Assembly (NCBI RefSeq): GCF_023015805.1
Contig: NZ_JALKBA010000002.1
Span: 248,001 to 312,000 of the forward strand
Direction of reading: 5' to 3'
Length of the DNA stretch: 64,000 nucleotides
Origin: Cellulophaga sp. F20128
GTDB lineage: Bacteria; Bacteroidota; Bacteroidia; Flavobacteriales; Flavobacteriaceae
The notes beneath the pieces were generated by a model, which saw nothing but the letters and a program-made list of their open reading frames with translations, searched no databases and had not been told where the DNA came from. Shown piece after piece: positions 1-64,000 of this stretch. A program made the translations under genes and the position numbers. How positions within the stretch are numbered: position 1 is the first letter of the stretch; the number at the start of each line of letters is the position of its first letter.

Positions 1-363
1 GGGAGGGGAATAAAACCACATGGATTGGAATGGAAAAAAACTTTTCAATTGCTAATGTTACCTTTTATTCGTCCAGAAATATTTCCATCCAAGGTGCTTC
101 CTGTAATTGCAAATCACTTTAAAAACCCAAAAGCAAGTAGTGATACAGATGCTAAATTATCCTTAGCTTTGAAACAGTTTGATGCGGGTACTAATAAAAG
201 TTATGTTTTTGAATTACCATTGGGAAGCATTTTTAGAATATACAATGGTAAATTATTTAAAAAAGGGAATAGAAGGGTAAAAAGGTATGAGTGTATAGAG
301 CTCTCAACCGGGAAAATTTATATTTTTCAGCCCAATGCAGAAGTAGAATTAATTTCAGATTAA
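1..363 (+). CDS. SprT-like domain protein, 5'-truncated by window edge
   Basis: The frame is open to the first base, so this is the C-terminal part (about 120 residues) of a longer gene. It begins GRGIKPHGLEWKKTF, which matches the stretch after the zinc-binding helix of SprT-like metalloproteins (HG.EWK). The HExxH motif would lie upstream of the window. A TTG inside the frame could be mistaken for a start, but the homologous residues before it argue against that. The stop is followed almost at once by manC, a neighbour order I recall from other flavobacteria. The function of bacterial SprT-like proteins is poorly defined; a DNA-protein crosslink protease role is known only for the eukaryotic relative Spartan. 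Confidence 0.75.
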   Translation, partial: GRGIKPHGLEWKKTFQLLMLPFIRPEIFPSKVLPVIANHFKNPKASSDTDAKLSLALKQFDAGTNKSYVFELPLGSIFRIYNGKLFKKGNRRVKRYECIELSTGKIYIFQPNAEVELISD

Positions 364-367
364 TGTA

Positions 368-1441
368 ATGAAGAACAAGAATTATTACGCTTTTTTAATG
401 GCAGGTGGTATTGGCTCAAGATTTTGGCCGGTAAGTACAGCTGAATACCCCAAACAATTTCATGATATGTTGGGCGCGGGAGCTACCTTAATTCAGAAAA
501 CATTTCAGCGTTTAAATACGTTTGTGCCAACAGAAAATATTTTAATCTTAACCAATGAGCGTTATAACGAATTGGTCCTAGAACAGTTGCCTATGGTAAC
601 ACAAGAGCAAGTTGTTCTTGAGCCAGCTATGCGAAATACTGCACCTGGTATTTTGTATGCAGCCTTAAAAATTCAAAAACAGAATCCAAATGCGGTGATG
701 ATTGTGGCACCCAGTGATCATTGGATAGAAGATGAAAAAGCCTTTGCTGAAGATGTAAAACTTTGTTTTGATAAATGTGAAAAGGAAGAGGTGCTTTGTA
801 CCTTAGGTATAAAACCTACTTTTCCAAATACTGGATTTGGGTATATAGAGTATGAAAATGGAAATGAGAACAGGCTTAAGAAAGTGACTCAGTTTAGAGA
901 AAAACCAAGTTATGAAACGGCAAAGGGGTTTATAGAACAAGGGAATTTTTTATGGAATGCCGGTATTTTTATGTGGAGTGTAAAAGCAATAGTACAGGCT
1001 TTTAAAGTATATCAACCGGAACAGTATAGATTGTTTGAAGCCGGAATGGGATTCTATAATACGACTCAAGAAGCGAGATTTATAGCTAAAAATTATGGTT
1101 TAGCTGAAAATATATCCATTGATTATGCTATTTTAGAACAGTCTAAGGACCTATTTGTTTTGCCGGCAACTTTTGATTGGAATGACCTGGGTACTTGGGG
1201 ATCCTTGTACGATAAGGTTAAAAAAACTGAAGATGAAAATGCCGTTGTAGGAGCTAGATTGCTCAGCAGGGAAGCTTCTGGTAATATGGTCCGGACGGCA
1301 AAAGGTAAAATTGTAGTTATAGATGGATTAAAAGATTATATTGTTATAGATAAAGAGGATGTGTTGTTAATTTGTCCAAAGGCAAAGGAACAAGATATAA
1401 AGGTAATTTTGAATGAAGTGAAAGATAAATTTGGTAAGTAA
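368..1441 (+). CDS. manC: mannose-1-phosphate guanylyltransferase
   Basis: This cytoplasmic nucleotidyltransferase makes GDP-mannose from mannose-1-phosphate and GTP, the precursor for mannose, fucose and related residues in surface polysaccharides. The N-terminus carries the sugar-nucleotide pyrophosphorylase signature GGIGSRFWP with the activating lysine in YPKQF (residues 12-30). Further family motifs are APSDHW, REKP, WNAGIFMW and the C-terminal FDWNDLGTWGSLY. At 357 residues it is the short, single-domain form without the phosphomannose isomerase domain found in bifunctional ManC/AlgA. The start lies 4 bases after the preceding stop, and the DUF389 gene follows after 12 bases, so the three genes are probably co-transcribed. 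Confidence 0.93.
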   Translation: MKNKNYYAFLMAGGIGSRFWPVSTAEYPKQFHDMLGAGATLIQKTFQRLNTFVPTENILILTNERYNELVLEQLPMVTQEQVVLEPAMRNTAPGILYAALKIQKQNPNAVMIVAPSDHWIEDEKAFAEDVKLCFDKCEKEEVLCTLGIKPTFPNTGFGYIEYENGNENRLKKVTQFREKPSYETAKGFIEQGNFLWNAGIFMWSVKAIVQAFKVYQPEQYRLFEAGMGFYNTTQEARFIAKNYGLAENISIDYAILEQSKDLFVLPATFDWNDLGTWGSLYDKVKKTEDENAVVGARLLSREASGNMVRTAKGKIVVIDGLKDYIVIDKEDVLLICPKAKEQDIKVILNEVKDKFGK

Positions 1442-1453
1442 AAGCAGCGGTCT

Positions 1454-2932
1454 ATGAGTAACAACCCGGAACAAAAAAACAACTTGGCAGAGAACGATAC
1501 AATTGAGTCCACTGAAAATGTTAAAAGAGATTTTCAGGGACTTATGGGCAGTGTTAAAAAGTTTTTGACAGAGCTTTTAGATATTCGAAATAATACAGAT
1601 CAGGAGGCAACAAAGGCGTCCATTATTGCAGATATTCCTTTTAAAGGGCATACCTCTTGGATTTTAATTTGCTCTATATTTATTGCATCCGTGGGTTTAA
1701 ATGCAAACTCAACAGCGGTTGTAATTGGCGCCATGTTAATTTCGCCCTTAATGGGTCCTATCTTAGGAATTGGACTTTCCTTGGCAATAAATGATATAGA
1801 TACATTGCGTCGTTCGTTAAAGAATTTTGCGGTAATGGTTGTCTTAAGTGTTTTAACGGCTTGGTTGTTTTTCTCCTTCTTTCCGTTAAAAACAGATTCC
1901 TCAGAATTGCTAGCTCGGACAGCTCCAGACATACGAGATGTGTTGATCGCATTTTTTGGGGGTCTGGCCTTAGTTATAGCTCGGGCAAAAAAAGGAACCA
2001 TTGCAAGTGTAATTTTTGGTGTAGCCATAGCAACTGCCTTAATGCCGCCCTTGTGTACCGTGGGATACGGATTAGCTATTTGGAATACAGACTATGCCCT
2101 TGGTGCTATGTACTTATTTATCATAAACACCATTTTTATAGCCTTACCAACCTTTTTAGTTTTAAAATTTTTGCGTTTCCCTATGGTGCGCTATGCGAAT
2201 TCGCAACGGAGAACCTTAATTTCTCGAATAGTTTCTGTTGTCGCTATAGGAGTTATGATACCCGCAGGGATAACATTTTGGAATGTATTTGAAGAGTCTC
2301 TTTTTATGAAAGAAGCCCATAATTTAATTGAAAATACTATAGGAAAGTATCAGTTTAATGATCAAGGAAGGTATTTGGAAGAATTAACAACCATTGATTA
2401 TGTTAAAGATGGGACTTCTAAAATTGAAATTGTTTGTATGGGAGATGAACTGATCCCGGAAAACATTATTAATACATGGCGTGCTCAGAAAAATGAAAGT
2501 GAAAATAACCATTTAAAAACAGCAGAGTTGCGGATAATTCAAAATGGAAAGGATGATTCTGAACAGAAGTTTAATTATGTAAATGAGTTGTATGAAAGCA
2601 AAAAAGCGGAATTACTTTCTAAAGATGAACGTATTAGTTTTTTGGAAACAGCGCTTTCTGATATGAGTAAAAGATCGTTAAAACAAATTCCATTTATTGA
2701 AATTAGTGATGAAGCAAAGGTGAATTATGAAGATTTGCAAGAAATTGATTTTTCATACACCCTAAAAAATAATTTTAAAAAGATAGATACGGTTCCTGTG
2801 TTTGACATTATTTGGAAGGATGTAAAAAAAGTGAACAAGGAAAAGTTAGCGGCAGATACACAAAAGCTAGCTGCTTGGCTAAAGTTGCGTTTAAAGGATG
2901 ATAAAATTGAGGTACGGAGTAATTATAAGTAG
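1454..2932 (+). CDS. DUF389 (TIGR00341-type) membrane protein
   Basis: A 492-residue inner-membrane protein. After a polar N-terminal segment of about 65 residues come roughly six hydrophobic helices to about residue 280; they include the family stretch GAMLISPLMGPILGIG and a conserved ALMPPLC. The C-terminal 200 residues are soluble and rich in Lys/Glu. The transported substrate or role of DUF389 proteins is not established. It ends the manC-linked cluster. No N-terminal DUF389 regulatory extension beyond the usual size was noted. Confidence 0.85.
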   Translation: MSNNPEQKNNLAENDTIESTENVKRDFQGLMGSVKKFLTELLDIRNNTDQEATKASIIADIPFKGHTSWILICSIFIASVGLNANSTAVVIGAMLISPLMGPILGIGLSLAINDIDTLRRSLKNFAVMVVLSVLTAWLFFSFFPLKTDSSELLARTAPDIRDVLIAFFGGLALVIARAKKGTIASVIFGVAIATALMPPLCTVGYGLAIWNTDYALGAMYLFIINTIFIALPTFLVLKFLRFPMVRYANSQRRTLISRIVSVVAIGVMIPAGITFWNVFEESLFMKEAHNLIENTIGKYQFNDQGRYLEELTTIDYVKDGTSKIEIVCMGDELIPENIINTWRAQKNESENNHLKTAELRIIQNGKDDSEQKFNYVNELYESKKAELLSKDERISFLETALSDMSKRSLKQIPFIEISDEAKVNYEDLQEIDFSYTLKNNFKKIDTVPVFDIIWKDVKKVNKEKLAADTQKLAAWLKLRLKDDKIEVRSNYK

Positions 2933-3003
2933 AATATAAGTTTGAGTATTTTTAGTGAGAATCATGATTAGGAATGGACTTTGCAATTCTTTAGATTCTG
3001 TAT

Positions 3004-3993
3004 TTATTTGTTGGTTTCATTTTTAATAATGTTGAATAGATCTCTATTTATTCCAACAAAAATCTTGGAATGTGCAACTTCTTTTTCTTTTTTGGTTAGA
3101 TTCGTTTTTTCAAGAAAAGATTTTTTAATTCCATCTCGAATGGTTTCTCTTTTGTAATCTCTTCTTTGTGATAATTTTTGATTTGTATATTCAAAAATTA
3201 TAAGATTACAATCATCTTTTAGTCTCTCACCAATTATTTCCCACCAGATTTTATCTGTTTTTCCTAAGGAAGAACCATAAATACAAATCAAGTTTGCCGA
3301 AAGTATGTGTTGTTTGCATTGATCATCAATGGTGTGTTGCATTGCCTGATTGCATTGACTTTTTACAAAAGCATTTAAAATTTCAGGCTCATTATGAAAT
3401 TCTTGATTTTTTATTTGGGAAATGTCATTTACACCCATCACCATTGAATTATCTATATATCCATGTATATGTTGGATTCCATTATAATTTATTGGTAGAC
3501 CGTTATGAGTGCCTATTTGTATTGATTTTTCTTCTGCTCTAATTAGTTTTTCGAAAGTGTTAGTGTAATTGAATGTGATAACATAAGTAGACCAATGATG
3601 ATTTTTCCATTTGGTTCTTAGTTTAGATACCTTATTTTTTTGAGCTTCAGAAAGTGACCTCTCAGGAAAAGTTAGATATTCAAAAAAAATATCTTTTTCA
3701 ATTTTTAATAGATCGATTTTTTTTTCCTCTTCTTTTAAGTAGTCAGCTAAATTGTCTCCAATATCCTCAAAAATTTCTATAAATTCATTTGTTGATTTTA
3801 TGTCTTGCGTGTATTCACCTAACATGGATTCTAAATCAGCCCAACTTTCTTCATTTTGAATACTCTTCTTTAAATTGGAAATAGATTCACTTTTAGAATC
3901 AATGTTATTGTAGTATTGATAGAAATCAGGATATCTTGTTTTTAAGTTTAGATTTACATCAAAGCCATTTCCTAGTAGGTAAACAATTTTCAT
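3004..3993 (-). CDS. abiH: AbiH family abortive-infection protein
   Basis: The N-terminus reads LLGNGFDVNLNLKTRYPDFY, the hallmark of the AbiH family (PF14253), first described as a phage-resistance protein in Lactococcus. Later motifs fit: FNYTNTFE (about residue 141), an HIHG segment and LICIYGSSLGKTDKIWW near residue 235, which together suggest a nucleotide-binding SIR2-like fold. That fold assignment is inference. The gene stands alone, opposite to the DUF389 gene and in line with mlaF, without other defence genes nearby. Its base composition looks more AT-rich than its neighbours, as expected of a mobile defence gene. A TAnnTTTG box lies upstream, inside the 3' end of mlaF. Confidence 0.85.
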   Translation of the reverse strand: MKIVYLLGNGFDVNLNLKTRYPDFYQYYNNIDSKSESISNLKKSIQNEESWADLESMLGEYTQDIKSTNEFIEIFEDIGDNLADYLKEEEKKIDLLKIEKDIFFEYLTFPERSLSEAQKNKVSKLRTKWKNHHWSTYVITFNYTNTFEKLIRAEEKSIQIGTHNGLPINYNGIQHIHGYIDNSMVMGVNDISQIKNQEFHNEPEILNAFVKSQCNQAMQHTIDDQCKQHILSANLICIYGSSLGKTDKIWWEIIGERLKDDCNLIIFEYTNQKLSQRRDYKRETIRDGIKKSFLEKTNLTKKEKEVAHSKIFVGINRDLFNIIKNETNK

Positions 3994-4024
3994 ATATTTA
4001 GATGTGGTTTAGCTTAAAATAATA

Positions 4025-4032
4025 CAAAGTTA
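4025..4032 (-). promoter_or_regulatory. candidate -7 box for abiH
   Basis: On the minus strand this reads TAACTTTG, a full match to the Bacteroidota -7 consensus TAnnTTTG, about 32 bases before the abiH start. It overlaps the last codons of mlaF. No good -33 TTTG was found at the usual spacing, so support is moderate. Confidence 0.35.
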
Positions 4033-4797
4033 ATTCCGTTCCTCAATATACATTTGCCGTACTTTTTTAAATAGCTCCGAAGAGTAAACAAAGTCGGTTA
4101 CCGCTGCATTATCCGTCTTAAAGATTTCTTTATTGGTGCCTTCCCATTCTTTATGCCCGTTTTTTAAGAAGATAATTTTCTCGCCTATCTCCATTACGGA
4201 GTTCATATCATGCGTATTAATAACCGTAGTGATATCGTATTCTTTGGTGATTTCTAAAATGAGGTTGTCTATTAATATGGCTGTTTTAGGATCTAAGCCC
4301 GAGTTGGGTTCATCGCAAAATAGGTATTTAGGATTCATCACGATTGCCCTAGCTATGGCAACCCTTTTTTGCATTCCTCCAGATATCTCAGAAGGAAATT
4401 TATGATGGGCGTCAATTAGGTTTACGCGCTTTAGTACAGTGTCTACCCTGTCTTGCATTTCGGATTTAGACTGTTTGGTGAACATTTCTAAAGGAAACAT
4501 GACATTGCCTTCTACGGTAAGCGAATCAAACAAGGCACTGCCTTGAAAAACCATGCCCATTTCTTGACGTAAGTTTCTTTGTTGGCTAGCTGATAAATCG
4601 TCATAAATGTTTCCATTGTAACTTATAGTGCCTTCATCTGGAGTAAATAGACCCAATAAACATTTTAAAAACACTGTTTTACCGGACCCGCTTTGACCAA
4701 TGATTAAATTGGTTTTTCCTTTTTCAAAACTCGTAGATATCCCTTTTAAAATATGGGAATCGCCAAAGGACTTGTGTATGTTGTTTACCTCTATCAT
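4030..4797 (-). CDS. mlaF: MlaF-like ABC transporter ATP-binding protein
   Basis: ATPase of the Mla/MCE-type phospholipid transporter at the inner membrane, which maintains outer-membrane lipid asymmetry in Gram-negatives. Visible motifs: Walker A GQSGSGKT (34-41), ABC signature SGGMQKRVAIARA, Walker B YLFCDEPNSGLD and the switch His in INTHD. The length (255) is typical. Its start overlaps the stop of the upstream permease gene by a base or so, so translation is probably coupled. The partner MCE-domain protein (MlaD) is not next to it; in flavobacteria it is commonly encoded elsewhere. Confidence 0.9.
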   Translation of the reverse strand: MIEVNNIHKSFGDSHILKGISTSFEKGKTNLIIGQSGSGKTVFLKCLLGLFTPDEGTISYNGNIYDDLSASQQRNLRQEMGMVFQGSALFDSLTVEGNVMFPLEMFTKQSKSEMQDRVDTVLKRVNLIDAHHKFPSEISGGMQKRVAIARAIVMNPKYLFCDEPNSGLDPKTAILIDNLILEITKEYDITTVINTHDMNSVMEIGEKIIFLKNGHKEWEGTNKEIFKTDNAAVTDFVYSSELFKKVRQMYIEERN

Positions 4798-5534
4798 TAT
4801 CCTAATAATAATTGTGTTAATACATAGTTTAAAATAATAATAGCTACACTAGTCCATACAAAAGCAGTTGTGCTAGCCTTCCCTACTTCTAGTGCACCAC
4901 CTTTCATGTAGTACCCATGAAAGGATGGTATGGTTGCGATTACAAAAGCAAAGATTATAGATTTAATAAATGCGTAGGTTATATGGTAAGGGATAAAATC
5001 CAGTTGAATCCCTTCAATATAACTAGCACTTGTAGTAAAACCACCAAAAACACCAGCTACCCAGCCGCCAAAAATACCAACATACATGGCAATCGCAATG
5101 GCAAAAGGATACAGCATTAAAGCTATGATTTTCGGAAATACCAGATAGTTTAGCGAATTAACGCCCATAACTTCTAGTGCATCAATCTGCTCTGTTACAC
5201 GCATGGTTCCTATACTCGATGTGATATAAGAACCTACTTTTCCAGCCATAATAATGGAGGTAAAGGTAGGTGCAAATTCTAGGATAACAGACTGTCTGGC
5301 TGCAAAGCCAATAAGACTTTCAGGAATCAACGGATTGGTGAGATTTAAAGCCGTTTGTATGGTAACAACACCACCGATGAAAAATGAAATAAAAATGATG
5401 ATGCCTAAAGAGCCAAAAACCAATTCGTCTATTTCCTTTAAAATTAGCGATTTCATTATGGACCATTTGGTGGGCTTTTTAAAAAGCTCTCTAATCATAA
5501 TAAAATAACTGCCAATGGATGCTATGTAGTTCAT
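4797..5534 (-). CDS. mlaE: MlaE-like ABC transporter permease
   Basis: Integral membrane permease of the MlaE/YrbE family, partner of the ATPase encoded directly downstream. The 245-residue protein has five or so hydrophobic segments and the family motifs GKVGSYITSSIGTMRVTEQIDALEVMG (given here as landmarks at about residues 117-143) and PSFHGYYMKGGA. The pair sits between abiH and a divergent phosphatase gene, with about 125 bases of intergenic DNA in front. Role inferred from family: retrograde or anterograde movement of phospholipid across the periplasm. Confidence 0.9.
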   Translation of the reverse strand: MNYIASIGSYFIMIRELFKKPTKWSIMKSLILKEIDELVFGSLGIIIFISFFIGGVVTIQTALNLTNPLIPESLIGFAARQSVILEFAPTFTSIIMAGKVGSYITSSIGTMRVTEQIDALEVMGVNSLNYLVFPKIIALMLYPFAIAIAMYVGIFGGWVAGVFGGFTTSASYIEGIQLDFIPYHITYAFIKSIIFAFVIATIPSFHGYYMKGGALEVGKASTTAFVWTSVAIIILNYVLTQLLLG

Positions 5535-5659
5535 AAAAATAGACTTCTGTTTGTAAAAATAATAATATTAACCATCATTTGACATTCAATTAAAATAAAT
5601 TAAAGTTTATTTATTTACATTTACCCATTAACGGGGATTCCTTAAAAAAATTAAGTAAA

Positions 5660-7348
5660 ATGAAAAAAAGTTTGTTTTTGGCCTTAATTACAATGTTGTT
5701 TGTTTTTAAGACCAATGATGTTAATGCGCAAAGAAAATCTAAAAAGAATAAGGAAACAGTAATAGAAATTGCGCCTGTTTTAAAAACTTCACCGAAGTTG
5801 GTAGTTGGGATCGTTGTAGACCAAATGCGATATGATTACCTAACACGCTTCTGGGATCAATATGGAGAAGGTGGTTTTAAACGTATGGTAAATGATGGCT
5901 TTAATTGTAAAAATCATCATTACAATTATGCGCCAACCTATACGGGTCCAGGACATGCATCTGTGTATACAGGGACTACGCCTGCTACTCATGGGATAGT
6001 AGGGAATACTTGGTATGATAAAAGTATAAAACAAAATGTGTATTGTGCTGGGGATAGTAATTTTAATTCAGTTGGAACTAGTGGTAGTGAAGGAAAAATG
6101 AGTCCGCATAGAATGTTAACTACAACAGTTACCGATCAATTGCGATTGCATACCCAAATGAAAGGAAAGGTGATAGGTATTGCTATTAAAGATAGAGGAG
6201 CTGTTTTACCAGCAGGTCATGCTGCTAATGCCGCTTACTGGTTTGTAGGTAAGGATGAAGCTAACTGGATAACGAGTACGTATTATATGGATGCCTTACC
6301 AGCATGGGTCACTCGTTTTAATTCTTCAGGTGCTGCTGAAATGTATAAAAAGCCTTGGAATACGGCAAAGGATATCACAACCTATCTGGCTAGTGGTACA
6401 GATGATAATAATTACGAAGGCACGTACTCCAAACAAGAAACTGCTACTTTTCCTCATGATTTACCTTCCTTATGGGATGCCAATGGTGGCTATGACGCCA
6501 TTAAATCTACCCCTTTTGGAAATAGCCTAACAATGGATTTTGCTATTGCAGCCTTGGATGGTGAGAATTTAGGACAGGATTTAATTACAGATTTCTTAAC
6601 CATTAGTTTTTCTAGCACGGATTATGTAGGTCATAAATTTGGCGTAAACTCCAAAGAAATTGAAGACACCTATATCCGATTAGATCAAGATTTAGAACGA
6701 TTATTGCAAACCTTGGATAAACAAGTAGGAGTAGGAGAATACACTGTCTTTTTAAGTTCAGACCATGCCGCGGTACAAGTACCAGCTTATTTAAAAGATA
6801 ATAATATTCCTGGTGAATATATTGATCTTAAAGAAATTAGAGCCGGACTTAACGAATGGGCAAAGTTTAAATATGGAACGGAAGATTTAATTGAAAACTT
6901 CTCTAACAATCAGATATTCTTGGATCATAAAGTTGTTGTTAATTTAGATTTAGATCTAAAAAGCGTTCAAGAGGCTTTTGCAAACGAGTTATTGCGTTTT
7001 AATGATGTGCATGAAGCATATACTGGCTACCAAATGTGGCAAAATGAATATTCTAGAGGTATTCCGTATTTGTTACAAAATGGTTATAACCAAAAAAGTT
7101 CAGGTGATGTATTAATGGTGTTAAAGCCTGGGCATATCAGTTACTCTAGAACAGGTTCTACCCATGGTTCTCCATGGAAGTATGATACCCATGTGCCCTT
7201 GTTGTTTTTTGGAAAAGGTATTGAAAAAGGAAGTACTGTAAATCGTACCGAGATTCCAGATATAGCACCAACTGTTTCCGCATTATTGGGGATGGCTTTC
7301 CCTAATGGAGCAACAGGTGAACCAATAGAAGCTGTGATTAAAAAGTAG
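5660..7348 (+). CDS. pafA: PafA-type alkaline phosphatase
   Basis: A secreted phosphomonoesterase of the alkaline phosphatase superfamily. Residues 1-23 form a signal peptide ending NVNA. Metal ligand Asp54 lies in VVDQMRYDY, the probable nucleophile Thr95 in PTYTGPGHAS, and Lys177/Arg179 in IKDRGA match the Lys-x-Arg pair that gives PafA its monoesterase preference in the Elizabethkingia enzyme. SSDHAAV and STHGSPWKYDTHVP supply further metal ligands. The 562-residue length is usual. It is a single gene, convergent with the GT2 gene with only a base between the stops. Expected substrate range: many phosphate monoesters; PafA enzymes are often made irrespective of phosphate supply. Confidence 0.9.
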   Translation: MKKSLFLALITMLFVFKTNDVNAQRKSKKNKETVIEIAPVLKTSPKLVVGIVVDQMRYDYLTRFWDQYGEGGFKRMVNDGFNCKNHHYNYAPTYTGPGHASVYTGTTPATHGIVGNTWYDKSIKQNVYCAGDSNFNSVGTSGSEGKMSPHRMLTTTVTDQLRLHTQMKGKVIGIAIKDRGAVLPAGHAANAAYWFVGKDEANWITSTYYMDALPAWVTRFNSSGAAEMYKKPWNTAKDITTYLASGTDDNNYEGTYSKQETATFPHDLPSLWDANGGYDAIKSTPFGNSLTMDFAIAALDGENLGQDLITDFLTISFSSTDYVGHKFGVNSKEIEDTYIRLDQDLERLLQTLDKQVGVGEYTVFLSSDHAAVQVPAYLKDNNIPGEYIDLKEIRAGLNEWAKFKYGTEDLIENFSNNQIFLDHKVVVNLDLDLKSVQEAFANELLRFNDVHEAYTGYQMWQNEYSRGIPYLLQNGYNQKSSGDVLMVLKPGHISYSRTGSTHGSPWKYDTHVPLLFFGKGIEKGSTVNRTEIPDIAPTVSALLGMAFPNGATGEPIEAVIKK

Positions 7349-8200
7349 TTAGAATAATTTACTTTTTATCGTGGTCCATCGTAGATGACGAATAAAATTG
7401 CCTTCTTTTGGTGTTACCAAAAAAGGCAATTTTTCTTTTTTCGCGATTTGATACCCCTTTAGGTTATTAAAGAATACCGCCATTCTTTTTTGTTTTAAAG
7501 CCATTTTTAAAGAGGCAATACAACTTATGGTAAAACCATAGCGCATGGAGAACATGGCTTTGCCTTGAAGTAATTTGGCTTGTTTGTTATAAGCGCCGCC
7601 AGTAGGTCTTAAGTGTTTTACTTGAAGAGAATCATCGGTGAAAATGGTAAAGCCGTTATATTGGGCTAAAAGCTCATCTACAGTATCCCAGCCCATGGCG
7701 TTTCGCAAGCCCTTAATTTGTGTGAAGCAAGATTTAGTATAGGCTTTAAATGCGCCACGAACGTGATCTTTGTTCATAGGGTGATTTAACTTCCATTCGC
7801 CAGTTGCATCTTGCTCATAGGCAAAGCCACCTGCAATACCAACAGTAGGGTTGCTCCTGAAAATGGATGCTATACGGTCAAAATAAGTTGATGGTAAAAT
7901 AATGTCAGCATCTAGTTTTACTATAAAATCATAGTTTGCATCTAAAACAGCTAGCCCTTTATTGAATGCGTTTATTACTTTACTACCGGGTAAATGTTGG
8001 GTTGATGAAGTGGTGTTAAGTTTTTGAAAAATTGAATTTTGAAGTACAAAATCATCAATGATATTCTCGGTAGCATCAGTAGAATTGTCGTTTACGATAA
8101 TAACCTTTTGTGGTAGTAAAGTTTGTTGTAAAACGGCAGAAAGTGTAGCTGCTAGAAATGCTTCTTCATTATGAGCGGGAAGAATTATGTAGTATTTCAT
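7349..8200 (-). CDS. family 2 glycosyltransferase
   Basis: A GT-A fold glycosyltransferase of 283 residues. The N-terminus has ILPAHNEEAFL and VNDNSTD, and the metal-binding DxD is Asp97-Ala-Asp99 in KLDADI. No transmembrane segment is obvious, so it may act at the inner face of the membrane. It is the third gene of an operon with a KAS III and a methyltransferase gene (18-base gap to the latter). The sugar and acceptor are unknown; the context hints at a glycosylated lipid or acyl product. Confidence 0.85.
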   Translation of the reverse strand: MKYYIILPAHNEEAFLAATLSAVLQQTLLPQKVIIVNDNSTDATENIIDDFVLQNSIFQKLNTTSSTQHLPGSKVINAFNKGLAVLDANYDFIVKLDADIILPSTYFDRIASIFRSNPTVGIAGGFAYEQDATGEWKLNHPMNKDHVRGAFKAYTKSCFTQIKGLRNAMGWDTVDELLAQYNGFTIFTDDSLQVKHLRPTGGAYNKQAKLLQGKAMFSMRYGFTISCIASLKMALKQKRMAVFFNNLKGYQIAKKEKLPFLVTPKEGNFIRHLRWTTIKSKLF

Positions 8201-8217
8201 AGTGTTGGTTTAAACGA

Positions 8218-8742
8218 CTATTTTTTTCGTTCTGCGTAAACAATATAATACCGAGGAGTAAAGCTCCGCAATAAGGGTCTAATGCCAATTTTAGATATGG
8301 GATTGGTCCATTTTGCGCTGTCTTTTATTTCCCAGCCCGCTTTTTCTAAAAGCCAGTTAAACTGCCAATCTTCAAATTCATGATAATGTCTATCCCATGG
8401 GTCGGTCTTGCTTTGGTAAGCAGGAGAGAACCATAATTTAAGGGGAATACTAGCCACTAATTTATCTGCTTTAATTTCTCGTAATACATTGAAAGGGGCA
8501 AGTAGATGTTCAAAAATTTCAAAGGCGGTAACCACTTCTGTTTTGATAGACGCTACCGATGAAAAATCGATATCTAAATCTTCTCCCTTGGTATTGGTAA
8601 CATCATAACCTTGGGCCGTCATAATTTTAGAGAAGGGGTTTTCTACGCCCAAATCTAGAACGGTTTCTTTGGTGTTAATGTGTTTTTGAAGAAATTCTAG
8701 CGTATGCTTAAATCGTTTGCTAGGATATGTTTTTTCGTACAT
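8218..8742 (-). CDS. class I SAM-dependent methyltransferase-like protein
   Basis: Residues after the start resemble a Rossmann methyltransferase: VLDLGVENPFSKIM stands where the SAM-binding loop is expected, then a run with EIFEHLLAPFNVLREI typical of type-11 methyltransferases. I chose the ATG giving MYEKTYPSKRF, two bases after the KAS III stop, over an ATG 24 bases upstream that would overlap that gene. The glycine-rich loop is degenerate (GVENPF instead of GCGxG), so SAM binding is likely but not certain. Middle gene of the KAS III-MT-GT2 operon; substrate unknown. Confidence 0.75.
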   Translation of the reverse strand: MYEKTYPSKRFKHTLEFLQKHINTKETVLDLGVENPFSKIMTAQGYDVTNTKGEDLDIDFSSVASIKTEVVTAFEIFEHLLAPFNVLREIKADKLVASIPLKLWFSPAYQSKTDPWDRHYHEFEDWQFNWLLEKAGWEIKDSAKWTNPISKIGIRPLLRSFTPRYYIVYAERKK

Positions 8743-8743
8743 A

Positions 8744-9802
8744 TTAATATTTGTAAACCACGGCATTGATGTTCATACCAGCGCCAACACTAGCAAAGAT
8801 AACAACATCTCCTTTTTCTACAGCCTGATTTTCTAATTTTCCTTTGGTTACCAAATCAAAAAGTGTTGGAACGGTAGCAACAGAACTATTTCCAAGCTTG
8901 TAAATTGTCATTGGCATAATGTCTTGAGGCATTGTTTTGTTGTAAAGTTTGTAGAATCTGCTCACAATGGCTTCGTCCATTTTTTCATTGGCTTGATGGA
9001 TGAATATTTTTTTAACATCCTCAATGTCAACTCCACTAGTATCTAAACATTCTTGCATAGCTTGTGGCACATTGGAAACGGCAAACTCATAAATTTTACG
9101 GCCAAGCATTTTTATATATCTAGTATCGTTTTGTTCATTTTTATTGTACGACTCTCCAAAGAACAGGTAATTGGCTTCTGTGTGTGCGTAGGTGGCAGAA
9201 TTGTGAGCAAGTATCTGGCCAGTTCTATTGGTTTCTTCTATGATACTAGCGCCGGCTCCATCTGAATATATCATAGAATCACGGTCGTAAGGATCTACAA
9301 CTCTCGATAAGGTTTCGGCACCTATAATCAGACATTTTTTAGCAAGTCCCGCCTTAATAAATGCGTAGCCTTGGATCATACCTTCAATCCAGCCTGGACA
9401 CCCAAATAAAATATCATAGGCAACACATTTGGGGTTCTGTATTTGCAATAAATGCTTCACCCGTGTGGCTAAACTAGGGAGGGTGTCTCCTTGGGTTTTG
9501 CCATGGGAAATATCTCCAAAATTATGTGCTACAATAATATAGTCTATAGATTCTTTATCAATGTTGGCGTCAGCAATTGCTCGCTCAGCAGCTAAAAAAG
9601 CCATATCGGATGTATTAATTTCCTTATTGGCATAGCGTCGTTCTGCAATTCCAGTAATTTTTTTAAATTTTTCTATTATAATCTCATTAGAATAGGCAAT
9701 AGGCGAACCATCTGTATTTAAAAAAGTATGATTTTCAAATTCAGTATTAGGTGTTGTAATGGTTGGTATGTAGCTACCTGTCCCTGTTATTCCAATTTTC
9801 AT
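8744..9802 (-). CDS. 3-oxoacyl-ACP synthase III family protein
   Basis: A thiolase-fold condensing enzyme of 352 residues, related to FabH. The full triad is visible: Cys135 in FGCPGW, His269 in IHQAN and Asn305 in GNSSVAT. The segment YSDGAGASIIE is also diagnostic. The Cys context (GCPGW) and the greater length differ from the housekeeping FabH, so a dedicated role in a secondary lipid or acyl product is more likely. It leads the operon with a methyltransferase and a GT2, and has its own promoter with a palindrome (see separate entries). Confidence 0.88.
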   Translation of the reverse strand: MKIGITGTGSYIPTITTPNTEFENHTFLNTDGSPIAYSNEIIIEKFKKITGIAERRYANKEINTSDMAFLAAERAIADANIDKESIDYIIVAHNFGDISHGKTQGDTLPSLATRVKHLLQIQNPKCVAYDILFGCPGWIEGMIQGYAFIKAGLAKKCLIIGAETLSRVVDPYDRDSMIYSDGAGASIIEETNRTGQILAHNSATYAHTEANYLFFGESYNKNEQNDTRYIKMLGRKIYEFAVSNVPQAMQECLDTSGVDIEDVKKIFIHQANEKMDEAIVSRFYKLYNKTMPQDIMPMTIYKLGNSSVATVPTLFDLVTKGKLENQAVEKGDVVIFASVGAGMNINAVVYKY

Positions 9803-9835
9803 AGTGTTGGTTTTGACTTAATTAATATGAAATTA

Positions 9836-9843
9836 CAAAACTA
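9836..9843 (-). promoter_or_regulatory. -7 box of the KAS III operon promoter
   Basis: The minus strand reads TAGTTTTG, matching TAnnTTTG, 33 bases before the KAS III start codon. A TTTG that could serve as the -33 element lies at 9869-9872, with a long 25-base spacer. The palindrome at 9854-9869 lies between the two. Confidence 0.45.
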
Positions 9844-9853
9844 TTTTTTTTAC

Positions 9854-9869
9854 GTTATGCGTGCATAAC
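9854..9869. promoter_or_regulatory. perfect palindrome, candidate operator
   Basis: GTTATGC-GT-GCATAAC is a perfect 7+7 inverted repeat with a 2-base centre. It sits between the presumed -33 and -7 elements of the KAS III operon, where a bound repressor (for example a TetR- or MarR-type dimer) would block transcription. No regulator gene lies beside it. The symmetry is seen directly; the regulatory role is inference. Confidence 0.5.
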
Positions 9870-9903
9870 AAACGGTATGATGTTCAATAAAAAAGTATTC
9901 AAT

Positions 9904-9935
9904 TAAAAAAGCCATTTAATTTTTCGTAAATGGCT
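9904..9935 (-). terminator. rho-independent terminator of gcvP
   Basis: On the minus strand AGCCATTTA (9935-9927) pairs with TAAATGGCT (9918-9910) as a perfect 9-bp stem with an 8-base loop, followed by a run of Ts. It lies 26 bases after the gcvP stop. Confidence 0.85.
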
Positions 9936-9960
9936 CTTAGGTCTAGTGATTGTTAGCCTT

Positions 9961-12807
9961 TTAGGCTTCCATATAGGCTTCAATAGGCGCACATGTGCAA
10001 ATTAAATTACGGTCGCCATAGGCTTCATCGACACGTCTAACAACGGGCCAAAACTTATTGTCAGCGATATAATCTAACGGAAACGCAGCTTTTTGCCTGC
10101 TGTATGGAAAATCCCATGTGTCGTTAGTCACCATATTTAATGTGTGTGGCGAATTCTTTAAAACATTGTTTGGGTTGTCTAAAGTAGCCTCATCAATTTC
10201 TTTTCTAATAGAAAGCATAGCATTACAAAAACGATCTAATTCCGCTAGGCTTTCACTTTCTGTAGGTTCTATCATTAAGGTTCCAGCTACAGGGAATGAA
10301 ACAGTTGGAGCATGAAAACCGTAATCCATTAAACGCTTGGCAATGTCAGTTACTTCAATACCGTTTTGTTTAAAAGGTCTGCAATCAATAATCATTTCAT
10401 GTGCTGCTCTACCTTTTTCGCCGGTATACAATACATCAAACTTACCACTTAGTCTATTTTTAATATAGTTGGCATTGAGAATTGCAATGGAAGTAGACTG
10501 TTTTAAACCAGCCTCGCCGAGCATTACAATATATCCGTAAGATATAATGCATACTAAAGAGCTCCCCCAAGGCGCAGAAGAAATAGCAGAAATTGCTTTT
10601 TCACCACCCGTTTTTATCACGGGGTTGCCTGGTAAGAAAGGTACCAATTGAGGAGCAACACAAATAGGGCCAACTCCTGGTCCACCACCACCATGTGGTA
10701 TAGCAAACGTTTTGTGTAGGTTGAGGTGACAAACATCGGCACCAATATTACCTGGATTGGTTAGGCCAACTTGTGCATTCATATTAGCCCCATCCATATA
10801 TACTTGTCCTCCATTGTCATGGATTAGTTTGGTGACTTCTTTTATGGAAGATTCAAAAACTCCATGAGTAGAAGGGTAGGTTACCATTAAGGCTGCTAAA
10901 TTAGCCTTGTGTAATTCTGCTTTTTCCTTTAAATCCGTTACATCTATATTCCCGTATTCATCCGTCTTTGTAACTACAACTTTCATTCCAGCCATTACAG
11001 CTGAAGCCGGATTGGTTCCGTGTGCAGAAGCCGGAATTAAGCAGATGTTTCGGTGTGCATCATTTCTAGATTCGTGGTATGCTCTAATTACCATAAGTCC
11101 AGCGTATTCACCTTGAGCACCAGAATTTGGTTGCAAGGATGTTGCTGAAAACCCTGTTATAACACTGAGGTAATCTTCTAATTTTTTTAATAAAATCTGA
11201 TATCCTTCGGCTTGATCTACAGGAACAAATGGGTGAATGTTTCCCCATTGCGCTGCGCTTAACGGTAGCATTTCTGATGCTGCATTCAATTTCATTGTGC
11301 AAGAGCCTAATGAAATCATAGAGTGATTTAAGGCCAAATCCTTACGCTCTAGTTTTTTGATATAACGCATTAATTCAGTCTCAGAATGATACGAATTAAA
11401 GACTTCGTTTTCTAAAAATGGCGTATTTCTTAGAAGTGACGTAGGGATTACATCTTCTGTAGCCTCTTTTAAAACTACTTCTTTATTACTTAGCTCTTGA
11501 AAACAAGACAGTATCGTTTTTAAGTCGTTATCAGAAGTCGCTTCGTTTATGGAGATAGAAATTGTTTGGTTATCTATATAATTGAAGTTAATTTCTTTGG
11601 CTTCGGCAATCGCTTTGAGAGTACTGGCCTCTGAAACTTCCACTTTAATAGTGTCAAAGAAGGCACTGTTTAATTGTTTGTATCCTAATTCCTTAACAGC
11701 TGTAGCTACTTTTTTAGCTGAATTATGCACCTTATTAGCGATATATTGCAAACCTTTTGGCCCGTGATATACAGCATACATACCCGCCATAACAGCTAAT
11801 AAAACTTGAGCAGTACAGATGTTGGAAGTTGCTTTGTCTCTTTTAATATGTTGTTCTCTGGTTTGAAGCGCCATACGCAAGGCAGTTCTGCCATCGGTAT
11901 CTTTAGTTACTCCAATAATTCTACCTGGAATATTTCTTTTATAAGCATCCTTTGTGGCAAAAAAGGCGGCATGTGGGCCTCCGTATCCTAATGGAATTCC
12001 AAAACGTTGGGTAGTACCAACAACTACATCTACCCCAAATTCTGCAGGAGCTTTAAGTTTTACTAAACTTAATATGTCTGCCGCTACAGCAACTTTGATT
12101 TCGTTTGCATTGCAATTTTCTACAAAGCTAGCATAATCGTATACCTGACCGTGTTTGCCTGGGTACTGCAATAAAGCACCGAAAAAATCGGTTGTAAAAG
12201 CAAATTCTTCGTGATTTCCAATGACAAGCTCTATGCCAATAGGAGTTGCTCGTGTTTGAAGTAAGGATAGTGTTTGTGGTAATATTTCATCAGAGACAAA
12301 AAATTTGAGCACATTCACTTTTTTTTGCGCTCTACTGCGTACCTCAAAGAGCATAGCCATAGCTTCCGCGGCTGCTGTACTTTCATCCAAAAGCGAAGCA
12401 TTTGCAAGTTCCATACCAGTGAGGTCACAAATCATGGTTTGAAAATTCAACAATGCCTCTAACCGACCTTGTGCAATTTCTGCTTGGTAAGGTGTGTAAG
12501 CGGTATACCAACCTGGATTTTCTAAAATATTCCTTTTGATAGGAGAAGGTAAAAGTCCTTCATGGTACCCTAAACCAATATAGGATTTATAAACTTTGTT
12601 TTTGTTCCCTAAGGCTTGAATATGCTCTAGGAATTCATTTTCACTTAAGGCTTCAGGAAGCTCTAAGTCTTTTTTTAGTCTAATGTCATCTGGGATGGTT
12701 TCATATATAAGTTGGTCCAAATTGTCAATTCCAACAGTTTTAAACATCTGCTGATAATTTCCTTCATTGATACCAATATGTCTTAGGGCAAACAAATCTG
12801 TTCTCAT
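9961..12807 (-). CDS. gcvP: glycine dehydrogenase (decarboxylating), P protein
   Basis: The 948-residue, single-chain P protein of the glycine cleavage system. It decarboxylates glycine with pyridoxal phosphate and passes the aminomethyl group to the lipoyl H protein. The PLP lysine is Lys699 in LNLHKTF, followed by the glycine-rich HGGGGPGVGP loop. The N-terminal half carries family stretches such as TPYQAEIAQGRLEALLNFQ, the C-terminal half SAAPWGS-like SSAPWGS. The length agrees with the fused form rather than the split P1/P2 form. gcvT and gcvH are not in the window. A terminator follows, and a TAnnTTTG box precedes the start. Confidence 0.97.
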   Translation of the reverse strand: MRTDLFALRHIGINEGNYQQMFKTVGIDNLDQLIYETIPDDIRLKKDLELPEALSENEFLEHIQALGNKNKVYKSYIGLGYHEGLLPSPIKRNILENPGWYTAYTPYQAEIAQGRLEALLNFQTMICDLTGMELANASLLDESTAAAEAMAMLFEVRSRAQKKVNVLKFFVSDEILPQTLSLLQTRATPIGIELVIGNHEEFAFTTDFFGALLQYPGKHGQVYDYASFVENCNANEIKVAVAADILSLVKLKAPAEFGVDVVVGTTQRFGIPLGYGGPHAAFFATKDAYKRNIPGRIIGVTKDTDGRTALRMALQTREQHIKRDKATSNICTAQVLLAVMAGMYAVYHGPKGLQYIANKVHNSAKKVATAVKELGYKQLNSAFFDTIKVEVSEASTLKAIAEAKEINFNYIDNQTISISINEATSDNDLKTILSCFQELSNKEVVLKEATEDVIPTSLLRNTPFLENEVFNSYHSETELMRYIKKLERKDLALNHSMISLGSCTMKLNAASEMLPLSAAQWGNIHPFVPVDQAEGYQILLKKLEDYLSVITGFSATSLQPNSGAQGEYAGLMVIRAYHESRNDAHRNICLIPASAHGTNPASAVMAGMKVVVTKTDEYGNIDVTDLKEKAELHKANLAALMVTYPSTHGVFESSIKEVTKLIHDNGGQVYMDGANMNAQVGLTNPGNIGADVCHLNLHKTFAIPHGGGGPGVGPICVAPQLVPFLPGNPVIKTGGEKAISAISSAPWGSSLVCIISYGYIVMLGEAGLKQSTSIAILNANYIKNRLSGKFDVLYTGEKGRAAHEMIIDCRPFKQNGIEVTDIAKRLMDYGFHAPTVSFPVAGTLMIEPTESESLAELDRFCNAMLSIRKEIDEATLDNPNNVLKNSPHTLNMVTNDTWDFPYSRQKAAFPLDYIADNKFWPVVRRVDEAYGDRNLICTCAPIEAYMEA

Positions 12808-12838
12808 ATTTTAGTGTATATTTTATAAAAAAGATGTG

Positions 12839-12873
12839 CAAAATTAATGATTATTTTTTTTAAAATTGACAAA
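12839..12873 (-). promoter_or_regulatory. candidate gcvP promoter
   Basis: On the minus strand TTTG (12873-12870) and TAATTTTG (12846-12839) are 23 bases apart, a fair match to the Bacteroidota pattern. The -7 box ends 31 bases before the gcvP start. The leader is too short to hold a glycine riboswitch. Confidence 0.4.
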
Positions 12874-12931
12874 TAACTAAGTACTTCGTCTAAAGTTTTG
12901 AACCGATTTTAAATGTTATAAACACTTTGGT

Positions 12932-12939
12932 TATATTTG
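12932..12939 (+). promoter_or_regulatory. -7 box only 4 bases before the UbiA-like start
   Basis: TATATTTG fits TAnnTTTG exactly and ends 4 bases before the ATG. If used, transcription would begin at or near the start codon and give a leaderless mRNA. No -33 element at standard spacing was found. Confidence 0.35.
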
Positions 12940-12943
12940 AACA

Positions 12944-13771
12944 ATGAAATTGATAAAGCGATTATTTAACTTTTATATAGATGCCAGCATACACGTTGCT
13001 TTATCCGTGTTTTGTTTGTTAGAGATAACGGCTTTACTTTTAAATGTATCTATTAACCAAAACTTAGCTTTCTTTATCTTTTTTGGGACTATTGCATGTT
13101 ATAATTTTATAAAATATGGGGTAGAAGCAAAGAAGTATGTATTGGTGGCAAATAAATACCACAAAAGCATACAGCTGGTAAGTGTTGTAGCCCTGATAAT
13201 CGCCGGATACTTTGCTTCTTTTTTGAATATTGAAGTGTGGTATGGTATTGCAGTGCTACTTGTTTTTATTGCATTTTATGCATTACCTGTATTGCCCAAT
13301 GCCAGAAATTTAAGAAGTTTTGGTGGACTTAAAATTTTTATGGTCGCCATAGTTTGGGCAGGTACTACAGTAATTTTACCTGTACTATCTTCTGATATGC
13401 ATGTGATTACATGGGATGTTTGGATTGAATCTTTTCAAAGGTTTATTATAGTGTTGGTGTTGTTGGTGCCCTTTGAAATTAGGGATTTGGCATTTGATGC
13501 ACCTGAATTACATACGCTGCCACAGAAATTTGGCGTTAGTAATACGAAAACTGTAGCGAGTTTGTGTGTTTTGGTTTTGTTCTTTTCTACCTTTTTAAAA
13601 GAAGAGGTTACAAAATTGGATAGTATTGCAAAAGGAATTTTGTTTTTGGCGCTTGGAGTGCTTATGTATTTCACAAGGAGAGTGCAATCCAAATACTTCG
13701 CTTCGTTTTGGATTGAAGCCATTCCAATATTTTGGTTGGGAATTGTTTATGTATTAGTAGCCCTTACTTAG
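12944..13771 (+). CDS. UbiA-like prenyltransferase-family membrane protein
   Basis: A 275-residue protein with about eight hydrophobic helices. The segment EIRDLAFDAPELHTLPQKFG (178-197) resembles the second Asp-rich motif of UbiA prenyltransferases (RDxxxD...TLPxxxG), and the loop NARNLRSFGGLK before a helix also fits. The first motif (NDxxDxxxD) is replaced by CYNFIKYGVEAKK (52-64) without any Asp. So the fold is probably UbiA-like, but prenyl-diphosphate binding through two Mg2+ sites is doubtful. It could be a divergent enzyme or a non-catalytic relative. Its 3' end overlaps the convergent anti-sigma gene by 8 bases. Confidence 0.6.
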   Translation: MKLIKRLFNFYIDASIHVALSVFCLLEITALLLNVSINQNLAFFIFFGTIACYNFIKYGVEAKKYVLVANKYHKSIQLVSVVALIIAGYFASFLNIEVWYGIAVLLVFIAFYALPVLPNARNLRSFGGLKIFMVAIVWAGTTVILPVLSSDMHVITWDVWIESFQRFIIVLVLLVPFEIRDLAFDAPELHTLPQKFGVSNTKTVASLCVLVLFFSTFLKEEVTKLDSIAKGILFLALGVLMYFTRRVQSKYFASFWIEAIPIFWLGIVYVLVALT

Positions 13772-13994
13772 AAACGTCTTCTAGCTTTTGTTTCATTTCT
13801 GATTTTTCTGATTCAGATAACGATTGTAGTTTTGCCTTTTCACAAAGTGATGTAAATTTTGTGTTTTTTTTAGAAAAACTAGGACAAGTTTTACAAATTA
13901 ATAAATGAATGTGAAGATTTATTTTCTCAAATAGTGAGGCTTCTTTGTACTGTACTTTGTTGCAGATTTTAGCTGCTTTTTCGCAAGAAATCAT
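13764..13994 (-). CDS. small zinc-finger anti-sigma-like protein
   Basis: A 76-residue cytoplasmic protein with no membrane segment, encoded one base after the ECF sigma gene. His30, Cys34 and Cys37 form the HxxxCxxC core of zinc-binding anti-sigma (zf-HC2/ZAS) domains; further cysteines are at 4, 11 and 51. The Lys/Glu-rich C-terminus is likely helical. By analogy with RsrA/ChrR-type regulators it probably binds and holds the sigma factor, perhaps in a thiol- or metal-dependent way. That sensing role is inference. Confidence 0.7.
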   Translation of the reverse strand: MISCEKAAKICNKVQYKEASLFEKINLHIHLLICKTCPSFSKKNTKFTSLCEKAKLQSLSESEKSEMKQKLEDVSK

Positions 13995-13995
13995 A

Positions 13996-14550
13996 TTAGA
14001 ACCAATTAGAGTTTAGGCATTCCATAAGACCCGTTCTGGCTCTATGGATGATAACCCATAAGTTAGACGGATTAATATCAAGTTCATTACAGATATCTTC
14101 TGTACTTATTCCTTGTATTGTTTTTTTTGTAAAAACTAACGCTTGTTTTTTTGGTAATTTGGAGATACAGTCTTGGATAGCTAACCCCAATTCTTCATTT
14201 TCTAAATCACTAGTGTCTAATAAGCTAAAGGGGTCTGCAACTTGTTCCTCTAACCAATCTCCTTCTGTGTCAGTAGTAGTATTGTAGGACATCCTAACTT
14301 CAGCTTTGCCCTTATTGGAATTTATTTTACGGTAATGATCAATTACCTTTCTTTTTAGAATCGCAATAAGCCAAGTGCGTTCAGCAGCGTCTCCCTTAAA
14401 ATTTTTTGCAGATTTTAATCCTGCAAAAAAAGTTTCTTGTACTAGGTCTTTAGCAATTTCAGAATCACTAACTCGTACTACAGCATAATTAAATAAATAA
14501 TCAGCGTAAGCATCTACCCATAAATCAGGATTAAGACTGTGCGTTTGCAT
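13996..14550 (-). CDS. ECF-type RNA polymerase sigma factor
   Basis: A sigma-70 family factor of about 184 residues. Region 2 is seen in DLVQETFFAGLKSAKNFKG followed by WLIAILKRKVIDHYRK, and region 4 in CISKLPKKQALVFTKKTIQG with a helix-turn-helix ending NPSNLWVIIHRARTGL. I start at the ATG giving MQTHSLNPDLW; an upstream TTG in frame lies inside the -7 box and would not be transcribed. The acidic linker between regions 2 and 4 is longer than usual. It is co-transcribed with the zinc-finger protein and diverges from the rhodanese lipoprotein gene. Confidence 0.9.
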   Translation of the reverse strand: MQTHSLNPDLWVDAYADYLFNYAVVRVSDSEIAKDLVQETFFAGLKSAKNFKGDAAERTWLIAILKRKVIDHYRKINSNKGKAEVRMSYNTTTDTEGDWLEEQVADPFSLLDTSDLENEELGLAIQDCISKLPKKQALVFTKKTIQGISTEDICNELDINPSNLWVIIHRARTGLMECLNSNWF

Positions 14551-14568
14551 TATTTTTAGTTGATGTGT

Positions 14569-14576
14569 CAAATGTA
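14569..14576 (-). promoter_or_regulatory. -7 box of the sigma/anti-sigma operon
   Basis: The minus strand reads TACATTTG (TAnnTTTG), ending 18 bases before the chosen ATG. It decides the start codon, because the only longer alternative (a TTG) would be within the box. No clear -33 TTTG. Confidence 0.5.
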
Positions 14577-14597
14577 GTAGATTTTAATTAAAATGTT

Positions 14598-14605
14598 TAG
14601 CTTTG
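14598..14605 (+). promoter_or_regulatory. -7 box of the rhodanese lipoprotein gene
   Basis: TAGCTTTG matches TAnnTTTG and ends 15 bases before the ATG at 14621. It overlaps an alternative TTG start, which it therefore rules out. It faces the sigma-factor promoter 21 bases away. Confidence 0.5.
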
Positions 14606-14620
14606 ATAAAAACAATCTGT

Positions 14621-14968
14621 ATGAAATCTTTTTCTTTTCTCGTATTTCTATTACTTCTAGTGGGCTGTGAACAAAGCAAAAAAATGCCTATCACTGATTT
14701 TTCGCAAAGCGATATAAAAAATGGAATTTTAATTGACGTGCGAACACCTGAGGAATATGGTATGGGGCATTTAGAAAGTGCTGTAAATGTAAATGTTCTC
14801 GATGATAGTTTTGCGAGCTATTTTGATGATATCTCTAAAAGTAAAACCCTTTACGTGTATTGTAAAAAAGGAGGGCGTAGCGCAAAAGCAGCCAAAAGTT
14901 TAGAGGAAATGGGTTTTACTGTTGTTGATTTATTGGGAGGCTATGATGCATTGCACCCAGATGAATAG
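14621..14968 (+). CDS. rhodanese-domain lipoprotein
   Basis: A 115-residue protein with a lipoprotein signal peptide: MKSFSFLVFLLLLVGC, lipobox Cys16. The rest is one rhodanese domain with LIDVRTPEEY near residue 40 and the active-site loop CKKGGRS starting at Cys81, so a persulfide-forming cysteine is present. The lipid anchor places it in the periplasm or outer-membrane inner leaflet. It is divergent from the sigma/anti-sigma pair, with promoters 21 bases apart, and could be part of the same thiol-related response; that link is inference. Confidence 0.85.
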   Translation: MKSFSFLVFLLLLVGCEQSKKMPITDFSQSDIKNGILIDVRTPEEYGMGHLESAVNVNVLDDSFASYFDDISKSKTLYVYCKKGGRSAKAAKSLEEMGFTVVDLLGGYDALHPDE

Positions 14969-14970
14969 GA

Positions 14971-15858
14971 TTATTTTAATAAATTTTCTAAAGCAGACTC
15001 TAGGGTGTTGTAGGTAAAACCAAAACCATTTTCTATCAACTTACTAGGGTAAACATCCATACTGTTCAATATGAGATCTGGTTCGGTATCAATAATATAA
15101 GCACCTATTGCTAACATCCAAGAATAAGAAGGTAATCCAAAAGGGATCTTTAGAGTTTTACGTATGCTGGCCATTAACGTGGAATTGGAAACAGCGTCTG
15201 GACTTGCCACAATAACGGTGTCTTTAATTGCCTTTTGATGTAGGACAAAGTTTGTGATTGCAACAAAGTCATCAGCGTGTACCCAACTTACCATCTGTTG
15301 GCCGCTTCCCTGTTTGCCTCCAAGGCCAAATTTTGTTATTTTTTTAAGGGGAAGTAAGGCTCCACCTTCCTTGCCAAAAACCAAGGAGATGCGTAACGCA
15401 ACTTTACGAACATTTGGGTTTTCAATAGAAAAAAATGCCTTTTCCCATTCTTGCCCAACATAGAGCATGAAATCATCTCCATTTCCTTCTTTATTAGTGT
15501 GAGATAGGGCAGCGGTAGATGCGTTTAGCCATACCTTAGGTTTGTTTTCTACGCTATTTATGGCATTCGCCAATGCTAAGGTAGAATCTATTCGTGAGTT
15601 TAAAATAAGCGCCTTGTTTTTTTCTGTAAAACGGCAATCGACAGACTTTCCTGTTAAATTTATCAGTGCGTTTGCATTGTTGAGTTGTGTAACCCAATCG
15701 CCACTATTTTTAGCATCCCAATGAACATAAGTTATAGGGCCATTTTGTCTTGTAGCACCTCTTGTTAACACAATGATTTCTTGGTATTTGTCTTTGTAGA
15801 AATCCAATACCTTATTTCCTAGAAACCCGGTGCCACCTGCAATTACTAATTTACTCAT
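14971..15858 (-). CDS. TIGR01777 family NAD-dependent epimerase-like protein
   Basis: A 295-residue extended SDR protein. The Rossmann loop is GGTGFLG (8-14), and the YfcH/TIGR01777 signatures are seen in INLTGKSVDCRF, ALRISLVFGKEGGALLPL and VSWVHADDF. The C-terminal 45 residues fit the DUF1731 extension. The reaction is unknown for this family. It is convergent with the rhodanese gene (stops 3 bases apart) and has a 346-base empty region upstream. Confidence 0.85.
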   Translation of the reverse strand: MSKLVIAGGTGFLGNKVLDFYKDKYQEIIVLTRGATRQNGPITYVHWDAKNSGDWVTQLNNANALINLTGKSVDCRFTEKNKALILNSRIDSTLALANAINSVENKPKVWLNASTAALSHTNKEGNGDDFMLYVGQEWEKAFFSIENPNVRKVALRISLVFGKEGGALLPLKKITKFGLGGKQGSGQQMVSWVHADDFVAITNFVLHQKAIKDTVIVASPDAVSNSTLMASIRKTLKIPFGLPSYSWMLAIGAYIIDTEPDLILNSMDVYPSKLIENGFGFTYNTLESALENLLK

Positions 15859-16204
15859 AGTCTTAACGGTTAAAATAAATGATAAAATAGAACTTAAATA
15901 GATCTAATTACTGAGAATAGAATGTGATAATCCTGTAAATAAAGTACCCTGAAGTTATTTTAATTTCAATGTGTTTTTGTTTCTATTTATAGGTTAAAGT
16001 TACACAAAGTAATCTCAATTTTAATAGGATGTAGTTAAAAAAATGATATGAATCACAAACATTTTAATGGTGTATGTACGCCAAAGACCTTAATTTGTAT
16101 TATTGAAAATAGGGGGTGTTAAAACCGAGTAAAAGAGTAGTCTTCCTTTAGGGCTGATAATATAAAAATGGTTTTCAAAAAACAGTCTAGTAATGCAATT
16201 GTTT
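15859..16204. other. intergenic region without recognised gene
   Basis: About 346 bases between the 3' end of the monooxygenase gene and the 5' end of the TIGR01777 gene. No ORF, tRNA or strong terminator was found. A short imperfect palindrome GGTGTATGTACGCC lies near 16069-16082, of unknown meaning. Confidence 0.4.
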
Positions 16205-17221
16205 TTAATAACCAGCTTTATTGATGTCTGTCATAATTTCAGCAAATAATTGATACGATTTTACACGATCTGCGTGCTCATAGATGTTGGTTACTGCAAT
16301 GAGTTCGTCTACTTGAGTTTCTTCTAAAAATGCTTCCACTTGTTTTTTAACGGTAGCTTTACTTCCAATAAAGGAGTACTTTAACATTTGGTCTACGGCC
16401 GGGTGTTTCAACATTTGACGTAAATCATCAGTCATTTTTACTGGAGGCTGCATAAATTCTCTTTGGTTTGTAAGTAAGCCAACAATAATTTTTATCAAAG
16501 AAGTCGCAATATTCTCGGCTTCTTCATCAGTATCTGCTACAATGACATTAATTCCTGCTATAGTATAAGGTTTGTTTAAATAGGAAGATGGTGTAAACTC
16601 TTCCTTGTAAATTTTTAGTGCTTCGTGTAATTTTGCTGTTGCAAAATGACTAGCAAAAGCATAGGGTAGGCCTTTTTTGGAAGATAGGTGTGCACTATCT
16701 GTGCTAGAACCTAAAATATATAAAGGGACTTCTACGCCTTCTGCCACAGTGGCTCTTACCTTGGCATTTTTGTTATCTGTAGAAAAATAGCGCTGAATTT
16801 GACCTACATCTTCCGGAAAGGAATGCGCCGCTTGAGTATGCGTTGCTCGTATGGCGTGTGCGGTTTCTTGGTCGGTGCCCGGAGCCCTTCCCAAGCCCAG
16901 ATCAATTCGGTTTTTGTAAATGGTACCAAGCGTTCCAAATTGCTCGGCTATGATTAAAGGAGAGTGGTTGGGAAGCATAATGCCTCCAGAGCCTACCCGA
17001 ATGGTTTTTGTGCCTTCAGCAATATAGCCAATAAGTACAGCAGTGGCAGAACTGCCAATGGTTATGGAGTTGTGATGTTCTGCTAACCAAAAACGTTTGT
17101 ATCCAAATTCTTCGGCTCTTTGGGCAAGATTTAGGCTGTTTTTAAATGTAGTTTGCAAGGAGTTGCCCTTAGAGACTATGGCTAATTCTAAAACCGAATA
17201 GGATGTAATTTTTAATGACAT
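16205..17221 (-). CDS. LLM-class flavin-dependent oxidoreductase
   Basis: A luciferase-like (bacterial luciferase superfamily) monooxygenase of 338 residues, close to the single-domain YhbW type. Motifs: FWLAEHHN (about 45-51), VGSGGIMLPNHSPLIIAEQFGTL (77-99, landmarks) and RIDLGLGRAPGTD (107-119), where substrates and FMN bind. Likely uses reduced FMN from a separate reductase. The substrate is unknown. Single gene, flanked by two non-coding stretches. Confidence 0.88.
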   Translation of the reverse strand: MSLKITSYSVLELAIVSKGNSLQTTFKNSLNLAQRAEEFGYKRFWLAEHHNSITIGSSATAVLIGYIAEGTKTIRVGSGGIMLPNHSPLIIAEQFGTLGTIYKNRIDLGLGRAPGTDQETAHAIRATHTQAAHSFPEDVGQIQRYFSTDNKNAKVRATVAEGVEVPLYILGSSTDSAHLSSKKGLPYAFASHFATAKLHEALKIYKEEFTPSSYLNKPYTIAGINVIVADTDEEAENIATSLIKIIVGLLTNQREFMQPPVKMTDDLRQMLKHPAVDQMLKYSFIGSKATVKKQVEAFLEETQVDELIAVTNIYEHADRVKSYQLFAEIMTDINKAGY

Positions 17222-17628
17222 TGTTTTGTTTTTTGTTCGTACCAGAAATCAATACCTTTTTATAGGTGTTTGGTCGCGTTATATTTGGTGTAATTACAAA
17301 GTGCTTGCTTTGTAAATTTAGAGATTTGTTGGGCACAACATAAATACAGAATAAGGCTTTGTAATGTGCTTAAATGATATAGAGATGTTCCGTGTGTAAA
17401 TCAGTCCAATTAAAAAATAAAAGCACTTTTAGAAGAGCGTCTATTGATATAGCCGGTCACCTAGGTGTAGCCTCTTAAAATGAGACTTCAATATCCTAAT
17501 TGAACCTGCTCATATTGTGTTCGGAACTACTTCTACCTATATCAATGCGCGCCTAATAGGTGATGCACGCAAAAGAGCTAACATCACCTTTGTAAAATAT
17601 GTCAAAATGTAAGGAAATAGTGATTTTG
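17222..17628. other. intergenic region between monooxygenase and phosphatase genes
   Basis: About 407 bases with no gene. The left half (to about 17430) shows nothing notable; the right half holds the paired segments described at 17437-17589. On the minus strand the sequence beyond the element ends in a weak hairpin (AAAAGTGCTTTT) followed by T-rich DNA, near 17408-17431, which could terminate the phosphatase transcript. Confidence 0.4.
17437..17589. ncRNA. candidate structured RNA or small palindromic element
   Basis: Two stems are visible. A long-range stem pairs 17437-17452 with 17537-17552: ten perfect pairs (ATTGATATAG with CTATATCAAT) extended by G-T wobbles and a GCG/CGC clamp with one mismatch. 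It encloses a self-complementary CACCTAGGTG at 17458-17467. Directly after it, AGGTGATG (17558-17565) pairs perfectly with CATCACCT (17582-17589) around a 16-base loop. No ORF is present. It lies downstream of the PhoA-type gene on the minus strand, so it could be a 3' UTR element, an independent small RNA, or a MITE-like remnant with inverted ends. No target-site duplication was seen. Confidence 0.4.
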
Positions 17629-18747
17629 TTATTTATTCCATTTTGTGACCTGTAATATTTTTTCAAATATTAAATTATTTTCATAGACTCCATTAAATTC
17701 TTCGGAACCCGGACCATAGGCAAATACAGGAATCAGGGTAGCCGAATGACCACCGGTAGAAAAAGTAGGGCCAATTTCGGTATAGTCACTATATTCCTTC
17801 CCTTCTGAATTTATTTTCTTTTTTGCTGATAAGGTAAAACCACCTGTTTCATGATCTGAAGTTACAATAACCAAGGTGTTGCCATCTTTTTCAGCATAAT
17901 CCAATGCTTGCCCTATAGCGTCATCAAAATCTATTAGCTCGCTGATTAAGTAGGAAGCATTGTTTGAATGCCCTCCCCAATCTATCTGTGAGCCTTCAGA
18001 CATCAGGAAAAAACCAGCCTTGTCTTTGTCTAAAAATTGAATGGCTTGCGCTGTGGCTTTGGAAAGAAAATCTCCTCTGCCTTTTTCAATAGTTGGCATA
18101 GCATCATCGCTAAGTAGGTATCCAACTTTTTTATCCGATTGTATTTGTGAAAATTCATTTAAGCCATTGGTGTAGATAGAGAATTGCTTTTGGTTTAAGG
18201 CGTCCAGCAATTTTTTTCCATCCTTACGATCCTTAAAAAATTTTAATCCTCCGCCAGCAAAAAAATCTACTTCAGAGGTTACCAAGTCTGCTGCTATATC
18301 TTCTGTTAGGCCCCTGCTAACGGCATGTGCGTAAAAACTTGCTGGAGTAGCGTGGGTAATTGAAGACGTGGCTACCAAGCCGGTCTTAATGTTTTTTCTC
18401 GAAACTATTTCTACGATGTTTTCAGCATCTGTTTTGTCGTCTGCTACACCAATGGCGCCATTATATGTTTTAATTCCAGAGGCAAAAGCTGTTGCTCCAG
18501 CAGCGGAGTCAGTTACATCTTGTTTTGACGACGAGGTTTTAATTAAACCGATATTCTTAAATCGTGAATAATTAGGGGAAGAATCCTTAAAGTAATAGGC
18601 AGAAGATATTTGTGATAATCCAGTTCCATCACTAATTAATAAGATCACATTTTTAGGAGTTTTGGTGTCTTTGTTTTCTACTGGGATGGCTTTACATGCA
18701 AAAAGGGTAAAGGCAAGACAGACTACGATAGCTTTTTCTATGTTCAT
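17629..18747 (-). CDS. PhoA-type alkaline phosphatase lipoprotein
   Basis: A 372-residue alkaline phosphatase. The lipoprotein signal ends at lipobox Cys18 (TLFAC), so it is membrane-anchored. The nucleophile is Ser81 in VTDSAAGATAFASG, with metal ligand Asp40 in ISDGTG; further ligand motifs are SEGSQIDWGGHSNN, TSDHETGG and GGHSATLIPVFAYGPG. It is a second, unrelated phosphatase type besides PafA in this window. It is a single gene with a long structured 3' flank. Confidence 0.92.
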   Translation of the reverse strand: MNIEKAIVVCLAFTLFACKAIPVENKDTKTPKNVILLISDGTGLSQISSAYYFKDSSPNYSRFKNIGLIKTSSSKQDVTDSAAGATAFASGIKTYNGAIGVADDKTDAENIVEIVSRKNIKTGLVATSSITHATPASFYAHAVSRGLTEDIAADLVTSEVDFFAGGGLKFFKDRKDGKKLLDALNQKQFSIYTNGLNEFSQIQSDKKVGYLLSDDAMPTIEKGRGDFLSKATAQAIQFLDKDKAGFFLMSEGSQIDWGGHSNNASYLISELIDFDDAIGQALDYAEKDGNTLVIVTSDHETGGFTLSAKKKINSEGKEYSDYTEIGPTFSTGGHSATLIPVFAYGPGSEEFNGVYENNLIFEKILQVTKWNK

Positions 18748-18989
18748 ATCATTTATAATTTATTTGATTGAATTTCAATGTGAAGGTAATATATCCTTCC
18801 ATAATAACAGAATTGATTTTTAAAAGTAATAAATTTATTTATTCTTCTTTGTGAAACTGAAATTCATCATCTGCTATTCCAAGTGTGTTTCCTTATACTG
18901 TAGGTGCACTTATTTTTTTAAGGGCTAACTTTCTTGTTGTAAGTGCAATACAAAAACCTACAATAAATTGTGAATATCTATTTCTATAA

Positions 18990-19023
18990 TTGCATTCTAT
19001 TTTTATTGTAACGGCTATATTTG
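18990..19023 (+). promoter_or_regulatory. promoter of the DUF4494 gene
   Basis: TTG (18990-18992) and TATATTTG (19016-19023) are 23 bases apart. The -7 box ends 23 bases before the ATG at 19047, which excludes an upstream in-frame ATG at 18990 as the start. Confidence 0.5.
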
Positions 19024-19046
19024 GCAACCCAAAACAGAAAAAAATT

Positions 19047-19607
19047 ATGAGCGCAACTTGGTACGAATGCAAGATAAAATATAGAAAAATGAGCGACACT
19101 GGTGTGCAAAAAGTCACAACAGAACCTTATTTGGTAGATGCTATTTCTTATACGGAAGCAGAAACTAGAATCAATGAAGAAATGAAAGCTTACATCAGTG
19201 ATGAGTTTAGAATAACCAACATTAAGGTGGCTAATTTTGCAGAAATTCATCCGTTTGAAAATACCGATCGTTGGTTTAAAAGTAAAGTGGCTTTAATTGC
19301 CTACGATGAAGAAAGCGGAAAGGAACGTAAAACAAATATGTATTTGTTGGTACAAGGAAATGATGTTAAAGAAGCGTATGACAATACAATTGCTGTAATG
19401 AAGGATACTATGGGTGATTATACCATACCTGCAATTACAGAATCACCTATTATGGATGTATTTCCTTATTTTTCTGGTGAAGAAGGAGAATTAGATCGTA
19501 TTCATAAATTCAATGAAGTGAAAGATTCAGGCACAGAAGTTGAAGAAGTAATAAACGAAACGATAGAGCCAGAGCTTGTTGCAGCAGGGGCTGAAGAAGA
19601 AGAATAA
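19047..19607 (+). CDS. DUF4494 domain protein
   Basis: A 186-residue soluble protein. The family pattern is clear: WYECKIKYRK at the start, TEPYLVDAISYTEAE, and later WFKSKVALIAYDEESGKERK. The last 40 residues are very acidic. I use the ATG giving MSATWYECK; an earlier ATG adds 19 residues but lies upstream of the promoter. DUF4494 proteins are widespread in Bacteroidota and have no established function. A strong bidirectional terminator lies about 320 bases downstream. Confidence 0.85.
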   Translation: MSATWYECKIKYRKMSDTGVQKVTTEPYLVDAISYTEAETRINEEMKAYISDEFRITNIKVANFAEIHPFENTDRWFKSKVALIAYDEESGKERKTNMYLLVQGNDVKEAYDNTIAVMKDTMGDYTIPAITESPIMDVFPYFSGEEGELDRIHKFNEVKDSGTEVEEVINETIEPELVAAGAEEEE

Positions 19608-19711
19608 ATTGTTTGTCTCTGGCAGTGGATTGTTATCAGTACTACAGAAGTGTAGCTTTGGCCTAGTTGGAAGCCTTGGTAGATCTGTAATCAAGTTTTA
19701 TAGAAAAAAGG

Positions 19712-19755
19712 GTTCTCGATATACTATCTGATCCTTCGATAGCACTCGAACTGAC
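19712..19755 (-). repeat. REP-like palindromic repeat, copy A
   Basis: Read on the minus strand: GTCAGTTCGAGTG, a small hairpin (CTATC/GATAG), then TATATCGAGAAC. Both ends agree with copy B at 19843-19894, which lies in the opposite orientation. The general form (TCGAGTG ... ATCGAGAA) resembles short intergenic repeats that I know to be common in flavobacterial genomes. Confidence 0.5.
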
Positions 19756-19842
19756 ATTTTAAAATCAAGTTTATTTTTTAAACATTCTTGATACGAAGCC
19801 TAGGAGGATAATGTAGTATACATTTTCATTTATAGTTCGGCC

Positions 19843-19894
19843 GTCACTTCGAGTGAATTTACCGAAAGAAATGAGGTAAATTAGTATCGAGAAG
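19843..19894 (+). repeat. REP-like palindromic repeat, copy B
   Basis: GTCACTTCGAGTG, then an 8-bp perfect hairpin (AATTTACC at 19856-19863 with GGTAAATT at 19875-19882), then GTATCGAGAAG. The flanks match copy A while the inner stem differs in sequence but keeps pairing, as expected if structure is conserved. Confidence 0.5.
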
Positions 19895-19923
19895 TTATAC
19901 GTATAGCCTAACCCAATAAAAAT

Positions 19924-19965
19924 AAATCCGGATCATAACATAATTTTGATCCGGATTTTACTTTT
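19924..19965. terminator. bidirectional rho-independent terminator
   Basis: AAATCCGGATCA (19924-19935) pairs perfectly over 12 bases with TGATCCGGATTT (19947-19958), loop 11 bases, then TACTTTTTT on the plus strand and a T-rich tail on the minus strand. It separates the converging DUF4494 and M3 peptidase genes. Confidence 0.9.
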
Positions 19966-19979
19966 TTGTCTATGTTGGG

Positions 19980-21995
19980 CTATAGTAAACCAGCACGTTC
20001 TAATAATGCTTCTACCTTAGGTTCAGCGCCTCTAAAACGTTTGTATAACACCATAGGGTTTTCTGTGCCGCCTTTAGACAAAATAGTGTCTTTAAACTTG
20101 GTGGCTACTGCCTTGTTAAATATACCTTCTTCCTTAAAATAAGCAAAGGCATCGGCATCCAAAACTTCGGCCCATTTGTAACTGTAATATCCGGAGGAAT
20201 AGCCTCCTTGAAAAATATGCGAAAATGCAGTACTCATGCAGGTCTCAGTCGTTTCTGGGTATAAGTCTGTCCCACTAAAGGCTTTGTTTTCTTGTGTTTT
20301 TACATTTGTAATTGCTGTAGGATCTGCCGCGTGCCAAGACATATCCAACAAGCCAAAGCTTAACTGGCGCAGCGTTTGCATGCCCTCTTGAAAAGTAGCA
20401 GATTCTTTAATTTTTTGTACCAACTCCATAGGGATAAGTTTGCCTGTTTGGTAATGTGTAGCAAAAAGCTCTAATGCTTCTTTCTCGAAGCACCAATTCT
20501 CCATAACCTGACTGGGTAGCTCTACAAAGTCCCAATACACCGATGTTCCAGATAGGCTAGGGTAGGTAGTATCTGCTAGCATACCGTGTAAGCCATGACC
20601 AAATTCGTGAAACAAGGTGGTTACCTCATTAAAGGTTAATAAAGAGGGTTTGGTAGCTGTTGGTTTGGTGAAATTACAGACGTTAGAAATATGCGGACGA
20701 ACATTTTCTCCATCTTTGATGTATTGCGATTTAAAGGAGGTCATCCAGGCACCACCTCGCTTACCGGCTCTTGGATGGAAATCAGCATAGAAAAGGGCAA
20801 TAAATTTTTGGTCGGCATCAAAAACCCGATAAGTTTTCACGTCTGGGTGGTAGGTATCTATATCAAAAACTTCTCTAAATTGTAAGTCGAACAATTTTTC
20901 GGCTACCGTAAAAACACCAGCAATTACATTTTCTAGTTTAAAGTATGGCTTTAAAATTTCATCGTCTAAATTAAATAATTTCTGTTTTAATTTTTCCGAA
21001 TAATAGGCGCCATCCCATTTTTGTAATCGGTCTATACCATCTAGTTCCTTGGCAAATTCTTCCAACTGTTTAAATTCTCGTTTTGCAGCTGGTTTCGCTT
21101 TTTCTAAAAGTTCATTCAAAAAAGCATGTACTTTTTCTGGTGTTTCTGCCATACGCTCTTCCAATACAAAATGCGCATGGGTAGCATAGCCAAGTAGATT
21201 GGCACGCTCATGCCGAAGTTTTGTTATTTTTAATACGTTTTCCTGGTTATCTAAGGCATCTCCTTTAAAAGACTTACTGCCAAAGGCAAGTGATAATTTT
21301 TTACGAAGGGTTCTGTTTTTAGCATACTTCATAAAAGGAATATAGCTTGGATAGTCTAGTGTAATTAACCAACCCCCTAGGTCTTTTGATTTTGCGAGTT
21401 GTGCCGCAGCCTCTTTTTCTCCTTCAGGCAAACCAGCTAGATCTTCTTCATTGGTCAAGTGCATTTGAAACGCATTGGTTTCTGCCAATACATTTTCACC
21501 AAACTTTAGTTTTAGTTTGGCAGCTTCCGCATCTATTGCTCTAAGCCGTGTTTTTTTTGCCTCATCTAGGTTTGCACCGTTTCTGCTAAATCCTTTATAT
21601 CTTTTGTCTAAAAGGGTTTGCTGCTCTACCGTTAAGTCTGCATCTTCTTTTTGATTGTAGACAGTTTGTACGCGTTTAAATAAAGCTTCATTGAGTGTAA
21701 TGTCGTTGCCAAATTCAGATAATAAAGGCGATACTTCTTGGGCTATGTTTTGAATTTCTTCGTTTGTTTCGGCAGAGTTTAAATTAAAAAATACACTGGA
21801 AATACGATCTAATTGCTGTCCTGAAAAATCTAAAGCTTCAATGGTGTTAGCAAATGTAGGTGCCTCGATATTCTCCGTAATGGCATCTATTTCTGCTCTT
21901 GCCGCTGCTATTGCTTGTGTAAAAGCAGGCATAAAATGCTCGTTCTTTAGTTTGGAAAAAGGTGCGGTATCAAAAGGGGTAAGTAATGGGTTCAT
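19980..21995 (-). CDS. M3 family metallopeptidase (oligopeptidase A / Dcp-like)
   Basis: A 671-residue zinc peptidase. The active site is His463-Glu464-x-x-His467 in LFHEFGHGLHG, with third ligand Glu492 in DFVELPSQVMENW. Family landmarks PRAGKRGGAW and SHIFQGGYSSGYYSY are present. There is no signal peptide, so it acts in the cytoplasm, probably cleaving short peptides in the last steps of protein turnover. The length and motifs fit both oligopeptidase A (PrlC) and peptidyl-dipeptidase Dcp; sequence alone cannot decide. Confidence 0.92.
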   Translation of the reverse strand: MNPLLTPFDTAPFSKLKNEHFMPAFTQAIAAARAEIDAITENIEAPTFANTIEALDFSGQQLDRISSVFFNLNSAETNEEIQNIAQEVSPLLSEFGNDITLNEALFKRVQTVYNQKEDADLTVEQQTLLDKRYKGFSRNGANLDEAKKTRLRAIDAEAAKLKLKFGENVLAETNAFQMHLTNEEDLAGLPEGEKEAAAQLAKSKDLGGWLITLDYPSYIPFMKYAKNRTLRKKLSLAFGSKSFKGDALDNQENVLKITKLRHERANLLGYATHAHFVLEERMAETPEKVHAFLNELLEKAKPAAKREFKQLEEFAKELDGIDRLQKWDGAYYSEKLKQKLFNLDDEILKPYFKLENVIAGVFTVAEKLFDLQFREVFDIDTYHPDVKTYRVFDADQKFIALFYADFHPRAGKRGGAWMTSFKSQYIKDGENVRPHISNVCNFTKPTATKPSLLTFNEVTTLFHEFGHGLHGMLADTTYPSLSGTSVYWDFVELPSQVMENWCFEKEALELFATHYQTGKLIPMELVQKIKESATFQEGMQTLRQLSFGLLDMSWHAADPTAITNVKTQENKAFSGTDLYPETTETCMSTAFSHIFQGGYSSGYYSYKWAEVLDADAFAYFKEEGIFNKAVATKFKDTILSKGGTENPMVLYKRFRGAEPKVEALLERAGLL

Positions 21996-22058
21996 TTATT
22001 TGGTATTGAAATTTTTGAGTAAGGTGTTGAGAAGATTTAATGTTGGACTTCGTACTTT

Positions 22059-22550
22059 TTATTTCATATTTCGTACTTTTTCAGCTCCTTCAATCACTTT
22101 TTGTTTTAATCCTTCTTTGTATAGTATTATTTTGTCCAACACACATTTGTCTGAAGCACCAATAATTTGAGCGGCTAGAATACCGGCATTTTTAGCGCCA
22201 TTTAAAGCTACAGTTGCTACAGGAACTCCACCTGGCATTTGAAGAATAGATAAAACAGAATCCCAGCCATCAATAGAGTTGCTGCTCTTAACAGGAACTC
22301 CAATTACGGGTAAGGGAGACATAGATGCCACCATGCCTGGTAAATGTGCAGCGCCACCGGCACCAGCTATGATAACACTATATCCTTTGGTGTGTGCGTT
22401 TTTGCTAAAATCGAATAATTTTTCCGGGGTACGGTGTGCAGAAACAATGTCTACATCTACCTCAATATCAAATCCTTTTAAGATGTCAATTGCGTCTTGC
22501 ATAACAGGAAGATCACTTGTACTGCCCATTACTACTGCTACTTTACTCAT
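22059..22550 (-). CDS. purE: 5-(carboxyamino)imidazole ribonucleotide mutase
   Basis: Class I PurE of 163 residues. It converts N5-CAIR to CAIR in purine biosynthesis. Motifs: MGSTSDLPVM at the start, SAHRTPEKLF (catalytic His) and AGAAHLPGMVAS-like GAGGAAHLPGMVAS. It follows purK after 2 bases, whose product it consumes; co-transcription and coupled translation are expected. Confidence 0.95.
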   Translation of the reverse strand: MSKVAVVMGSTSDLPVMQDAIDILKGFDIEVDVDIVSAHRTPEKLFDFSKNAHTKGYSVIIAGAGGAAHLPGMVASMSPLPVIGVPVKSSNSIDGWDSVLSILQMPGGVPVATVALNGAKNAGILAAQIIGASDKCVLDKIILYKEGLKQKVIEGAEKVRNMK

Positions 22551-22552
22551 AA

Positions 22553-23707
22553 TTATTTGCTTATAACTTTAATTGTGTTTTTAACTACTTCGGCTATTCT
22601 ACGAGCCTCATCTATATCTTTATTGACAATGGTAACATGGCCCATTTTGCGAAAAGGTCTGGTTTGTTTTTTGCCATAAATATGTGGAGTTACACCTTCA
22701 AGTTTTAGAATGTCTTCCATATTTTTATAGACTACATCCCCTGTAAAGCCTTCGGCTCCAACTAAATTTACCATAATACCAGCCACTTTACTTTTGGTAT
22801 CTCCCAAAGGCATACCTAAAATAGCACGGATGTGTTGTTCAAACTGGTTGGTGTAGCTGGCCTCTATGCTATAATGACCGCTATTATGGGGTCTAGGAGC
22901 TACTTCGTTTACTAAAATTTTATCTGAGGAAGTCTGGAACATTTCTACAGCCAACAGACCAACATGTTTTATTTTATCGGCTACTTGTAAGGCAATTTCT
23001 TGTGCTTTTTGGGCTACTTCATCAGAAATCCTAGCTGGACAAATCACGTATTCTACTTGGTTGGCTTCTGCATGAAATTCCATTTCTACAACCGGGTATG
23101 TTTTTACTTCTCCTCTGCTGTTACGTGCCACAATAACTGCCAATTCATTTTTAAACGGAACCAAATCCTCTGCAATACACTCCACATTTGGAAGGTCTTT
23201 TAGGTCGGCCATAGTACGAACAACTTTAACCCCTTGCCCGTCGTATCCAAATTGTGCACACTTCCATACAAATGGAAAAGACAACCCCCCATTATCAATA
23301 CTGTCTTCTATTTCACTTGTATACGCAAACCTGTGAAAGTCCGCCGTAGGAATGCCATTGTCTACATAAAATAATTTCTGTGTTGCCTTATTCTGAATAA
23401 TGCGCAAGGCTTTGGTTGGAGGAAATACCTTAACCCCTTCATCTTCTAATTTTTCAAGGGCATTTAAGTTTACATTTTCAATTTCTATGGTCAGGACATC
23501 TACCGACTTACCAAAATTGTAAACCGCATCAAAATCTAACAATTCTCCTTTGACAAATTCATTGCAGGCAATTTTAGAAGGTGCATCATCAGAAGCCTCT
23601 AGAACCCTAGTGAAAATGTCTAATTTTCGAGTTTCATAGAGCATCATTTTCCCTAATTGGCCACCACCTAAGATACCAAGTTTAAAATCTGAAGAAAAAA
23701 AGTTCAT
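22553..23707 (-). CDS. purK: 5-(carboxyamino)imidazole ribonucleotide synthase
   Basis: ATP-grasp enzyme of 384 residues that carboxylates AIR to N5-CAIR with ATP and bicarbonate. The N-terminal LGILGGGQLGKMM is the PurK nucleotide-fold signature, and NEVAPRPHNSGHYSIEA is the conserved C-terminal active-site stretch. I start at the ATG giving MNFFSSDFKLG; a more upstream ATG adds 15 unrelated residues and lies above the promoter box at 23742-23749. First gene of the purK-purE operon, divergent from hpt-adk. Confidence 0.95.
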   Translation of the reverse strand: MNFFSSDFKLGILGGGQLGKMMLYETRKLDIFTRVLEASDDAPSKIACNEFVKGELLDFDAVYNFGKSVDVLTIEIENVNLNALEKLEDEGVKVFPPTKALRIIQNKATQKLFYVDNGIPTADFHRFAYTSEIEDSIDNGGLSFPFVWKCAQFGYDGQGVKVVRTMADLKDLPNVECIAEDLVPFKNELAVIVARNSRGEVKTYPVVEMEFHAEANQVEYVICPARISDEVAQKAQEIALQVADKIKHVGLLAVEMFQTSSDKILVNEVAPRPHNSGHYSIEASYTNQFEQHIRAILGMPLGDTKSKVAGIMVNLVGAEGFTGDVVYKNMEDILKLEGVTPHIYGKKQTRPFRKMGHVTIVNKDIDEARRIAEVVKNTIKVISK

Positions 23708-23741
23708 TTCTTTGCGTTTTTCTGTATTGTTAAGTTGGTAA

Positions 23742-23749
23742 CAAAAATA
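23742..23749 (-). promoter_or_regulatory. -7 box of the purK-purE operon
   Basis: The minus strand reads TATTTTTG, matching TAnnTTTG, 34 bases before the purK start. No -33 TTTG at standard distance. No PRPP or purine riboswitch-like fold was recognised in the short leader. Confidence 0.4.
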
Positions 23750-23802
23750 CACTTAAATCTTAAAACTGCTCAGGTATATCCTAAAAAGCGAAATCAAAAT
23801 AG

Positions 23803-23810
23803 TATATTTG
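23803..23810 (+). promoter_or_regulatory. -7 box of the hpt-adk gene
   Basis: TATATTTG matches TAnnTTTG and ends 24 bases before the TTG start of the fusion gene. It lies about 54 bases from the oppositely directed purK box, so purine salvage and synthesis share one divergent control region. Confidence 0.4.
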
Positions 23811-23834
23811 CCGTTTTAGCAAAAGAACAAACAA

Positions 23835-24953
23835 TTGATTAAGCTACACGACAAACATTTTAAACCTTTTTTAAGTGAGCAAGAGATTCTTGCCGCTGTT
23901 AAAAAAGTGGCTGCAGCTGTGGCTGCGGACTATAAGGATGAGACACCTATTTTTGTGGGCATTCTAAATGGTTCTTTTATGTTTGTTTCCGATTTTTTAA
24001 AAGCTTATGAACACAACTGTGAAGTTTCTTTTGTTAGACTAAGCTCGTATAGCGGACTGTCTTCAACCGGGATTGTAGAAACCTTAATTGGAGTCTCTGA
24101 TGTCATTGAAGGTAGGAGCATTATAATCCTAGAAGATGTTATAGATACGGGACGTACCGTAAAAGAATTGGTACATATGTTTACAAATAGCAATGTAAAA
24201 GAATTTAAGATTGCTACTTTATTTTATAAACCTTCTGTATACACAGGAGAGTATGACATTGATTATGTAGGCATAGAAATCCCAGATAAATTTATTGTAG
24301 GTTACGGATTGGACTATAATGAGCTTGGAAGGAACCTAAAGGAAGTATACCAACTAAACCAAAATAATATGATAAATCTTGTGCTATTCGGAAAGCCGGG
24401 TGCAGGCAAAGGTACGCAGGCAAATTTTTTAAAGGAAGAGTACAATTTAATACATATCTCTACAGGAGATGTATTTCGTTACAATATAAAAAACAATACT
24501 GAATTGGGTATTTTAGCCAAATCCTATATGGACAAAGGTGATTTAGTTCCCGATGAAGTAACTATTAATATGTTAAAGGATGAAGTTGAAAAAAATCCTG
24601 CTGCAAGCGGATTTATTTTTGATGGTTTTCCAAGAACCACAGCACAAGCAGAAGCCTTAGATAATTTTTTATCAACTAAGGATATGCGGATTGATGCTAC
24701 CATAGCACTCGATGCAAATGACGAAACCCTAATTCAACGTTTGTTAGAAAGAGGGAAAGTAAGTGGGAGAACCGATGACCAAGACGAAAATAAAATTCGG
24801 AATAGGTTTGAAGAATACAACCAGAAAACAGCGCCATTACAAGAGTTTTATAGAAAGCAAGGAAAGTTTCATGCTGTAAATGGCATTGGTAAAATTGAAG
24901 ATATTACAACAAGATTAGGCCACGTAATAGATTCGCTTACCGTTAAAAAATAA
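23835..24953 (+). CDS. adk: hypoxanthine phosphoribosyltransferase-adenylate kinase fusion
   Basis: Two enzymes in one 372-residue chain. Residues 1-175 are a purine phosphoribosyltransferase: PRPP loop LEDVIDTGRT at 99-108 and LNGSFMF near 44. Residues 179-372 are adenylate kinase: P-loop GKPGAGKGT (186-194), FDGFPRT, and a short LID (LLERGKVSGRTDD). It would link salvage of hypoxanthine/guanine to AMP phosphorylation. The start is a TTG; an in-frame stop 15 bases upstream and homology of MIKLHDKHFKPF leave no better choice. The fusion is common in Flavobacteriaceae. obgE follows after 35 bases. Confidence 0.93.
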   Translation: MIKLHDKHFKPFLSEQEILAAVKKVAAAVAADYKDETPIFVGILNGSFMFVSDFLKAYEHNCEVSFVRLSSYSGLSSTGIVETLIGVSDVIEGRSIIILEDVIDTGRTVKELVHMFTNSNVKEFKIATLFYKPSVYTGEYDIDYVGIEIPDKFIVGYGLDYNELGRNLKEVYQLNQNNMINLVLFGKPGAGKGTQANFLKEEYNLIHISTGDVFRYNIKNNTELGILAKSYMDKGDLVPDEVTINMLKDEVEKNPAASGFIFDGFPRTTAQAEALDNFLSTKDMRIDATIALDANDETLIQRLLERGKVSGRTDDQDENKIRNRFEEYNQKTAPLQEFYRKQGKFHAVNGIGKIEDITTRLGHVIDSLTVKK

Positions 24954-24988
24954 TACAGAGGGTTTTTTAGACCTCCCAATTCAAAACA

Positions 24989-25990
24989 ATGACTGAAGGA
25001 AATTTTGTTGATTATGTGAAAATGACTGTGTCTTCCGGTAACGGAGGTAAGGGCTCTGTGCACCTACATAGGGAAAAATATATCACAAAAGGAGGTCCAG
25101 ACGGTGGTGATGGGGGTCGAGGAGGTCATATTATTATCCGAGGAAATAAGAACTTATGGACATTATTACATTACAAAGTACAACGGCACTTTAAAGCTGG
25201 CCACGGCGAACACGGAAGTAAAGGAAGAAGTAGTGGTGCAGATGGTGAAAATGTCTATATGGATGTACCGTTAGGAACCGTAATTAGAGATACTGAAACC
25301 AATGAAATTGTTTTAGAGATTACCGAAGACGGAGAAGAAGTAATATTGTTAGAAGGTGGTTTAGGTGGACGTGGTAATTGGCATTTTAAAACGAGTACCA
25401 ATCAAACACCTAGGTATGCACAACCTGGAATTATTGGGCAGGATATGAGCATAACCTTAGAGCTGAAAATATTGGCAGATGTGGGCTTAGTTGGATTTCC
25501 AAATGCTGGAAAATCAACACTATTGTCGGTTTTAACATCAGCGAAACCTAAAATAGCTGATTATGAGTTCACCACTTTAAAACCAAACTTAGGAATAGTA
25601 AAGTATCGCGAGTTTAAGAGTTTTGTAATGGCAGATATTCCTGGTATTATTGAAGGAGCTGCAGAAGGCAAAGGTTTGGGGCACTACTTTTTACGGCATA
25701 TAGAGCGTAACGCTACTTTGTTGTTTATGATACCTGCAGATAGTAAGGATATTGGTAAGGAGTATAGAATTTTACTAGATGAACTTAAAAGGTATAATTC
25801 AGAGCTGATAGACAAAGAACGTTTTGTTGTTATCTCTAAGAGTGATATGTTAGACGATGAACTAAAAGCAGAAATGAGGGTTGAGTTAGATAAGGATTTG
25901 GACGGCGCTCAGTATATGTTTATTTCTTCCGTAGCACAACAAGGACTTCAAGAATTAAAGGATAAACTTTGGGAGCAGTTAAACGATTAA
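24989..25990 (+). CDS. obgE: GTPase ObgE/CgtA
   Basis: A 333-residue essential GTPase involved in 50S ribosome assembly and stress response. The N-terminal Obg glycine-rich domain ([28 protein letters not shown]-like repeats, residues 17-45) precedes the G domain with G1 GFPNAGKST and G3 DIPGIIEGA. The C-terminal OCT domain is absent, as is usual in this phylum. It lies downstream of hpt-adk, probably in one transcript. Confidence 0.95.
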
Positions 25991-26058
25991 ACACTATAAT
26001 CGTAGTTTTCATTGTTCCTTTTTCATATTTTTAAAACCGTCATTCTTAAAAAAAGCAG

Positions 26059-26586
26059 ATGAAAAGTTACCTATACCTATGTTGTATTTTCCTTTTAGTG
26101 TCATGTAATGCGGTAAAAGTAAATTATGACTACGATAAGGATATAGACTTTACAGCCTACACCACATATAGTTATTACAACGATTTGGAAACTGGACTTA
26201 GTGATCTAGATACCAAACGCCTTTTAGATGCCATAGATTCAGAAATGCGCACCAAAGGCTTTAGAAACTCAGAAGAACCCGATGTTTTTATCAATATCAC
26301 AAGTCAGACGTTTCAAGGACAAACAAACAACACTGTTGGAGTTGGCTTAGGCGGTGGCGGAAGAAATGTTGGTGGTGGTGTTTCTATTGGGCTGCCACTT
26401 GGGGCACCCAATCTACAGCGTGAAATTATTTTCGACTTTATAGATAGCCAGCGCGATGTATTAATTTGGCAAGCGGCTAGTGTAAGTTCGTTCAAAGAAA
26501 ACCTATCCCCAGAAGCTAGAACGCTGAAATTACAACAAGTGGTCGCTAAGGCATTAAGCAAGTACCCTCCAAAAATTAAGAAATAA
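26059..26586 (+). CDS. DUF4136 lipoprotein
   Basis: A 175-residue lipoprotein: signal MKSYLYLCCIFLLVSC with lipobox Cys16. The mature part matches DUF4136 (NYDYDKDIDFTAYTTYSY at the start, then a glycine-rich segment around residues 95-115 and a C-terminal helix LQQVVAKALSKYPP). Function unknown; members are outer-membrane-associated lipoproteins. It lies 68 bases after obgE and 43 before a methyltransferase gene. Confidence 0.85.
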   Translation: MKSYLYLCCIFLLVSCNAVKVNYDYDKDIDFTAYTTYSYYNDLETGLSDLDTKRLLDAIDSEMRTKGFRNSEEPDVFINITSQTFQGQTNNTVGVGLGGGGRNVGGGVSIGLPLGAPNLQREIIFDFIDSQRDVLIWQAASVSSFKENLSPEARTLKLQQVVAKALSKYPPKIKK

Positions 26587-26629
26587 AAGGTTTGCAATCT
26601 TCGGGTAGGTTAAAACAAAACACAGCATA

Positions 26630-27454
26630 ATGCCATTAGAACAAAATTATATAGCCATAAATAGAAAGTCGTGGAACAATAGAACCGATACCCACTTGAA
26701 ATCAAAATTTTATGATCTTCCAGGTTTTTTAAGTGGAAAAACATCATTAAACGATATTGAATTAAACTTACTTGGCGATGTAAGCGGGAAAACGATTTTG
26801 CATTTACAATGTCATTTTGGGCAAGATACAATTTCACTGAGTAGACTTGGAGCAGAGGTTACGGGGGTAGACTTATCAGACAAGGCTATTGCAAGTGCTA
26901 AACAGATTGCGTTGGATACCAAATCAAAAGCACAATTTATTTGTTGTGATATTTACGATTTACCAAATCATTTAGAGCAACAATTTGATATTGTCTATAC
27001 CAGTTATGGAACAATTGGTTGGTTGCCCGATTTGGACAAATGGGCAAAAATAATTTCTAATTTTTTAAAACCCAAGGGTAAATTTATATTCGTTGAGTTT
27101 CACCCCGTAGTTTGGATGTTTGACGACAGCTTTGAAAAAGTAAAATACAATTATTTTAATACGGGAGCAATTATTGAAACAGAGAGTGGAACTTATGCTG
27201 ATAAAACTGCCAAAATAACCCAAGATTATGTGACTTGGAATCACGGTTTAGGCGAAGTGATTAATAGTTTAATTATAAACGGTATAGTGCTAAAGGCGCT
27301 TGAAGAATTTGATTACTCCCCTTATGATTGTTTTGATAAAACTGTTGAAATAGAACCTAAAAAATATAGAATTAAACATTTGGATACTAAAATTCCAATG
27401 GTATATTCCATTGTCGCTTCAAAGAAAACAAACAAGCTTAATAGCGTTATTTGA
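26630..27454 (+). CDS. class I SAM-dependent methyltransferase
   Basis: A 274-residue Rossmann-fold methyltransferase. The SAM-binding loop is ILHLQCHFGQDTISLSRLG, with the acidic ribose contact in VTGVDLSDKAI (about residue 81). The N-terminus NYIAINRKSWNNR is typical of a small-molecule methyltransferase group in Bacteroidota. The substrate is unknown. A long gene-free region follows. Confidence 0.85.
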   Translation: MPLEQNYIAINRKSWNNRTDTHLKSKFYDLPGFLSGKTSLNDIELNLLGDVSGKTILHLQCHFGQDTISLSRLGAEVTGVDLSDKAIASAKQIALDTKSKAQFICCDIYDLPNHLEQQFDIVYTSYGTIGWLPDLDKWAKIISNFLKPKGKFIFVEFHPVVWMFDDSFEKVKYNYFNTGAIIETESGTYADKTAKITQDYVTWNHGLGEVINSLIINGIVLKALEEFDYSPYDCFDKTVEIEPKKYRIKHLDTKIPMVYSIVASKKTNKLNSVI

Positions 27455-27763
27455 TAATAGCTTCCTGTTTGTTATAGTAGTCGGTGTAGAACCTAAACGC
27501 TACTTTAAGTTGGTCGTAGAAAACTTAGCTATAGACACTAGTATAGGATTCCGTTTTTTCGTCTTTAGAATTACCGTGTAAACATCAAACAATCAGAAAA
27601 AATTAAGACCAAGCTAATTTTGGAATTTTCCAAACAAGTCCATATTTTATTTTGGGTTTAACTTAGCAGCCTTTCCAGAAAATTGTCTCCTTTATTTTTT
27701 ACCGTTCAGGTTTTAAATACTACCACTCGTCATAAATTACGCAAATATAAGAGTAAACTATTT

Positions 27764-27771
27764 TAGATTTG
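27764..27771 (+). promoter_or_regulatory. candidate -7 box upstream of the mini-ORF leader
   Basis: TAGATTTG matches TAnnTTTG. No -33 TTTG at the usual spacing. It would give a leader of roughly 300 bases ahead of the sensor kinase gene. Confidence 0.3.
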
Positions 27772-27820
27772 AACCATCATCAATCAAATCAATTTGCATC
27801 AATTTAAAAAAGGTACAGTC

Positions 27821-27889
27821 ATGAATAAACTACAAACTAAACAACGCCTCGAAATAAGATTTACAGCAGGTCTTTTTAAGGGATGTTAA
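27821..27889 (+). CDS. possible 22-residue leader peptide
   Basis: ATG to TAA encodes a basic peptide beginning MNKLQTKQRLEIRF and ending in Cys. Its stop lies in a small hairpin (TAAAT, two-base bulge, GGTA, loop, TACC, ATTTA; 27887-27910). No homology is recognised. Could be chance. Confidence 0.2.
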   Translation: MNKLQTKQRLEIRFTAGLFKGC

Positions 27890-27979
27890 ATGAGGTATAA
27901 TTACCATTTAATCGGGGGGAATTACAAAAACACCACAGATATTACATAAGAAACAACCATCAATCTAAAAACTAAAAAA

Positions 27980-28033
27980 ATGATACTATTAGCAGAACTA
28001 TTGATTATCATAATTGTAAACATTATCGCTTAA
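27980..28033 (+). CDS. possible 17-residue hydrophobic peptide
   Basis: ATG to TAA encodes MILLAELLIIIIVNIIA, almost wholly aliphatic and long enough for one short membrane helix. It lies 50 bases before the LytS-type kinase gene, after an A-rich stretch. It might be a leader or a membrane peptide sensed by the kinase, or chance in AT-rich DNA. Confidence 0.25.
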   Translation: MILLAELLIIIIVNIIA

Positions 28034-28083
28034 GCAAATAAATTGCTTTAAATTGCACCTTATGTTTTAGATTAAAAAAAAGT

Positions 28084-29175
28084 ATGAAACTTAAAAAAAA
28101 TTGGAAATACTGGGTTTTTGCTTTGATTGGTTGGGTAGTTTTAATATTACTTACGCTTACAGCAGATAAGGTGTCTTACGGCATTGACTTGGTAGAGAAA
28201 AGTATACAGTATGATTATATTGCCTACCTTGTTGTTGAAGGTGTAGCTTGTGCTGTTTTAGCATTTGCATTATCCTTTATTTTACTCTACTATATTGAAG
28301 AGCATATTGTTTTTGGGAATCTTAAAAAACAAAATGTACTAATTTTAATCCTACTGTTTTTTGGAGTACAAATACTCTATGCTATTCTCTTGTGGCCCAT
28401 GTTAGACCTATTAATTGAAGCCTTCCAGGTTATGCCGGCAACTAGAGTGTCTGGAGGTAACCTTAGCTTTTTAATGAAGCTCACCAATATCCCGTATTTC
28501 TCTGCAATGTTTGTTATCTGGCTTTTTTTAATATTGGTTATTAAGGCCTATGATTACAACAAAAATATTACATTAAAACAGTTTAAATTGGAAGGTAGTT
28601 TAAAAGAATCGCAGCTAAATTCTTTAAAAGGACAGATTAATCCTCATTTTATGTTTAATAGCTTAAACAATATCAGAGGGCTCATGTTAGAGGATGTAAG
28701 TAAGTCTAGGGAGATGCTTACCAAGTTATCCGAAATGTTGCGATACTCTTTAATTAAGAACGATGTAAATTCCATTGCTATGGAAGAAGAATTAGAAATG
28801 GTAGATAATTATATAGCCCTGTCTAAGATACAATTTGAGGATCGTTTAAAATTTGTAAAACAAGTTGATCCTAATTCACTAACAGTTTCCATACCTCCAA
28901 TGATCATTCAGTTGTTGGTAGAAAATGCCGCTAAACACGGAATAGCCAATTTGATAAAAGGGGGCACAATTACCTTAATTACAAATAGAACAGCTGGGTA
29001 TTTGGATATCATTGTAAAAAATACAGGCAAATTAAAAATAGCGAAAGGTTCTACACGCTTAGGGCTTAAAAACATACAACAGCGACTACGATTGTTATAT
29101 GGGAACTTAGCAGAATTTTCTTTAGAGGAAGTAGATGATGAGGTCGTAGCAAATATTAAAATACCAATGGAATGA
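28084..29175 (+). CDS. LytS/YehU-type sensor histidine kinase
   Basis: A 363-residue inner-membrane kinase. Four hydrophobic segments (about 10-27, 45-70, 83-107, 138-155) are followed by the His_kinase domain with the phospho-acceptor His188 in GQINPHFMFNSLNN and the ATP-site box LLVENAAKHGI; a C-terminal GLKNIQQRL stretch is typical. The periplasmic loops are short, so it probably senses a membrane signal. Its last bases overlap the start of the response regulator by 4 (ATGA), so the two are translationally coupled. Confidence 0.92.
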   Translation: MKLKKNWKYWVFALIGWVVLILLTLTADKVSYGIDLVEKSIQYDYIAYLVVEGVACAVLAFALSFILLYYIEEHIVFGNLKKQNVLILILLFFGVQILYAILLWPMLDLLIEAFQVMPATRVSGGNLSFLMKLTNIPYFSAMFVIWLFLILVIKAYDYNKNITLKQFKLEGSLKESQLNSLKGQINPHFMFNSLNNIRGLMLEDVSKSREMLTKLSEMLRYSLIKNDVNSIAMEEELEMVDNYIALSKIQFEDRLKFVKQVDPNSLTVSIPPMIIQLLVENAAKHGIANLIKGGTITLITNRTAGYLDIIVKNTGKLKIAKGSTRLGLKNIQQRLRLLYGNLAEFSLEEVDDEVVANIKIPME

Positions 29176-29900
29176 GTACAATTAAAGCAGTCATAGTTGA
29201 AGATTCTCGTTTGGCTAGAAACGAGTTAAAAGAATTGATAAAAAATCATGGAGGCATTGAAATTGTGGGGGAGGCAGAAAACGTAGATGAAGGGTTTAAA
29301 CTCATAAATGAAACTCAACCGGATCTATTGTTTTTGGATATTAACATGCCAGAAAAAGATGGGTTTGAGCTGTTGGAAATGCTAGATAGGGTGCCTATAA
29401 CCGTATTTACAACCGCTTTTGATGAGTTTGCTATAAAATCTTTTGAGTATAACGCCCTCGATTATATTTTAAAACCAATTAATTCCAAGCGCTTTGCCCT
29501 GGCTATGGAAAAAGTAAAAAAGCAATTGGAAGGCACGGTGTCTTTGTCTGATAGTCAAGAAAAGTTGACAGAAAGTAGTCAGATTTTTATAAAAGATGGC
29601 GATAAATGTTGGTTGGTAAAAATTGGAGATATTTCACTTTTTGAAATAGTCGGAAATTATACAAGGATATATTTTAAAGGAGAAAAACCAATGCTCTATA
29701 AATCTTTAAACCAGGTTGAAGAAAAATTACCTGTACAAAACTTTTTTAGGGCAAACAGACAACAAATAATTAATGTAAATTATATTAAAAGTGTTGTACC
29801 ATGGTTCAATGGCAAGTTAAAACTTACCATGAACTCAGGGGAAGAAGTTGAAGTGTCTCGAAGACAATCCTATATTTTTAAAGATAAGATGAGTATATAA
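29172..29900 (+). CDS. LytTR-family response regulator
   Basis: A 242-residue two-component regulator. The receiver domain has phospho-acceptor Asp56 in LFLDINMPEKDG, Thr in VFTTAFDEFA and the Lys in ILKPI. The C-terminal half (about 140-242) is a LytTR DNA-binding domain, with FFRANRQQIINVNYI near the end. Cognate partner of the overlapping kinase. No obvious target gene is beside it; DoxX converges from the other side. Confidence 0.92.
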   Translation: MSTIKAVIVEDSRLARNELKELIKNHGGIEIVGEAENVDEGFKLINETQPDLLFLDINMPEKDGFELLEMLDRVPITVFTTAFDEFAIKSFEYNALDYILKPINSKRFALAMEKVKKQLEGTVSLSDSQEKLTESSQIFIKDGDKCWLVKIGDISLFEIVGNYTRIYFKGEKPMLYKSLNQVEEKLPVQNFFRANRQQIINVNYIKSVVPWFNGKLKLTMNSGEEVEVSRRQSYIFKDKMSI

Positions 29901-29911
29901 CAAAGAGGATT

Positions 29912-29954
29912 ATAAACTAATGGTTGGGATAAATAGTTATAACCAATAGTTTAT
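29912..29954. terminator. inverted repeat between converging genes
   Basis: ATAAACTAATGGTT (29912-29925) pairs with AACCAATAGTTTAT (29941-29954): 14 bp with one mismatch around a 15-base loop. There is no T-run, so it may be a rho-assisted or processing stem rather than a classic terminator. Confidence 0.45.
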
Positions 29955-29967
29955 ACTCCCCTATGAA

Positions 29968-30342
29968 TTAGCCATTAAGTAGGCCTTTGTATTTGTCTTT
30001 GTATCCATACATTACAACAACGTTTAACACGAGCAGTACTGCAGCTCCTGCTATACTTTCTGGAGCCAAAGTGGCATGAAATAGCACTGCATTTATAGAG
30101 ACACTCATTAGAATTAAAAGCAGCAAGGCTGCGTATTTATTAAAGATAAGAGATACACCAGCCACGATTTCTACAATGGCTACGAGCACAAGTGTTTTGG
30201 AGGACATTAAAGCCCCAAAAAAGGCTCCTGCATCACCGGTAGGGGGTTCCATTGGTAAAAAGTGGAAAAATTTGTTAAGGCCAAAGACAAGAACAAATAA
30301 GCCGAGGACAATTCTTAATACCATTAAAAGTTTTGGATTCAT
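29968..30342 (-). CDS. DoxX family membrane protein
   Basis: A 124-residue protein with four hydrophobic helices. It fits DoxX-like proteins (LRIVLGLFVLVFGLNKF at the start, VEIVAGVSLIFNKYAALLLLI in the middle). The role of this family is not settled; some members are linked to thiol/redox complexes or quinone oxidation. It stands alone, convergent with the response regulator. Confidence 0.8.
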   Translation of the reverse strand: MNPKLLMVLRIVLGLFVLVFGLNKFFHFLPMEPPTGDAGAFFGALMSSKTLVLVAIVEIVAGVSLIFNKYAALLLLILMSVSINAVLFHATLAPESIAGAAVLLVLNVVVMYGYKDKYKGLLNG

Positions 30343-30415
30343 AGTAGTAAATTTATTGGTTTATATGCTCTAAAGTACAAAGAAAAAAAGTCTAAACAAT
30401 ACAGATGAATACTTA

Positions 30416-31873
30416 CTAGAGCATAGGTGAGAGTAACTTTGCTATTTTGTCCCTCATTTTTTCATGCCAGAATCTATTTTTCCATGCGGTATCATTAATT
30501 TTCTCTGCATCTTTTATGTCTTCGTAAAAAGCATTACTTAGTTCTTGCGCTATTTCCGTGTCATAAACAATTGCATTTACTTCAAAGTTAAGTTCAAAAC
30601 TCCTTTTATCCATATTGGCAGTTCCAACGATTGCAATTTTTTTATCGGTTACAATGGTTTTGGCATGTACAAATCCTTTCTTGTACCGGTATACTTCTAC
30701 GCCAGCGTTTAATATTTCGCGATAATAAGCTCTTGATGCGGCATTAACTATTAATGAGTCTGACTTGTAGGGGACTAATATTTTAACCGATAATCCACTC
30801 ATAGCAGCTATGTTTAAGGCGTCTAATAGACTTTCACCGGGTATAAAATAGGGAGTTGTTATTAAAATTTCTTCTTGGGCTAGGTAAACGGCTTGTAATA
30901 AGGAGTATAGAATTGTTGGGGAATCAGAATCGGGACCACTGGCTGCTATTTGCACTAATTTATTGTCTGTATGTGTAAAATCATCAAAAGAATTATAAAA
31001 CTCTTTTTCTAGGATTATATTTTGTTCAGAACAGGAATGCCAATCCGTGAGAAATATATATTGCAAATAATTAACGGCTGGCCCTTCAATTCTAAAATGG
31101 GTATCGCGCCAAAATACCTTGTCGGGGTTCTCTGTTTTATTGACGTAATTATCGCTCACATTGATGCCACCAACAAAGCCAATTTTACCATCAATTACAA
31201 TAATTTTTCGGTGGTTTCGGTAATTTAACCGGTTTGCAAATGCAATCAATTTTATTTTGTAAAACGGATAGGCTTCAACGCCTGCATCTCTTAATCTATT
31301 GCTTAAGGTTTTTCTAATGGATGAACTTCCATAATCATCATAAATAAATCGAATTTTAACACCTTCTTTTGCTTTTTTAAGGAGTGCTTTTTCTAAGGCA
31401 CATCCAATTTCATCATCCTTGAAAATATAGTATTCTAGATGAATATGGTCCTTTGCTTCTTCAATCGCTTTTAGAACTTCTGGGAATTTATTTTCACCAT
31501 TGATTAATAATTTTACTTTGTTGCTTTTGGTAAGAGGACTATTAGTGTCTTTTAATAGTAATTCTACCAATTCACTATGACTCTGGGCAGATTCGTTGCC
31601 ATTCTTTAATACATCTTTAGAATGTGCAATTATTTCTTTTTGTAATTTTTCTTTTTGCTTGGTGTTTAGCAGCGATTTGTTCGCATATATCTTATGTTTT
31701 CTATAGTTAATTCCAAAAGAAAAGTAAACGATAATACCAATAAATGGTAGTAAAACAACACCCAATAAATAGGCCAGTGTTTTAGAAGTATCTCTAGTGT
31801 CATAGATTACCCGAAGGCAAGTAAAAATTACAAGACATACATATAATACTTCCAATAGTAGGATCCAGTTCAT
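30416..31873 (-). CDS. cls: cardiolipin synthase (phospholipase D family)
   Basis: A 485-residue inner-membrane enzyme that joins two phosphatidylglycerols to make cardiolipin. Two N-terminal membrane helices (about 1-20 and 33-53) precede two PLD domains, each with an intact HxK(x4)D motif: HRKIIVID and HAKTIVTD, followed by GGINVSDNY and GTANMDKRSF. Length and order match ClsA-type enzymes. It is not clearly part of an operon. Confidence 0.93.
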   Translation of the reverse strand: MNWILLLEVLYVCLVIFTCLRVIYDTRDTSKTLAYLLGVVLLPFIGIIVYFSFGINYRKHKIYANKSLLNTKQKEKLQKEIIAHSKDVLKNGNESAQSHSELVELLLKDTNSPLTKSNKVKLLINGENKFPEVLKAIEEAKDHIHLEYYIFKDDEIGCALEKALLKKAKEGVKIRFIYDDYGSSSIRKTLSNRLRDAGVEAYPFYKIKLIAFANRLNYRNHRKIIVIDGKIGFVGGINVSDNYVNKTENPDKVFWRDTHFRIEGPAVNYLQYIFLTDWHSCSEQNIILEKEFYNSFDDFTHTDNKLVQIAASGPDSDSPTILYSLLQAVYLAQEEILITTPYFIPGESLLDALNIAAMSGLSVKILVPYKSDSLIVNAASRAYYREILNAGVEVYRYKKGFVHAKTIVTDKKIAIVGTANMDKRSFELNFEVNAIVYDTEIAQELSNAFYEDIKDAEKINDTAWKNRFWHEKMRDKIAKLLSPML

Positions 31874-31925
31874 ACATTAAAATTATAATGGTAAGGTACG
31901 CATTTCACTGCTTTTAAAATGTTAT

Positions 31926-34900
31926 TTATTTTTTAGTAGTGATTCGTGTTCCTTCGCTATGGCTGCTAAACTCTGGTGCATACATACTTTGTATGGTGGT
32001 AATACCCGCGCTAAAATCTCCTGCATTGTTCACTCGTAAGTCGTACTCAAATACATAAACTCCCTTGGGTATATAGTCAAAAAAGAAATTGGTGCTAGCA
32101 TCCTTGGTACTTTCATAATAGCCCAAACCGTCTTGCCATTTGTATTGAGACAACACTTGTAAAGGCTCTAAACCTGAGGCGCGCATATCTTTCATGTGTA
32201 TAAATTCCATAGGTCGGTCTGCTCTTAATTCAATTCGTACCCTAACTAAATCTCCAACATTTAACTGTGTGTTATTTACAATTTCTACCAACTGCTCTCC
32301 TGTATCCGTATTGTTTTTTAAGAATAACTTTTTCTTGAGTTGTAAGGGTGTTTTAGCGGATGTTATTTTGTCTAAATCTTCAAAATATTGCCAATATAAT
32401 GATCCCCAAGCAATACCGTTTCCTTTTTTACTCAGTTGTACCTCGGCCATTTCTGGTGCAATCTCGTTTGCATTCCAAGAAGTTTTGTAATACCCAGTTG
32501 CCGCTTCCACTTTTACGTTTTCTAAGTTATTAGGATCTATTTTTTTACCGCCAACCAATACATCAACGGCGTCAGTAACAGATATCCAATCACTTCCTTG
32601 TAAGAGTAAGGCATATACAGCTTCGGTGGTTGCTTTGGTTGTTTTCCATTGGTTGGTTTGCTTGTTTTTTAACAACCATATTTTTAAGTTATCAATGGTT
32701 TCCGTATTGTTTTCTATTTCAGCAAAGGCTTCAATTAGTAAAGCCTGAGTTTCAATTGGGGCCTGGTGCCAATACCATGAGGCTGTATTTTCTTTCCAAT
32801 ACATACCCAATTCATCCGAAGTAATACTGTTTTCTTTCAATGATTTTAGAATTTTAGCCGCTGTTTTATTGTCTTCCATTCGGTGAAGACTTAGGGCTAA
32901 TAAACCTTTGGCATACAAACTGCGTTTTAGCCAATACTTCTGAGCTTGCTCTCTGTAATAGGTGGTTATTTCTTGTGTCTTTTTAGATGACTTTAGGTTC
33001 GGAAAAAAACTACGCATATACAAATAATGCATTTGAGTGTAACTTAAATGATCGTCATTTATATTGGAAGCGTGTTTTTTCATTTGCTCATATTCAGCAA
33101 CAAATTCCTTGTCTAAATAGGCAATTGCTTTTTCTACCATTTTGGTTACCCCCTCAGCTTTAGTGCTTGCGTTTAAGTGTTCTAAATGTCCAAGACCACT
33201 AATAATATGTTGCGTTATATAACGGTTCTCTTTTCCGCCTTTAAACCATGGCCATGCACCGCTATGCATTTGATTGGCCTGTAATTTGGTTAAGGCATTG
33301 GCCTGCTCACTTTTCATCTTATTTAAATTAAATAATAGAGCAATCCGCTTTTTTTGTTCGGTTTCTGTTTGCGCATCACGAAGCCAAGGTGTTTCTTGAA
33401 TTAGGATTGACTGTAATTCGGCATTTTTTTCTAAGTTGCTCAGCAAGACATCAGAATTTGCCCATTGCTGAAAGACTTCCTGAATTCGTGGGTTGTCATT
33501 GGCAATATGCGTAGCAAGGGTGTTGGCATAGTACTTAGAAAAAAGCTGTTCACTACAGTCGTATGGGTATTCCATTAGATATGGTAACGCTTGTACTGCA
33601 TACCAAGCAGGATTAGAAGTAATTTCTAAAGTAAGCTTGTGGTTTTTTAAGGTAGTAGACTTATTATTTTTTAGTTTGTCTAAAGTGAATTTTTTAGACT
33701 GATTACTTCTAACCCACATTGGTAGCGTTTCCGTAACCAATATTCTGTTGGTAAGTACAGGTAATACGTTTTGTTCCCCGTCGCTATAATCAGCTGTTTT
33801 TGCAATTACAGTGTATTGTACTGCCTGAAGATTTTCTGGAATTTCTAATTCCCAAGAAACTTGTGTATTTCCTTTAGCATCAATTGTAAAAGGGTGTTCA
33901 CCTAGGGAAGAATTTGGCATTAGAGTAGCCCTAATATCTTTCCCTGTTATTGCATCTTTTAACTGTAAAGAGGCTATTCCAGTCAAGCTTTTATCTGTAA
34001 TATTCGCTATTTTACTACTGAAAATAATTTTATCACCTTCGCGTAAGAATCGAGGTGCATTGGGGATCACCATCAGTTCTTTTTGGGTTACGGTTGTTAA
34101 TGTGGTTGTTGCACTTTCTAAACTTTTGGTGTGTGCTAATAATTGCAATTTCCATTTGGTTAATGCCTCTGGTGTAGTAAAACGAAACGAAACATTCCCA
34201 TCTTCATCTGTAAGTAGCTGTGGAAAGAAGAAAGCGGTTTCTTGTAAGTTTTTACGAATTAGCACTTCGTTTTCTTGTTGTTTTTTGGTTTCAGAAGAAG
34301 TATAGTTGAGCTCCTTAGGAGTTCGTTCTAAATCTAAAGCGGCACCAACAACAGCACTTTTCTTTTGACTTCCAAAAGCAGTAACTACCTCTTCTAAGGA
34401 GTCGCTTTCATTTTGTGTTCCTATTCCCCTAATAAAAACCGCATCATCATCTCCTATAGGTGCAGATCGGTTGAATGCCACCATTCTAGGGTTGTAACCT
34501 ATGCGAAATCCAAACCAATTAAACGTGTCAAATCCTGGGTATGAATACTCTGATGTTCTTGAGTAGGAATTGTATACGCTAAAATTTTGTGTGGCGTAAT
34601 TGTTATAGGCATTACTAGACACGGTAGTATAGTAATGTGGTTTGTATACGGGATTAAAATTCCAGGAATGATTTCTAAATTCATCCAGGGACGCATCATA
34701 CATGCTTGCTAAGATTTCAGCACTTACCTTATCTCCTTTTGGACCTTTAACTTTAAACGACCAGGTTTCATCTGTTCCGGGTTGTAATTTATTTCTAAAT
34801 GTCACGGTTTCTATGTTTATATCTGTCTTTGGGTAGGGTACACTAATAGGGGTACTGCCAGACACAAAAGAATTGTAAGCAGAGAAACTATAGGAGATAG

Positions 34901-37900
34901 AAAAACCACCTAAATCTTCTTTGGTCACTGGTATCGATATTGTTTTACTCCCATTGCTTAATCGTATAATTTGGGTATCTACCAGTTTTTTACCTTTTTC
35001 AATAAAGAGGGTTATATGCAGATCCTTAGCAGCAGAAAGTAGCGTTAGTTTAAGGTCGTCACCAACCTTATAACTTTCTTTATCGGTCTTACTTTGAAAT
35101 AGCTGGTGGTCTGCTAATTTTTTATCAGAATCACTGAATAGAGAAGTAATGACTTTGTCCGTTACCGTTTGTCCAAATTTATCCTTTGCCGTGGCCAGGA
35201 TGATGTATTTTCCAGAATCCCATTTTTTTAAATTAGGTAGTAGTATTTCTGTTGATTGTCCCGTATCAAATTTAGCGTCCCATACAAGCTTTCCATGATC
35301 CCACTTAGAAGAATCATTATTGTTGTCATAGGTTTCATAGGGAAATAAATTTCGAAATTGATCTGCTTCAATTTTATAATCGGGAGCCGTCCATGGTCTG
35401 ATGCGTTTTACATGATCAGGGGCAACAAGCTTGTAAATTTTCAAGACACCTTTAGTAGGTACAAACTGTCCGTTTAAATTGTTTGTTTGAATGGTGAAAC
35501 TTGCATTTTTTTTGTCTTTGTCTGTGTTTTCTGCAACAGCAATAGTAGCCGTTAGGCTATGGTAACCAATACGTACTATGGTTGTAGTGCTTTTTGTTTC
35601 TCCATTAATGTCTGTGACATCGGCCGTAATTTCATAATTAAAAACGGGCAAATTTTCTTGGCTTACGCTAGTATCAGGTTGTGCCTTAAATGTTATTTCA
35701 TAGGCTCCTTCTGCATTTGTTTCAGTTTCTCCATGTTTTATCTCTTGTGGTTCACTAGAATTATAAGGCCATCTCCAATAGTACCAATTTGGGTATTGTA
35801 CCAATCGTTTTACCGTATAAACAACCTTTGCATCGCTAATAGTGCTACCAGCAAAAGCAGTAGCTGTCCCCTTTAGGGTGATGGTGTCATTTACCTTGTA
35901 TGTTTCTGTGACAGGCTCAAATGAAGTCTCAAATTTTGGGCGCTTGTATTCTTCAACTGAAAAATAAATTGTGTTTTTGGTAGTCACCGTCTTTGCATTT
36001 ATTTCTAAATAATAATTGCCAGTTAGCCCATTGTTGGGCAGTATAAATTCGCCGCTTACCGATCCATATGCGTTGGTAGTAAACTCTTTTTCTATTACTT
36101 TTTGACGGTTTACATCAAACAAACTTATGGTAACTATCGTATTGGGTAGCACTTGTTTGTCACCAAAGCTTTTTATTAAAATTCCTTTAAAATACAAGGG
36201 TTGCCCTGGTCTGTATATACTTCGGTCCGTAAATAAGAATGAGGCATAGGTTTCTTTTGAAATGGGGTTGTTGTCATACCTATCATAGATGTAATATTTG
36301 CCAAAAACGGCATAGTCATCCGCGTGTGAAACCGCTGCTTCAATATCATACCACCTTTGGTTTGTTTTGGGAATATGAACCATTCCTAAGGCGTTAGTTA
36401 CCGAAACTTGCTCTTTTTCTGGTAGATTGTAATCGGTTTTATAGGACAGTTTTACCTTTGCGCCCTGCAGAGGAATTCCAGTATTCCTGTCTACAACTTG
36501 ATAAATTTGATCCCTATCTGTGTTGGTTGCAATAAATCCAATATTGGTAACTTGAATTGTAGCATAAGCGAAGGTTTTAGTGTTAGTATTAGGTTGTGCT
36601 AGAATTAGAAGTTCACCAAGCCCTAATTGAGGAATAATAGTTTCTGTTGTATGGTTTTGGTAATCTTCTTCGTTTTTTAAAACGGATTGCCAGGTTTTAA
36701 TGGGTTGTAAGGATTGTATAAAATCCAATTTTTTAGCCTCCTCGTAGATTTTGCTTAGGTTTTTCACCTCTTTAGATGAAATTTTATAAGCCGTAAAATT
36801 AAGATCATTTAAATTTTTGTAGGATACCAAAACCTTAGAAGGCTGGTTTATTGGAATATATTTTTCAGTAGTAATGTGTAATTCTGTTTGTAGAATATTG
36901 GCTTTAAGGTCTTTGCATTTTTTGGTAGCGGAACTATTGGGAAATTGTGAAATTACAGCATCACATATTTTTAGTGCCTCTTGTTTTTTCCATTGATATA
37001 TTTCATCGGTACTGTTAGCGGTATATTTATCTCCCATAGTATTGTACAAACTAGCAATTTGGTAATTGTACAACCCAGAAACGGCATCATTTTTATAGAT
37101 AGCCAACATCTTCGTTAGCGTTGCTAGGTAATGTGTGTCTTTAGTTGTGAAAGTGGCATTTTGATATACAAATTGCAGTCTTTCGAGATCTACTTCTACA
37201 AAAGCACTAGAGGAGCTATCTTTCTTATGAAACTTTAATAGCTCTTGGTAGATTTCTAAAGCCTTTGATTGTAGAGAGGTTTTGTCAGAAGTGTCAATGG
37301 GGAAATCAATAAAATCCGAAGCCGTACACAATGTATTTGGGTCGCTAATTTCAAATTTATCGGCTGGCCTAGTAATGCTGTTTTCATCTGTTTTATAAAA
37401 TAATAAAGCGGTATGTGCTAAAACATCAAACAAAGTAGGTCTATAGGTTTCAGAACCTTTTTGTTGATGTAATATGCTATTGAAATCTGATACTTTCACT
37501 TGTTGTAATTCCTGACTTTGTTGTAGCGAGGCAGTAAAGTGGGTGTTGATCTCATGAAATAGTGTCGTTAAATCCCAAGTTCTAAAATCTACGGAATCAA
37601 TCTTGGTTTCCGTTTGGGTTCTGTTGTAAAATTGATATCTATTTTCTTGAAAGAATTGCCAATATAAATTCCCCAAATAGCTTTCTAAAACATTTTTAGT
37701 AGGGAAGCTACTCTGTGATATCTCCGCTTTAAAATCGTTAACTATGGTAAGCACTGCATCCTCTTCCAAAATCATAGTATATTTTGAGATATGCAATAAT
37801 GCTTTAATAATTTCTGGCGACTTATTTTCTGCCTTTGCTTTATGAGCAATGGTTTGTACTGTTTTTAGTGCAGATTTTGTAAGCCCTTCTCTTTCTTGCT

Positions 37901-38000
37901 TTTGAACAGCTGCCCATAAAGTATCGTAATCATTTGTTTCTTGTGCCATTGCCATGGGTGCAAATAAAATTAATGCGAGTATAACTACTAAATTTTTCAT
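31926..38000 (-). CDS. alpha-2-macroglobulin family protein
   Basis: A very large (2024-residue) secreted protein with signal peptide MKNLVVILALILFAPMAMAQ. It shows macroglobulin (MG2-type) repeats, with SIYRPGQPLYFKGIL near residue 600, an A2M domain (TPEALTKWKLQLLAHTK, about 1250) and the thioester motif Cys1482-Ser-Glu-Gln1485 in YPYDCSEQ. Bacterial A2Ms are thought to trap proteases in the periplasm. An odd insert at about 1186-1215 reads IRGIGTQNESDSLEEVVTAFG, which recalls the plug and TonB-box segment of SusC-type receptors (see findings). No PbpC-type partner is next to it. Confidence 0.9.
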   Translation of the reverse strand: MKNLVVILALILFAPMAMAQETNDYDTLWAAVQKQEREGLTKSALKTVQTIAHKAKAENKSPEIIKALLHISKYTMILEEDAVLTIVNDFKAEISQSSFPTKNVLESYLGNLYWQFFQENRYQFYNRTQTETKIDSVDFRTWDLTTLFHEINTHFTASLQQSQELQQVKVSDFNSILHQQKGSETYRPTLFDVLAHTALLFYKTDENSITRPADKFEISDPNTLCTASDFIDFPIDTSDKTSLQSKALEIYQELLKFHKKDSSSSAFVEVDLERLQFVYQNATFTTKDTHYLATLTKMLAIYKNDAVSGLYNYQIASLYNTMGDKYTANSTDEIYQWKKQEALKICDAVISQFPNSSATKKCKDLKANILQTELHITTEKYIPINQPSKVLVSYKNLNDLNFTAYKISSKEVKNLSKIYEEAKKLDFIQSLQPIKTWQSVLKNEEDYQNHTTETIIPQLGLGELLILAQPNTNTKTFAYATIQVTNIGFIATNTDRDQIYQVVDRNTGIPLQGAKVKLSYKTDYNLPEKEQVSVTNALGMVHIPKTNQRWYDIEAAVSHADDYAVFGKYYIYDRYDNNPISKETYASFLFTDRSIYRPGQPLYFKGILIKSFGDKQVLPNTIVTISLFDVNRQKVIEKEFTTNAYGSVSGEFILPNNGLTGNYYLEINAKTVTTKNTIYFSVEEYKRPKFETSFEPVTETYKVNDTITLKGTATAFAGSTISDAKVVYTVKRLVQYPNWYYWRWPYNSSEPQEIKHGETETNAEGAYEITFKAQPDTSVSQENLPVFNYEITADVTDINGETKSTTTIVRIGYHSLTATIAVAENTDKDKKNASFTIQTNNLNGQFVPTKGVLKIYKLVAPDHVKRIRPWTAPDYKIEADQFRNLFPYETYDNNNDSSKWDHGKLVWDAKFDTGQSTEILLPNLKKWDSGKYIILATAKDKFGQTVTDKVITSLFSDSDKKLADHQLFQSKTDKESYKVGDDLKLTLLSAAKDLHITLFIEKGKKLVDTQIIRLSNGSKTISIPVTKEDLGGFSISYSFSAYNSFVSGSTPISVPYPKTDINIETVTFRNKLQPGTDETWSFKVKGPKGDKVSAEILASMYDASLDEFRNHSWNFNPVYKPHYYTTVSSNAYNNYATQNFSVYNSYSRTSEYSYPGFDTFNWFGFRIGYNPRMVAFNRSAPIGDDDAVFIRGIGTQNESDSLEEVVTAFGSQKKSAVVGAALDLERTPKELNYTSSETKKQQENEVLIRKNLQETAFFFPQLLTDEDGNVSFRFTTPEALTKWKLQLLAHTKSLESATTTLTTVTQKELMVIPNAPRFLREGDKIIFSSKIANITDKSLTGIASLQLKDAITGKDIRATLMPNSSLGEHPFTIDAKGNTQVSWELEIPENLQAVQYTVIAKTADYSDGEQNVLPVLTNRILVTETLPMWVRSNQSKKFTLDKLKNNKSTTLKNHKLTLEITSNPAWYAVQALPYLMEYPYDCSEQLFSKYYANTLATHIANDNPRIQEVFQQWANSDVLLSNLEKNAELQSILIQETPWLRDAQTETEQKKRIALLFNLNKMKSEQANALTKLQANQMHSGAWPWFKGGKENRYITQHIISGLGHLEHLNASTKAEGVTKMVEKAIAYLDKEFVAEYEQMKKHASNINDDHLSYTQMHYLYMRSFFPNLKSSKKTQEITTYYREQAQKYWLKRSLYAKGLLALSLHRMEDNKTAAKILKSLKENSITSDELGMYWKENTASWYWHQAPIETQALLIEAFAEIENNTETIDNLKIWLLKNKQTNQWKTTKATTEAVYALLLQGSDWISVTDAVDVLVGGKKIDPNNLENVKVEAATGYYKTSWNANEIAPEMAEVQLSKKGNGIAWGSLYWQYFEDLDKITSAKTPLQLKKKLFLKNNTDTGEQLVEIVNNTQLNVGDLVRVRIELRADRPMEFIHMKDMRASGLEPLQVLSQYKWQDGLGYYESTKDASTNFFFDYIPKGVYVFEYDLRVNNAGDFSAGITTIQSMYAPEFSSHSEGTRITTKK

Positions 38001-38259
38001 TCGATCTGTGTTATGAATTCAAAAAGGATACATTGCTTTTTGTAATCCGTATTAAAATTACTAACAAAATTGGTGCGAAATAGATTAGTTTGCAATAAAG
38101 AATGCGTAAACATACCTTTTGAGTGAGTAATGTCTATCAGTACAGGCAAAAGTAATGCCATTTTTACTATTATTAATAACAGTTTTAGTGGTTTTGTCTG
38201 GGCTGTTTAATTTTTTAAAACATATTTGTATTGCTATCTTTACGGCAATAATTTTACAT

Positions 38260-39618
38260 ATGAAAATTCATTTTATTGCCATTGGCGGAAGTGCAATGCA
38301 CAATTTAGCACTAGCTTTAGAACATAAAGGCTATGTAGTTACAGGAAGTGACGATGTTATATTTGAACCTTCTAAAGGAAGGTTGAAGGCGAAAGGGTTA
38401 TTGCCCGAAACTTTTGGGTGGTATCCCGAAAAAATAAACTCAGAAATAGATGCGGTTATCTTAGGGATGCATGCAAAGGCTGATAATCCAGAAATGTTAA
38501 AAGCACAAGAATTAGGGTTGGCCATCTATTCGTATCCAGAATTTTTATACGAGCAAAGTAAGAATAAAACGAGAGTGGTTATTGGAGGTAGTCATGGAAA
38601 AACTACGATAACCTCTATGATTCTGCATGTGTTAAATTACCATGGCAAGGAAGTAGATTATATGGTTGGTGCGCAGTTGGATGGTTTTGATAGGATGGTA
38701 CACCTAACTGAAGAAAATGATTTTATAATTTTAGAAGGCGATGAGTATCTGTCGTCTCCCTTAGATAGAAGACCAAAATTTCACCTGTACAAACCTAATA
38801 TTGCATTGTTAAGTGGTATTGCCTGGGATCATATAAATGTTTTTCCAACATTTGAAAATTATGTAGAACAGTTTCAAATCTTTGTAGACAGTATTGTAAA
38901 GGGCGGAAGCATTACCTATAATGAAGAAGATGCTGAGGTTGTAAAAGTTGTAGAAGCATCTGAAAACGCGATTCGTAAACTTCCTTATGGCACCCCAGAG
39001 TATACTATTGAAGACGGGACTACCCTTTTGGAAACCCCAGAAGGTCCTATGCCAGTAGAAATTTTTGGAAAACACAACCTCAGTAATTTAGCAGGTGCCA
39101 AATGGATTTGCCAAAATATTGGAGTAGATGAAGACGATTTTTATGAGGCGATTGGTACTTTTAAAGGCGCCTCTAAAAGATTGGAAAAAATAGCAGAAAC
39201 GAAGAACAGTATTGCTTTTAAAGATTTTGCACATTCGCCCAGTAAGGTAGCAGCCACGACAAAGGCCGTAAAGGAGCAGTATAACACAAGAAAGGTAGTT
39301 GCTTGTTTAGAGTTACACACCTTTAGTAGTTTAAACGCAGAATTTTTAAAAGAATACAAAGGCAGTTTAGATGCTGCCGATGAAGCCATTGTTTTTTATT
39401 CCCCTGATGCGGTTAAAATAAAACAATTAGACGCAGTTTCTGAAGCGCAAATAGCCAGTGCTTTTGAGCGTAAAGACCTAAAAATTTATACCAATGCCAC
39501 TGCTTTTAAAGAGTTTCTATTTCGTCAGAATTTTTCCAATACGGCCTTGTTGTTAATGAGTTCTGGTAATTATGGCGGATTAGATTTTACCGAAGTAAAA
39601 GGCCTAATAGAAAGTTAA
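38260..39618 (+). CDS. mpl: UDP-N-acetylmuramate:L-Ala-gamma-D-Glu-meso-DAP ligase
   Basis: A Mur-ligase family enzyme of 452 residues that reattaches recycled tripeptide to UDP-MurNAc in peptidoglycan recycling. The N-terminal IHFIAIGGSAMHNLA and the ATP loop GSHGKTT (110-116) are clear, and FKDFAHSPSKVAAT matches the Mpl C-terminal domain. I choose the ATG giving MKIHFIAIGG; an upstream ATG would add 35 hydrophobic residues that no Mur ligase has. radC follows after 49 bases. Confidence 0.93.
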   Translation: MKIHFIAIGGSAMHNLALALEHKGYVVTGSDDVIFEPSKGRLKAKGLLPETFGWYPEKINSEIDAVILGMHAKADNPEMLKAQELGLAIYSYPEFLYEQSKNKTRVVIGGSHGKTTITSMILHVLNYHGKEVDYMVGAQLDGFDRMVHLTEENDFIILEGDEYLSSPLDRRPKFHLYKPNIALLSGIAWDHINVFPTFENYVEQFQIFVDSIVKGGSITYNEEDAEVVKVVEASENAIRKLPYGTPEYTIEDGTTLLETPEGPMPVEIFGKHNLSNLAGAKWICQNIGVDEDDFYEAIGTFKGASKRLEKIAETKNSIAFKDFAHSPSKVAATTKAVKEQYNTRKVVACLELHTFSSLNAEFLKEYKGSLDAADEAIVFYSPDAVKIKQLDAVSEAQIASAFERKDLKIYTNATAFKEFLFRQNFSNTALLLMSSGNYGGLDFTEVKGLIES

Positions 39619-39667
39619 TAGGGCACTATTTTAACGAGCTACTTTAAAATTTAGTACTTTTAGCTAG

Positions 39668-40366
39668 ATGCAAGACAAGCCAACTTCCTTTTCTATTAAA
39701 AATTGGTCAGATGATGATAAACCAAGAGAAAAGTTAGTGCAGAAAGGAAAATCTGTGTTGACTGATGCAGAATTAATTGCAATCCTTATTGGTTCTGGAA
39801 GTAGAAATGAGAGTGCGGTAGAACTTTCTAAACGTATTTTGGCATCGGTCAATAACAATTTAAACGAATTAGGGAAGCTATCCATTAAGCAGTTAATGCA
39901 GTTTAAAGGTATAGGAGAAGCAAAGGCTGTATCTATTGCCGCAGCATTAGAAGTGGGAAGGCGAAGAAGGGGAGAGGAAGCTCAGAATATTTCTAAAATA
40001 ACAAGTAGTAAAGATGTTTTTGAGCTGTTGCAACCAATTTTGGGAGAATTACCGCATGAGGAATTCTGGATTGTGTATTTAAATAATTCCAATAAGGTTA
40101 TACAAACAGCTCAGTTAAGTAAGGGAGGTATTACAGGCACTTTGGTAGATGTGCGCTTGGTATTAAAGCAAGCTTTAGAAATAGGAGCCATTGGCTTAAT
40201 TTTAGCACATAACCATCCATCGGGGGCATTGGTGCCTAGTACAGCAGACAAACAAATAACCGAAAAATTAAAAATGGCAGCGCAAGCATTGGATATAAAA
40301 GTATTGGATCATATTATTATAACTCAGCGAGAATACTATAGTTTTGCCGATGAGAATCTACTGTAG
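39668..40366 (+). CDS. radC: RadC family JAB-domain protein
   Basis: A 232-residue protein with an N-terminal helix-hairpin-helix-like part (FKGIGEAKAVSIAAALE) and a C-terminal JAMM domain whose zinc ligands are in HNHPSGALVPSTAD. The name comes from an old DNA-repair assignment that was later disproved; the true role is unknown. This is the chromosomal, full-length type rather than the short mobile-element form. It is in line with mpl. Confidence 0.93.
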   Translation: MQDKPTSFSIKNWSDDDKPREKLVQKGKSVLTDAELIAILIGSGSRNESAVELSKRILASVNNNLNELGKLSIKQLMQFKGIGEAKAVSIAAALEVGRRRRGEEAQNISKITSSKDVFELLQPILGELPHEEFWIVYLNNSNKVIQTAQLSKGGITGTLVDVRLVLKQALEIGAIGLILAHNHPSGALVPSTADKQITEKLKMAAQALDIKVLDHIIITQREYYSFADENLL

Positions 40367-40461
40367 ATCTAAAGTTGAAAAATACCAGTAAAGTTTGGAA
40401 AGTACTTGTGTTTTTAGAACCACCTTTTTTTTGTATAAACGCATAAACGCATAAACTATTA

Positions 40462-41760
40462 ATGTTACTAATCTATACTCATAAGATAACTCCTCGTTTT
40501 ACCTACATCATGCGGCATGTATTTGATAAAATTTTAGGTATAGAGGTGGCTTTTACTTCTAAAATAGAGGATTTTATTAAACATTCTGGTGCCAAAATAA
40601 CCTATAGCAAACAGCCATTGCAAAATGAGTTTTTTATTAGAAGTAATGATCTGTTGTTTGAACAGGGTATCGGAAGCGATTTAGAAATTAATATGGGAGA
40701 CTGGGAAGGCACGCCTTGTTTTTTTGCAACCGGTGAGCGCAGTAATATTCCGTTTGATGTTTTTGCAGCTAGTTTTTACCTTATTTCAAGGTATGAAGAA
40801 TACTTGCCACATGTGAAAGATGATCACGGACGCTACCCATTTACAGAGAGTTTGGCCTATCGCAATAATTTTTTAGAGCAGCCTGTAATTGATATATGGA
40901 TGTACAAAGTTCTAAAGGCTTTGGTAGAACAGTTTCCGGATTTACAACATAAAAATAGAAAGTATGAGTTTACCTCTATTATAGATGTTACCATCTCTCA
41001 TTGTTATGCTTATAGAGGGTTGTTGCGCGGATTGGGTGCCTTGCTGTTAGATATTGTAAAATTTAATGTGAAGCGCGTTTTTCAACGGATATCAGTATGG
41101 ATTAACCCAAAGACTGATCCCTATGATAATTTTGATTATTTAATAGATTTGCATAAAAAGAACGCTACAAAGAGTATGTTCTTTTTTCAATTTGCAGATT
41201 ATTCTACTTTCGACAAAAACATTTCTACGAGCAATAATAAATTTAAATATTTAATTAAATCTGTTGCAGATTACAGTGTAGTATCTTTGTCCGCTTCCTA
41301 TAATTCTTTTTCAAATCTGGAAATTTTAAAAGAAGAGAAAAGAAAATTAGCTGCTGTTATCAATAGACCAATCAAGTATGTACGGTTTCGGTATAACAGA
41401 ATAGATATTCCTACTACCTATAGAGATTTGGTTGATGCTGATTTTAGAGAAGATTTTACAATGGGATATACCCATCAAATTGGGTTTAGAGCTGGTACGT
41501 GTACACCTTTTTTCTTTTATGACATTTACCTAGAGTCGCAACAACCCATTCGCGTTCATCCTTTTTCAGTGCATAATTATGCAATGGGTCATTTAAAAAA
41601 TAAGGATGAAATTATAAAGAAATTGACAGTATTGTATGCCACCTTAAAGCGTGTTAATGGAAAATTTGTAATTGTCTTTTCCAATGAATTATTAGGGGAG
41701 AAAAGTAAAATAGACTGGATGAGTGTATATGAAACTGTTATAAAAAAATACAATGTATAA
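40462..41760 (+). CDS. polysaccharide deacetylase-like protein, metal ligands apparently lost
   Basis: A 432-residue cytoplasmic protein. The N-terminal half resembles the domain found in flavobacterial polysaccharide-deacetylase family proteins (PFDVFAASFYLISRYEEY; RYPFTESLAYRN). The C-terminal half keeps the frame of that family (TYRDLVDADFREDFTMGY, GFRAGTCTPF, FYDIYLES). The places where I expect the catalytic Asp and metal His differ: IIDVTIS (173-179), SLSASYNS (275-282) and VRFRYNRI (307-314) carry none of the His residues. It may be inactive or have a new role. It overlaps the next gene by 8 bases. Confidence 0.65.
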   Translation: MLLIYTHKITPRFTYIMRHVFDKILGIEVAFTSKIEDFIKHSGAKITYSKQPLQNEFFIRSNDLLFEQGIGSDLEINMGDWEGTPCFFATGERSNIPFDVFAASFYLISRYEEYLPHVKDDHGRYPFTESLAYRNNFLEQPVIDIWMYKVLKALVEQFPDLQHKNRKYEFTSIIDVTISHCYAYRGLLRGLGALLLDIVKFNVKRVFQRISVWINPKTDPYDNFDYLIDLHKKNATKSMFFFQFADYSTFDKNISTSNNKFKYLIKSVADYSVVSLSASYNSFSNLEILKEEKRKLAAVINRPIKYVRFRYNRIDIPTTYRDLVDADFREDFTMGYTHQIGFRAGTCTPFFFYDIYLESQQPIRVHPFSVHNYAMGHLKNKDEIIKKLTVLYATLKRVNGKFVIVFSNELLGEKSKIDWMSVYETVIKKYNV

Positions 41761-42442
41761 AGAAGTAGTTACAGATGTTTTCTTTGATTTGGATCATACA
41801 CTTTGGGATTTTGAAAAAAACTCGGCATTAACCTTTCAAAAGATACTATCAGAGAATGATGTATTTGTAGATGTAGATGACTTCTTAAAGGTATATATTC
41901 CAATCAATTTTCAATATTGGAAAATGTTTAGGGAAGAAAAAATATCTAAAGAAAATTTGCGTTACCAACGATTAAAGTCAGTTTTTGATGCCTTGGGTTA
42001 TAAGGCTACGGATGAACTTATCCATTTGTTGGCAGACGAATATATTGCTCATTTATCATCGTTCAACCATTTGTTTCCGGGTGCTATAGAGGTGTTGAAA
42101 TATCTAAAAACGGATTATAAATTACATATTATTACCAATGGTTTTAACGATGTGCAAGAAAGGAAACTAAAAAACTCTAATATTGATGGTTTTTTTGATG
42201 TAGTGATAAATTCGGAACTGGCAGGTGTAAAAAAACCAAATCCGTATATTTTTGAAATGGCCTTAAATAAGGCAGAAACTGTAGCAAGTAGGTCTATTAT
42301 GATAGGCGATAGCTTGGAAGCAGATATCTTAGGAGCAAAGGAGGTTGGTTTGTACGCCTTGCACTTTAATGCCCATGGGGAACCGTTGCATACGCATTGT
42401 AGTATAATACATTCGTTAGATGAAATAAAAAAGTATTTGTAG
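41753..42442 (+). CDS. YjjG-type HAD pyrimidine nucleotidase
   Basis: A 229-residue HAD hydrolase. Motif I is FFDLDHTLWDFEKNS (nucleophile Asp in DLDHT), then ITNGF (motif II), the Lys in SELAGVKKPNP (III) and IGDSLEADILGAKEVG (IV). The WDFE segment is typical of the YjjG group, which dephosphorylates non-canonical pyrimidine nucleotides. The start lies inside the deacetylase-like gene, so the two are coupled. Confidence 0.9.
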   Translation: MYKEVVTDVFFDLDHTLWDFEKNSALTFQKILSENDVFVDVDDFLKVYIPINFQYWKMFREEKISKENLRYQRLKSVFDALGYKATDELIHLLADEYIAHLSSFNHLFPGAIEVLKYLKTDYKLHIITNGFNDVQERKLKNSNIDGFFDVVINSELAGVKKPNPYIFEMALNKAETVASRSIMIGDSLEADILGAKEVGLYALHFNAHGEPLHTHCSIIHSLDEIKKYL

Positions 42443-42480
42443 AGTTATTATTTATAGGATACGTTATAACTCTATTTGAA

Positions 42481-43026
42481 ATGAAAACCCTCCGTTTTTT
42501 TTGCAGTATACTTTTTTTGTTGCTTACTTTTTATTCTTGTATTGAAGAACAAAATTTTAATCAAACTGAAGCTATTGTCATTACACCTACTATAGAGGCC
42601 AGTATTTTTTATTTTGAGACCACAGAACAGCTCATTAATGATTCCCCGGGAATATTTTACTCAAACGACTTTAATTTTGATGCCTTTAAAACTGATTATT
42701 TTTCAGATAAGGTTATAGAAGGTTCTATAAGCTTCCAGTTAGAAAATACCACCAGCAAACCTGCAAGAGTAACCATAGAATTGGTAGATGATGATGGGGT
42801 GGTTTTGGATACAATTGAGTTAGATATTGAGGCAGAAGCGACTGAAACAACCGATGTAGAAATATTCTATGGAGGGGCAAGTATGCGATCCTTAGATATT
42901 ATAAGAAATACTTCTGGTTTACGGCTTAGTGCAAATAACTTAGGAGACAATTCTAGTGTATCTAGTATAGCCAACCCTAAGCTTATTTTTAGGTCTAGTG
43001 CCAGATTTAAAGTCAGGGTACGATGA
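42481..43026 (+). CDS. hypothetical lipoprotein
   Basis: A 181-residue protein with lipoprotein signal ending FYSC (Cys20). The mature part is rich in Ile/Val/Thr/Glu and looks like one or two beta-sandwich domains. No family is recognised. It ends 4 bases inside the start of the DUF5723 gene, so the two are translationally coupled; a third secreted-protein gene follows. Confidence 0.75.
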   Translation: MKTLRFFCSILFLLLTFYSCIEEQNFNQTEAIVITPTIEASIFYFETTEQLINDSPGIFYSNDFNFDAFKTDYFSDKVIEGSISFQLENTTSKPARVTIELVDDDGVVLDTIELDIEAEATETTDVEIFYGGASMRSLDIIRNTSGLRLSANNLGDNSSVSSIANPKLIFRSSARFKVRVR

Positions 43027-44450
43027 GAAATAGCTGTTTTTGTTTTCTGTTTGTATGTTGTACTATGTTTGTTTGTGCCCAAAACAAGCAGTTGTTGTAT
43101 GATTTTAATGAAATTCCCCAAGCCTTGCTACTAAATCCAGGGGTAGAAATTGGGTACAAGAGTTATGTTGGAATTCCCTTATTGTCGGGGATTTCTTTTC
43201 AGGCAGGGTCTAGTGGAGCAAGTGTGAACGATTTTTTTGCAAATGACGGTATAGATATTAATGATAAAATTAGAGAGCGTGCACTGTATGGAATGGGTGT
43301 TAGAGATGAGTTAAGTGGTACGTATCAATTAGAGCTGATAAGTGTTGGTTTTAGAGGAAAAAAGAATCCTGATAATTTTTATTCCTTTGGGCTATATAAC
43401 GAAGGGGATGCTATAGGTTATTGGTTTAAAGATTATGCCATTTTAGGTTTTGAAGGAAATGCAGGTCGTTTAAATCAAAGGTTTGATTTGTCGCACTTGA
43501 AGACTAGGGGTGATATGGTCAATGTATTTCACTTTGGCTTAAATAAAAGAGTAAATAGTGATCTTGTTTTAGGAATAAGAGGCAAATTGTATTCAAGTAT
43601 TTTTTCATTCAAATCAACTAAAAATAGCGGGTATTTTGTAACTACAGAAGGTCAAAATAATTTATTGGCTTCTACCTTGGTAGCCGATATGATGGTGCAA
43701 ACAGCAGGAATAGAAAGTTTCAGAAAGGCAGCAGATGATAACACCGGAATTGGGAATGTTTTTTCCAAAAGAGGATTATTTGGGGGCGATTTAGGAGTAG
43801 GTGTAGATTTTGGACTTACCTATAACCTAAATAAACAAACCGTAGTAACCGCCAGTATTTTAGACCTAGGGTTTATTTCTCATTCTGGAGATGTAAAAAA
43901 TTATGTTTTTAAGGGGCAAACAACCATAGAAGGCGTAGAAGTAAAATTACCGGAAGACCTCGTTAATGCAAGTGCAGATTTTTGGCAAGATTTAGTGGAT
44001 GAGGTGAAAGAGTTATTGCCGTATGAAGAAAACAATGATTCTTATATATCATTTAGACCAACAAAACTTAATGGTTCAATTCGATATAATTTTGGAGAAC
44101 AAATACCTTATCGAGATGATTGTAATTGTTCGGTTGTAAAAACTAAAAATAATCTAGGGTATGCCAATGGCGTTGGTGCTCAGATTTATGTGATAAATAG
44201 ACCAAAAGGTCCGCAATCGGCATTGACTGCATTCTATCAAAAAAACTTTGGTAAAAACATAGGACTTAAAACTACCTATACCATAGACAAGTTCTCTGCA
44301 ACCAATATAGGTTTTGGTGCTAATTTTAATATAGGCCCTGTAAATATTTATGCAATGGCAGATAACCTTTTGTCATACCAAAATATAGCAGCTTCTAAGT
44401 ATGCTTCTTTTCAGTTAGGAATTAATGTCATATCTTGGGGCAAGAATTAA
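43023..44450 (+). CDS. DUF5723 outer-membrane protein
   Basis: A 475-residue protein with signal peptide to about residue 20 (FVCAQ). Alternating-pattern strands and an aromatic end point to an outer-membrane beta-barrel related to PorP/SprF-like proteins. The DUF5723 pattern is seen in LLYDFNEIPQALLLNPG, GFRGKKNPDNFYSFG and HFGLNKRVNSDLVLGIRGK. It is overlapped by the preceding lipoprotein gene and followed by a secreted protein. A surface complex is plausible but not shown. Confidence 0.8.
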   Translation: MRNSCFCFLFVCCTMFVCAQNKQLLYDFNEIPQALLLNPGVEIGYKSYVGIPLLSGISFQAGSSGASVNDFFANDGIDINDKIRERALYGMGVRDELSGTYQLELISVGFRGKKNPDNFYSFGLYNEGDAIGYWFKDYAILGFEGNAGRLNQRFDLSHLKTRGDMVNVFHFGLNKRVNSDLVLGIRGKLYSSIFSFKSTKNSGYFVTTEGQNNLLASTLVADMMVQTAGIESFRKAADDNTGIGNVFSKRGLFGGDLGVGVDFGLTYNLNKQTVVTASILDLGFISHSGDVKNYVFKGQTTIEGVEVKLPEDLVNASADFWQDLVDEVKELLPYEENNDSYISFRPTKLNGSIRYNFGEQIPYRDDCNCSVVKTKNNLGYANGVGAQIYVINRPKGPQSALTAFYQKNFGKNIGLKTTYTIDKFSATNIGFGANFNIGPVNIYAMADNLLSYQNIAASKYASFQLGINVISWGKN

Positions 44451-44464
44451 TTTAGTTAAGCCCT

Positions 44465-45256
44465 ATGAAAAAAATGTTGTTGTGTTTCGGTTTTCTATGC
44501 ACCGTTTTAGCTTCTGCACAAAACTTTAACGATTATAAATATATTATAGTCCCAAAAAAATTGAGTAGTTTTAAAGTGATAGATGAGTATAGGACGAGTG
44601 CATTATTAAAATATTTGTTTTCGAAAAAGGGGTATACTGTAGTCTATGATGATGCCTTACCTCAAGATTTAAAATCCAATCGATGTTTGGGGTTGGTAGC
44701 CGATTTAGAAAACGAATCTAATATGTTCACCACCAAAACAAAGATAGTTTTGAAGGATTGTAATTCTGATGAGGTGTTTATCACCAAAGAAGGGAGAAGC
44801 AAAGAAAAAATGTTTCAAAAATCGTATAATGAAGCTATAAGAGATGCTTTTACGTCATTTAATGGTATAAGCTATAGTTATGCAGCCAAGCAAGTAGAAG
44901 AGGTATTAGAAGAGCCTATAGTTGTACGTTTTAAGGACGATGTAAAGCAGGTAGAAGTAAAGAACGGTAGTGCTACTTCTATCGAGGAATCAAATACAGT
45001 GATACCAAATGCTGTAGCTATAAACACGGTGTCAGATGGTGTTTTATACGCTCAAGAGATTGCTAACGGATTTCAATTGGTAGATAGCACCCCAAAGATT
45101 GAATATAAAATATATAAAACTACAGTACAGGGGTACTTTATGGCATCAAATAATGAAAATGAGGGTGTTGTGATAAATAAGGCAGGAAAATGGTTTTTTG
45201 AGTATTACGATAGCAACGCCCAATTAATCTCTAAAGAACTAACTATAAAATTCTAA
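44465..45256 (+). CDS. hypothetical secreted protein
   Basis: A 263-residue protein with a signal peptide ending ASAQ (about residue 19). No known domain; a compact N-terminal part (FNDYKYIIVPKKLSSFKVIDEYRTS...) with two Cys and a beta-rich C-terminus. It follows the DUF5723 gene by 14 bases. Related proteins seem to occur in other flavobacteria. Its stop overlaps the convergent rarA by 4 bases. Confidence 0.7.
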   Translation: MKKMLLCFGFLCTVLASAQNFNDYKYIIVPKKLSSFKVIDEYRTSALLKYLFSKKGYTVVYDDALPQDLKSNRCLGLVADLENESNMFTTKTKIVLKDCNSDEVFITKEGRSKEKMFQKSYNEAIRDAFTSFNGISYSYAAKQVEEVLEEPIVVRFKDDVKQVEVKNGSATSIEESNTVIPNAVAINTVSDGVLYAQEIANGFQLVDSTPKIEYKIYKTTVQGYFMASNNENEGVVINKAGKWFFEYYDSNAQLISKELTIKF

Positions 45257-46530
45257 AGCTCGTATTTGTCTTTCCATCTATTCTTTAAAAATTCTTTGAT
45301 CGTTTTTTCTCTATTGTTATTGCCCGGGATATAAAAAGAGGTGCCAGAAATTTCATCAGGTAAAAATTCAGCAGCTACAAAATTGTTTTCATAATTATGG
45401 GCATATTTGTAATTGTCACCATAGCCTAAATCTTTCATAAGTTTTGTAGGTGCATTTCTAAGGGGTAGAGGCACGGATAAATCTCCTGTTTGTTTAACCA
45501 TTTGTTGGGCTTTGCCTATAGCTTCATAGCTCGCATTGCTTTTTGCTGAGGTGGCCAAGTAAATGGCACATTGGCTCAATAGGATACGGGCTTCAGGATA
45601 GCCAATTGTGGTTACTGCCTGAAATGTGGTATTAGCCATTACTAAGGCGGTCGGATTTGCATTTCCGATATCTTCAGAGGCGGCAATTAACATTCTCCGC
45701 GCAATGAATTTAACGTCCTCACCACCTTCTATCATTCTAGCTAACCAATAAACGGCTCCATTGGGGTCACTACCACGAATAGACTTTATAAATGCAGAAA
45801 CAATATCATAGTGTTGTTCACCAGTTTTGTCATACAAAACGGTATTTTTCTGTACTTTACTTAAAACAAGTTCATTTGTTATGATGATGGTGTCCGAACC
45901 TTCAGAATTTACGAGTAGTTCAAAAATATTAAGAAGTTTTCTGCCATCTCCACCAGATAATTTTAATAAGGCCTCCGTTTCTTTTAGTTCAATGTTTTTA
46001 GTCTGTAAATGCTTGTCTTTTTTGATTGCTCTTTCTAATAGCGCAATTAAATTGTTTTTATCAAAGGGATTTAAAATATAAACCTGACATCTACTTAAAA
46101 GAGCAGGAATAACTTCAAAACTGGGGTTTTCTGTGGTTGCACCAATAAGGGTTACCCATCCTTTTTCAACAGCCCCTAAAAGGGAATCTTGTTGTGACTT
46201 GCTAAATCTATGAATTTCATCAATAAAAAGAATTGGATTTTTGGTTGTGAATAGTCCGCCACTTTGCTTTGCTTTTTCAATAATTTCCCGAATGTCTTTT
46301 ACACCACTGTTAATAGCACTTAATGTATAAAAAGGTCTATCTACTTCATTGGCAATAATAGTAGCAAGTGTTGTTTTTCCTGTACCAGGAGGTCCCCAAA
46401 GTATTAAGGAGGGTAAGATGCCTTTTTTAATTAAGAAGGTTAAGGAACCATTTTCGCCCACCAAGTGGCTCTGGCTAATATAGTCTTCTAAAGATTTTGG
46501 GCGTACTCTTTCTGCTAAAGGTTCGTTCAT
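45253..46530 (-). CDS. rarA: replication-associated recombination protein A
   Basis: A clamp-loader-like AAA+ ATPase of 425 residues (MgsA/RarA) that acts at stalled replication forks. Walker [10 protein letters not shown], Walker [10 protein letters not shown] and sensor GATTENPSF are present, and the C-terminal tetramerisation domain has [21 protein letters not shown]. The start ([20 protein letters not shown]) is standard. Divergent from the rhomboid gene. Confidence 0.95.
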
Positions 46531-46619
46531 AGTGTAAAAGTAAATATAATCTAAATGACAATTTAGCAGATTTGTAATTTTTGGTTAAATCATTGCAAGA
46601 TTGTAGTAAATTAGAGGGT

Positions 46620-47354
46620 ATGATAGACAACAACCATTTTAAGTTTTCAAACGCCGTAATTCTAGTGCCTATGGTAGCTGTATTGACAATTTGGATTGTA
46701 TTCTGGATTGAGATACAATTTAAGGTGAATCTCAATAGTTTTGGATTGTACCCCAGAAGTGTTAGCGGCTTAAAGGGCATACTTTTTAGTCCCTTTATTC
46801 ATGGGTCTGCAGAGCATTTGTATAGTAATACACTACCCTTGGTAGTTTTAAGTGCGGCCTTGGTGTATTTTTATAAGTCTGTATGGTTTAAGGTGTTGTT
46901 TTGGGGAGGGATACTTGCGGGACTCATGACCTGGGTAATTGGTAGACCATCGTATCATATAGGCGCTAGTGGAATTATATATTTGTTGGCTAGTTTTATA
47001 TTTTTTAAAGGAGTTTTCACCAAATATTATCGATTAATAGCATTGTCCTTATTTGTAGTTTTTGTCTATGGAAGTATGTTGTGGTATATTTTCCCCATTA
47101 AGGAGGGGATCTCATGGGAAGGACATTTGGGCGGATTTCTAACGGGACTTCTATTTGCTATTTTTATAAAGGCCGAAATTCCTGGACCTAAAAAATACGC
47201 ATGGGAGTTAGATGATTATGATGAAAAAGCAGATGAATTTTTACGCCATTTTGATGAAGATGGTAATTTTATTGATTCAGACCCAGCGAATATTGAACTT
47301 GATGAGGATATTAAAATTACCTATCACTATAAAAAGGAGGAAAAGGAACAATAA
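46620..47354 (+). CDS. rhomboid family intramembrane serine protease
   Basis: A 244-residue inner-membrane protein with about six helices. The catalytic Ser is in HIGASGIIY and the His in WEGHLGGFLTG; the HGSAEHLYSNTLP segment is the usual HxxxxHxxxN stretch. The C-terminal 60 residues are a polar, acidic tail (EKADEFLRHFDEDGNF). I use the ATG giving MIDNNHFKF; an upstream TTG adds 13 unrelated residues. Substrates unknown. The stop is 1 base from the convergent rlmB. Confidence 0.9.
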   Translation: MIDNNHFKFSNAVILVPMVAVLTIWIVFWIEIQFKVNLNSFGLYPRSVSGLKGILFSPFIHGSAEHLYSNTLPLVVLSAALVYFYKSVWFKVLFWGGILAGLMTWVIGRPSYHIGASGIIYLLASFIFFKGVFTKYYRLIALSLFVVFVYGSMLWYIFPIKEGISWEGHLGGFLTGLLFAIFIKAEIPGPKKYAWELDDYDEKADEFLRHFDEDGNFIDSDPANIELDEDIKITYHYKKEEKEQ

Positions 47355-47355
47355 G

Positions 47356-48093
47356 CTACAATTGCCTTTGTCTTACTACTTCATATAAAAATACACCACA
47401 AGCAACAGAAACGTTTAGCGATTCTATTTCGCCTAGTAGGGGTAATTTGGCTGTGTAATCTGCAGCCTTTACTATGGAGGGTGAAATACCAACATCTTCA
47501 GAGCCCATTACAATGGCACAACCTTCTGTAAAGGTAACATCGTAGACTGTTTTGTTGGTTTTCTCTGTAGCAGCTATTATTTTTATTCCTGATGCCTGTA
47601 GATAATGTACGGCATCTTTTATGTGATTTACTTTGGCTATAGGCACTTTAAATGCGGCTCCGGCAGAAGTTTTAATAGTGTCCGCTGTAACAGGTGCAGC
47701 TCCTTTTTTCTGGATAATAATACCGTCTACACCAGTACACTCCGCTGTTCTAATTATGGCGCCAAAGTTGCGCACATCAGACAATTGATCTAGTAATAGA
47801 AATAAGGGAGCTTCTTTGTTGGCGATTACCTTTTCTACCAATTCCTCAAAGTTATGAAAATTAATGGGTGAAATACTGGCAACAACCCCTTGGTGGTTGT
47901 TTCTGGTTAACCGATTTAATTTTTCTACCGGTACATAAGAAATACTAATCCCTTTTTTTCTGGCTAAATTTTCCAATTCCTTAAAAAGGTCTCCCTTTAA
48001 GCCTTTTTGAACAAAAACCTTATCTAGGGGCTCATTGGTGTTAATGGCTTCTATAATTGCTCTTATACCGTAAACTTGAGTCGTTTTTTCCAT
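47356..48093 (-). CDS. rlmB: 23S rRNA (guanosine-2'-O)-methyltransferase RlmB
   Basis: A SPOUT-class RNA methyltransferase of 245 residues that modifies 23S rRNA (Gm2251 in E. coli). N-terminal substrate-binding domain (GIRAIIEAI; HQGVVA), then SpoU motifs: LLDQLSDVRNFGAIIRTAEC, MGSEDVGIS and SLNVSVACGVFLYE. A TAnnTTTG box ends 4 bases before the start, which may give a leaderless mRNA. Confidence 0.93.
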   Translation of the reverse strand: MEKTTQVYGIRAIIEAINTNEPLDKVFVQKGLKGDLFKELENLARKKGISISYVPVEKLNRLTRNNHQGVVASISPINFHNFEELVEKVIANKEAPLFLLLDQLSDVRNFGAIIRTAECTGVDGIIIQKKGAAPVTADTIKTSAGAAFKVPIAKVNHIKDAVHYLQASGIKIIAATEKTNKTVYDVTFTEGCAIVMGSEDVGISPSIVKAADYTAKLPLLGEIESLNVSVACGVFLYEVVRQRQL

Positions 48094-48097
48094 GAGA

Positions 48098-48105
48098 CAA
48101 AGGTA
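48098..48105 (-). promoter_or_regulatory. -7 box 4 bases before the rlmB start
   Basis: The minus strand reads TACCTTTG (TAnnTTTG), with four bases between its final G and the ATG. Same layout as at the UbiA-like gene. No -33 TTTG at standard spacing. Confidence 0.35.
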
Positions 48106-48152
48106 GCGGAAAGCTTTAAATATTTGGTTTACAAAACTTAATTAATTTGCAT

Positions 48153-48178
48153 AAAAAAAGGCCACCTTTTGGTGGCCT
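48153..48178 (-). terminator. terminator of the SusCD operon
   Basis: On the minus strand AGGCCACC, loop AAAA, GGTGGCCT form a perfect 8-bp GC-rich stem followed by seven Ts. It lies 25 bases after the stop of the lipoprotein gene. Confidence 0.9.
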
Positions 48179-48202
48179 CTATTTTTAATATGTATCTAAT
48201 TA

Positions 48203-48979
48203 TTAATTAGGTACAAGAATCATTACTCTGTTTTCAAAGTATCCGTCTGCAGTGTAGGTAATGGTCATTACTCCAGTTGCTTCATCAACAACAGCGGATC
48301 CACTAACAGGTATTCCGAAGTTATCGTTTAAATACCCACCAGTAACAGTAATAGCACCACATACATCAGAAATGTAGAAGGGGTAGGTACCTCCGAAAGC
48401 ATTATCTCTTTCTATTGCATAAGTACCAGAACCTGTTACGGTAATAGATGCATCTTTTTGCGTACCATTACTATAGGTGTAATTCCCTTGCAATGCAGAA
48501 GGGCAAATAGCCTGTAGAACAATTTCCGTCTCATTCTTGTCAGAAACTGTTTGAGAAGACGTTAGAATCTCTAAAACTAATTTTTTAGGGTCATTGGAAT
48601 CCAAATTCTCCGAATTAACTTTTATAGAGGCAGTAGCTGTTTTTTCTCCAGCAGGGATGGTAAATGAAGTTTCTGATAAACTAAATTCAACTCCTTCAGT
48701 TGCTTCGCTAGAAGCAGCAACACCAATAGTGATTGTTACATCTTCAGATAATGGTAAACCATCTTTTCCTTGGTACTCTATCGGAATTATATAATCGTAT
48801 ACTACATTGTTTTCATCTTGTAAAAAGTTACTTGAAATACTTTTTGTTGAAAATTGTACAATTATTGGTCCTTTTCCAAAATCGGTTATATCCTCTTCTA
48901 GGATTGCATCACAAGAAACCATTAAGAATACACTTAAGATGGCTGTGATATAGCTTAATTTAAATATGTTTTTTTTCAT
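48203..48979 (-). CDS. SusCD-associated beta-sandwich lipoprotein
   Basis: A 258-residue lipoprotein with signal MKKNIFKLSYITAILSVFLMVSC (Cys23). Residues about 30-145 resemble a Calx-beta or DUF1735-like sandwich (EGVEFSLSETSFTIPAGEKTATASIKV), and the C-terminal 100 residues are another beta-rich domain with two Cys. I start at MKKNIF; an upstream ATG would overlap susD and add seven polar residues. As third gene after susC and susD it may bind the same ligand at the cell surface, like SusE/SusF. Specificity unknown. Confidence 0.75.
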   Translation of the reverse strand: MKKNIFKLSYITAILSVFLMVSCDAILEEDITDFGKGPIIVQFSTKSISSNFLQDENNVVYDYIIPIEYQGKDGLPLSEDVTITIGVAASSEATEGVEFSLSETSFTIPAGEKTATASIKVNSENLDSNDPKKLVLEILTSSQTVSDKNETEIVLQAICPSALQGNYTYSNGTQKDASITVTGSGTYAIERDNAFGGTYPFYISDVCGAITVTGGYLNDNFGIPVSGSAVVDEATGVMTITYTADGYFENRVMILVPN

Positions 48980-48990
48980 TTTTTTATATT

Positions 48991-50493
48991 TTATTTCCAA
49001 AATGGATTTTTAGTAAAGGCATCTGTAGCCGTTTGTGTAGGAACATTATTTGCATTCCTTGCCAATTCTGAAGCAGGGTATAATAACCTTACAGGTCTAA
49101 CACCATCAGACTCAGCAGGAATTGGGAGTCCAGAAGGAAATCCAGTTCTAGTAAGTTCTATCCAAGACTCCAATGAAGAAGTACCGTTTAAGGCAATCCA
49201 CTTCTGTGTAATAATAGCACGAACTTTGTCAGCAGATGAACCCCAGCTAATATTTGTTAAAGGTTGAGCGTAATATGTTTGCGCTTCCACAATAGGATCT
49301 GTAACTCCTAAATAAACAAAAGATTGTTCAATTGCTTCTTCGTAAAGCGCCTGGGCGGCAGCATCTGCACCTGGAAGATATGTTCTAACCGTTGCTTCTG
49401 CTTGTAAAAATAGAGCTTCAGATAAAAGCATGATTACTTGATCTTGAGAAGAATCTGTTAATAGACCTGGGCCTACCTTAGATAAATCATCTGCAGTAAA
49501 TCCTGTTCCAGGAAGTATAGTAGATTGTTCTGCACCTATGTAACCGCCATTTTCAGCTTCAGCATAAATTCTTTCCAATCTAGGATCACTTGTATTAATT
49601 AGATAATCAATGGTATAATCAGTTCCAACTGTATAATCACCACGATCAGTCTCGTTTCCTGTGGAAGCATTTCTAAATGAACCATAAAATGGACTTTGCT
49701 TGCCACTATCATCGATATAACCAGGATTAGCAACTACGTCAGAAGTAATGTATCCCGCGCCATTCGCATTTATCAATGCAATTTGTTCGTTAATGTACGA
49801 ATCTTGACCCGTATTACTTAAACGAACTAACATACGTAGTTTTACAGTATTGGCAAAAGCAGCCCAGCCATCCATATCACCGCCAAAGATGATGTCTTGG
49901 TCTCCAGGATTTTCTGCATTCCCAGGCAGGTTTAATGCTAAGGTTGCAGCTTCTGTTAATACATCGATATTAGCCTTGTAAACAAATTCAGCATCGTCAT
50001 AAACTGGAGTGGTATTCGCTCCTCTTAAGTTTGCTTCTGTATAAGGTACATCACCGTATAAATCTACTAAATACTGATATTGAAAACCTTTTATGGTCAT
50101 AGCCATAACGTTATAAGCGCTATAGTCAACAGCTCCTGTTGGATCTTCATAGTTTTGAATATATGTTAAATCTTTAAAGATTGAAGCATATGGAGTTTCA
50201 AAAAGAGTAGTCCCAAAATTCGTCGTTAAATTGTATCTAATTAAGTCTTGATTGGCAGACCAGTTTGATGGTGTTGTCCAATTGTAAACAAAATATTGTC
50301 CAATATTGATACTGCTTATCGCATTTAACGAAGCAAAGGATTGCTGCGCTACAGGCAACGCCAAACTCGGAGAGGAAATTGACGGGCTGTTTGGGTTATC
50401 ATTTACATCTAAAAAATCATTACAACTTACCGTCATCATCCCGAAAGATAATAACAAAACGCATGATTTTATTATATTTTTTGTTTTCATCAT
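48991..50493 (-). CDS. SusD/RagB family outer-membrane lipoprotein
   Basis: A 500-residue surface lipoprotein that forms the lid of a SusC transporter. Signal ends at Cys24 (TVSC), followed by NDFLDVNDNPNSP. Family landmarks of the SusD-like_2 group: YGDVPYTEA, MLLSEALFLQAEA, and WIALNGTSSLESWIELTRTGFP near the end. It follows susC by 7 bases. The SusD-like_2 group includes both glycan- and peptide-type systems, so the ligand cannot be told. Confidence 0.93.
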   Translation of the reverse strand: MMKTKNIIKSCVLLLSFGMMTVSCNDFLDVNDNPNSPSISSPSLALPVAQQSFASLNAISSINIGQYFVYNWTTPSNWSANQDLIRYNLTTNFGTTLFETPYASIFKDLTYIQNYEDPTGAVDYSAYNVMAMTIKGFQYQYLVDLYGDVPYTEANLRGANTTPVYDDAEFVYKANIDVLTEAATLALNLPGNAENPGDQDIIFGGDMDGWAAFANTVKLRMLVRLSNTGQDSYINEQIALINANGAGYITSDVVANPGYIDDSGKQSPFYGSFRNASTGNETDRGDYTVGTDYTIDYLINTSDPRLERIYAEAENGGYIGAEQSTILPGTGFTADDLSKVGPGLLTDSSQDQVIMLLSEALFLQAEATVRTYLPGADAAAQALYEEAIEQSFVYLGVTDPIVEAQTYYAQPLTNISWGSSADKVRAIITQKWIALNGTSSLESWIELTRTGFPSGLPIPAESDGVRPVRLLYPASELARNANNVPTQTATDAFTKNPFWK

Positions 50494-50500
50494 TTTTTTT

Positions 50501-53500
50501 TTAGAATGTTACACTTAAGTTTACACCATATAATCTAGTAGGAGGTGTTTGTGATTGAGTTCCTACACCAACTGCATTACCAGTTGTAAAGTTGAATTCA
50601 GGATCTGTATATACATTATCTTTTGGTCTAAAGGTGAATAAATTTCTACCAAAAACACCTAAACTCATTTGGTGTATGCCCATTTGATCTAATACATCGC
50701 TATCAAAATTATAAGCCAATGCAAGTTCTCTAATTTTTAAAGTAGTTGCATCTGTTATATAGTTTTCTCTAACATCACCATAAGAATCCCAAAAAGCATT
50801 ACCACCACCAGAAGTTAATCTGTTTGTGTTTGCTGTATAGCCACCTGATCCATTAGAATAGGATGAATTTGGAAAAACAAATGGTTGTCTTCCAGCTGTA
50901 ACACTGTGTTGAGTTAAACCTGTGAATTCTAATGCATTTACAATATCGTTAAAGAATACATGACCTGTTCTGTAATCAGCAACTGCATAGATACTAAAAT
51001 TTTTGAATAATGTAAACGTAGTGTTTAAACCTACAACATAATCTGGAGCTGTTTTACCTTGTATGGTTAACTCACTAGATTGTATTGGGTCTCCATCGCC
51101 ATCTACAATTACTCTACCTAAATCATCTCTTTCATAAGCAGATGTTCTTATTAATGGAAAAGGTTCTCCTAGTTTAGCAACAACTTGTGCGTCACTAAAA
51201 CCACCAATGTTTAATTCCTCAACACCATCAGCTAAAGATATAACTTTAGACTCGTAACCAGTGTAGTTTACACCTAAGTCCCACTTAAAGTTTTCAGCTC
51301 TAATTATGGTACCTTTTAAATCAATTTCTAAACCTGTGTTTTCTACTTCACCAATGTTTATTAAACTACTAGAAGCACCTGAAGCTAGAGAAACGTTTAC
51401 AGGGATTATTTGGTCTGTAGAATTTGTTTGGTAAAGAGTAACACTACCGTTTAAACGACTTCTAAATAAACCAAATTCTAAACTACCTTCGTAAGAAGTT
51501 GTAAATTCTGGGTTTAGTTCAGGATCGGCATCTCTACCAGATTGACTTAAACCAGCTATTGGGCCATATGGAAAGTTTCCTGGAGCTGAAAAGGATTGGT
51601 TAATTGCATAAACTCCTGGATCACTACCTGTTTGTGTAGCATTAAAACTAGCTTTTAAATAGCTTAATCCTTTGCTGCTTGTTATTGCAGGGAAGGCATC
51701 AGAAGCTACAAATGAAACACCAGCACCTGGATAAAAGAAAGATCTATTGTCTGAAGGCAATGTAGAAGACCAGTCGTTTCTAGCTGTTGCATTTAAAAAG
51801 ATATAATCTTTAAATCCTACTGTTAAATCAGCATAAACACCTATTTTTCTATAATTACTAGATCCTTCACCACCACCTAATTCTCCTGTTCTTGTAGAAA
51901 CATTATAGAAATCTGGAATAATTAAATTGCTACCACTTACATTGACAGATTTAGAACTTTCAATTCTTACGTTATGACCTAAAGTAAGGTTCAACGCAAA
52001 ATTTTCATTAATGTCTTTGTCGAAATTCACTAAGATATCATTGTTGAATCTCGTTGAATTTGAAATTTGATCTAAAGTGCTAGCACCATAAGGATCCATT
52101 TCTGAATAGGTATTTGCTAAATGAAATGCATAAGTAAATGCACCGAATTCTCTTTTGAAATTGCTGAAACCAGCAGTATAACCAGATCGTACCGTTGCCT
52201 TAATCCAATCATTTATATGATAAGTAACATCGGTTAAAACATTGAATTCTGTGTATTCACTATTTTCTCTCTGAGTATCAATGATAAAGTAAGGATTCTC
52301 GTAAAAACGGTAATACGAAACTTCATTTCTTGTAAACTCTCCAGTTCTCCAGTTTTTCATTTCTGCTAAAGGAATGTGTAATGGCGTATTTAAAACGTTC
52401 CAGTATACTGGTCTGCCTTGACGGCCACCGCTTCCAACATTGTCAGAAAAAGATCTAAAGAAAGAAACGTTTCCGCCAACTTCTAATTTATTAAATTTCT
52501 TACCAGCTTTTAAACGCATGTTGGTTCTGTTGTAACGATCTTTTGGTACAGTTCCCTCAACATTGGTTTGGTCTAAAGATAAAAGGAAATCACCATCTTT
52601 ATCACCACCACTTAAGGTCACACCGTGACGCATTGTGCTACCCGTGTTAAAGAAATTTTTGTGATTGTTCTTTATAGGAGTAAAAGGTACTAACCAAACA
52701 CTACCATCATCTAAAGTTTCACTAGCTTCTACTAGTCTTCCATCATATCTTGGACCCCAGTTAACATTTTCTAGTGGGTACAAAGTCCCATCAGGAAAAC
52801 CACCAGCACCAAATTGATCTTGAAGTTCAGGTAAATAAGCAACTCTTTCTAATTGGTATGATGAATCATAAGTAACTTTTAATTTACCATCACCACTTTT
52901 GGTTGTAATTACAATTACACCATTCGTTGCATCAGATCCGTATAATGCAGAAGCGTTTGCTCCTTTTAATACACTGATGTCTTCAATATCGTTAGGGTTA
53001 ATTCTGTCTAACACACCTCTACTTGAAGGGAAACCATCTACCACTATAAGTGCTTCGTTGTTTCCTAATAGTGATCTGTTACCACGTAATACAACTCTAG
53101 TAGAAGGATTAACACTGTTATTGGTTGTGTTAATCTGTAAACCAGAAACTTTACCAACCATTGCAGTAGCAACATTTGGTGATTCTGTTTTGGTTACGTC
53201 ATCTCCTTTAACTGATTGTACGGAATACGATAATTCTTTAGGCTTTCTTTCGATACCCAAAGCGGTAACAACAACTTCTTCTAACGCTTGAGCATCTTCT
53301 TGCATCTGTAAGTCAATTACGTTAGAAGCTCCGATAGTACGTGTTGTTTGTTTTTGTCCCACATACGTGAATACTAAAACTTGTCCAACACTTCCGGAAA
53401 TAGAATACTCACCTTCAAATCCGGTTTGTGTTCCATTTTGTGTTCCTTTTACTAAAATGTTTACTCCAGGTAGCGGTAAGCCATCTTGATCGGTGACTTT

Positions 53501-53587
53501 ACCTGAAACCGTTTTTTGCTGTGCAAAAGTTAAGTGCACAATAAACGCTAAAACAAGCGTTAAGATTCCTCTTTGTTTTGTTCTCAT
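50501..53587 (-). CDS. SusC/RagA family TonB-linked outer-membrane transporter
   Basis: A 1028-residue TonB-dependent importer. Signal peptide to about residue 22 (TFAQ), then a carboxypeptidase-regulatory-like domain (26-95, VSGKVTDQDGLPLPGVNILV), TonB-box region LEEVVVTALG (102-111), a plug domain (115-240, with VVLRGNRS and IVVDGFPSS) and a 22-stranded barrel ending in an aromatic (SVTF). First gene of the susC-susD-lipoprotein operon. No glycoside hydrolase, protease or regulator lies nearby. Confidence 0.95.
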   Translation of the reverse strand: MRTKQRGILTLVLAFIVHLTFAQQKTVSGKVTDQDGLPLPGVNILVKGTQNGTQTGFEGEYSISGSVGQVLVFTYVGQKQTTRTIGASNVIDLQMQEDAQALEEVVVTALGIERKPKELSYSVQSVKGDDVTKTESPNVATAMVGKVSGLQINTTNNSVNPSTRVVLRGNRSLLGNNEALIVVDGFPSSRGVLDRINPNDIEDISVLKGANASALYGSDATNGVIVITTKSGDGKLKVTYDSSYQLERVAYLPELQDQFGAGGFPDGTLYPLENVNWGPRYDGRLVEASETLDDGSVWLVPFTPIKNNHKNFFNTGSTMRHGVTLSGGDKDGDFLLSLDQTNVEGTVPKDRYNRTNMRLKAGKKFNKLEVGGNVSFFRSFSDNVGSGGRQGRPVYWNVLNTPLHIPLAEMKNWRTGEFTRNEVSYYRFYENPYFIIDTQRENSEYTEFNVLTDVTYHINDWIKATVRSGYTAGFSNFKREFGAFTYAFHLANTYSEMDPYGASTLDQISNSTRFNNDILVNFDKDINENFALNLTLGHNVRIESSKSVNVSGSNLIIPDFYNVSTRTGELGGGEGSSNYRKIGVYADLTVGFKDYIFLNATARNDWSSTLPSDNRSFFYPGAGVSFVASDAFPAITSSKGLSYLKASFNATQTGSDPGVYAINQSFSAPGNFPYGPIAGLSQSGRDADPELNPEFTTSYEGSLEFGLFRSRLNGSVTLYQTNSTDQIIPVNVSLASGASSSLINIGEVENTGLEIDLKGTIIRAENFKWDLGVNYTGYESKVISLADGVEELNIGGFSDAQVVAKLGEPFPLIRTSAYERDDLGRVIVDGDGDPIQSSELTIQGKTAPDYVVGLNTTFTLFKNFSIYAVADYRTGHVFFNDIVNALEFTGLTQHSVTAGRQPFVFPNSSYSNGSGGYTANTNRLTSGGGNAFWDSYGDVRENYITDATTLKIRELALAYNFDSDVLDQMGIHQMSLGVFGRNLFTFRPKDNVYTDPEFNFTTGNAVGVGTQSQTPPTRLYGVNLSVTF

Positions 53588-53999
53588 TGTTAAAATTATT
53601 TGAATTAGTCAACGCCAAAATTCCTAAATTAAAGTTAATAATCAAATTAATATTTGCTTTATTTTGGTTTAATTCTTTCAATCCCCTTAAAACACTGGTG
53701 TCTCTCTTTTTAAATTAATGTTAAATCACCGTTAAATTTTGCATGCAAATCATTGTTTTGTTGTATTAATCGCTATAAGTTAGGTTAATGTTTTAAAATT
53801 AGGCCCAATTTTATAGGTTGTTTAGACTTAATTTCTTACAGTTTTTAACATTCTAGAGGCTACCTTAATATAGGGGGATTTGGGCTGTCTTGGAAAAAAA
53901 AAGAATATTTTTTCCTTTGAAGTTTGAATTATACTGAAATATTACTACATTTGCGCCCCTTAAAAGAAGGGAAAAAATTTAGATACATATAAATATAGT
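53588..53999. other. divergent control region susC / rpsL
   Basis: About 412 bases. The rpsL promoter is at 53923-53953. The susC side has no exact TAnnTTTG; near-matches occur on the minus strand around 53640-53660. A 12-bp palindrome TTTGCATGCAAA is at 53738-53749, and two GTTAAAT repeats lie beside it (53720-53737). No ORF or tRNA. Confidence 0.4.
53923..53953 (+). promoter_or_regulatory. rpsL promoter (Bacteroidota type)
   Basis: TTTG (53923-53926), a 19-base spacer and TACATTTG (53946-53953) match the Bacteroidota -33/-7 consensus with standard spacing. The -7 box ends 46 bases before the rpsL ATG. It should drive the whole rpsL-rpsG-fusA-rpsJ group. Confidence 0.8.
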
Positions 54000-54374
54000 A
54001 TGCCAACAATTTCACAATTAGTACGAAAAGGAAGGGTCTCAATTACTAAGAAGAGTAAATCGGCTGCTTTGGATTCGTGTCCTCAAAGAAGAGGGGTTTG
54101 TACACGTGTTTACACAACTACTCCAAAGAAACCAAACTCTGCAATGCGTAAAGTTGCAAGGGTAAGGTTGACAAATGGAAAAGAAGTGAATGCTTACATC
54201 CCAGGAGAGGGTCACAATTTACAAGAGCACTCGATAGTATTAGTAAGGGGCGGAAGGGTAAAAGATTTGCCAGGAGTTAGATATCATATCGTTAGGGGAG
54301 CCTTAGACACCGCAGGTGTTGCAGGAAGAACACAACGTAGGTCTAAATATGGTGCAAAACGCCCTAAGAAGTAA
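54000..54374 (+). CDS. rpsL: 30S ribosomal protein S12
   Basis: Decoding-centre protein of 124 residues. [14 protein letters not shown] (40-53) and [13 protein letters not shown] (84-96) are the conserved loops; the lysines at 43/44 and 88, where substitutions give streptomycin resistance, are wild type. First gene of the str part of the cluster, after a 40-base leader without Shine-Dalgarno sequence. Confidence 0.98.
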
Positions 54375-54396
54375 TAAAAACTTTTAAAGAGAAGAA

Positions 54397-54873
54397 ATGA
54401 GAAAAAAACAGGCAAAAAAGAGGCCTCTTTTACCAGATCCAAAGTTTAATGATCAATTAGTGACGCGTTTCGTTAATATGATGATGTGGGATGGTAAAAA
54501 ATCAGTTGCCTTTAAGGTGTTCTATGATGCAATAGCGATCGTAGAAGAAAAAAATACCGATGAAGAAAAATCGGCTTTAGAATTGTGGAAAGAAGCATTG
54601 TCTAATGTAATGCCACACGTAGAAGTACGTAGTAGAAGAGTTGGTGGAGCTACTTTTCAGATTCCAATGCAAATTAGACCAGATCGTAAGATCTCAACAG
54701 CAATGAAGTGGTTGATTAGTTATTCTCGTAAGAGAAATGAAAAATCAATGGCTCAGAGATTGGCTGCTGAAGTTTTAGCTGCGGCTAAAGAAGAAGGTGC
54801 TGCGGTTAAGAAAAGAGTGGATACGCACAAGATGGCTGAAGCGAACAAGGCATTCTCACATTTTAGATTCTAG
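54397..54873 (+). CDS. rpsG: 30S ribosomal protein S7
   Basis: A 158-residue 16S rRNA-binding protein that nucleates the 30S head. Recognised by [17 protein letters not shown], the [16 protein letters not shown] loop and [15 protein letters not shown]. It lies 22 bases after rpsL and 4 before fusA. Confidence 0.98.
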
Positions 54874-54877
54874 ATAA

Positions 54878-57010
54878 ATGAGTAGAGATTTAAAATATAC
54901 AAGAAATATAGGTATTGCTGCGCATATTGATGCTGGGAAAACTACAACTACAGAGCGTATATTATTTTATACGGGTGTAAGTCATAAAATTGGTGAAGTA
55001 CATGATGGTGCTGCAACAATGGATTGGATGGAGCAAGAGCAGGAAAGAGGTATTACAATTACTTCTGCTGCTACTACATGTACTTGGAAGTTTCCAATGG
55101 AAAATGCAGAACCATTGCCAGAAACAATGGATTATCATTTTAATATAATTGATACTCCAGGTCACGTAGATTTTACTGTAGAGGTAAATCGTTCTTTACG
55201 TGTATTAGATGGTTTGGTTTTCTTATTTAGTGCTGTAGATGGTGTTGAGCCTCAATCGGAAACTAACTGGAGATTAGCGGATAACTACAAAGTGCCTCGT
55301 ATAGGATTTGTAAATAAAATGGACCGTCAGGGATCAAACTTTTTAATGGTTTGTAAGCAGGTTAAAACAATGTTAGGTTCTAATGCAGTGCCAATTGTTT
55401 TGCCAATAGGTGAAGAGTCTGATTTTAGAGGTATTGTTGATTTAGCAAAGAATAGAGCTATTGTATGGCATGATGAAGGATTTGGAGCTACTTTTGATGA
55501 AGTGCCAATTCCTGAAGAAATGAAAGCTGAAGTAAAGGAGTATAGAGCTGCTTTAATTGAAGCTGTTGCTGAATATGATGAAAACCTTATGGAGAAATTC
55601 TTTGAGGATGAAGATTCAATTTCAGAAGAAGAAGTACATGCTGCTTTAAGAGCTGCTGTTATGGATCGTGCTATTATACCAATGATTTGTGGTTCTTCAT
55701 TTAAGAATAAGGGGGTTCAATTTTTATTAGATGCTGTTTGTAGATACTTACCTTCTCCTATGGATAAGGAAGATATTGTAGGTACTCATCCAGATACTGG
55801 TGAAGCAATTACGCGTAAGCCAAGTGTTAAAGAGCCGTTTGCGGCGTTGGCATTTAAAATTGCAACGGATCCATTTGTTGGTCGTTTGGCATTCTTTAGA
55901 ACATATTCAGGTCGTTTAGATGCTGGTTCTTATATATTAAACAATAGATCGGGTAAAAAAGAGCGTATTTCTCGTATTTACCAAATGCATTCCAATAAGC
56001 AAAATGCGATCGATTATATCGAAGCAGGAGATATAGGTGCTGCAGTAGGATTTAAAGATATTAAGACTGGAGATACAATGTCTGATGAGAAACATCCTAT
56101 CGTATTAGAGAGTATGGATTTTCCAGATCCAGTAATTGGTATCGCTGTTGAGCCTAAAACTAAGGTTGATGTAGATAAGTTAGGTATGGCTTTGGCTAAA
56201 TTGGCTGAAGAAGATCCTACATTTACTGTTAGAACTGATGAGGCTTCAGGGCAAACAATTATATCTGGTATGGGTGAGCTTCACTTGGATATTATTGTAG
56301 ACCGATTAAGAAGAGAATTTAAAGTAGAGGTGAATCAAGGTGAGCCTCAAGTTGAATATAAAGAAGCATTGACAAAAACTGCTTCACATAGAGAAACTTA
56401 TAAAAAGCAATCTGGTGGTCGTGGTAAATTTGGTGATATCGTATTTGAAATGGGTCCTGTGGATTCAGATTTCGAAGGTGATGGACTTCAATTTGTTGAT
56501 CAAATTAAAGGTGGTCGTATTCCAAAAGAATTTATACCATCAATTCAAAAAGGATTTGAGTCTGCAATGAAAGCAGGACCTTTAGCAGGTTATGAAATGG
56601 ATTCTATGAAAATAGTTCTTAAGGATGGATCTTTCCACGCAGTGGATTCTGATGCACTATCTTTTGAATTAGCTGCTAAAATGGGGTATAAGGCTGCTGG
56701 AAAAGCTGCTGGAGCTGTTGTAATGGAACCTATTATGAAGCTGGAAGTGTTAACTCCAGAGGAAAATATGGGTGATATTGTAGGGGATCTTAACCGTAGA
56801 AGAGGTACTATCAGTAATATGGATGATAGAGCTGGTGCTAAGGTTGTAAAAGGTGAAGTGCCATTATCAGAAATGTTTGGTTATGTAACTTCATTGAGAA
56901 CATTATCTTCTGGTAGAGCAACTTCTACCATGGAATTTTCTCACTATGCAGAAACGCCATCAAATATTTCAGAAGACGTTATTAAGGCAGCAAAAGGTTT
57001 AACCGCTTAA
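54878..57010 (+). CDS. fusA: elongation factor G
   Basis: Translocation GTPase of 710 residues. G1 [14 protein letters not shown] (15-28), switch [15 protein letters not shown]4 NKMDRQG and the effector [11 protein letters not shown] are intact. All five EF-G domains are present by length. No tuf gene follows, unlike the classic str operon; rpsJ is next after 10 bases. Confidence 0.98.
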
Positions 57011-57020
57011 ATTTACTAAA

Positions 57021-57326
57021 ATGAGTCAAAAAATTAGAATAAAATTAAAATCTTACGATCATAACTTGGTAGATAAATCTGCTGAAAAAATCGTAAAGAC
57101 AGTTAAGACAACTGGAGCGGTTATTACGGGTCCAATTCCGTTACCAACGCACAAGAAAATATTTACAGTATTGCGTTCACCGCACGTAAATAAAAAATCT
57201 AGAGAGCAGTTTCAGTTAAGTTCTTATAAGCGTTTATTAGATATTTATAGTTCTTCTTCAAAAACAATTGACGCTCTTATGAAGTTAGAGTTGCCAAGTG
57301 GTGTAGAAGTAGAGATTAAAGTCTAA
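57021..57326 (+). CDS. rpsJ: 30S ribosomal protein S10
   Basis: A 101-residue S10, also a partner of NusB in antitermination. Typical: [18 protein letters not shown] at the start and [23 protein letters not shown]. It belongs with fusA here and is cut off from rplC by a 161-base gap with a terminator-like hairpin. Confidence 0.98.
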
Positions 57327-57364
57327 TTCTTAGTAAGTCTACTTTGTAATATGGGTAGGTGACA

Positions 57365-57386
57365 TGTCCTGAGCGTTTCGCGAAGG
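57365..57386. repeat. REP-like palindromic sequence
   Basis: TGTCCTGAGCG-TTTCGCGAAGG has the look of short CCTGAGCG...CGAAGG repeats found between genes in many bacteria: the two halves are imperfect inverted copies. Only one copy is seen in this window, so the repeat status is inference. Confidence 0.3.
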
Positions 57387-57407
57387 AAAAACGGAAAAAA
57401 ATATATT

Positions 57408-57439
57408 CAGGGTTGAATTATTTTTGACCCTGTTTTTTT
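57408..57439 (+). terminator. terminator/attenuator-like hairpin between rpsJ and rplC
   Basis: CAGGGTTGAA (57408-57417) pairs with TTTGACCCTG (57423-57432), ten pairs with two wobbles and a 5-base loop, directly followed by seven Ts. It would end or attenuate the str transcript before rplC, about 50 bases ahead of its start. Confidence 0.7.
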
Positions 57440-57487
57440 GTCAAAAAGTGAAAGAATAAATAGTAATCAATAATTAATAAATATAAT

Positions 57488-58105
57488 ATGTCTGGGTTAA
57501 TTGGAAGAAAGATTGGCATGACCAGCATCTTTGATGAGAATGGAAAGAATATTCCATGTACTGTAATCGAAGCTGGACCATGCGTAGTTACCCAAGTCAG
57601 AACCGAAGAGGTTGACGGGTACAGTGCCCTTCAGCTTGGTTTCGATGACAAGGCAGAAAAACGTGCTAATAAGGCTCAAACGGGTCATTTTAAAAAAGCA
57701 GGTACTTCTCCTAAAAAGAAAGTCGTTGAGTTCCAAGATTTTGAAGGTGAATACAAATTAGGAGATACATTAGGTGTAGATCAATTTGTAGAAGGTGAAT
57801 TTGTAGATGTCGTTGGTACATCTAAAGGTAAAGGTTTTCAAGGTGTTGTTAAAAGACATGGTTTTAGAGGTGTTGGACAAGCAACACACGGTCAGCACAA
57901 CAGATTAAGAGCTCCAGGTTCTATTGGTGCTGCTTCTTATCCTGCAAGAGTATTTAAGGGAATGAAGATGGCAGGTAGAATGGGTGGTGACAGAGTTACT
58001 GTTCAAAACCTAAGAGTATATAAAGTAGTTCCAGAGAAGAATCTTTTAGTAGTAAAAGGTTGTGTTCCTGGTCATAAAAACGCTTACGTAACTATTCAGA
58101 AGTAA
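57488..58105 (+). CDS. rplC: 50S ribosomal protein L3
   Basis: A 205-residue early assembly protein. Starts [16 protein letters not shown] and contains the conserved [20 protein letters not shown] loop that reaches the peptidyl-transferase centre. Its stop overlaps the rplD start by a base. The first gene after the hairpin gap. Confidence 0.98.
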
Positions 58106-58734
58106 TGAAGGTAGCAGTTATAGATAGTAAAGGAAAAGAAACAGGAAGAAAGGTAGACCTTTCTGACTCAGTTTTCGCAATAGAGCCTAATAACCACGCT
58201 GTTTACTTAGATGTAAAGCAGTATTTGGCACATCAGAGGCAAGGAAACCACAAATCGAAGGAAAGAGCGGAGATTGCTGGTAGTACAAGAAAGATTAAGA
58301 AGCAAAAGGGAACAGGTACTGCTCGTGCGGGTAGTATTAAATCTCCAATTTTTAGAGGTGGTGGTCGTATTTTTGGCCCTCGTCCTAAAGATTACAAGCA
58401 GAAATTGAACAAAAACGTGAAGCGTTTGGCTAGAAAATCAGCGTTCAGTATCAAGCAAAATGAGAAAGCAATTTTAGTCGTTGAGGACTTTAATTTTGAT
58501 GCTCCAAAAACAAAAGATTTTAAGGAAGTTTTAAAGTCTTTGGGTATCGAAAATAAAAAATCTTTATTTGTGTTGGGTGATTCAAATAATAATGTATATT
58601 TGTCCTCTCGCAATTTAAAGCGTTCCGAAGTTGTAATTAACTCAGAATTAAGCACTTACAAAATACTTAATGCTTCTAGTGTAGTATTATTTGAAGGTGC
58701 GGTAGAGGGAATTGTATCGAACTTAAACAAATAG
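58105..58734 (+). CDS. rplD: 50S ribosomal protein L4
   Basis: A 209-residue L4. The exit-tunnel loop is in KQKGTGTARAGSIKSPIFRGGG. In E. coli L4 represses its own operon by binding the S10 leader; here the only candidate leader is the hairpin region before rplC. Confidence 0.97.
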   Translation: MKVAVIDSKGKETGRKVDLSDSVFAIEPNNHAVYLDVKQYLAHQRQGNHKSKERAEIAGSTRKIKKQKGTGTARAGSIKSPIFRGGGRIFGPRPKDYKQKLNKNVKRLARKSAFSIKQNEKAILVVEDFNFDAPKTKDFKEVLKSLGIENKKSLFVLGDSNNNVYLSSRNLKRSEVVINSELSTYKILNASSVVLFEGAVEGIVSNLNK

Positions 58735-58741
58735 AAAAGCA

Positions 58742-59032
58742 ATGAGTGTGTTAATAAAGCCAATAATTACCGAAAAAATGACCGCAGATAGCGAGTTGTA
58801 TAATCGTTATGGTTTCATTGTGGATCAAGATGCCAATAAAATACAAATTAAGACTGCTGTTGAGCAAGCTTATGGAGTATCGGTAAAAAATGTTCGAACA
58901 ATGATTTACGGACCAAAGCGTAAAACACGTCACACTAAGACAGGTGTGCAGCACGGAAAAACAAATAGCTATAAAAAAGCTATTATTGATGTGGTAGAAG
59001 GAGATGTAATTGATTTTTATAACAATCTGTAA
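58742..59032 (+). CDS. rplW: 50S ribosomal protein L23
   Basis: A 96-residue L23 at the tunnel exit, docking site of trigger factor and SRP. LIKPIITEKMTADSE opens the protein and NVRTMIYGPKRKTRHTK follows. It is 7 bases after rplD. Confidence 0.97.
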   Translation: MSVLIKPIITEKMTADSELYNRYGFIVDQDANKIQIKTAVEQAYGVSVKNVRTMIYGPKRKTRHTKTGVQHGKTNSYKKAIIDVVEGDVIDFYNNL

Positions 59033-59041
59033 AGACAAAAA

Positions 59042-59866
59042 ATGTCAGTTAGAAAATTAAAACCAATCACTCCAGGACAGCGATTTAGAGTAGTAAACGG
59101 ATTTGACGCGATTACTACTGATAAGCCGGAGAAAAGTTTACTTGCTCCGTTAAAAAAGTCCGGAGGTAGAAACAGTCAGGGGAAAATGACAATACGCCAA
59201 AAAGGTGGAGGTCATAAAAGAAGGTATCGTGTAATTGATTTTAAACGGGATAAGCAAGGAATTGCTGGTACGGTTAAATCTATTCAATACGATCCTAACA
59301 GAACAGCGTTTATTGCATTAGTTGAATATGCTGATGCTGAAAAGAGATATATTGTAGCTCAAAACGGATTAGAAGTAGATCAGAAAATTTCTTCAGGAGC
59401 ATCAGCTTCACCAGAGATTGGAAATGCGCTTCCGTTGAATAGTATTCCTTTAGGAACAATTATTTCTTGTATAGAACTACGTCCTGGACAAGGAGCTGTA
59501 ATGGCGAGAAGTGCAGGTACTTTTGCTCAATTAATGGCAAAAGATGGAAAGTTTGTAACTGTAAAGTTGCCATCAGGAGAAACTAGATTAATTCTAGCGG
59601 ATTGTATGGCTACTATAGGAGCAATATCAAATTCTGATCACCAATTATTGGTATCTGGTAAAGCAGGTAGAAGTAGATGGTTGGGTAGAAGACCAAGAAC
59701 AAGACCGGTAGCGATGAACCCTGTAGATCACCCAATGGGAGGTGGTGAAGGAAGAGCTTCTGGAGGTCATCCAAGATCAAGAAATGGTATTCCTGCTAAA
59801 GGATTTAGAACTCGTTCTAAAACTAAGAGTACAAATAGATATATATTAGAACGTAGAAAGAAATAA
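59042..59866 (+). CDS. rplB: 50S ribosomal protein L2
   Basis: A 274-residue L2 needed for subunit joining and peptidyl transfer. The conserved [15 protein letters not shown] segment, with the key His, is intact near residue 230. [13 protein letters not shown] and [14 protein letters not shown] also fit. Confidence 0.98.
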
Positions 59867-59878
59867 AATTAGAAAAAA

Positions 59879-60157
59879 ATGGCACGTTCACTAAAGAAAG
59901 GACCTTACGTTCATTATAGTTTAGAAAAGAAAGTTCAACAAAGTGTTGAATCGGGTAAAAAAGCGGTGATTAAGACTTGGTCTAGAGCATCGATGATTAC
60001 ACCAGATTTTGTTGGGCAAACTATAGCAGTACACAACGGTAGACAATTTGTTCCTGTTTATGTAACAGAGAATATGGTAGGACATAAATTAGGAGAATTT
60101 TCACCAACACGATCTTTTAGGGGTCATGCAGGTGCGAAGAACAAAGGAAAAAAGTAA
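59879..60157 (+). CDS. rpsS: 30S ribosomal protein S19
   Basis: A 92-residue S19. [19 protein letters not shown] at the start, then [22 protein letters not shown] and [15 protein letters not shown]. It contacts the tRNA in the head of the 30S subunit with S13. Confidence 0.98.
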
Positions 60158-60160
60158 GCT

Positions 60161-60568
60161 ATGGGAGTTCGTAAAAAACAGATGGCCGAAAGAATTAAGG
60201 CTGAAAAAAAGAAGATTGCTTTTGCAAAGTTGAACAATTGTCCAACTTCGCCTAGAAAAATGCGTCTTGTTGCAGATTTAATTAGAGGAGTTCAGGTAGA
60301 AAAAGCTTTGGCTATATTGAAATTTAGTTCAAAAGAAGCTTCAAGAAGAGTAGAGAAGTTATTGCTTTCTGCTATTGCTAACTGGCAATCTAAAAATGAA
60401 GATGCAGATATAGAAGAAGCAGATCTTATTGTAAAAGAAATAAGAGTAGATAGCGGAGCTATGTTGAAAAGGTTAAGACCAGCACCACAAGGAAGAGCAC
60501 ATAGAATTAGAAAACGTTCTAACCACGTAACGTTGGTATTAGAATCTAACAATAACACTCAAAGCTAA
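60161..60568 (+). CDS. rplV: 50S ribosomal protein L22
   Basis: A 135-residue L22 with a short basic N-terminal extension ([18 protein letters not shown]) before the core [18 protein letters not shown]. The tunnel-lining hairpin is [20 protein letters not shown]. The extension is longer than in E. coli (110 residues). Confidence 0.97.
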
Positions 60569-60577
60569 GACATTACT

Positions 60578-61294
60578 ATGGGACAGAAAACAAATCCAAT
60601 CGGGAATCGTCTAGGTATCATCAGAGGATGGGAATCTAACTGGTACGGTGGAAATGATTATGGAGATAAATTAGCAGAGGATGATAAAATACGTAAGTAT
60701 ATACATGCTCGTTTAGCAAAGGCTAGTGTTTCTAGAGTTATTATAGAGCGTACTTTAAAGCTTGTTACGGTTACTATTACAACTGCAAGACCTGGTATTA
60801 TTATCGGTAAAGGTGGTCAGGAAGTAGATAAATTAAAAGAAGAGTTAAAGAAGATTACCAGCAAAGAAGTTCAGATCAATATTTTTGAAATTAAGAGACC
60901 TGAAGTAGATGCTAATCTTGTTGCCGCTAGTGTTGCGCGTCAAATTGAAAATAGAATTTCGTATAGAAGAGCTATTAAAATGGCTATAGCAGCAGCGATA
61001 AGAATGAATGCAGAAGGGATAAAAATTCAAATTTCTGGAAGATTAAACGGAGCAGAGATGGCTCGTTCAGAATCTTATAAGGAAGGAAGAATTCCATTAT
61101 CTACTTTTAGAGCTGATATTGACTACGCATTAGAAGAAGCGCATACTACTTATGGAAGATTAGGTATTAAAGTGTGGATAATGAAGGGCGAAGTTTATGG
61201 TAAGAGAGAGCTTTCTCCATTAGTAGGGATGTCTAAAGGACAGAGCAAAGGTGGAAGAAATGAAGGTGGTAAGAAACAACGTCGAAGAAAGTAA
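60578..61294 (+). CDS. rpsC: 30S ribosomal protein S3
   Basis: A 238-residue S3. The KH domain GxxG is in [14 protein letters not shown] (about 70), and the mRNA-entry segment [17 protein letters not shown] is conserved. The tail is basic (GGKKQRRRK). Confidence 0.98.
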
Positions 61295-61314
61295 TTATTT
61301 AAAGAGATATAGAA

Positions 61315-61734
61315 ATGTTACAACCAAAGAGAACCAAATTTCGTAAAGCGCAGAAGGGTCGTATGAAAGGACTTTCGCAAAGAGGGCATGAGCTTTCTAA
61401 CGGTATGTTCGGTATAAAATCTTTAGATACTAAGTTTGTTACTTCGCGTCAGATAGAAGCTGCTCGTATTGCTGCAACTAGATTTATGAAGAGAGAAGGG
61501 CAAATGTGGATAAAAATATTCCCAGATAAGCCTATTACTAAAAAGCCATTAGAAGTACGTATGGGTAAAGGTAAAGGTGCACCAGAATATTTTGTTGCAG
61601 TTGTGAAGCCTGGTAGAATTATGTTTGAGATTGCTGGTGTTCCTATGGACGTTGCAAAAGAGGCTTTACGTCTTGCTGCTCAGAAATTACCGGTAAAAAC
61701 TAAATTTATTGTTGCTAGAGATTATTCGGCTTAA
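61315..61734 (+). CDS. rplP: 50S ribosomal protein L16
   Basis: A 139-residue L16. [19 protein letters not shown] starts it; [19 protein letters not shown] is the A-site tRNA-contacting part. Confidence 0.98.
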
Positions 61735-61753
61735 TTTATAATTTAACGGTATT

Positions 61754-61945
61754 ATGAAACAATCAGAAGTAAAAGAATTATCAGTTGAGGATTTGAAAGA
61801 TAAATTGGCTGAACAAAAAAAACAATTTGGGGATTTAAAATTAGCCCATTCTGTTACACCATTGGAGAATCCACTTCAAATCAGAAAGACTAGAAGAACG
61901 GTGGCTAGATTAGCAACAGAATTAACTAAAAGGGATAACCAATAA
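61754..61945 (+). CDS. rpmC: 50S ribosomal protein L29
   Basis: A 63-residue helical protein near the tunnel exit. [24 protein letters not shown] and the [18 protein letters not shown] helix fit L29. Confidence 0.95.
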
Positions 61946-61958
61946 TTGGTTCTGCTTT

Positions 61959-62216
61959 ATGGAAAAGAGAAACTTAAGAAAAGAAAGAGTAGGGGTTGTT
62001 ACTAGCAACAAAATGGAGAAATCGATAGTGGTTTCAGAAGTTAAACGTGTTAAGCACCCTATGTACGGTAAGTTCGTGTTAAAAACAAAGAAATATGTTG
62101 CGCACGACGAAACAAACGATTGCAATATTGGCGATACAGTAAAAATAATGGAGACTCGTCCATTGAGTAGAACTAAGTGTTGGAGATTGGTTGAAATTTT
62201 AGAAAGAGCTAAATAA
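61959..62216 (+). CDS. rpsQ: 30S ribosomal protein S17
   Basis: An 85-residue OB-fold protein. [18 protein letters not shown] and [17 protein letters not shown]-like [18 protein letters not shown] are characteristic. It ends one base before rplN. Confidence 0.97.
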
Positions 62217-62217
62217 T

Positions 62218-62586
62218 ATGTTACAGCAAGAATCGAGACTAAAAGTGGCAGACAATACTGGGGCAAAAGAAGTTTTGACCATACGTGTATTGGGCGGTAC
62301 CAAAAGAAGGTATGCATCTGTAGGGGATAAAATAGTAGTATCTGTTAAAGATGCTGCACCTAACGGTGGTATTAAAAAAGGTGCTGTTTCTACTGCAGTA
62401 GTTGTAAGAACAAAAAAAGAAGTAAGAAGACAAGATGGATCTTACATTCGTTTTGACGATAATGCATGTGTATTATTAAACCCAACGGGCGAGATGAGAG
62501 GAACACGTGTTTTTGGACCTGTTGCAAGAGAGCTTCGTGATAAGCAATTCATGAAGATTGTATCATTAGCCCCTGAGGTACTTTAA
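62218..62586 (+). CDS. rplN: 50S ribosomal protein L14
   Basis: A 122-residue L14. [19 protein letters not shown] opens it; [30 protein letters not shown] is the conserved C-terminal core (landmarks only). Confidence 0.98.
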
Positions 62587-62597
62587 TATTCAGAAAA

Positions 62598-62912
62598 ATG
62601 ATGAAACTAAAAATTAAAACAGGAGATACAGTAAGAATTGTTACCGGAGACCATAAAGGTACAGAAGGTAAGGTTGTTAGTGTAGATCGTGTAAAAAACA
62701 AGGCCATTGTAGAAGGTGCAAATTTAGTATCTAAACACGAAAAGCCTAGTGCAAACAATCCTCAAGGAGGAATCGTTAAAAAAGAAGCACCATTACATAT
62801 TTCTAACCTATCGTTGATTGATCCAAAATCTGGTGAAGCAACTAAAGTAGGTTTTGAAGTTAGAGATGGTAAGAAAGTGAGATTTTCAAAAAAATCTAAT
62901 GAAGTAATTTAG
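62598..62912 (+). CDS. rplX: 50S ribosomal protein L24
   Basis: A 104-residue KOW-domain protein. [19 protein letters not shown] is the KOW segment. Two successive ATGs are possible starts; they differ by one residue. Confidence 0.97.
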
Positions 62913-62914
62913 TT

Positions 62915-63466
62915 ATGACTTACACTCCAAGATTAAAACAAGAATATAAAGAACGTATTGTTGGAACCCTTACAGAAGAGTTCGAATATAAAAACGTTAT
63001 GCAAGTGCCTAAGCTTACTAAAATAGTATTAAGTAGAGGTGTAGGTGCGGCAGTTGCAGATAAGAAGCTGATTGATCATGCTCTAGATGAGTTAACACTT
63101 ATTACGGGTCAGAAAGCAGTTTCTACAATGTCTAAAAAAGATGTTGCTTCATTTAAATTACGTAAAGGAATGCCAATTGGGGCAAAGGTTACGTTAAGAG
63201 GTGAAAGAATGTACGAGTTTTTAGATAGATTAATTACAAGTGCTTTACCACGTGTTAGAGATTTTCAAGGAATTAAAGCTACAGGTTTTGATGGTCGTGG
63301 AAATTATAACTTAGGTGTTACTGAGCAAATTATCTTTCCAGAAATTAACATTGATAAGATTAATAGAATCAATGGAATGGATATTACATTTGTGACAACA
63401 GCTGAAACTGACAAAGAAGCAAAATCATTATTAACGGAACTAGGATTACCTTTTAAAAAGAATTAG
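62915..63466 (+). CDS. rplE: 50S ribosomal protein L5
   Basis: A 183-residue 5S rRNA-binding protein. [26 protein letters not shown] and the [20 protein letters not shown] segment are typical. It is 2 bases after rplX. Confidence 0.98.
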
Positions 63467-63467
63467 T

Positions 63468-63737
63468 ATGGCTAAAGAATCAATGAAGGCCCGTGAAAGA
63501 AAAAGAGCCAAGACAGTTGCAAAATATGCTGAAAAAAGAAAAGCTTTAAAAGAAGCTGGAGATTATGAAGCCTTGCAAAAACTACCAAAAAATGCATCTC
63601 CTGTTCGTATGCACAATAGATGTAAGATAACGGGAAGGCCTAAAGGGTATATGAGAACTTTTGGTATTTCAAGGGTAACTTTCAGAGAGATGGCTAACAA
63701 TGGTTTGATTCCTGGAGTTAAAAAAGCAAGCTGGTAA
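63468..63737 (+). CDS. rpsN: 30S ribosomal protein S14, zinc-free type
   Basis: An 89-residue S14. [20 protein letters not shown] and [26 protein letters not shown] identify it. The CxxC zinc pairs of the short S14 form are absent, so it is the C-minus type and needs no zinc. Confidence 0.97.
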
Positions 63738-63811
63738 ACTAGCAAAAATAAATATAAACTGGTTTCAGGTTTAGCAATGAAGTTAAAAACCGTCACCGAA
63801 AATTATTATAA

Positions 63812-64000
63812 ATGGTAACAGATCCTATATCAGATTATTTAACAAGAATACGAAACGCCAGTAGTGCAGGTCACAGGGTAGTTGAAATTCCTGCTTCTAA
63901 TCTAAAAACAGAAATAACTAAAATATTATTTGATCAAGGGTATATTTTAAGTTATAAAGTAATTGAAGATGCAGTACAGGGAACAATTAAGATTGCTTTA
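63812..64000 (+). CDS. rpsH: 30S ribosomal protein S8, 3'-truncated by window edge
   Basis: The first 63 codons of rpsH: DPISDYLTRIRNASSAGH and the LFDQGYILSYKVIED segment are clear. It continues beyond the window, as the spc operon order predicts. The gap to rpsN (74 bases) is longer than the others in the cluster. Confidence 0.95.
   Translation, partial: MVTDPISDYLTRIRNASSAGHRVVEIPASNLKTEITKILFDQGYILSYKVIEDAVQGTIKIAL

Follow-up and report, generated by a model that had tools for sequence, protein, structure and literature searches.

Why should an alpha-2-macroglobulin (A2M) protein carry, in the middle of its chain, peptides that resemble the N-terminus of a SusC-type TonB-dependent transporter? 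The question is raised by one gene in a 64,000-nucleotide stretch of the Cellulophaga sp. F20128 genome, the whole of which is referred to here as the window. This gene (31926..38000, minus strand), recognized by its ORF translation and Pfam domains, encodes an A2M of 2024 amino acids. Within it, FIRGIGT (residues 1189-1195; 34416..34436, minus strand) resembles the IRIRGxxS of the SusC plug in a PSSM comparison with shuffles, and SLEEVVTAFGSQKKSAVVGA (residues 1201-1220; 34341..34400, minus strand) resembles the SusC TonB box and the next plug residues, as judged by alignment and genome search; DAVFIRG starts at residue 1186 and SLEEVV at residue 1201. The original prediction of a TonB-box- and plug-like segment inside the A2M holds, as both peptides lie within 34330-34455 and the SusC that they match best is encoded in the same genome. 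The motifs that it ascribed to the window's own SusC-like transporter, our comparison protein (PF13715, Plug and barrel by Pfam; 50501..53587, minus strand), are likewise present, namely the TonB-box-like ALEEVVVTALG from residue 101 (53255-53287, minus strand) and VVLRGN in the plug, starting at residue 165.

The position of the peptides within the A2M is informative. The domains PF01835 (MG2), PF07703, PF00207, and PF17973 (bMG10) all exceed the Pfam cut-offs. From the domain order in solved bacterial A2Ms, we infer that the stretch between A2M_BRD (PF07703, residues 971-1097; 34710..35090, minus strand) and PF00207 (residues 1255-1340; 33981..34238, minus strand), used here as residues 1166-1248 (34257..34505, minus strand) and lying immediately upstream of PF00207, would be the bait region. 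According to the part of PMC4498604 available to us, bait regions are mostly disordered and A2Ms are activated by cutting there. Because the domain order places the peptides in the bait, their likely meaning moves from docking to baiting. The sequence also holds a CSEQ thioester motif (CXEQ; residues 1482-1485; 33546..33557, minus strand), and its N-terminus, MKNLVVILALILFAPMAMA, appears by eye to be signal-peptide-like without a lipobox cysteine; the protein is a Type I A2M, probably located in the periplasm. With the Type I bacterial A2Ms of Escherichia coli (ECAM/YfaS) and Salmonella (SaA2M) it shares MG2, the bait-region domain, PF00207, bMG10, the thioester motif, and the position of the bait in the domain order. 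Unlike them, it holds SusC N-terminal sequence in its bait and does not have the PBP1c gene directly beside it: the adjoining genes encode a phospholipase D (PLD) family protein and a Mur ligase, and pbpC is not among the direct neighbours. The linkage of A2M and pbpC is reported for a number of bacteria and is not universal, as far as the accessible text of PMC5764988 goes. A DUF5723 protein of unknown function is also encoded near the A2M gene (window 43023-44450, E 3.6e-108). The A2M query gave only one match in this genome; the bMG10 profile gave two, the second of which was missed by the A2M query.

The resemblance to SusC was assessed over the whole bait. Against the N-terminal parts of 59 SusCs, the 83-residue bait reached its best score of 87 with a SusC of its own genome, L097 (Smith-Waterman, BLOSUM62), whereas shuffled baits (n=300) gave a best score over the same 59 of 43.4+-5.0 with a maximum of 65, the reversed bait scored 54, and 89 windows of the same length elsewhere in the same A2M scored 52 or less. 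The four top matches were all from the same genome, which had supplied 18 of the 59 SusCs. At the DNA level the bait and L097 are also similar, which does not prove a copying event. Ungapped PSSMs were then built from 14 SusCs of this genome, and each bait was scored against 200 of its own shuffles. The IRG motif of the window's bait exceeded 200 of 200 shuffles, whereas 1 of 200 equalled its TonB-box motif, in which one V is missing. By the same PSSMs, this bait has no V, D, or Y plug piece. In Pfam searches of this A2M, neither Plug (PF07715, at E up to 1) nor the barrel (PF00593) was matched. The two pieces stand in the order IRG, then TonB box, the reverse of that in SusC.

A search of 12 genomes with the 33-residue segment returned 40 non-self matches, each weak alone (best E 0.018), of which 39 fall in ORFs of 983-1182 residues and one in an ORF of 704. 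In the subset of 13 that was checked (3 in G000, the window's genome, and 10 in G300 and G305), every match borders a Plug match on its N-terminal side, which is the position of the TonB box. In the portion of PMC7782687 at hand, the TonB box of a published SusC is given as DEVVVTG and is required for function. Chance resemblance or shared low complexity, which could be argued from the shortness of TonB-box-like strings such as LEEVV and from the one shuffle in 200 that matches the ungapped TonB-box score in the window, is very improbable, since the whole-bait alignment score lies far beyond the shuffles, all 13 of the genome-wide matches that were checked fall on TonB-box positions, and orthologous baits contain plugs.

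The last of these points comes from a survey of A2M relatives. In the host class, 212 of 295 genomes had a bMG10 match and yielded 60 regions, mostly top-scoring and from varied families; in the host family, 163 of 299 genomes yielded 30 loci and 100 further regions; and the best 80 of 167 loci of A2M relatives were used. Baits were cut by pattern from 300 sequences, of which 283 were obtained and 17 dropped, and collapsing identical baits left 260 distinct ones (209 from the host family and 51 others), where family membership of L002-L081 was assigned by name, some being named Bacteroidia only, and where the same genome was possibly counted twice. The TonB-box motif exceeded all 200 shuffles in 114 of 209 host-family baits versus 2 of 51 others, the ALxGxVAGV (V) piece in 77 versus 1, the IRG (R) piece in 42 versus 1, and the two plug pieces farther downstream in 32 and 34 baits versus 1 and 0. 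Fifteen of the 17 dropped sequences were read later and 14 were scored, with the TonB-box motif found in L163, L172, L173, L323, and L346, and later plug pieces in L348. Once ten of these dropped baits are added, 3 of which carry the TonB-box motif, its frequency outside the host family becomes 5 of 61. The thioester motif was found in 95 of 103 relatives (92 by the first pattern and 3 added later), a set in which a genome may again be counted twice; the pattern did not find it in 8 of the 103, including L042, L050, L068, L024, L038, and L064, and the first three of these have SusC-like baits.

The 70 host-family baits of at least 105 residues, some of which are long merely from a failed anchor (4 match A2M_BRD), contain by Pfam PF13715 in 43, PF13620 in 42, Plug in 32, and the barrel PF00593 in none. 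The remaining Pfam matches in these 70 were CooC_C (8), A2M_BRD (4), TTR_TEN1-4 (3), CILP (1), and DUF3244 (1), and the CooC_C and CILP profiles also match the N-terminal domain of the window's SusC. The baits of some relatives, L237, L325, and L349 among them, read like an N-terminal domain followed by a TonB box and then a plug, as in SusC. Many A2M relatives share larger parts of the N-terminal module of SusC-type transporters (PF13715, TonB box, and PF07715) than the TonB-box-like and IRG motifs of the window's bait. Unlike those transporters, the A2M baits are without a barrel, their pieces are embedded in an A2M, and the short baits mostly have them in reversed order. A profile check had been proposed along with the original prediction, and it shows that many orthologues carry plug domains at the same site, often with the SusC N-terminal domain. 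The segment is therefore neither absent from orthologues nor devoid of plug similarity, yet the nearest A2Ms of the same genus mostly lack the extended motif.

The short baits bear on the idea that the C-terminal domain of TonB binds the TonB-box peptide, which would link the A2M to the inner-membrane energy complex and either localize it or pull on its bait. Of the pieces kept in the 134 short host-family baits, the TonB-box motif is the most frequent (68 baits), and its form LDEVVVVGYG is closely kept, with E in 67 of 68, in baits selected for high scores. It contains the DEVVV core, which is important in a SusC according to the part of PMC7782687 available. In 17 of the 134, however, the V piece stands alone, and in 3, the window's included, only the R piece passes the strict test. 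These figures come from a table covering 204 of the 209 host-family baits, short baits without an upstream anchor being left out, and for L042, L050, and L068 there is overlap between the V and R windows. Moreover, 6 of 33 plug-bearing baits (L023, L078, L081, L247, L249, L332) score no TonB box within 150 residues upstream, that of L081 being marginal (4 of 200 shuffles); L070, positive by shuffles, was left out as a false case with a Plug score of -2.4 bits, which makes the total 33 and not 34. Nor are plug and IRG pieces known to be required for TonB binding. Given the baits that retain other parts of SusC but lack a TonB box, docking fits less well, and we regard it as unlikely. SusC peptide content is the common denominator of the baits, and the TonB box alone is not. 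What stands of the original interpretation is accordingly the notion of a plug-like remnant, given the plugs in orthologues, and that of domain shuffling, given the captures described below; docking to TonB is less well supported, and none of the results speaks to docking at an outer-membrane barrel.

The order of the pieces separates long from short baits. Counted over all 209 host-family baits, long baits keep the SusC order (TonB box before V in 18 of 19, TonB box before R in 16 of 16, V before R in 19 of 19), and short baits are mostly reversed (V before TonB box in 24 of 28, R before TonB box in 13 of 13, R before V in 8 of 8). The window's bait follows the reversed pattern of the short ones. 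Such a reversal does not fit simple decay of one inserted module, and may go back to a single ancestor with rearranged pieces or to small captures that happened more than once.

Within the genus the mimicry is sparse. Among 13 distinct same-genus baits that were scored (two more duplicate L062 and L063, and L199 was left out), only L205, for the TonB box, and L202, for the V piece, exceeded all shuffles. Five of the six nearest baits (L192 and L194-L197) have EEIVxxEE-like strings that do not go beyond all shuffles, and L198, from the same-genus genome G295, has a bait identical to that of Cellulophaga tyrosinoxydans L063. Since most same-genus baits are without the extended motif, the window's peptides may have been gained recently or may be a rare case of retention. 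Some A2Ms outside the host family have SusC-like pieces. In f41, a family of another order of the same class, PF13715 lies between A2M_BRD and PF00207 in L163 (31 bits) and before PF00207 in L180 (29.5 bits), both slightly below the cut-off of 32.2 bits. The bait of L163 carries the TonB-box motif together with an IRG piece whose score is matched by 2 of 200 shuffles. Among relatives at the order level, L172 and L173 carry the TonB-box motif, the latter with the IRG piece as well. In each of four genomes (G506, G508, G454, G365), A2Ms of this kind gave two or three matches. For G506, G508, and G454, the bait of the weaker-matching copy holds the fuller SusC module (L340 vs L260, L347 vs L261, and L349 vs L280, respectively), and in G506 and G508 two copies lie on one contig, about 7-9 kb apart.

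How the SusC parts came to lie in the baits was approached through a tree of 32 A2M plugs and 59 SusC plugs, where 'SusC' denotes a plug without A2M sequence after it. The tree has 96 columns and many open forks, with the bootstrap not fully settled, and it requires 13 label changes (12-14 in bootstrap; at least 5 forced by starred branches). Its SusC rows comprise 18 from the window's genome, L033 from the flank of a related A2M locus, and 40 from ten genomes, and the sampling is similarity-biased as the 40 were chosen by their similarity to two A2M modules. The window's own SusC shares a starred set with two further SusCs and six plugs from A2Ms. A single origin of all A2M plugs in one clade was rejected (AU p 0.000274). 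As there is no single clade of A2M plugs, several captures are indicated, and the view that A2M baits took up SusC sequence is well supported. The plug module of L337, the A2M of G522, shows 65% identity across 134 residues with a SusC-sized plug-bearing ORF of the same genome, and everything else listed in the ten genomes searched is less similar to it. Within this sample, 8 of the 32 A2M plugs score nearer to a SusC and 24 are nearest to another A2M, so that many modules were probably inherited from a shared A2M ancestor.

The baits were also compared for rates of substitution. In 17 close pairs, picked by eye and with Ks > 1 in several, bait Ka/Ks was 0.10-0.57 in 16, the remaining pair (L237/L293) having saturated Ks, and in every one of the 17 the bait had a higher Ka than its neighbouring domain. 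Over 12 full-length pairs, among which L203/L204 contains some non-bait residues, Ka/Ks was 0.12-0.55 in the bait versus 0.07-0.15 in the rest of the protein, with the higher Ka in the bait in 10. The whole bait is constrained yet fast-evolving, a figure that applies to the bait and not to the SusC pieces singly, as low bait Ka/Ks is also found without clear SusC pieces (L194/L196, L194/L197, L062/L210). Exchange with SusC genes could be another source of the low values. In several pairs the bait has a higher Ks than the adjacent domain; compared with the whole protein the excess is clear only for L006/L046. In that pair, bait Ks is 0.42 against 0.21 for the rest of the gene (1 of 42 windows is as high), a doubling as expected of bait exchange.

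These data bear on a second alternative, in which SusC fragments drift into a tolerant bait, are refreshed by exchange, and decay, serving no function. The window's genome is rich in plug-bearing genes (58 Plug matches at E up to 10), the bait evolves fast, pieces are missing in many lineages, and the raised bait Ks in several pairs would be in keeping with refreshment. However, the long baits hold N-terminal parts of SusC, never the barrel and, by Pfam, no clearly unrelated domain. By our estimate, the N-terminal parts of about 50 SusCs make up less than 1% of a 4.2-Mb genome. The bait Ka/Ks range, the reversed short pieces, which homologous exchange would not yield, and the occurrence in a second order of the class (L163, L180) also speak against passive drift, and we consider it improbable.

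We favour, with a probability of about 0.55, the explanation that the bait mimics SusC for proteases that cut the periplasmic part of TonB-dependent transporters. The host-family bait has repeatedly acquired sequence from the part of SusC that faces the periplasm (N-terminal extension, TonB box, and plug), in some cases larger modules and in others short peptides; the window's bait has two short peptides in reversed order. A periplasmic protease attacking the exposed TonB box, the N-terminal domain, or the displaced plug of the transporters would cleave the equivalent sequence in the bait, and the cleavage would trigger collapse of the A2M and binding of the protease via the CSEQ thioester. 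Peptide content and not fold would be decisive, so reordering and loss of pieces would be tolerated. Replacing the bait changes the protease that an A2M traps, as stated in the available parts of PMC8267569 and PMC9918453, and one SusC had its plug outside the barrel in closed states in vitro, with plug cleavage in an earlier crystal structure attributed to plug ejection, according to the text at hand of PMC7782687. It is this combination, a bait swap that alters the trapped protease and a SusC plug that becomes exposed, that favours the substrate mimic. The decoy function is what we infer from the resemblance, position, recurrence, and several plug origins computed here.

Several considerations weigh against a decoy. 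Homologous exchange with many SusC genes after a first capture could account for the baits with selection being unnecessary, and a folded N-terminal domain with a plug makes a worse bait than a disordered stretch; the AlphaFold2 models of a plug-containing segment (L078, mean pLDDT 48.6) and of the window's segment (41.5) are too weak to bear on this. The motif-free baits, in the same genus and among the short host-family baits (46 of 134 have none of the TonB-box, V, and R motifs), mean that the mimicry is dispensable in many lineages. We found no description of a SusC-like A2M bait in the open-access literature, most subscription papers being beyond the search; one match on plug domains concerned a zinc transporter, and none of the A2M papers that came up mentions a TonB box or plug in its title or the start of its abstract. 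Another protein related to proteolysis also has plug pieces: L082 (G000:C26:361000-366000; ORF 2100-3983, minus strand, 627 residues) is an M56/BlaR1-type peptidase (PF05569) with three C-terminal Plug matches, and none of the open-access records listed for plug and M56/BlaR1 contained the plug term.

The engineered baits of tabula rasa human A2M and of E. coli A2Mcap offer a parallel, in that a chosen substrate sets the protease trapped (PMC8267569 and PMC9918453, from the parts available). Unlike these laboratory designs, the natural lineage seemingly draws its baits from its own envelope proteins. The broader proposition that flavobacterial A2Ms form a self-mimicry defence, with baits remade again and again from the side that the cell's own abundant transporters turn to the periplasm, so that any protease able to attack those transporters springs the trap, has in our view roughly even odds. 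Little is known of what bacterial A2Ms target in nature. If self-mimicry is true, the bait would be a readable record of periplasmic protease targets and, if baits copy the proteins under attack, their sequences would name the targets that are protected. One could then test what happens, in the periplasm, to SusC plugs and TonB boxes that have been displaced, and the engineers' placing of a substrate in the bait would have a natural counterpart, reached in this family through the repeated capture of one gene family into one site of another.
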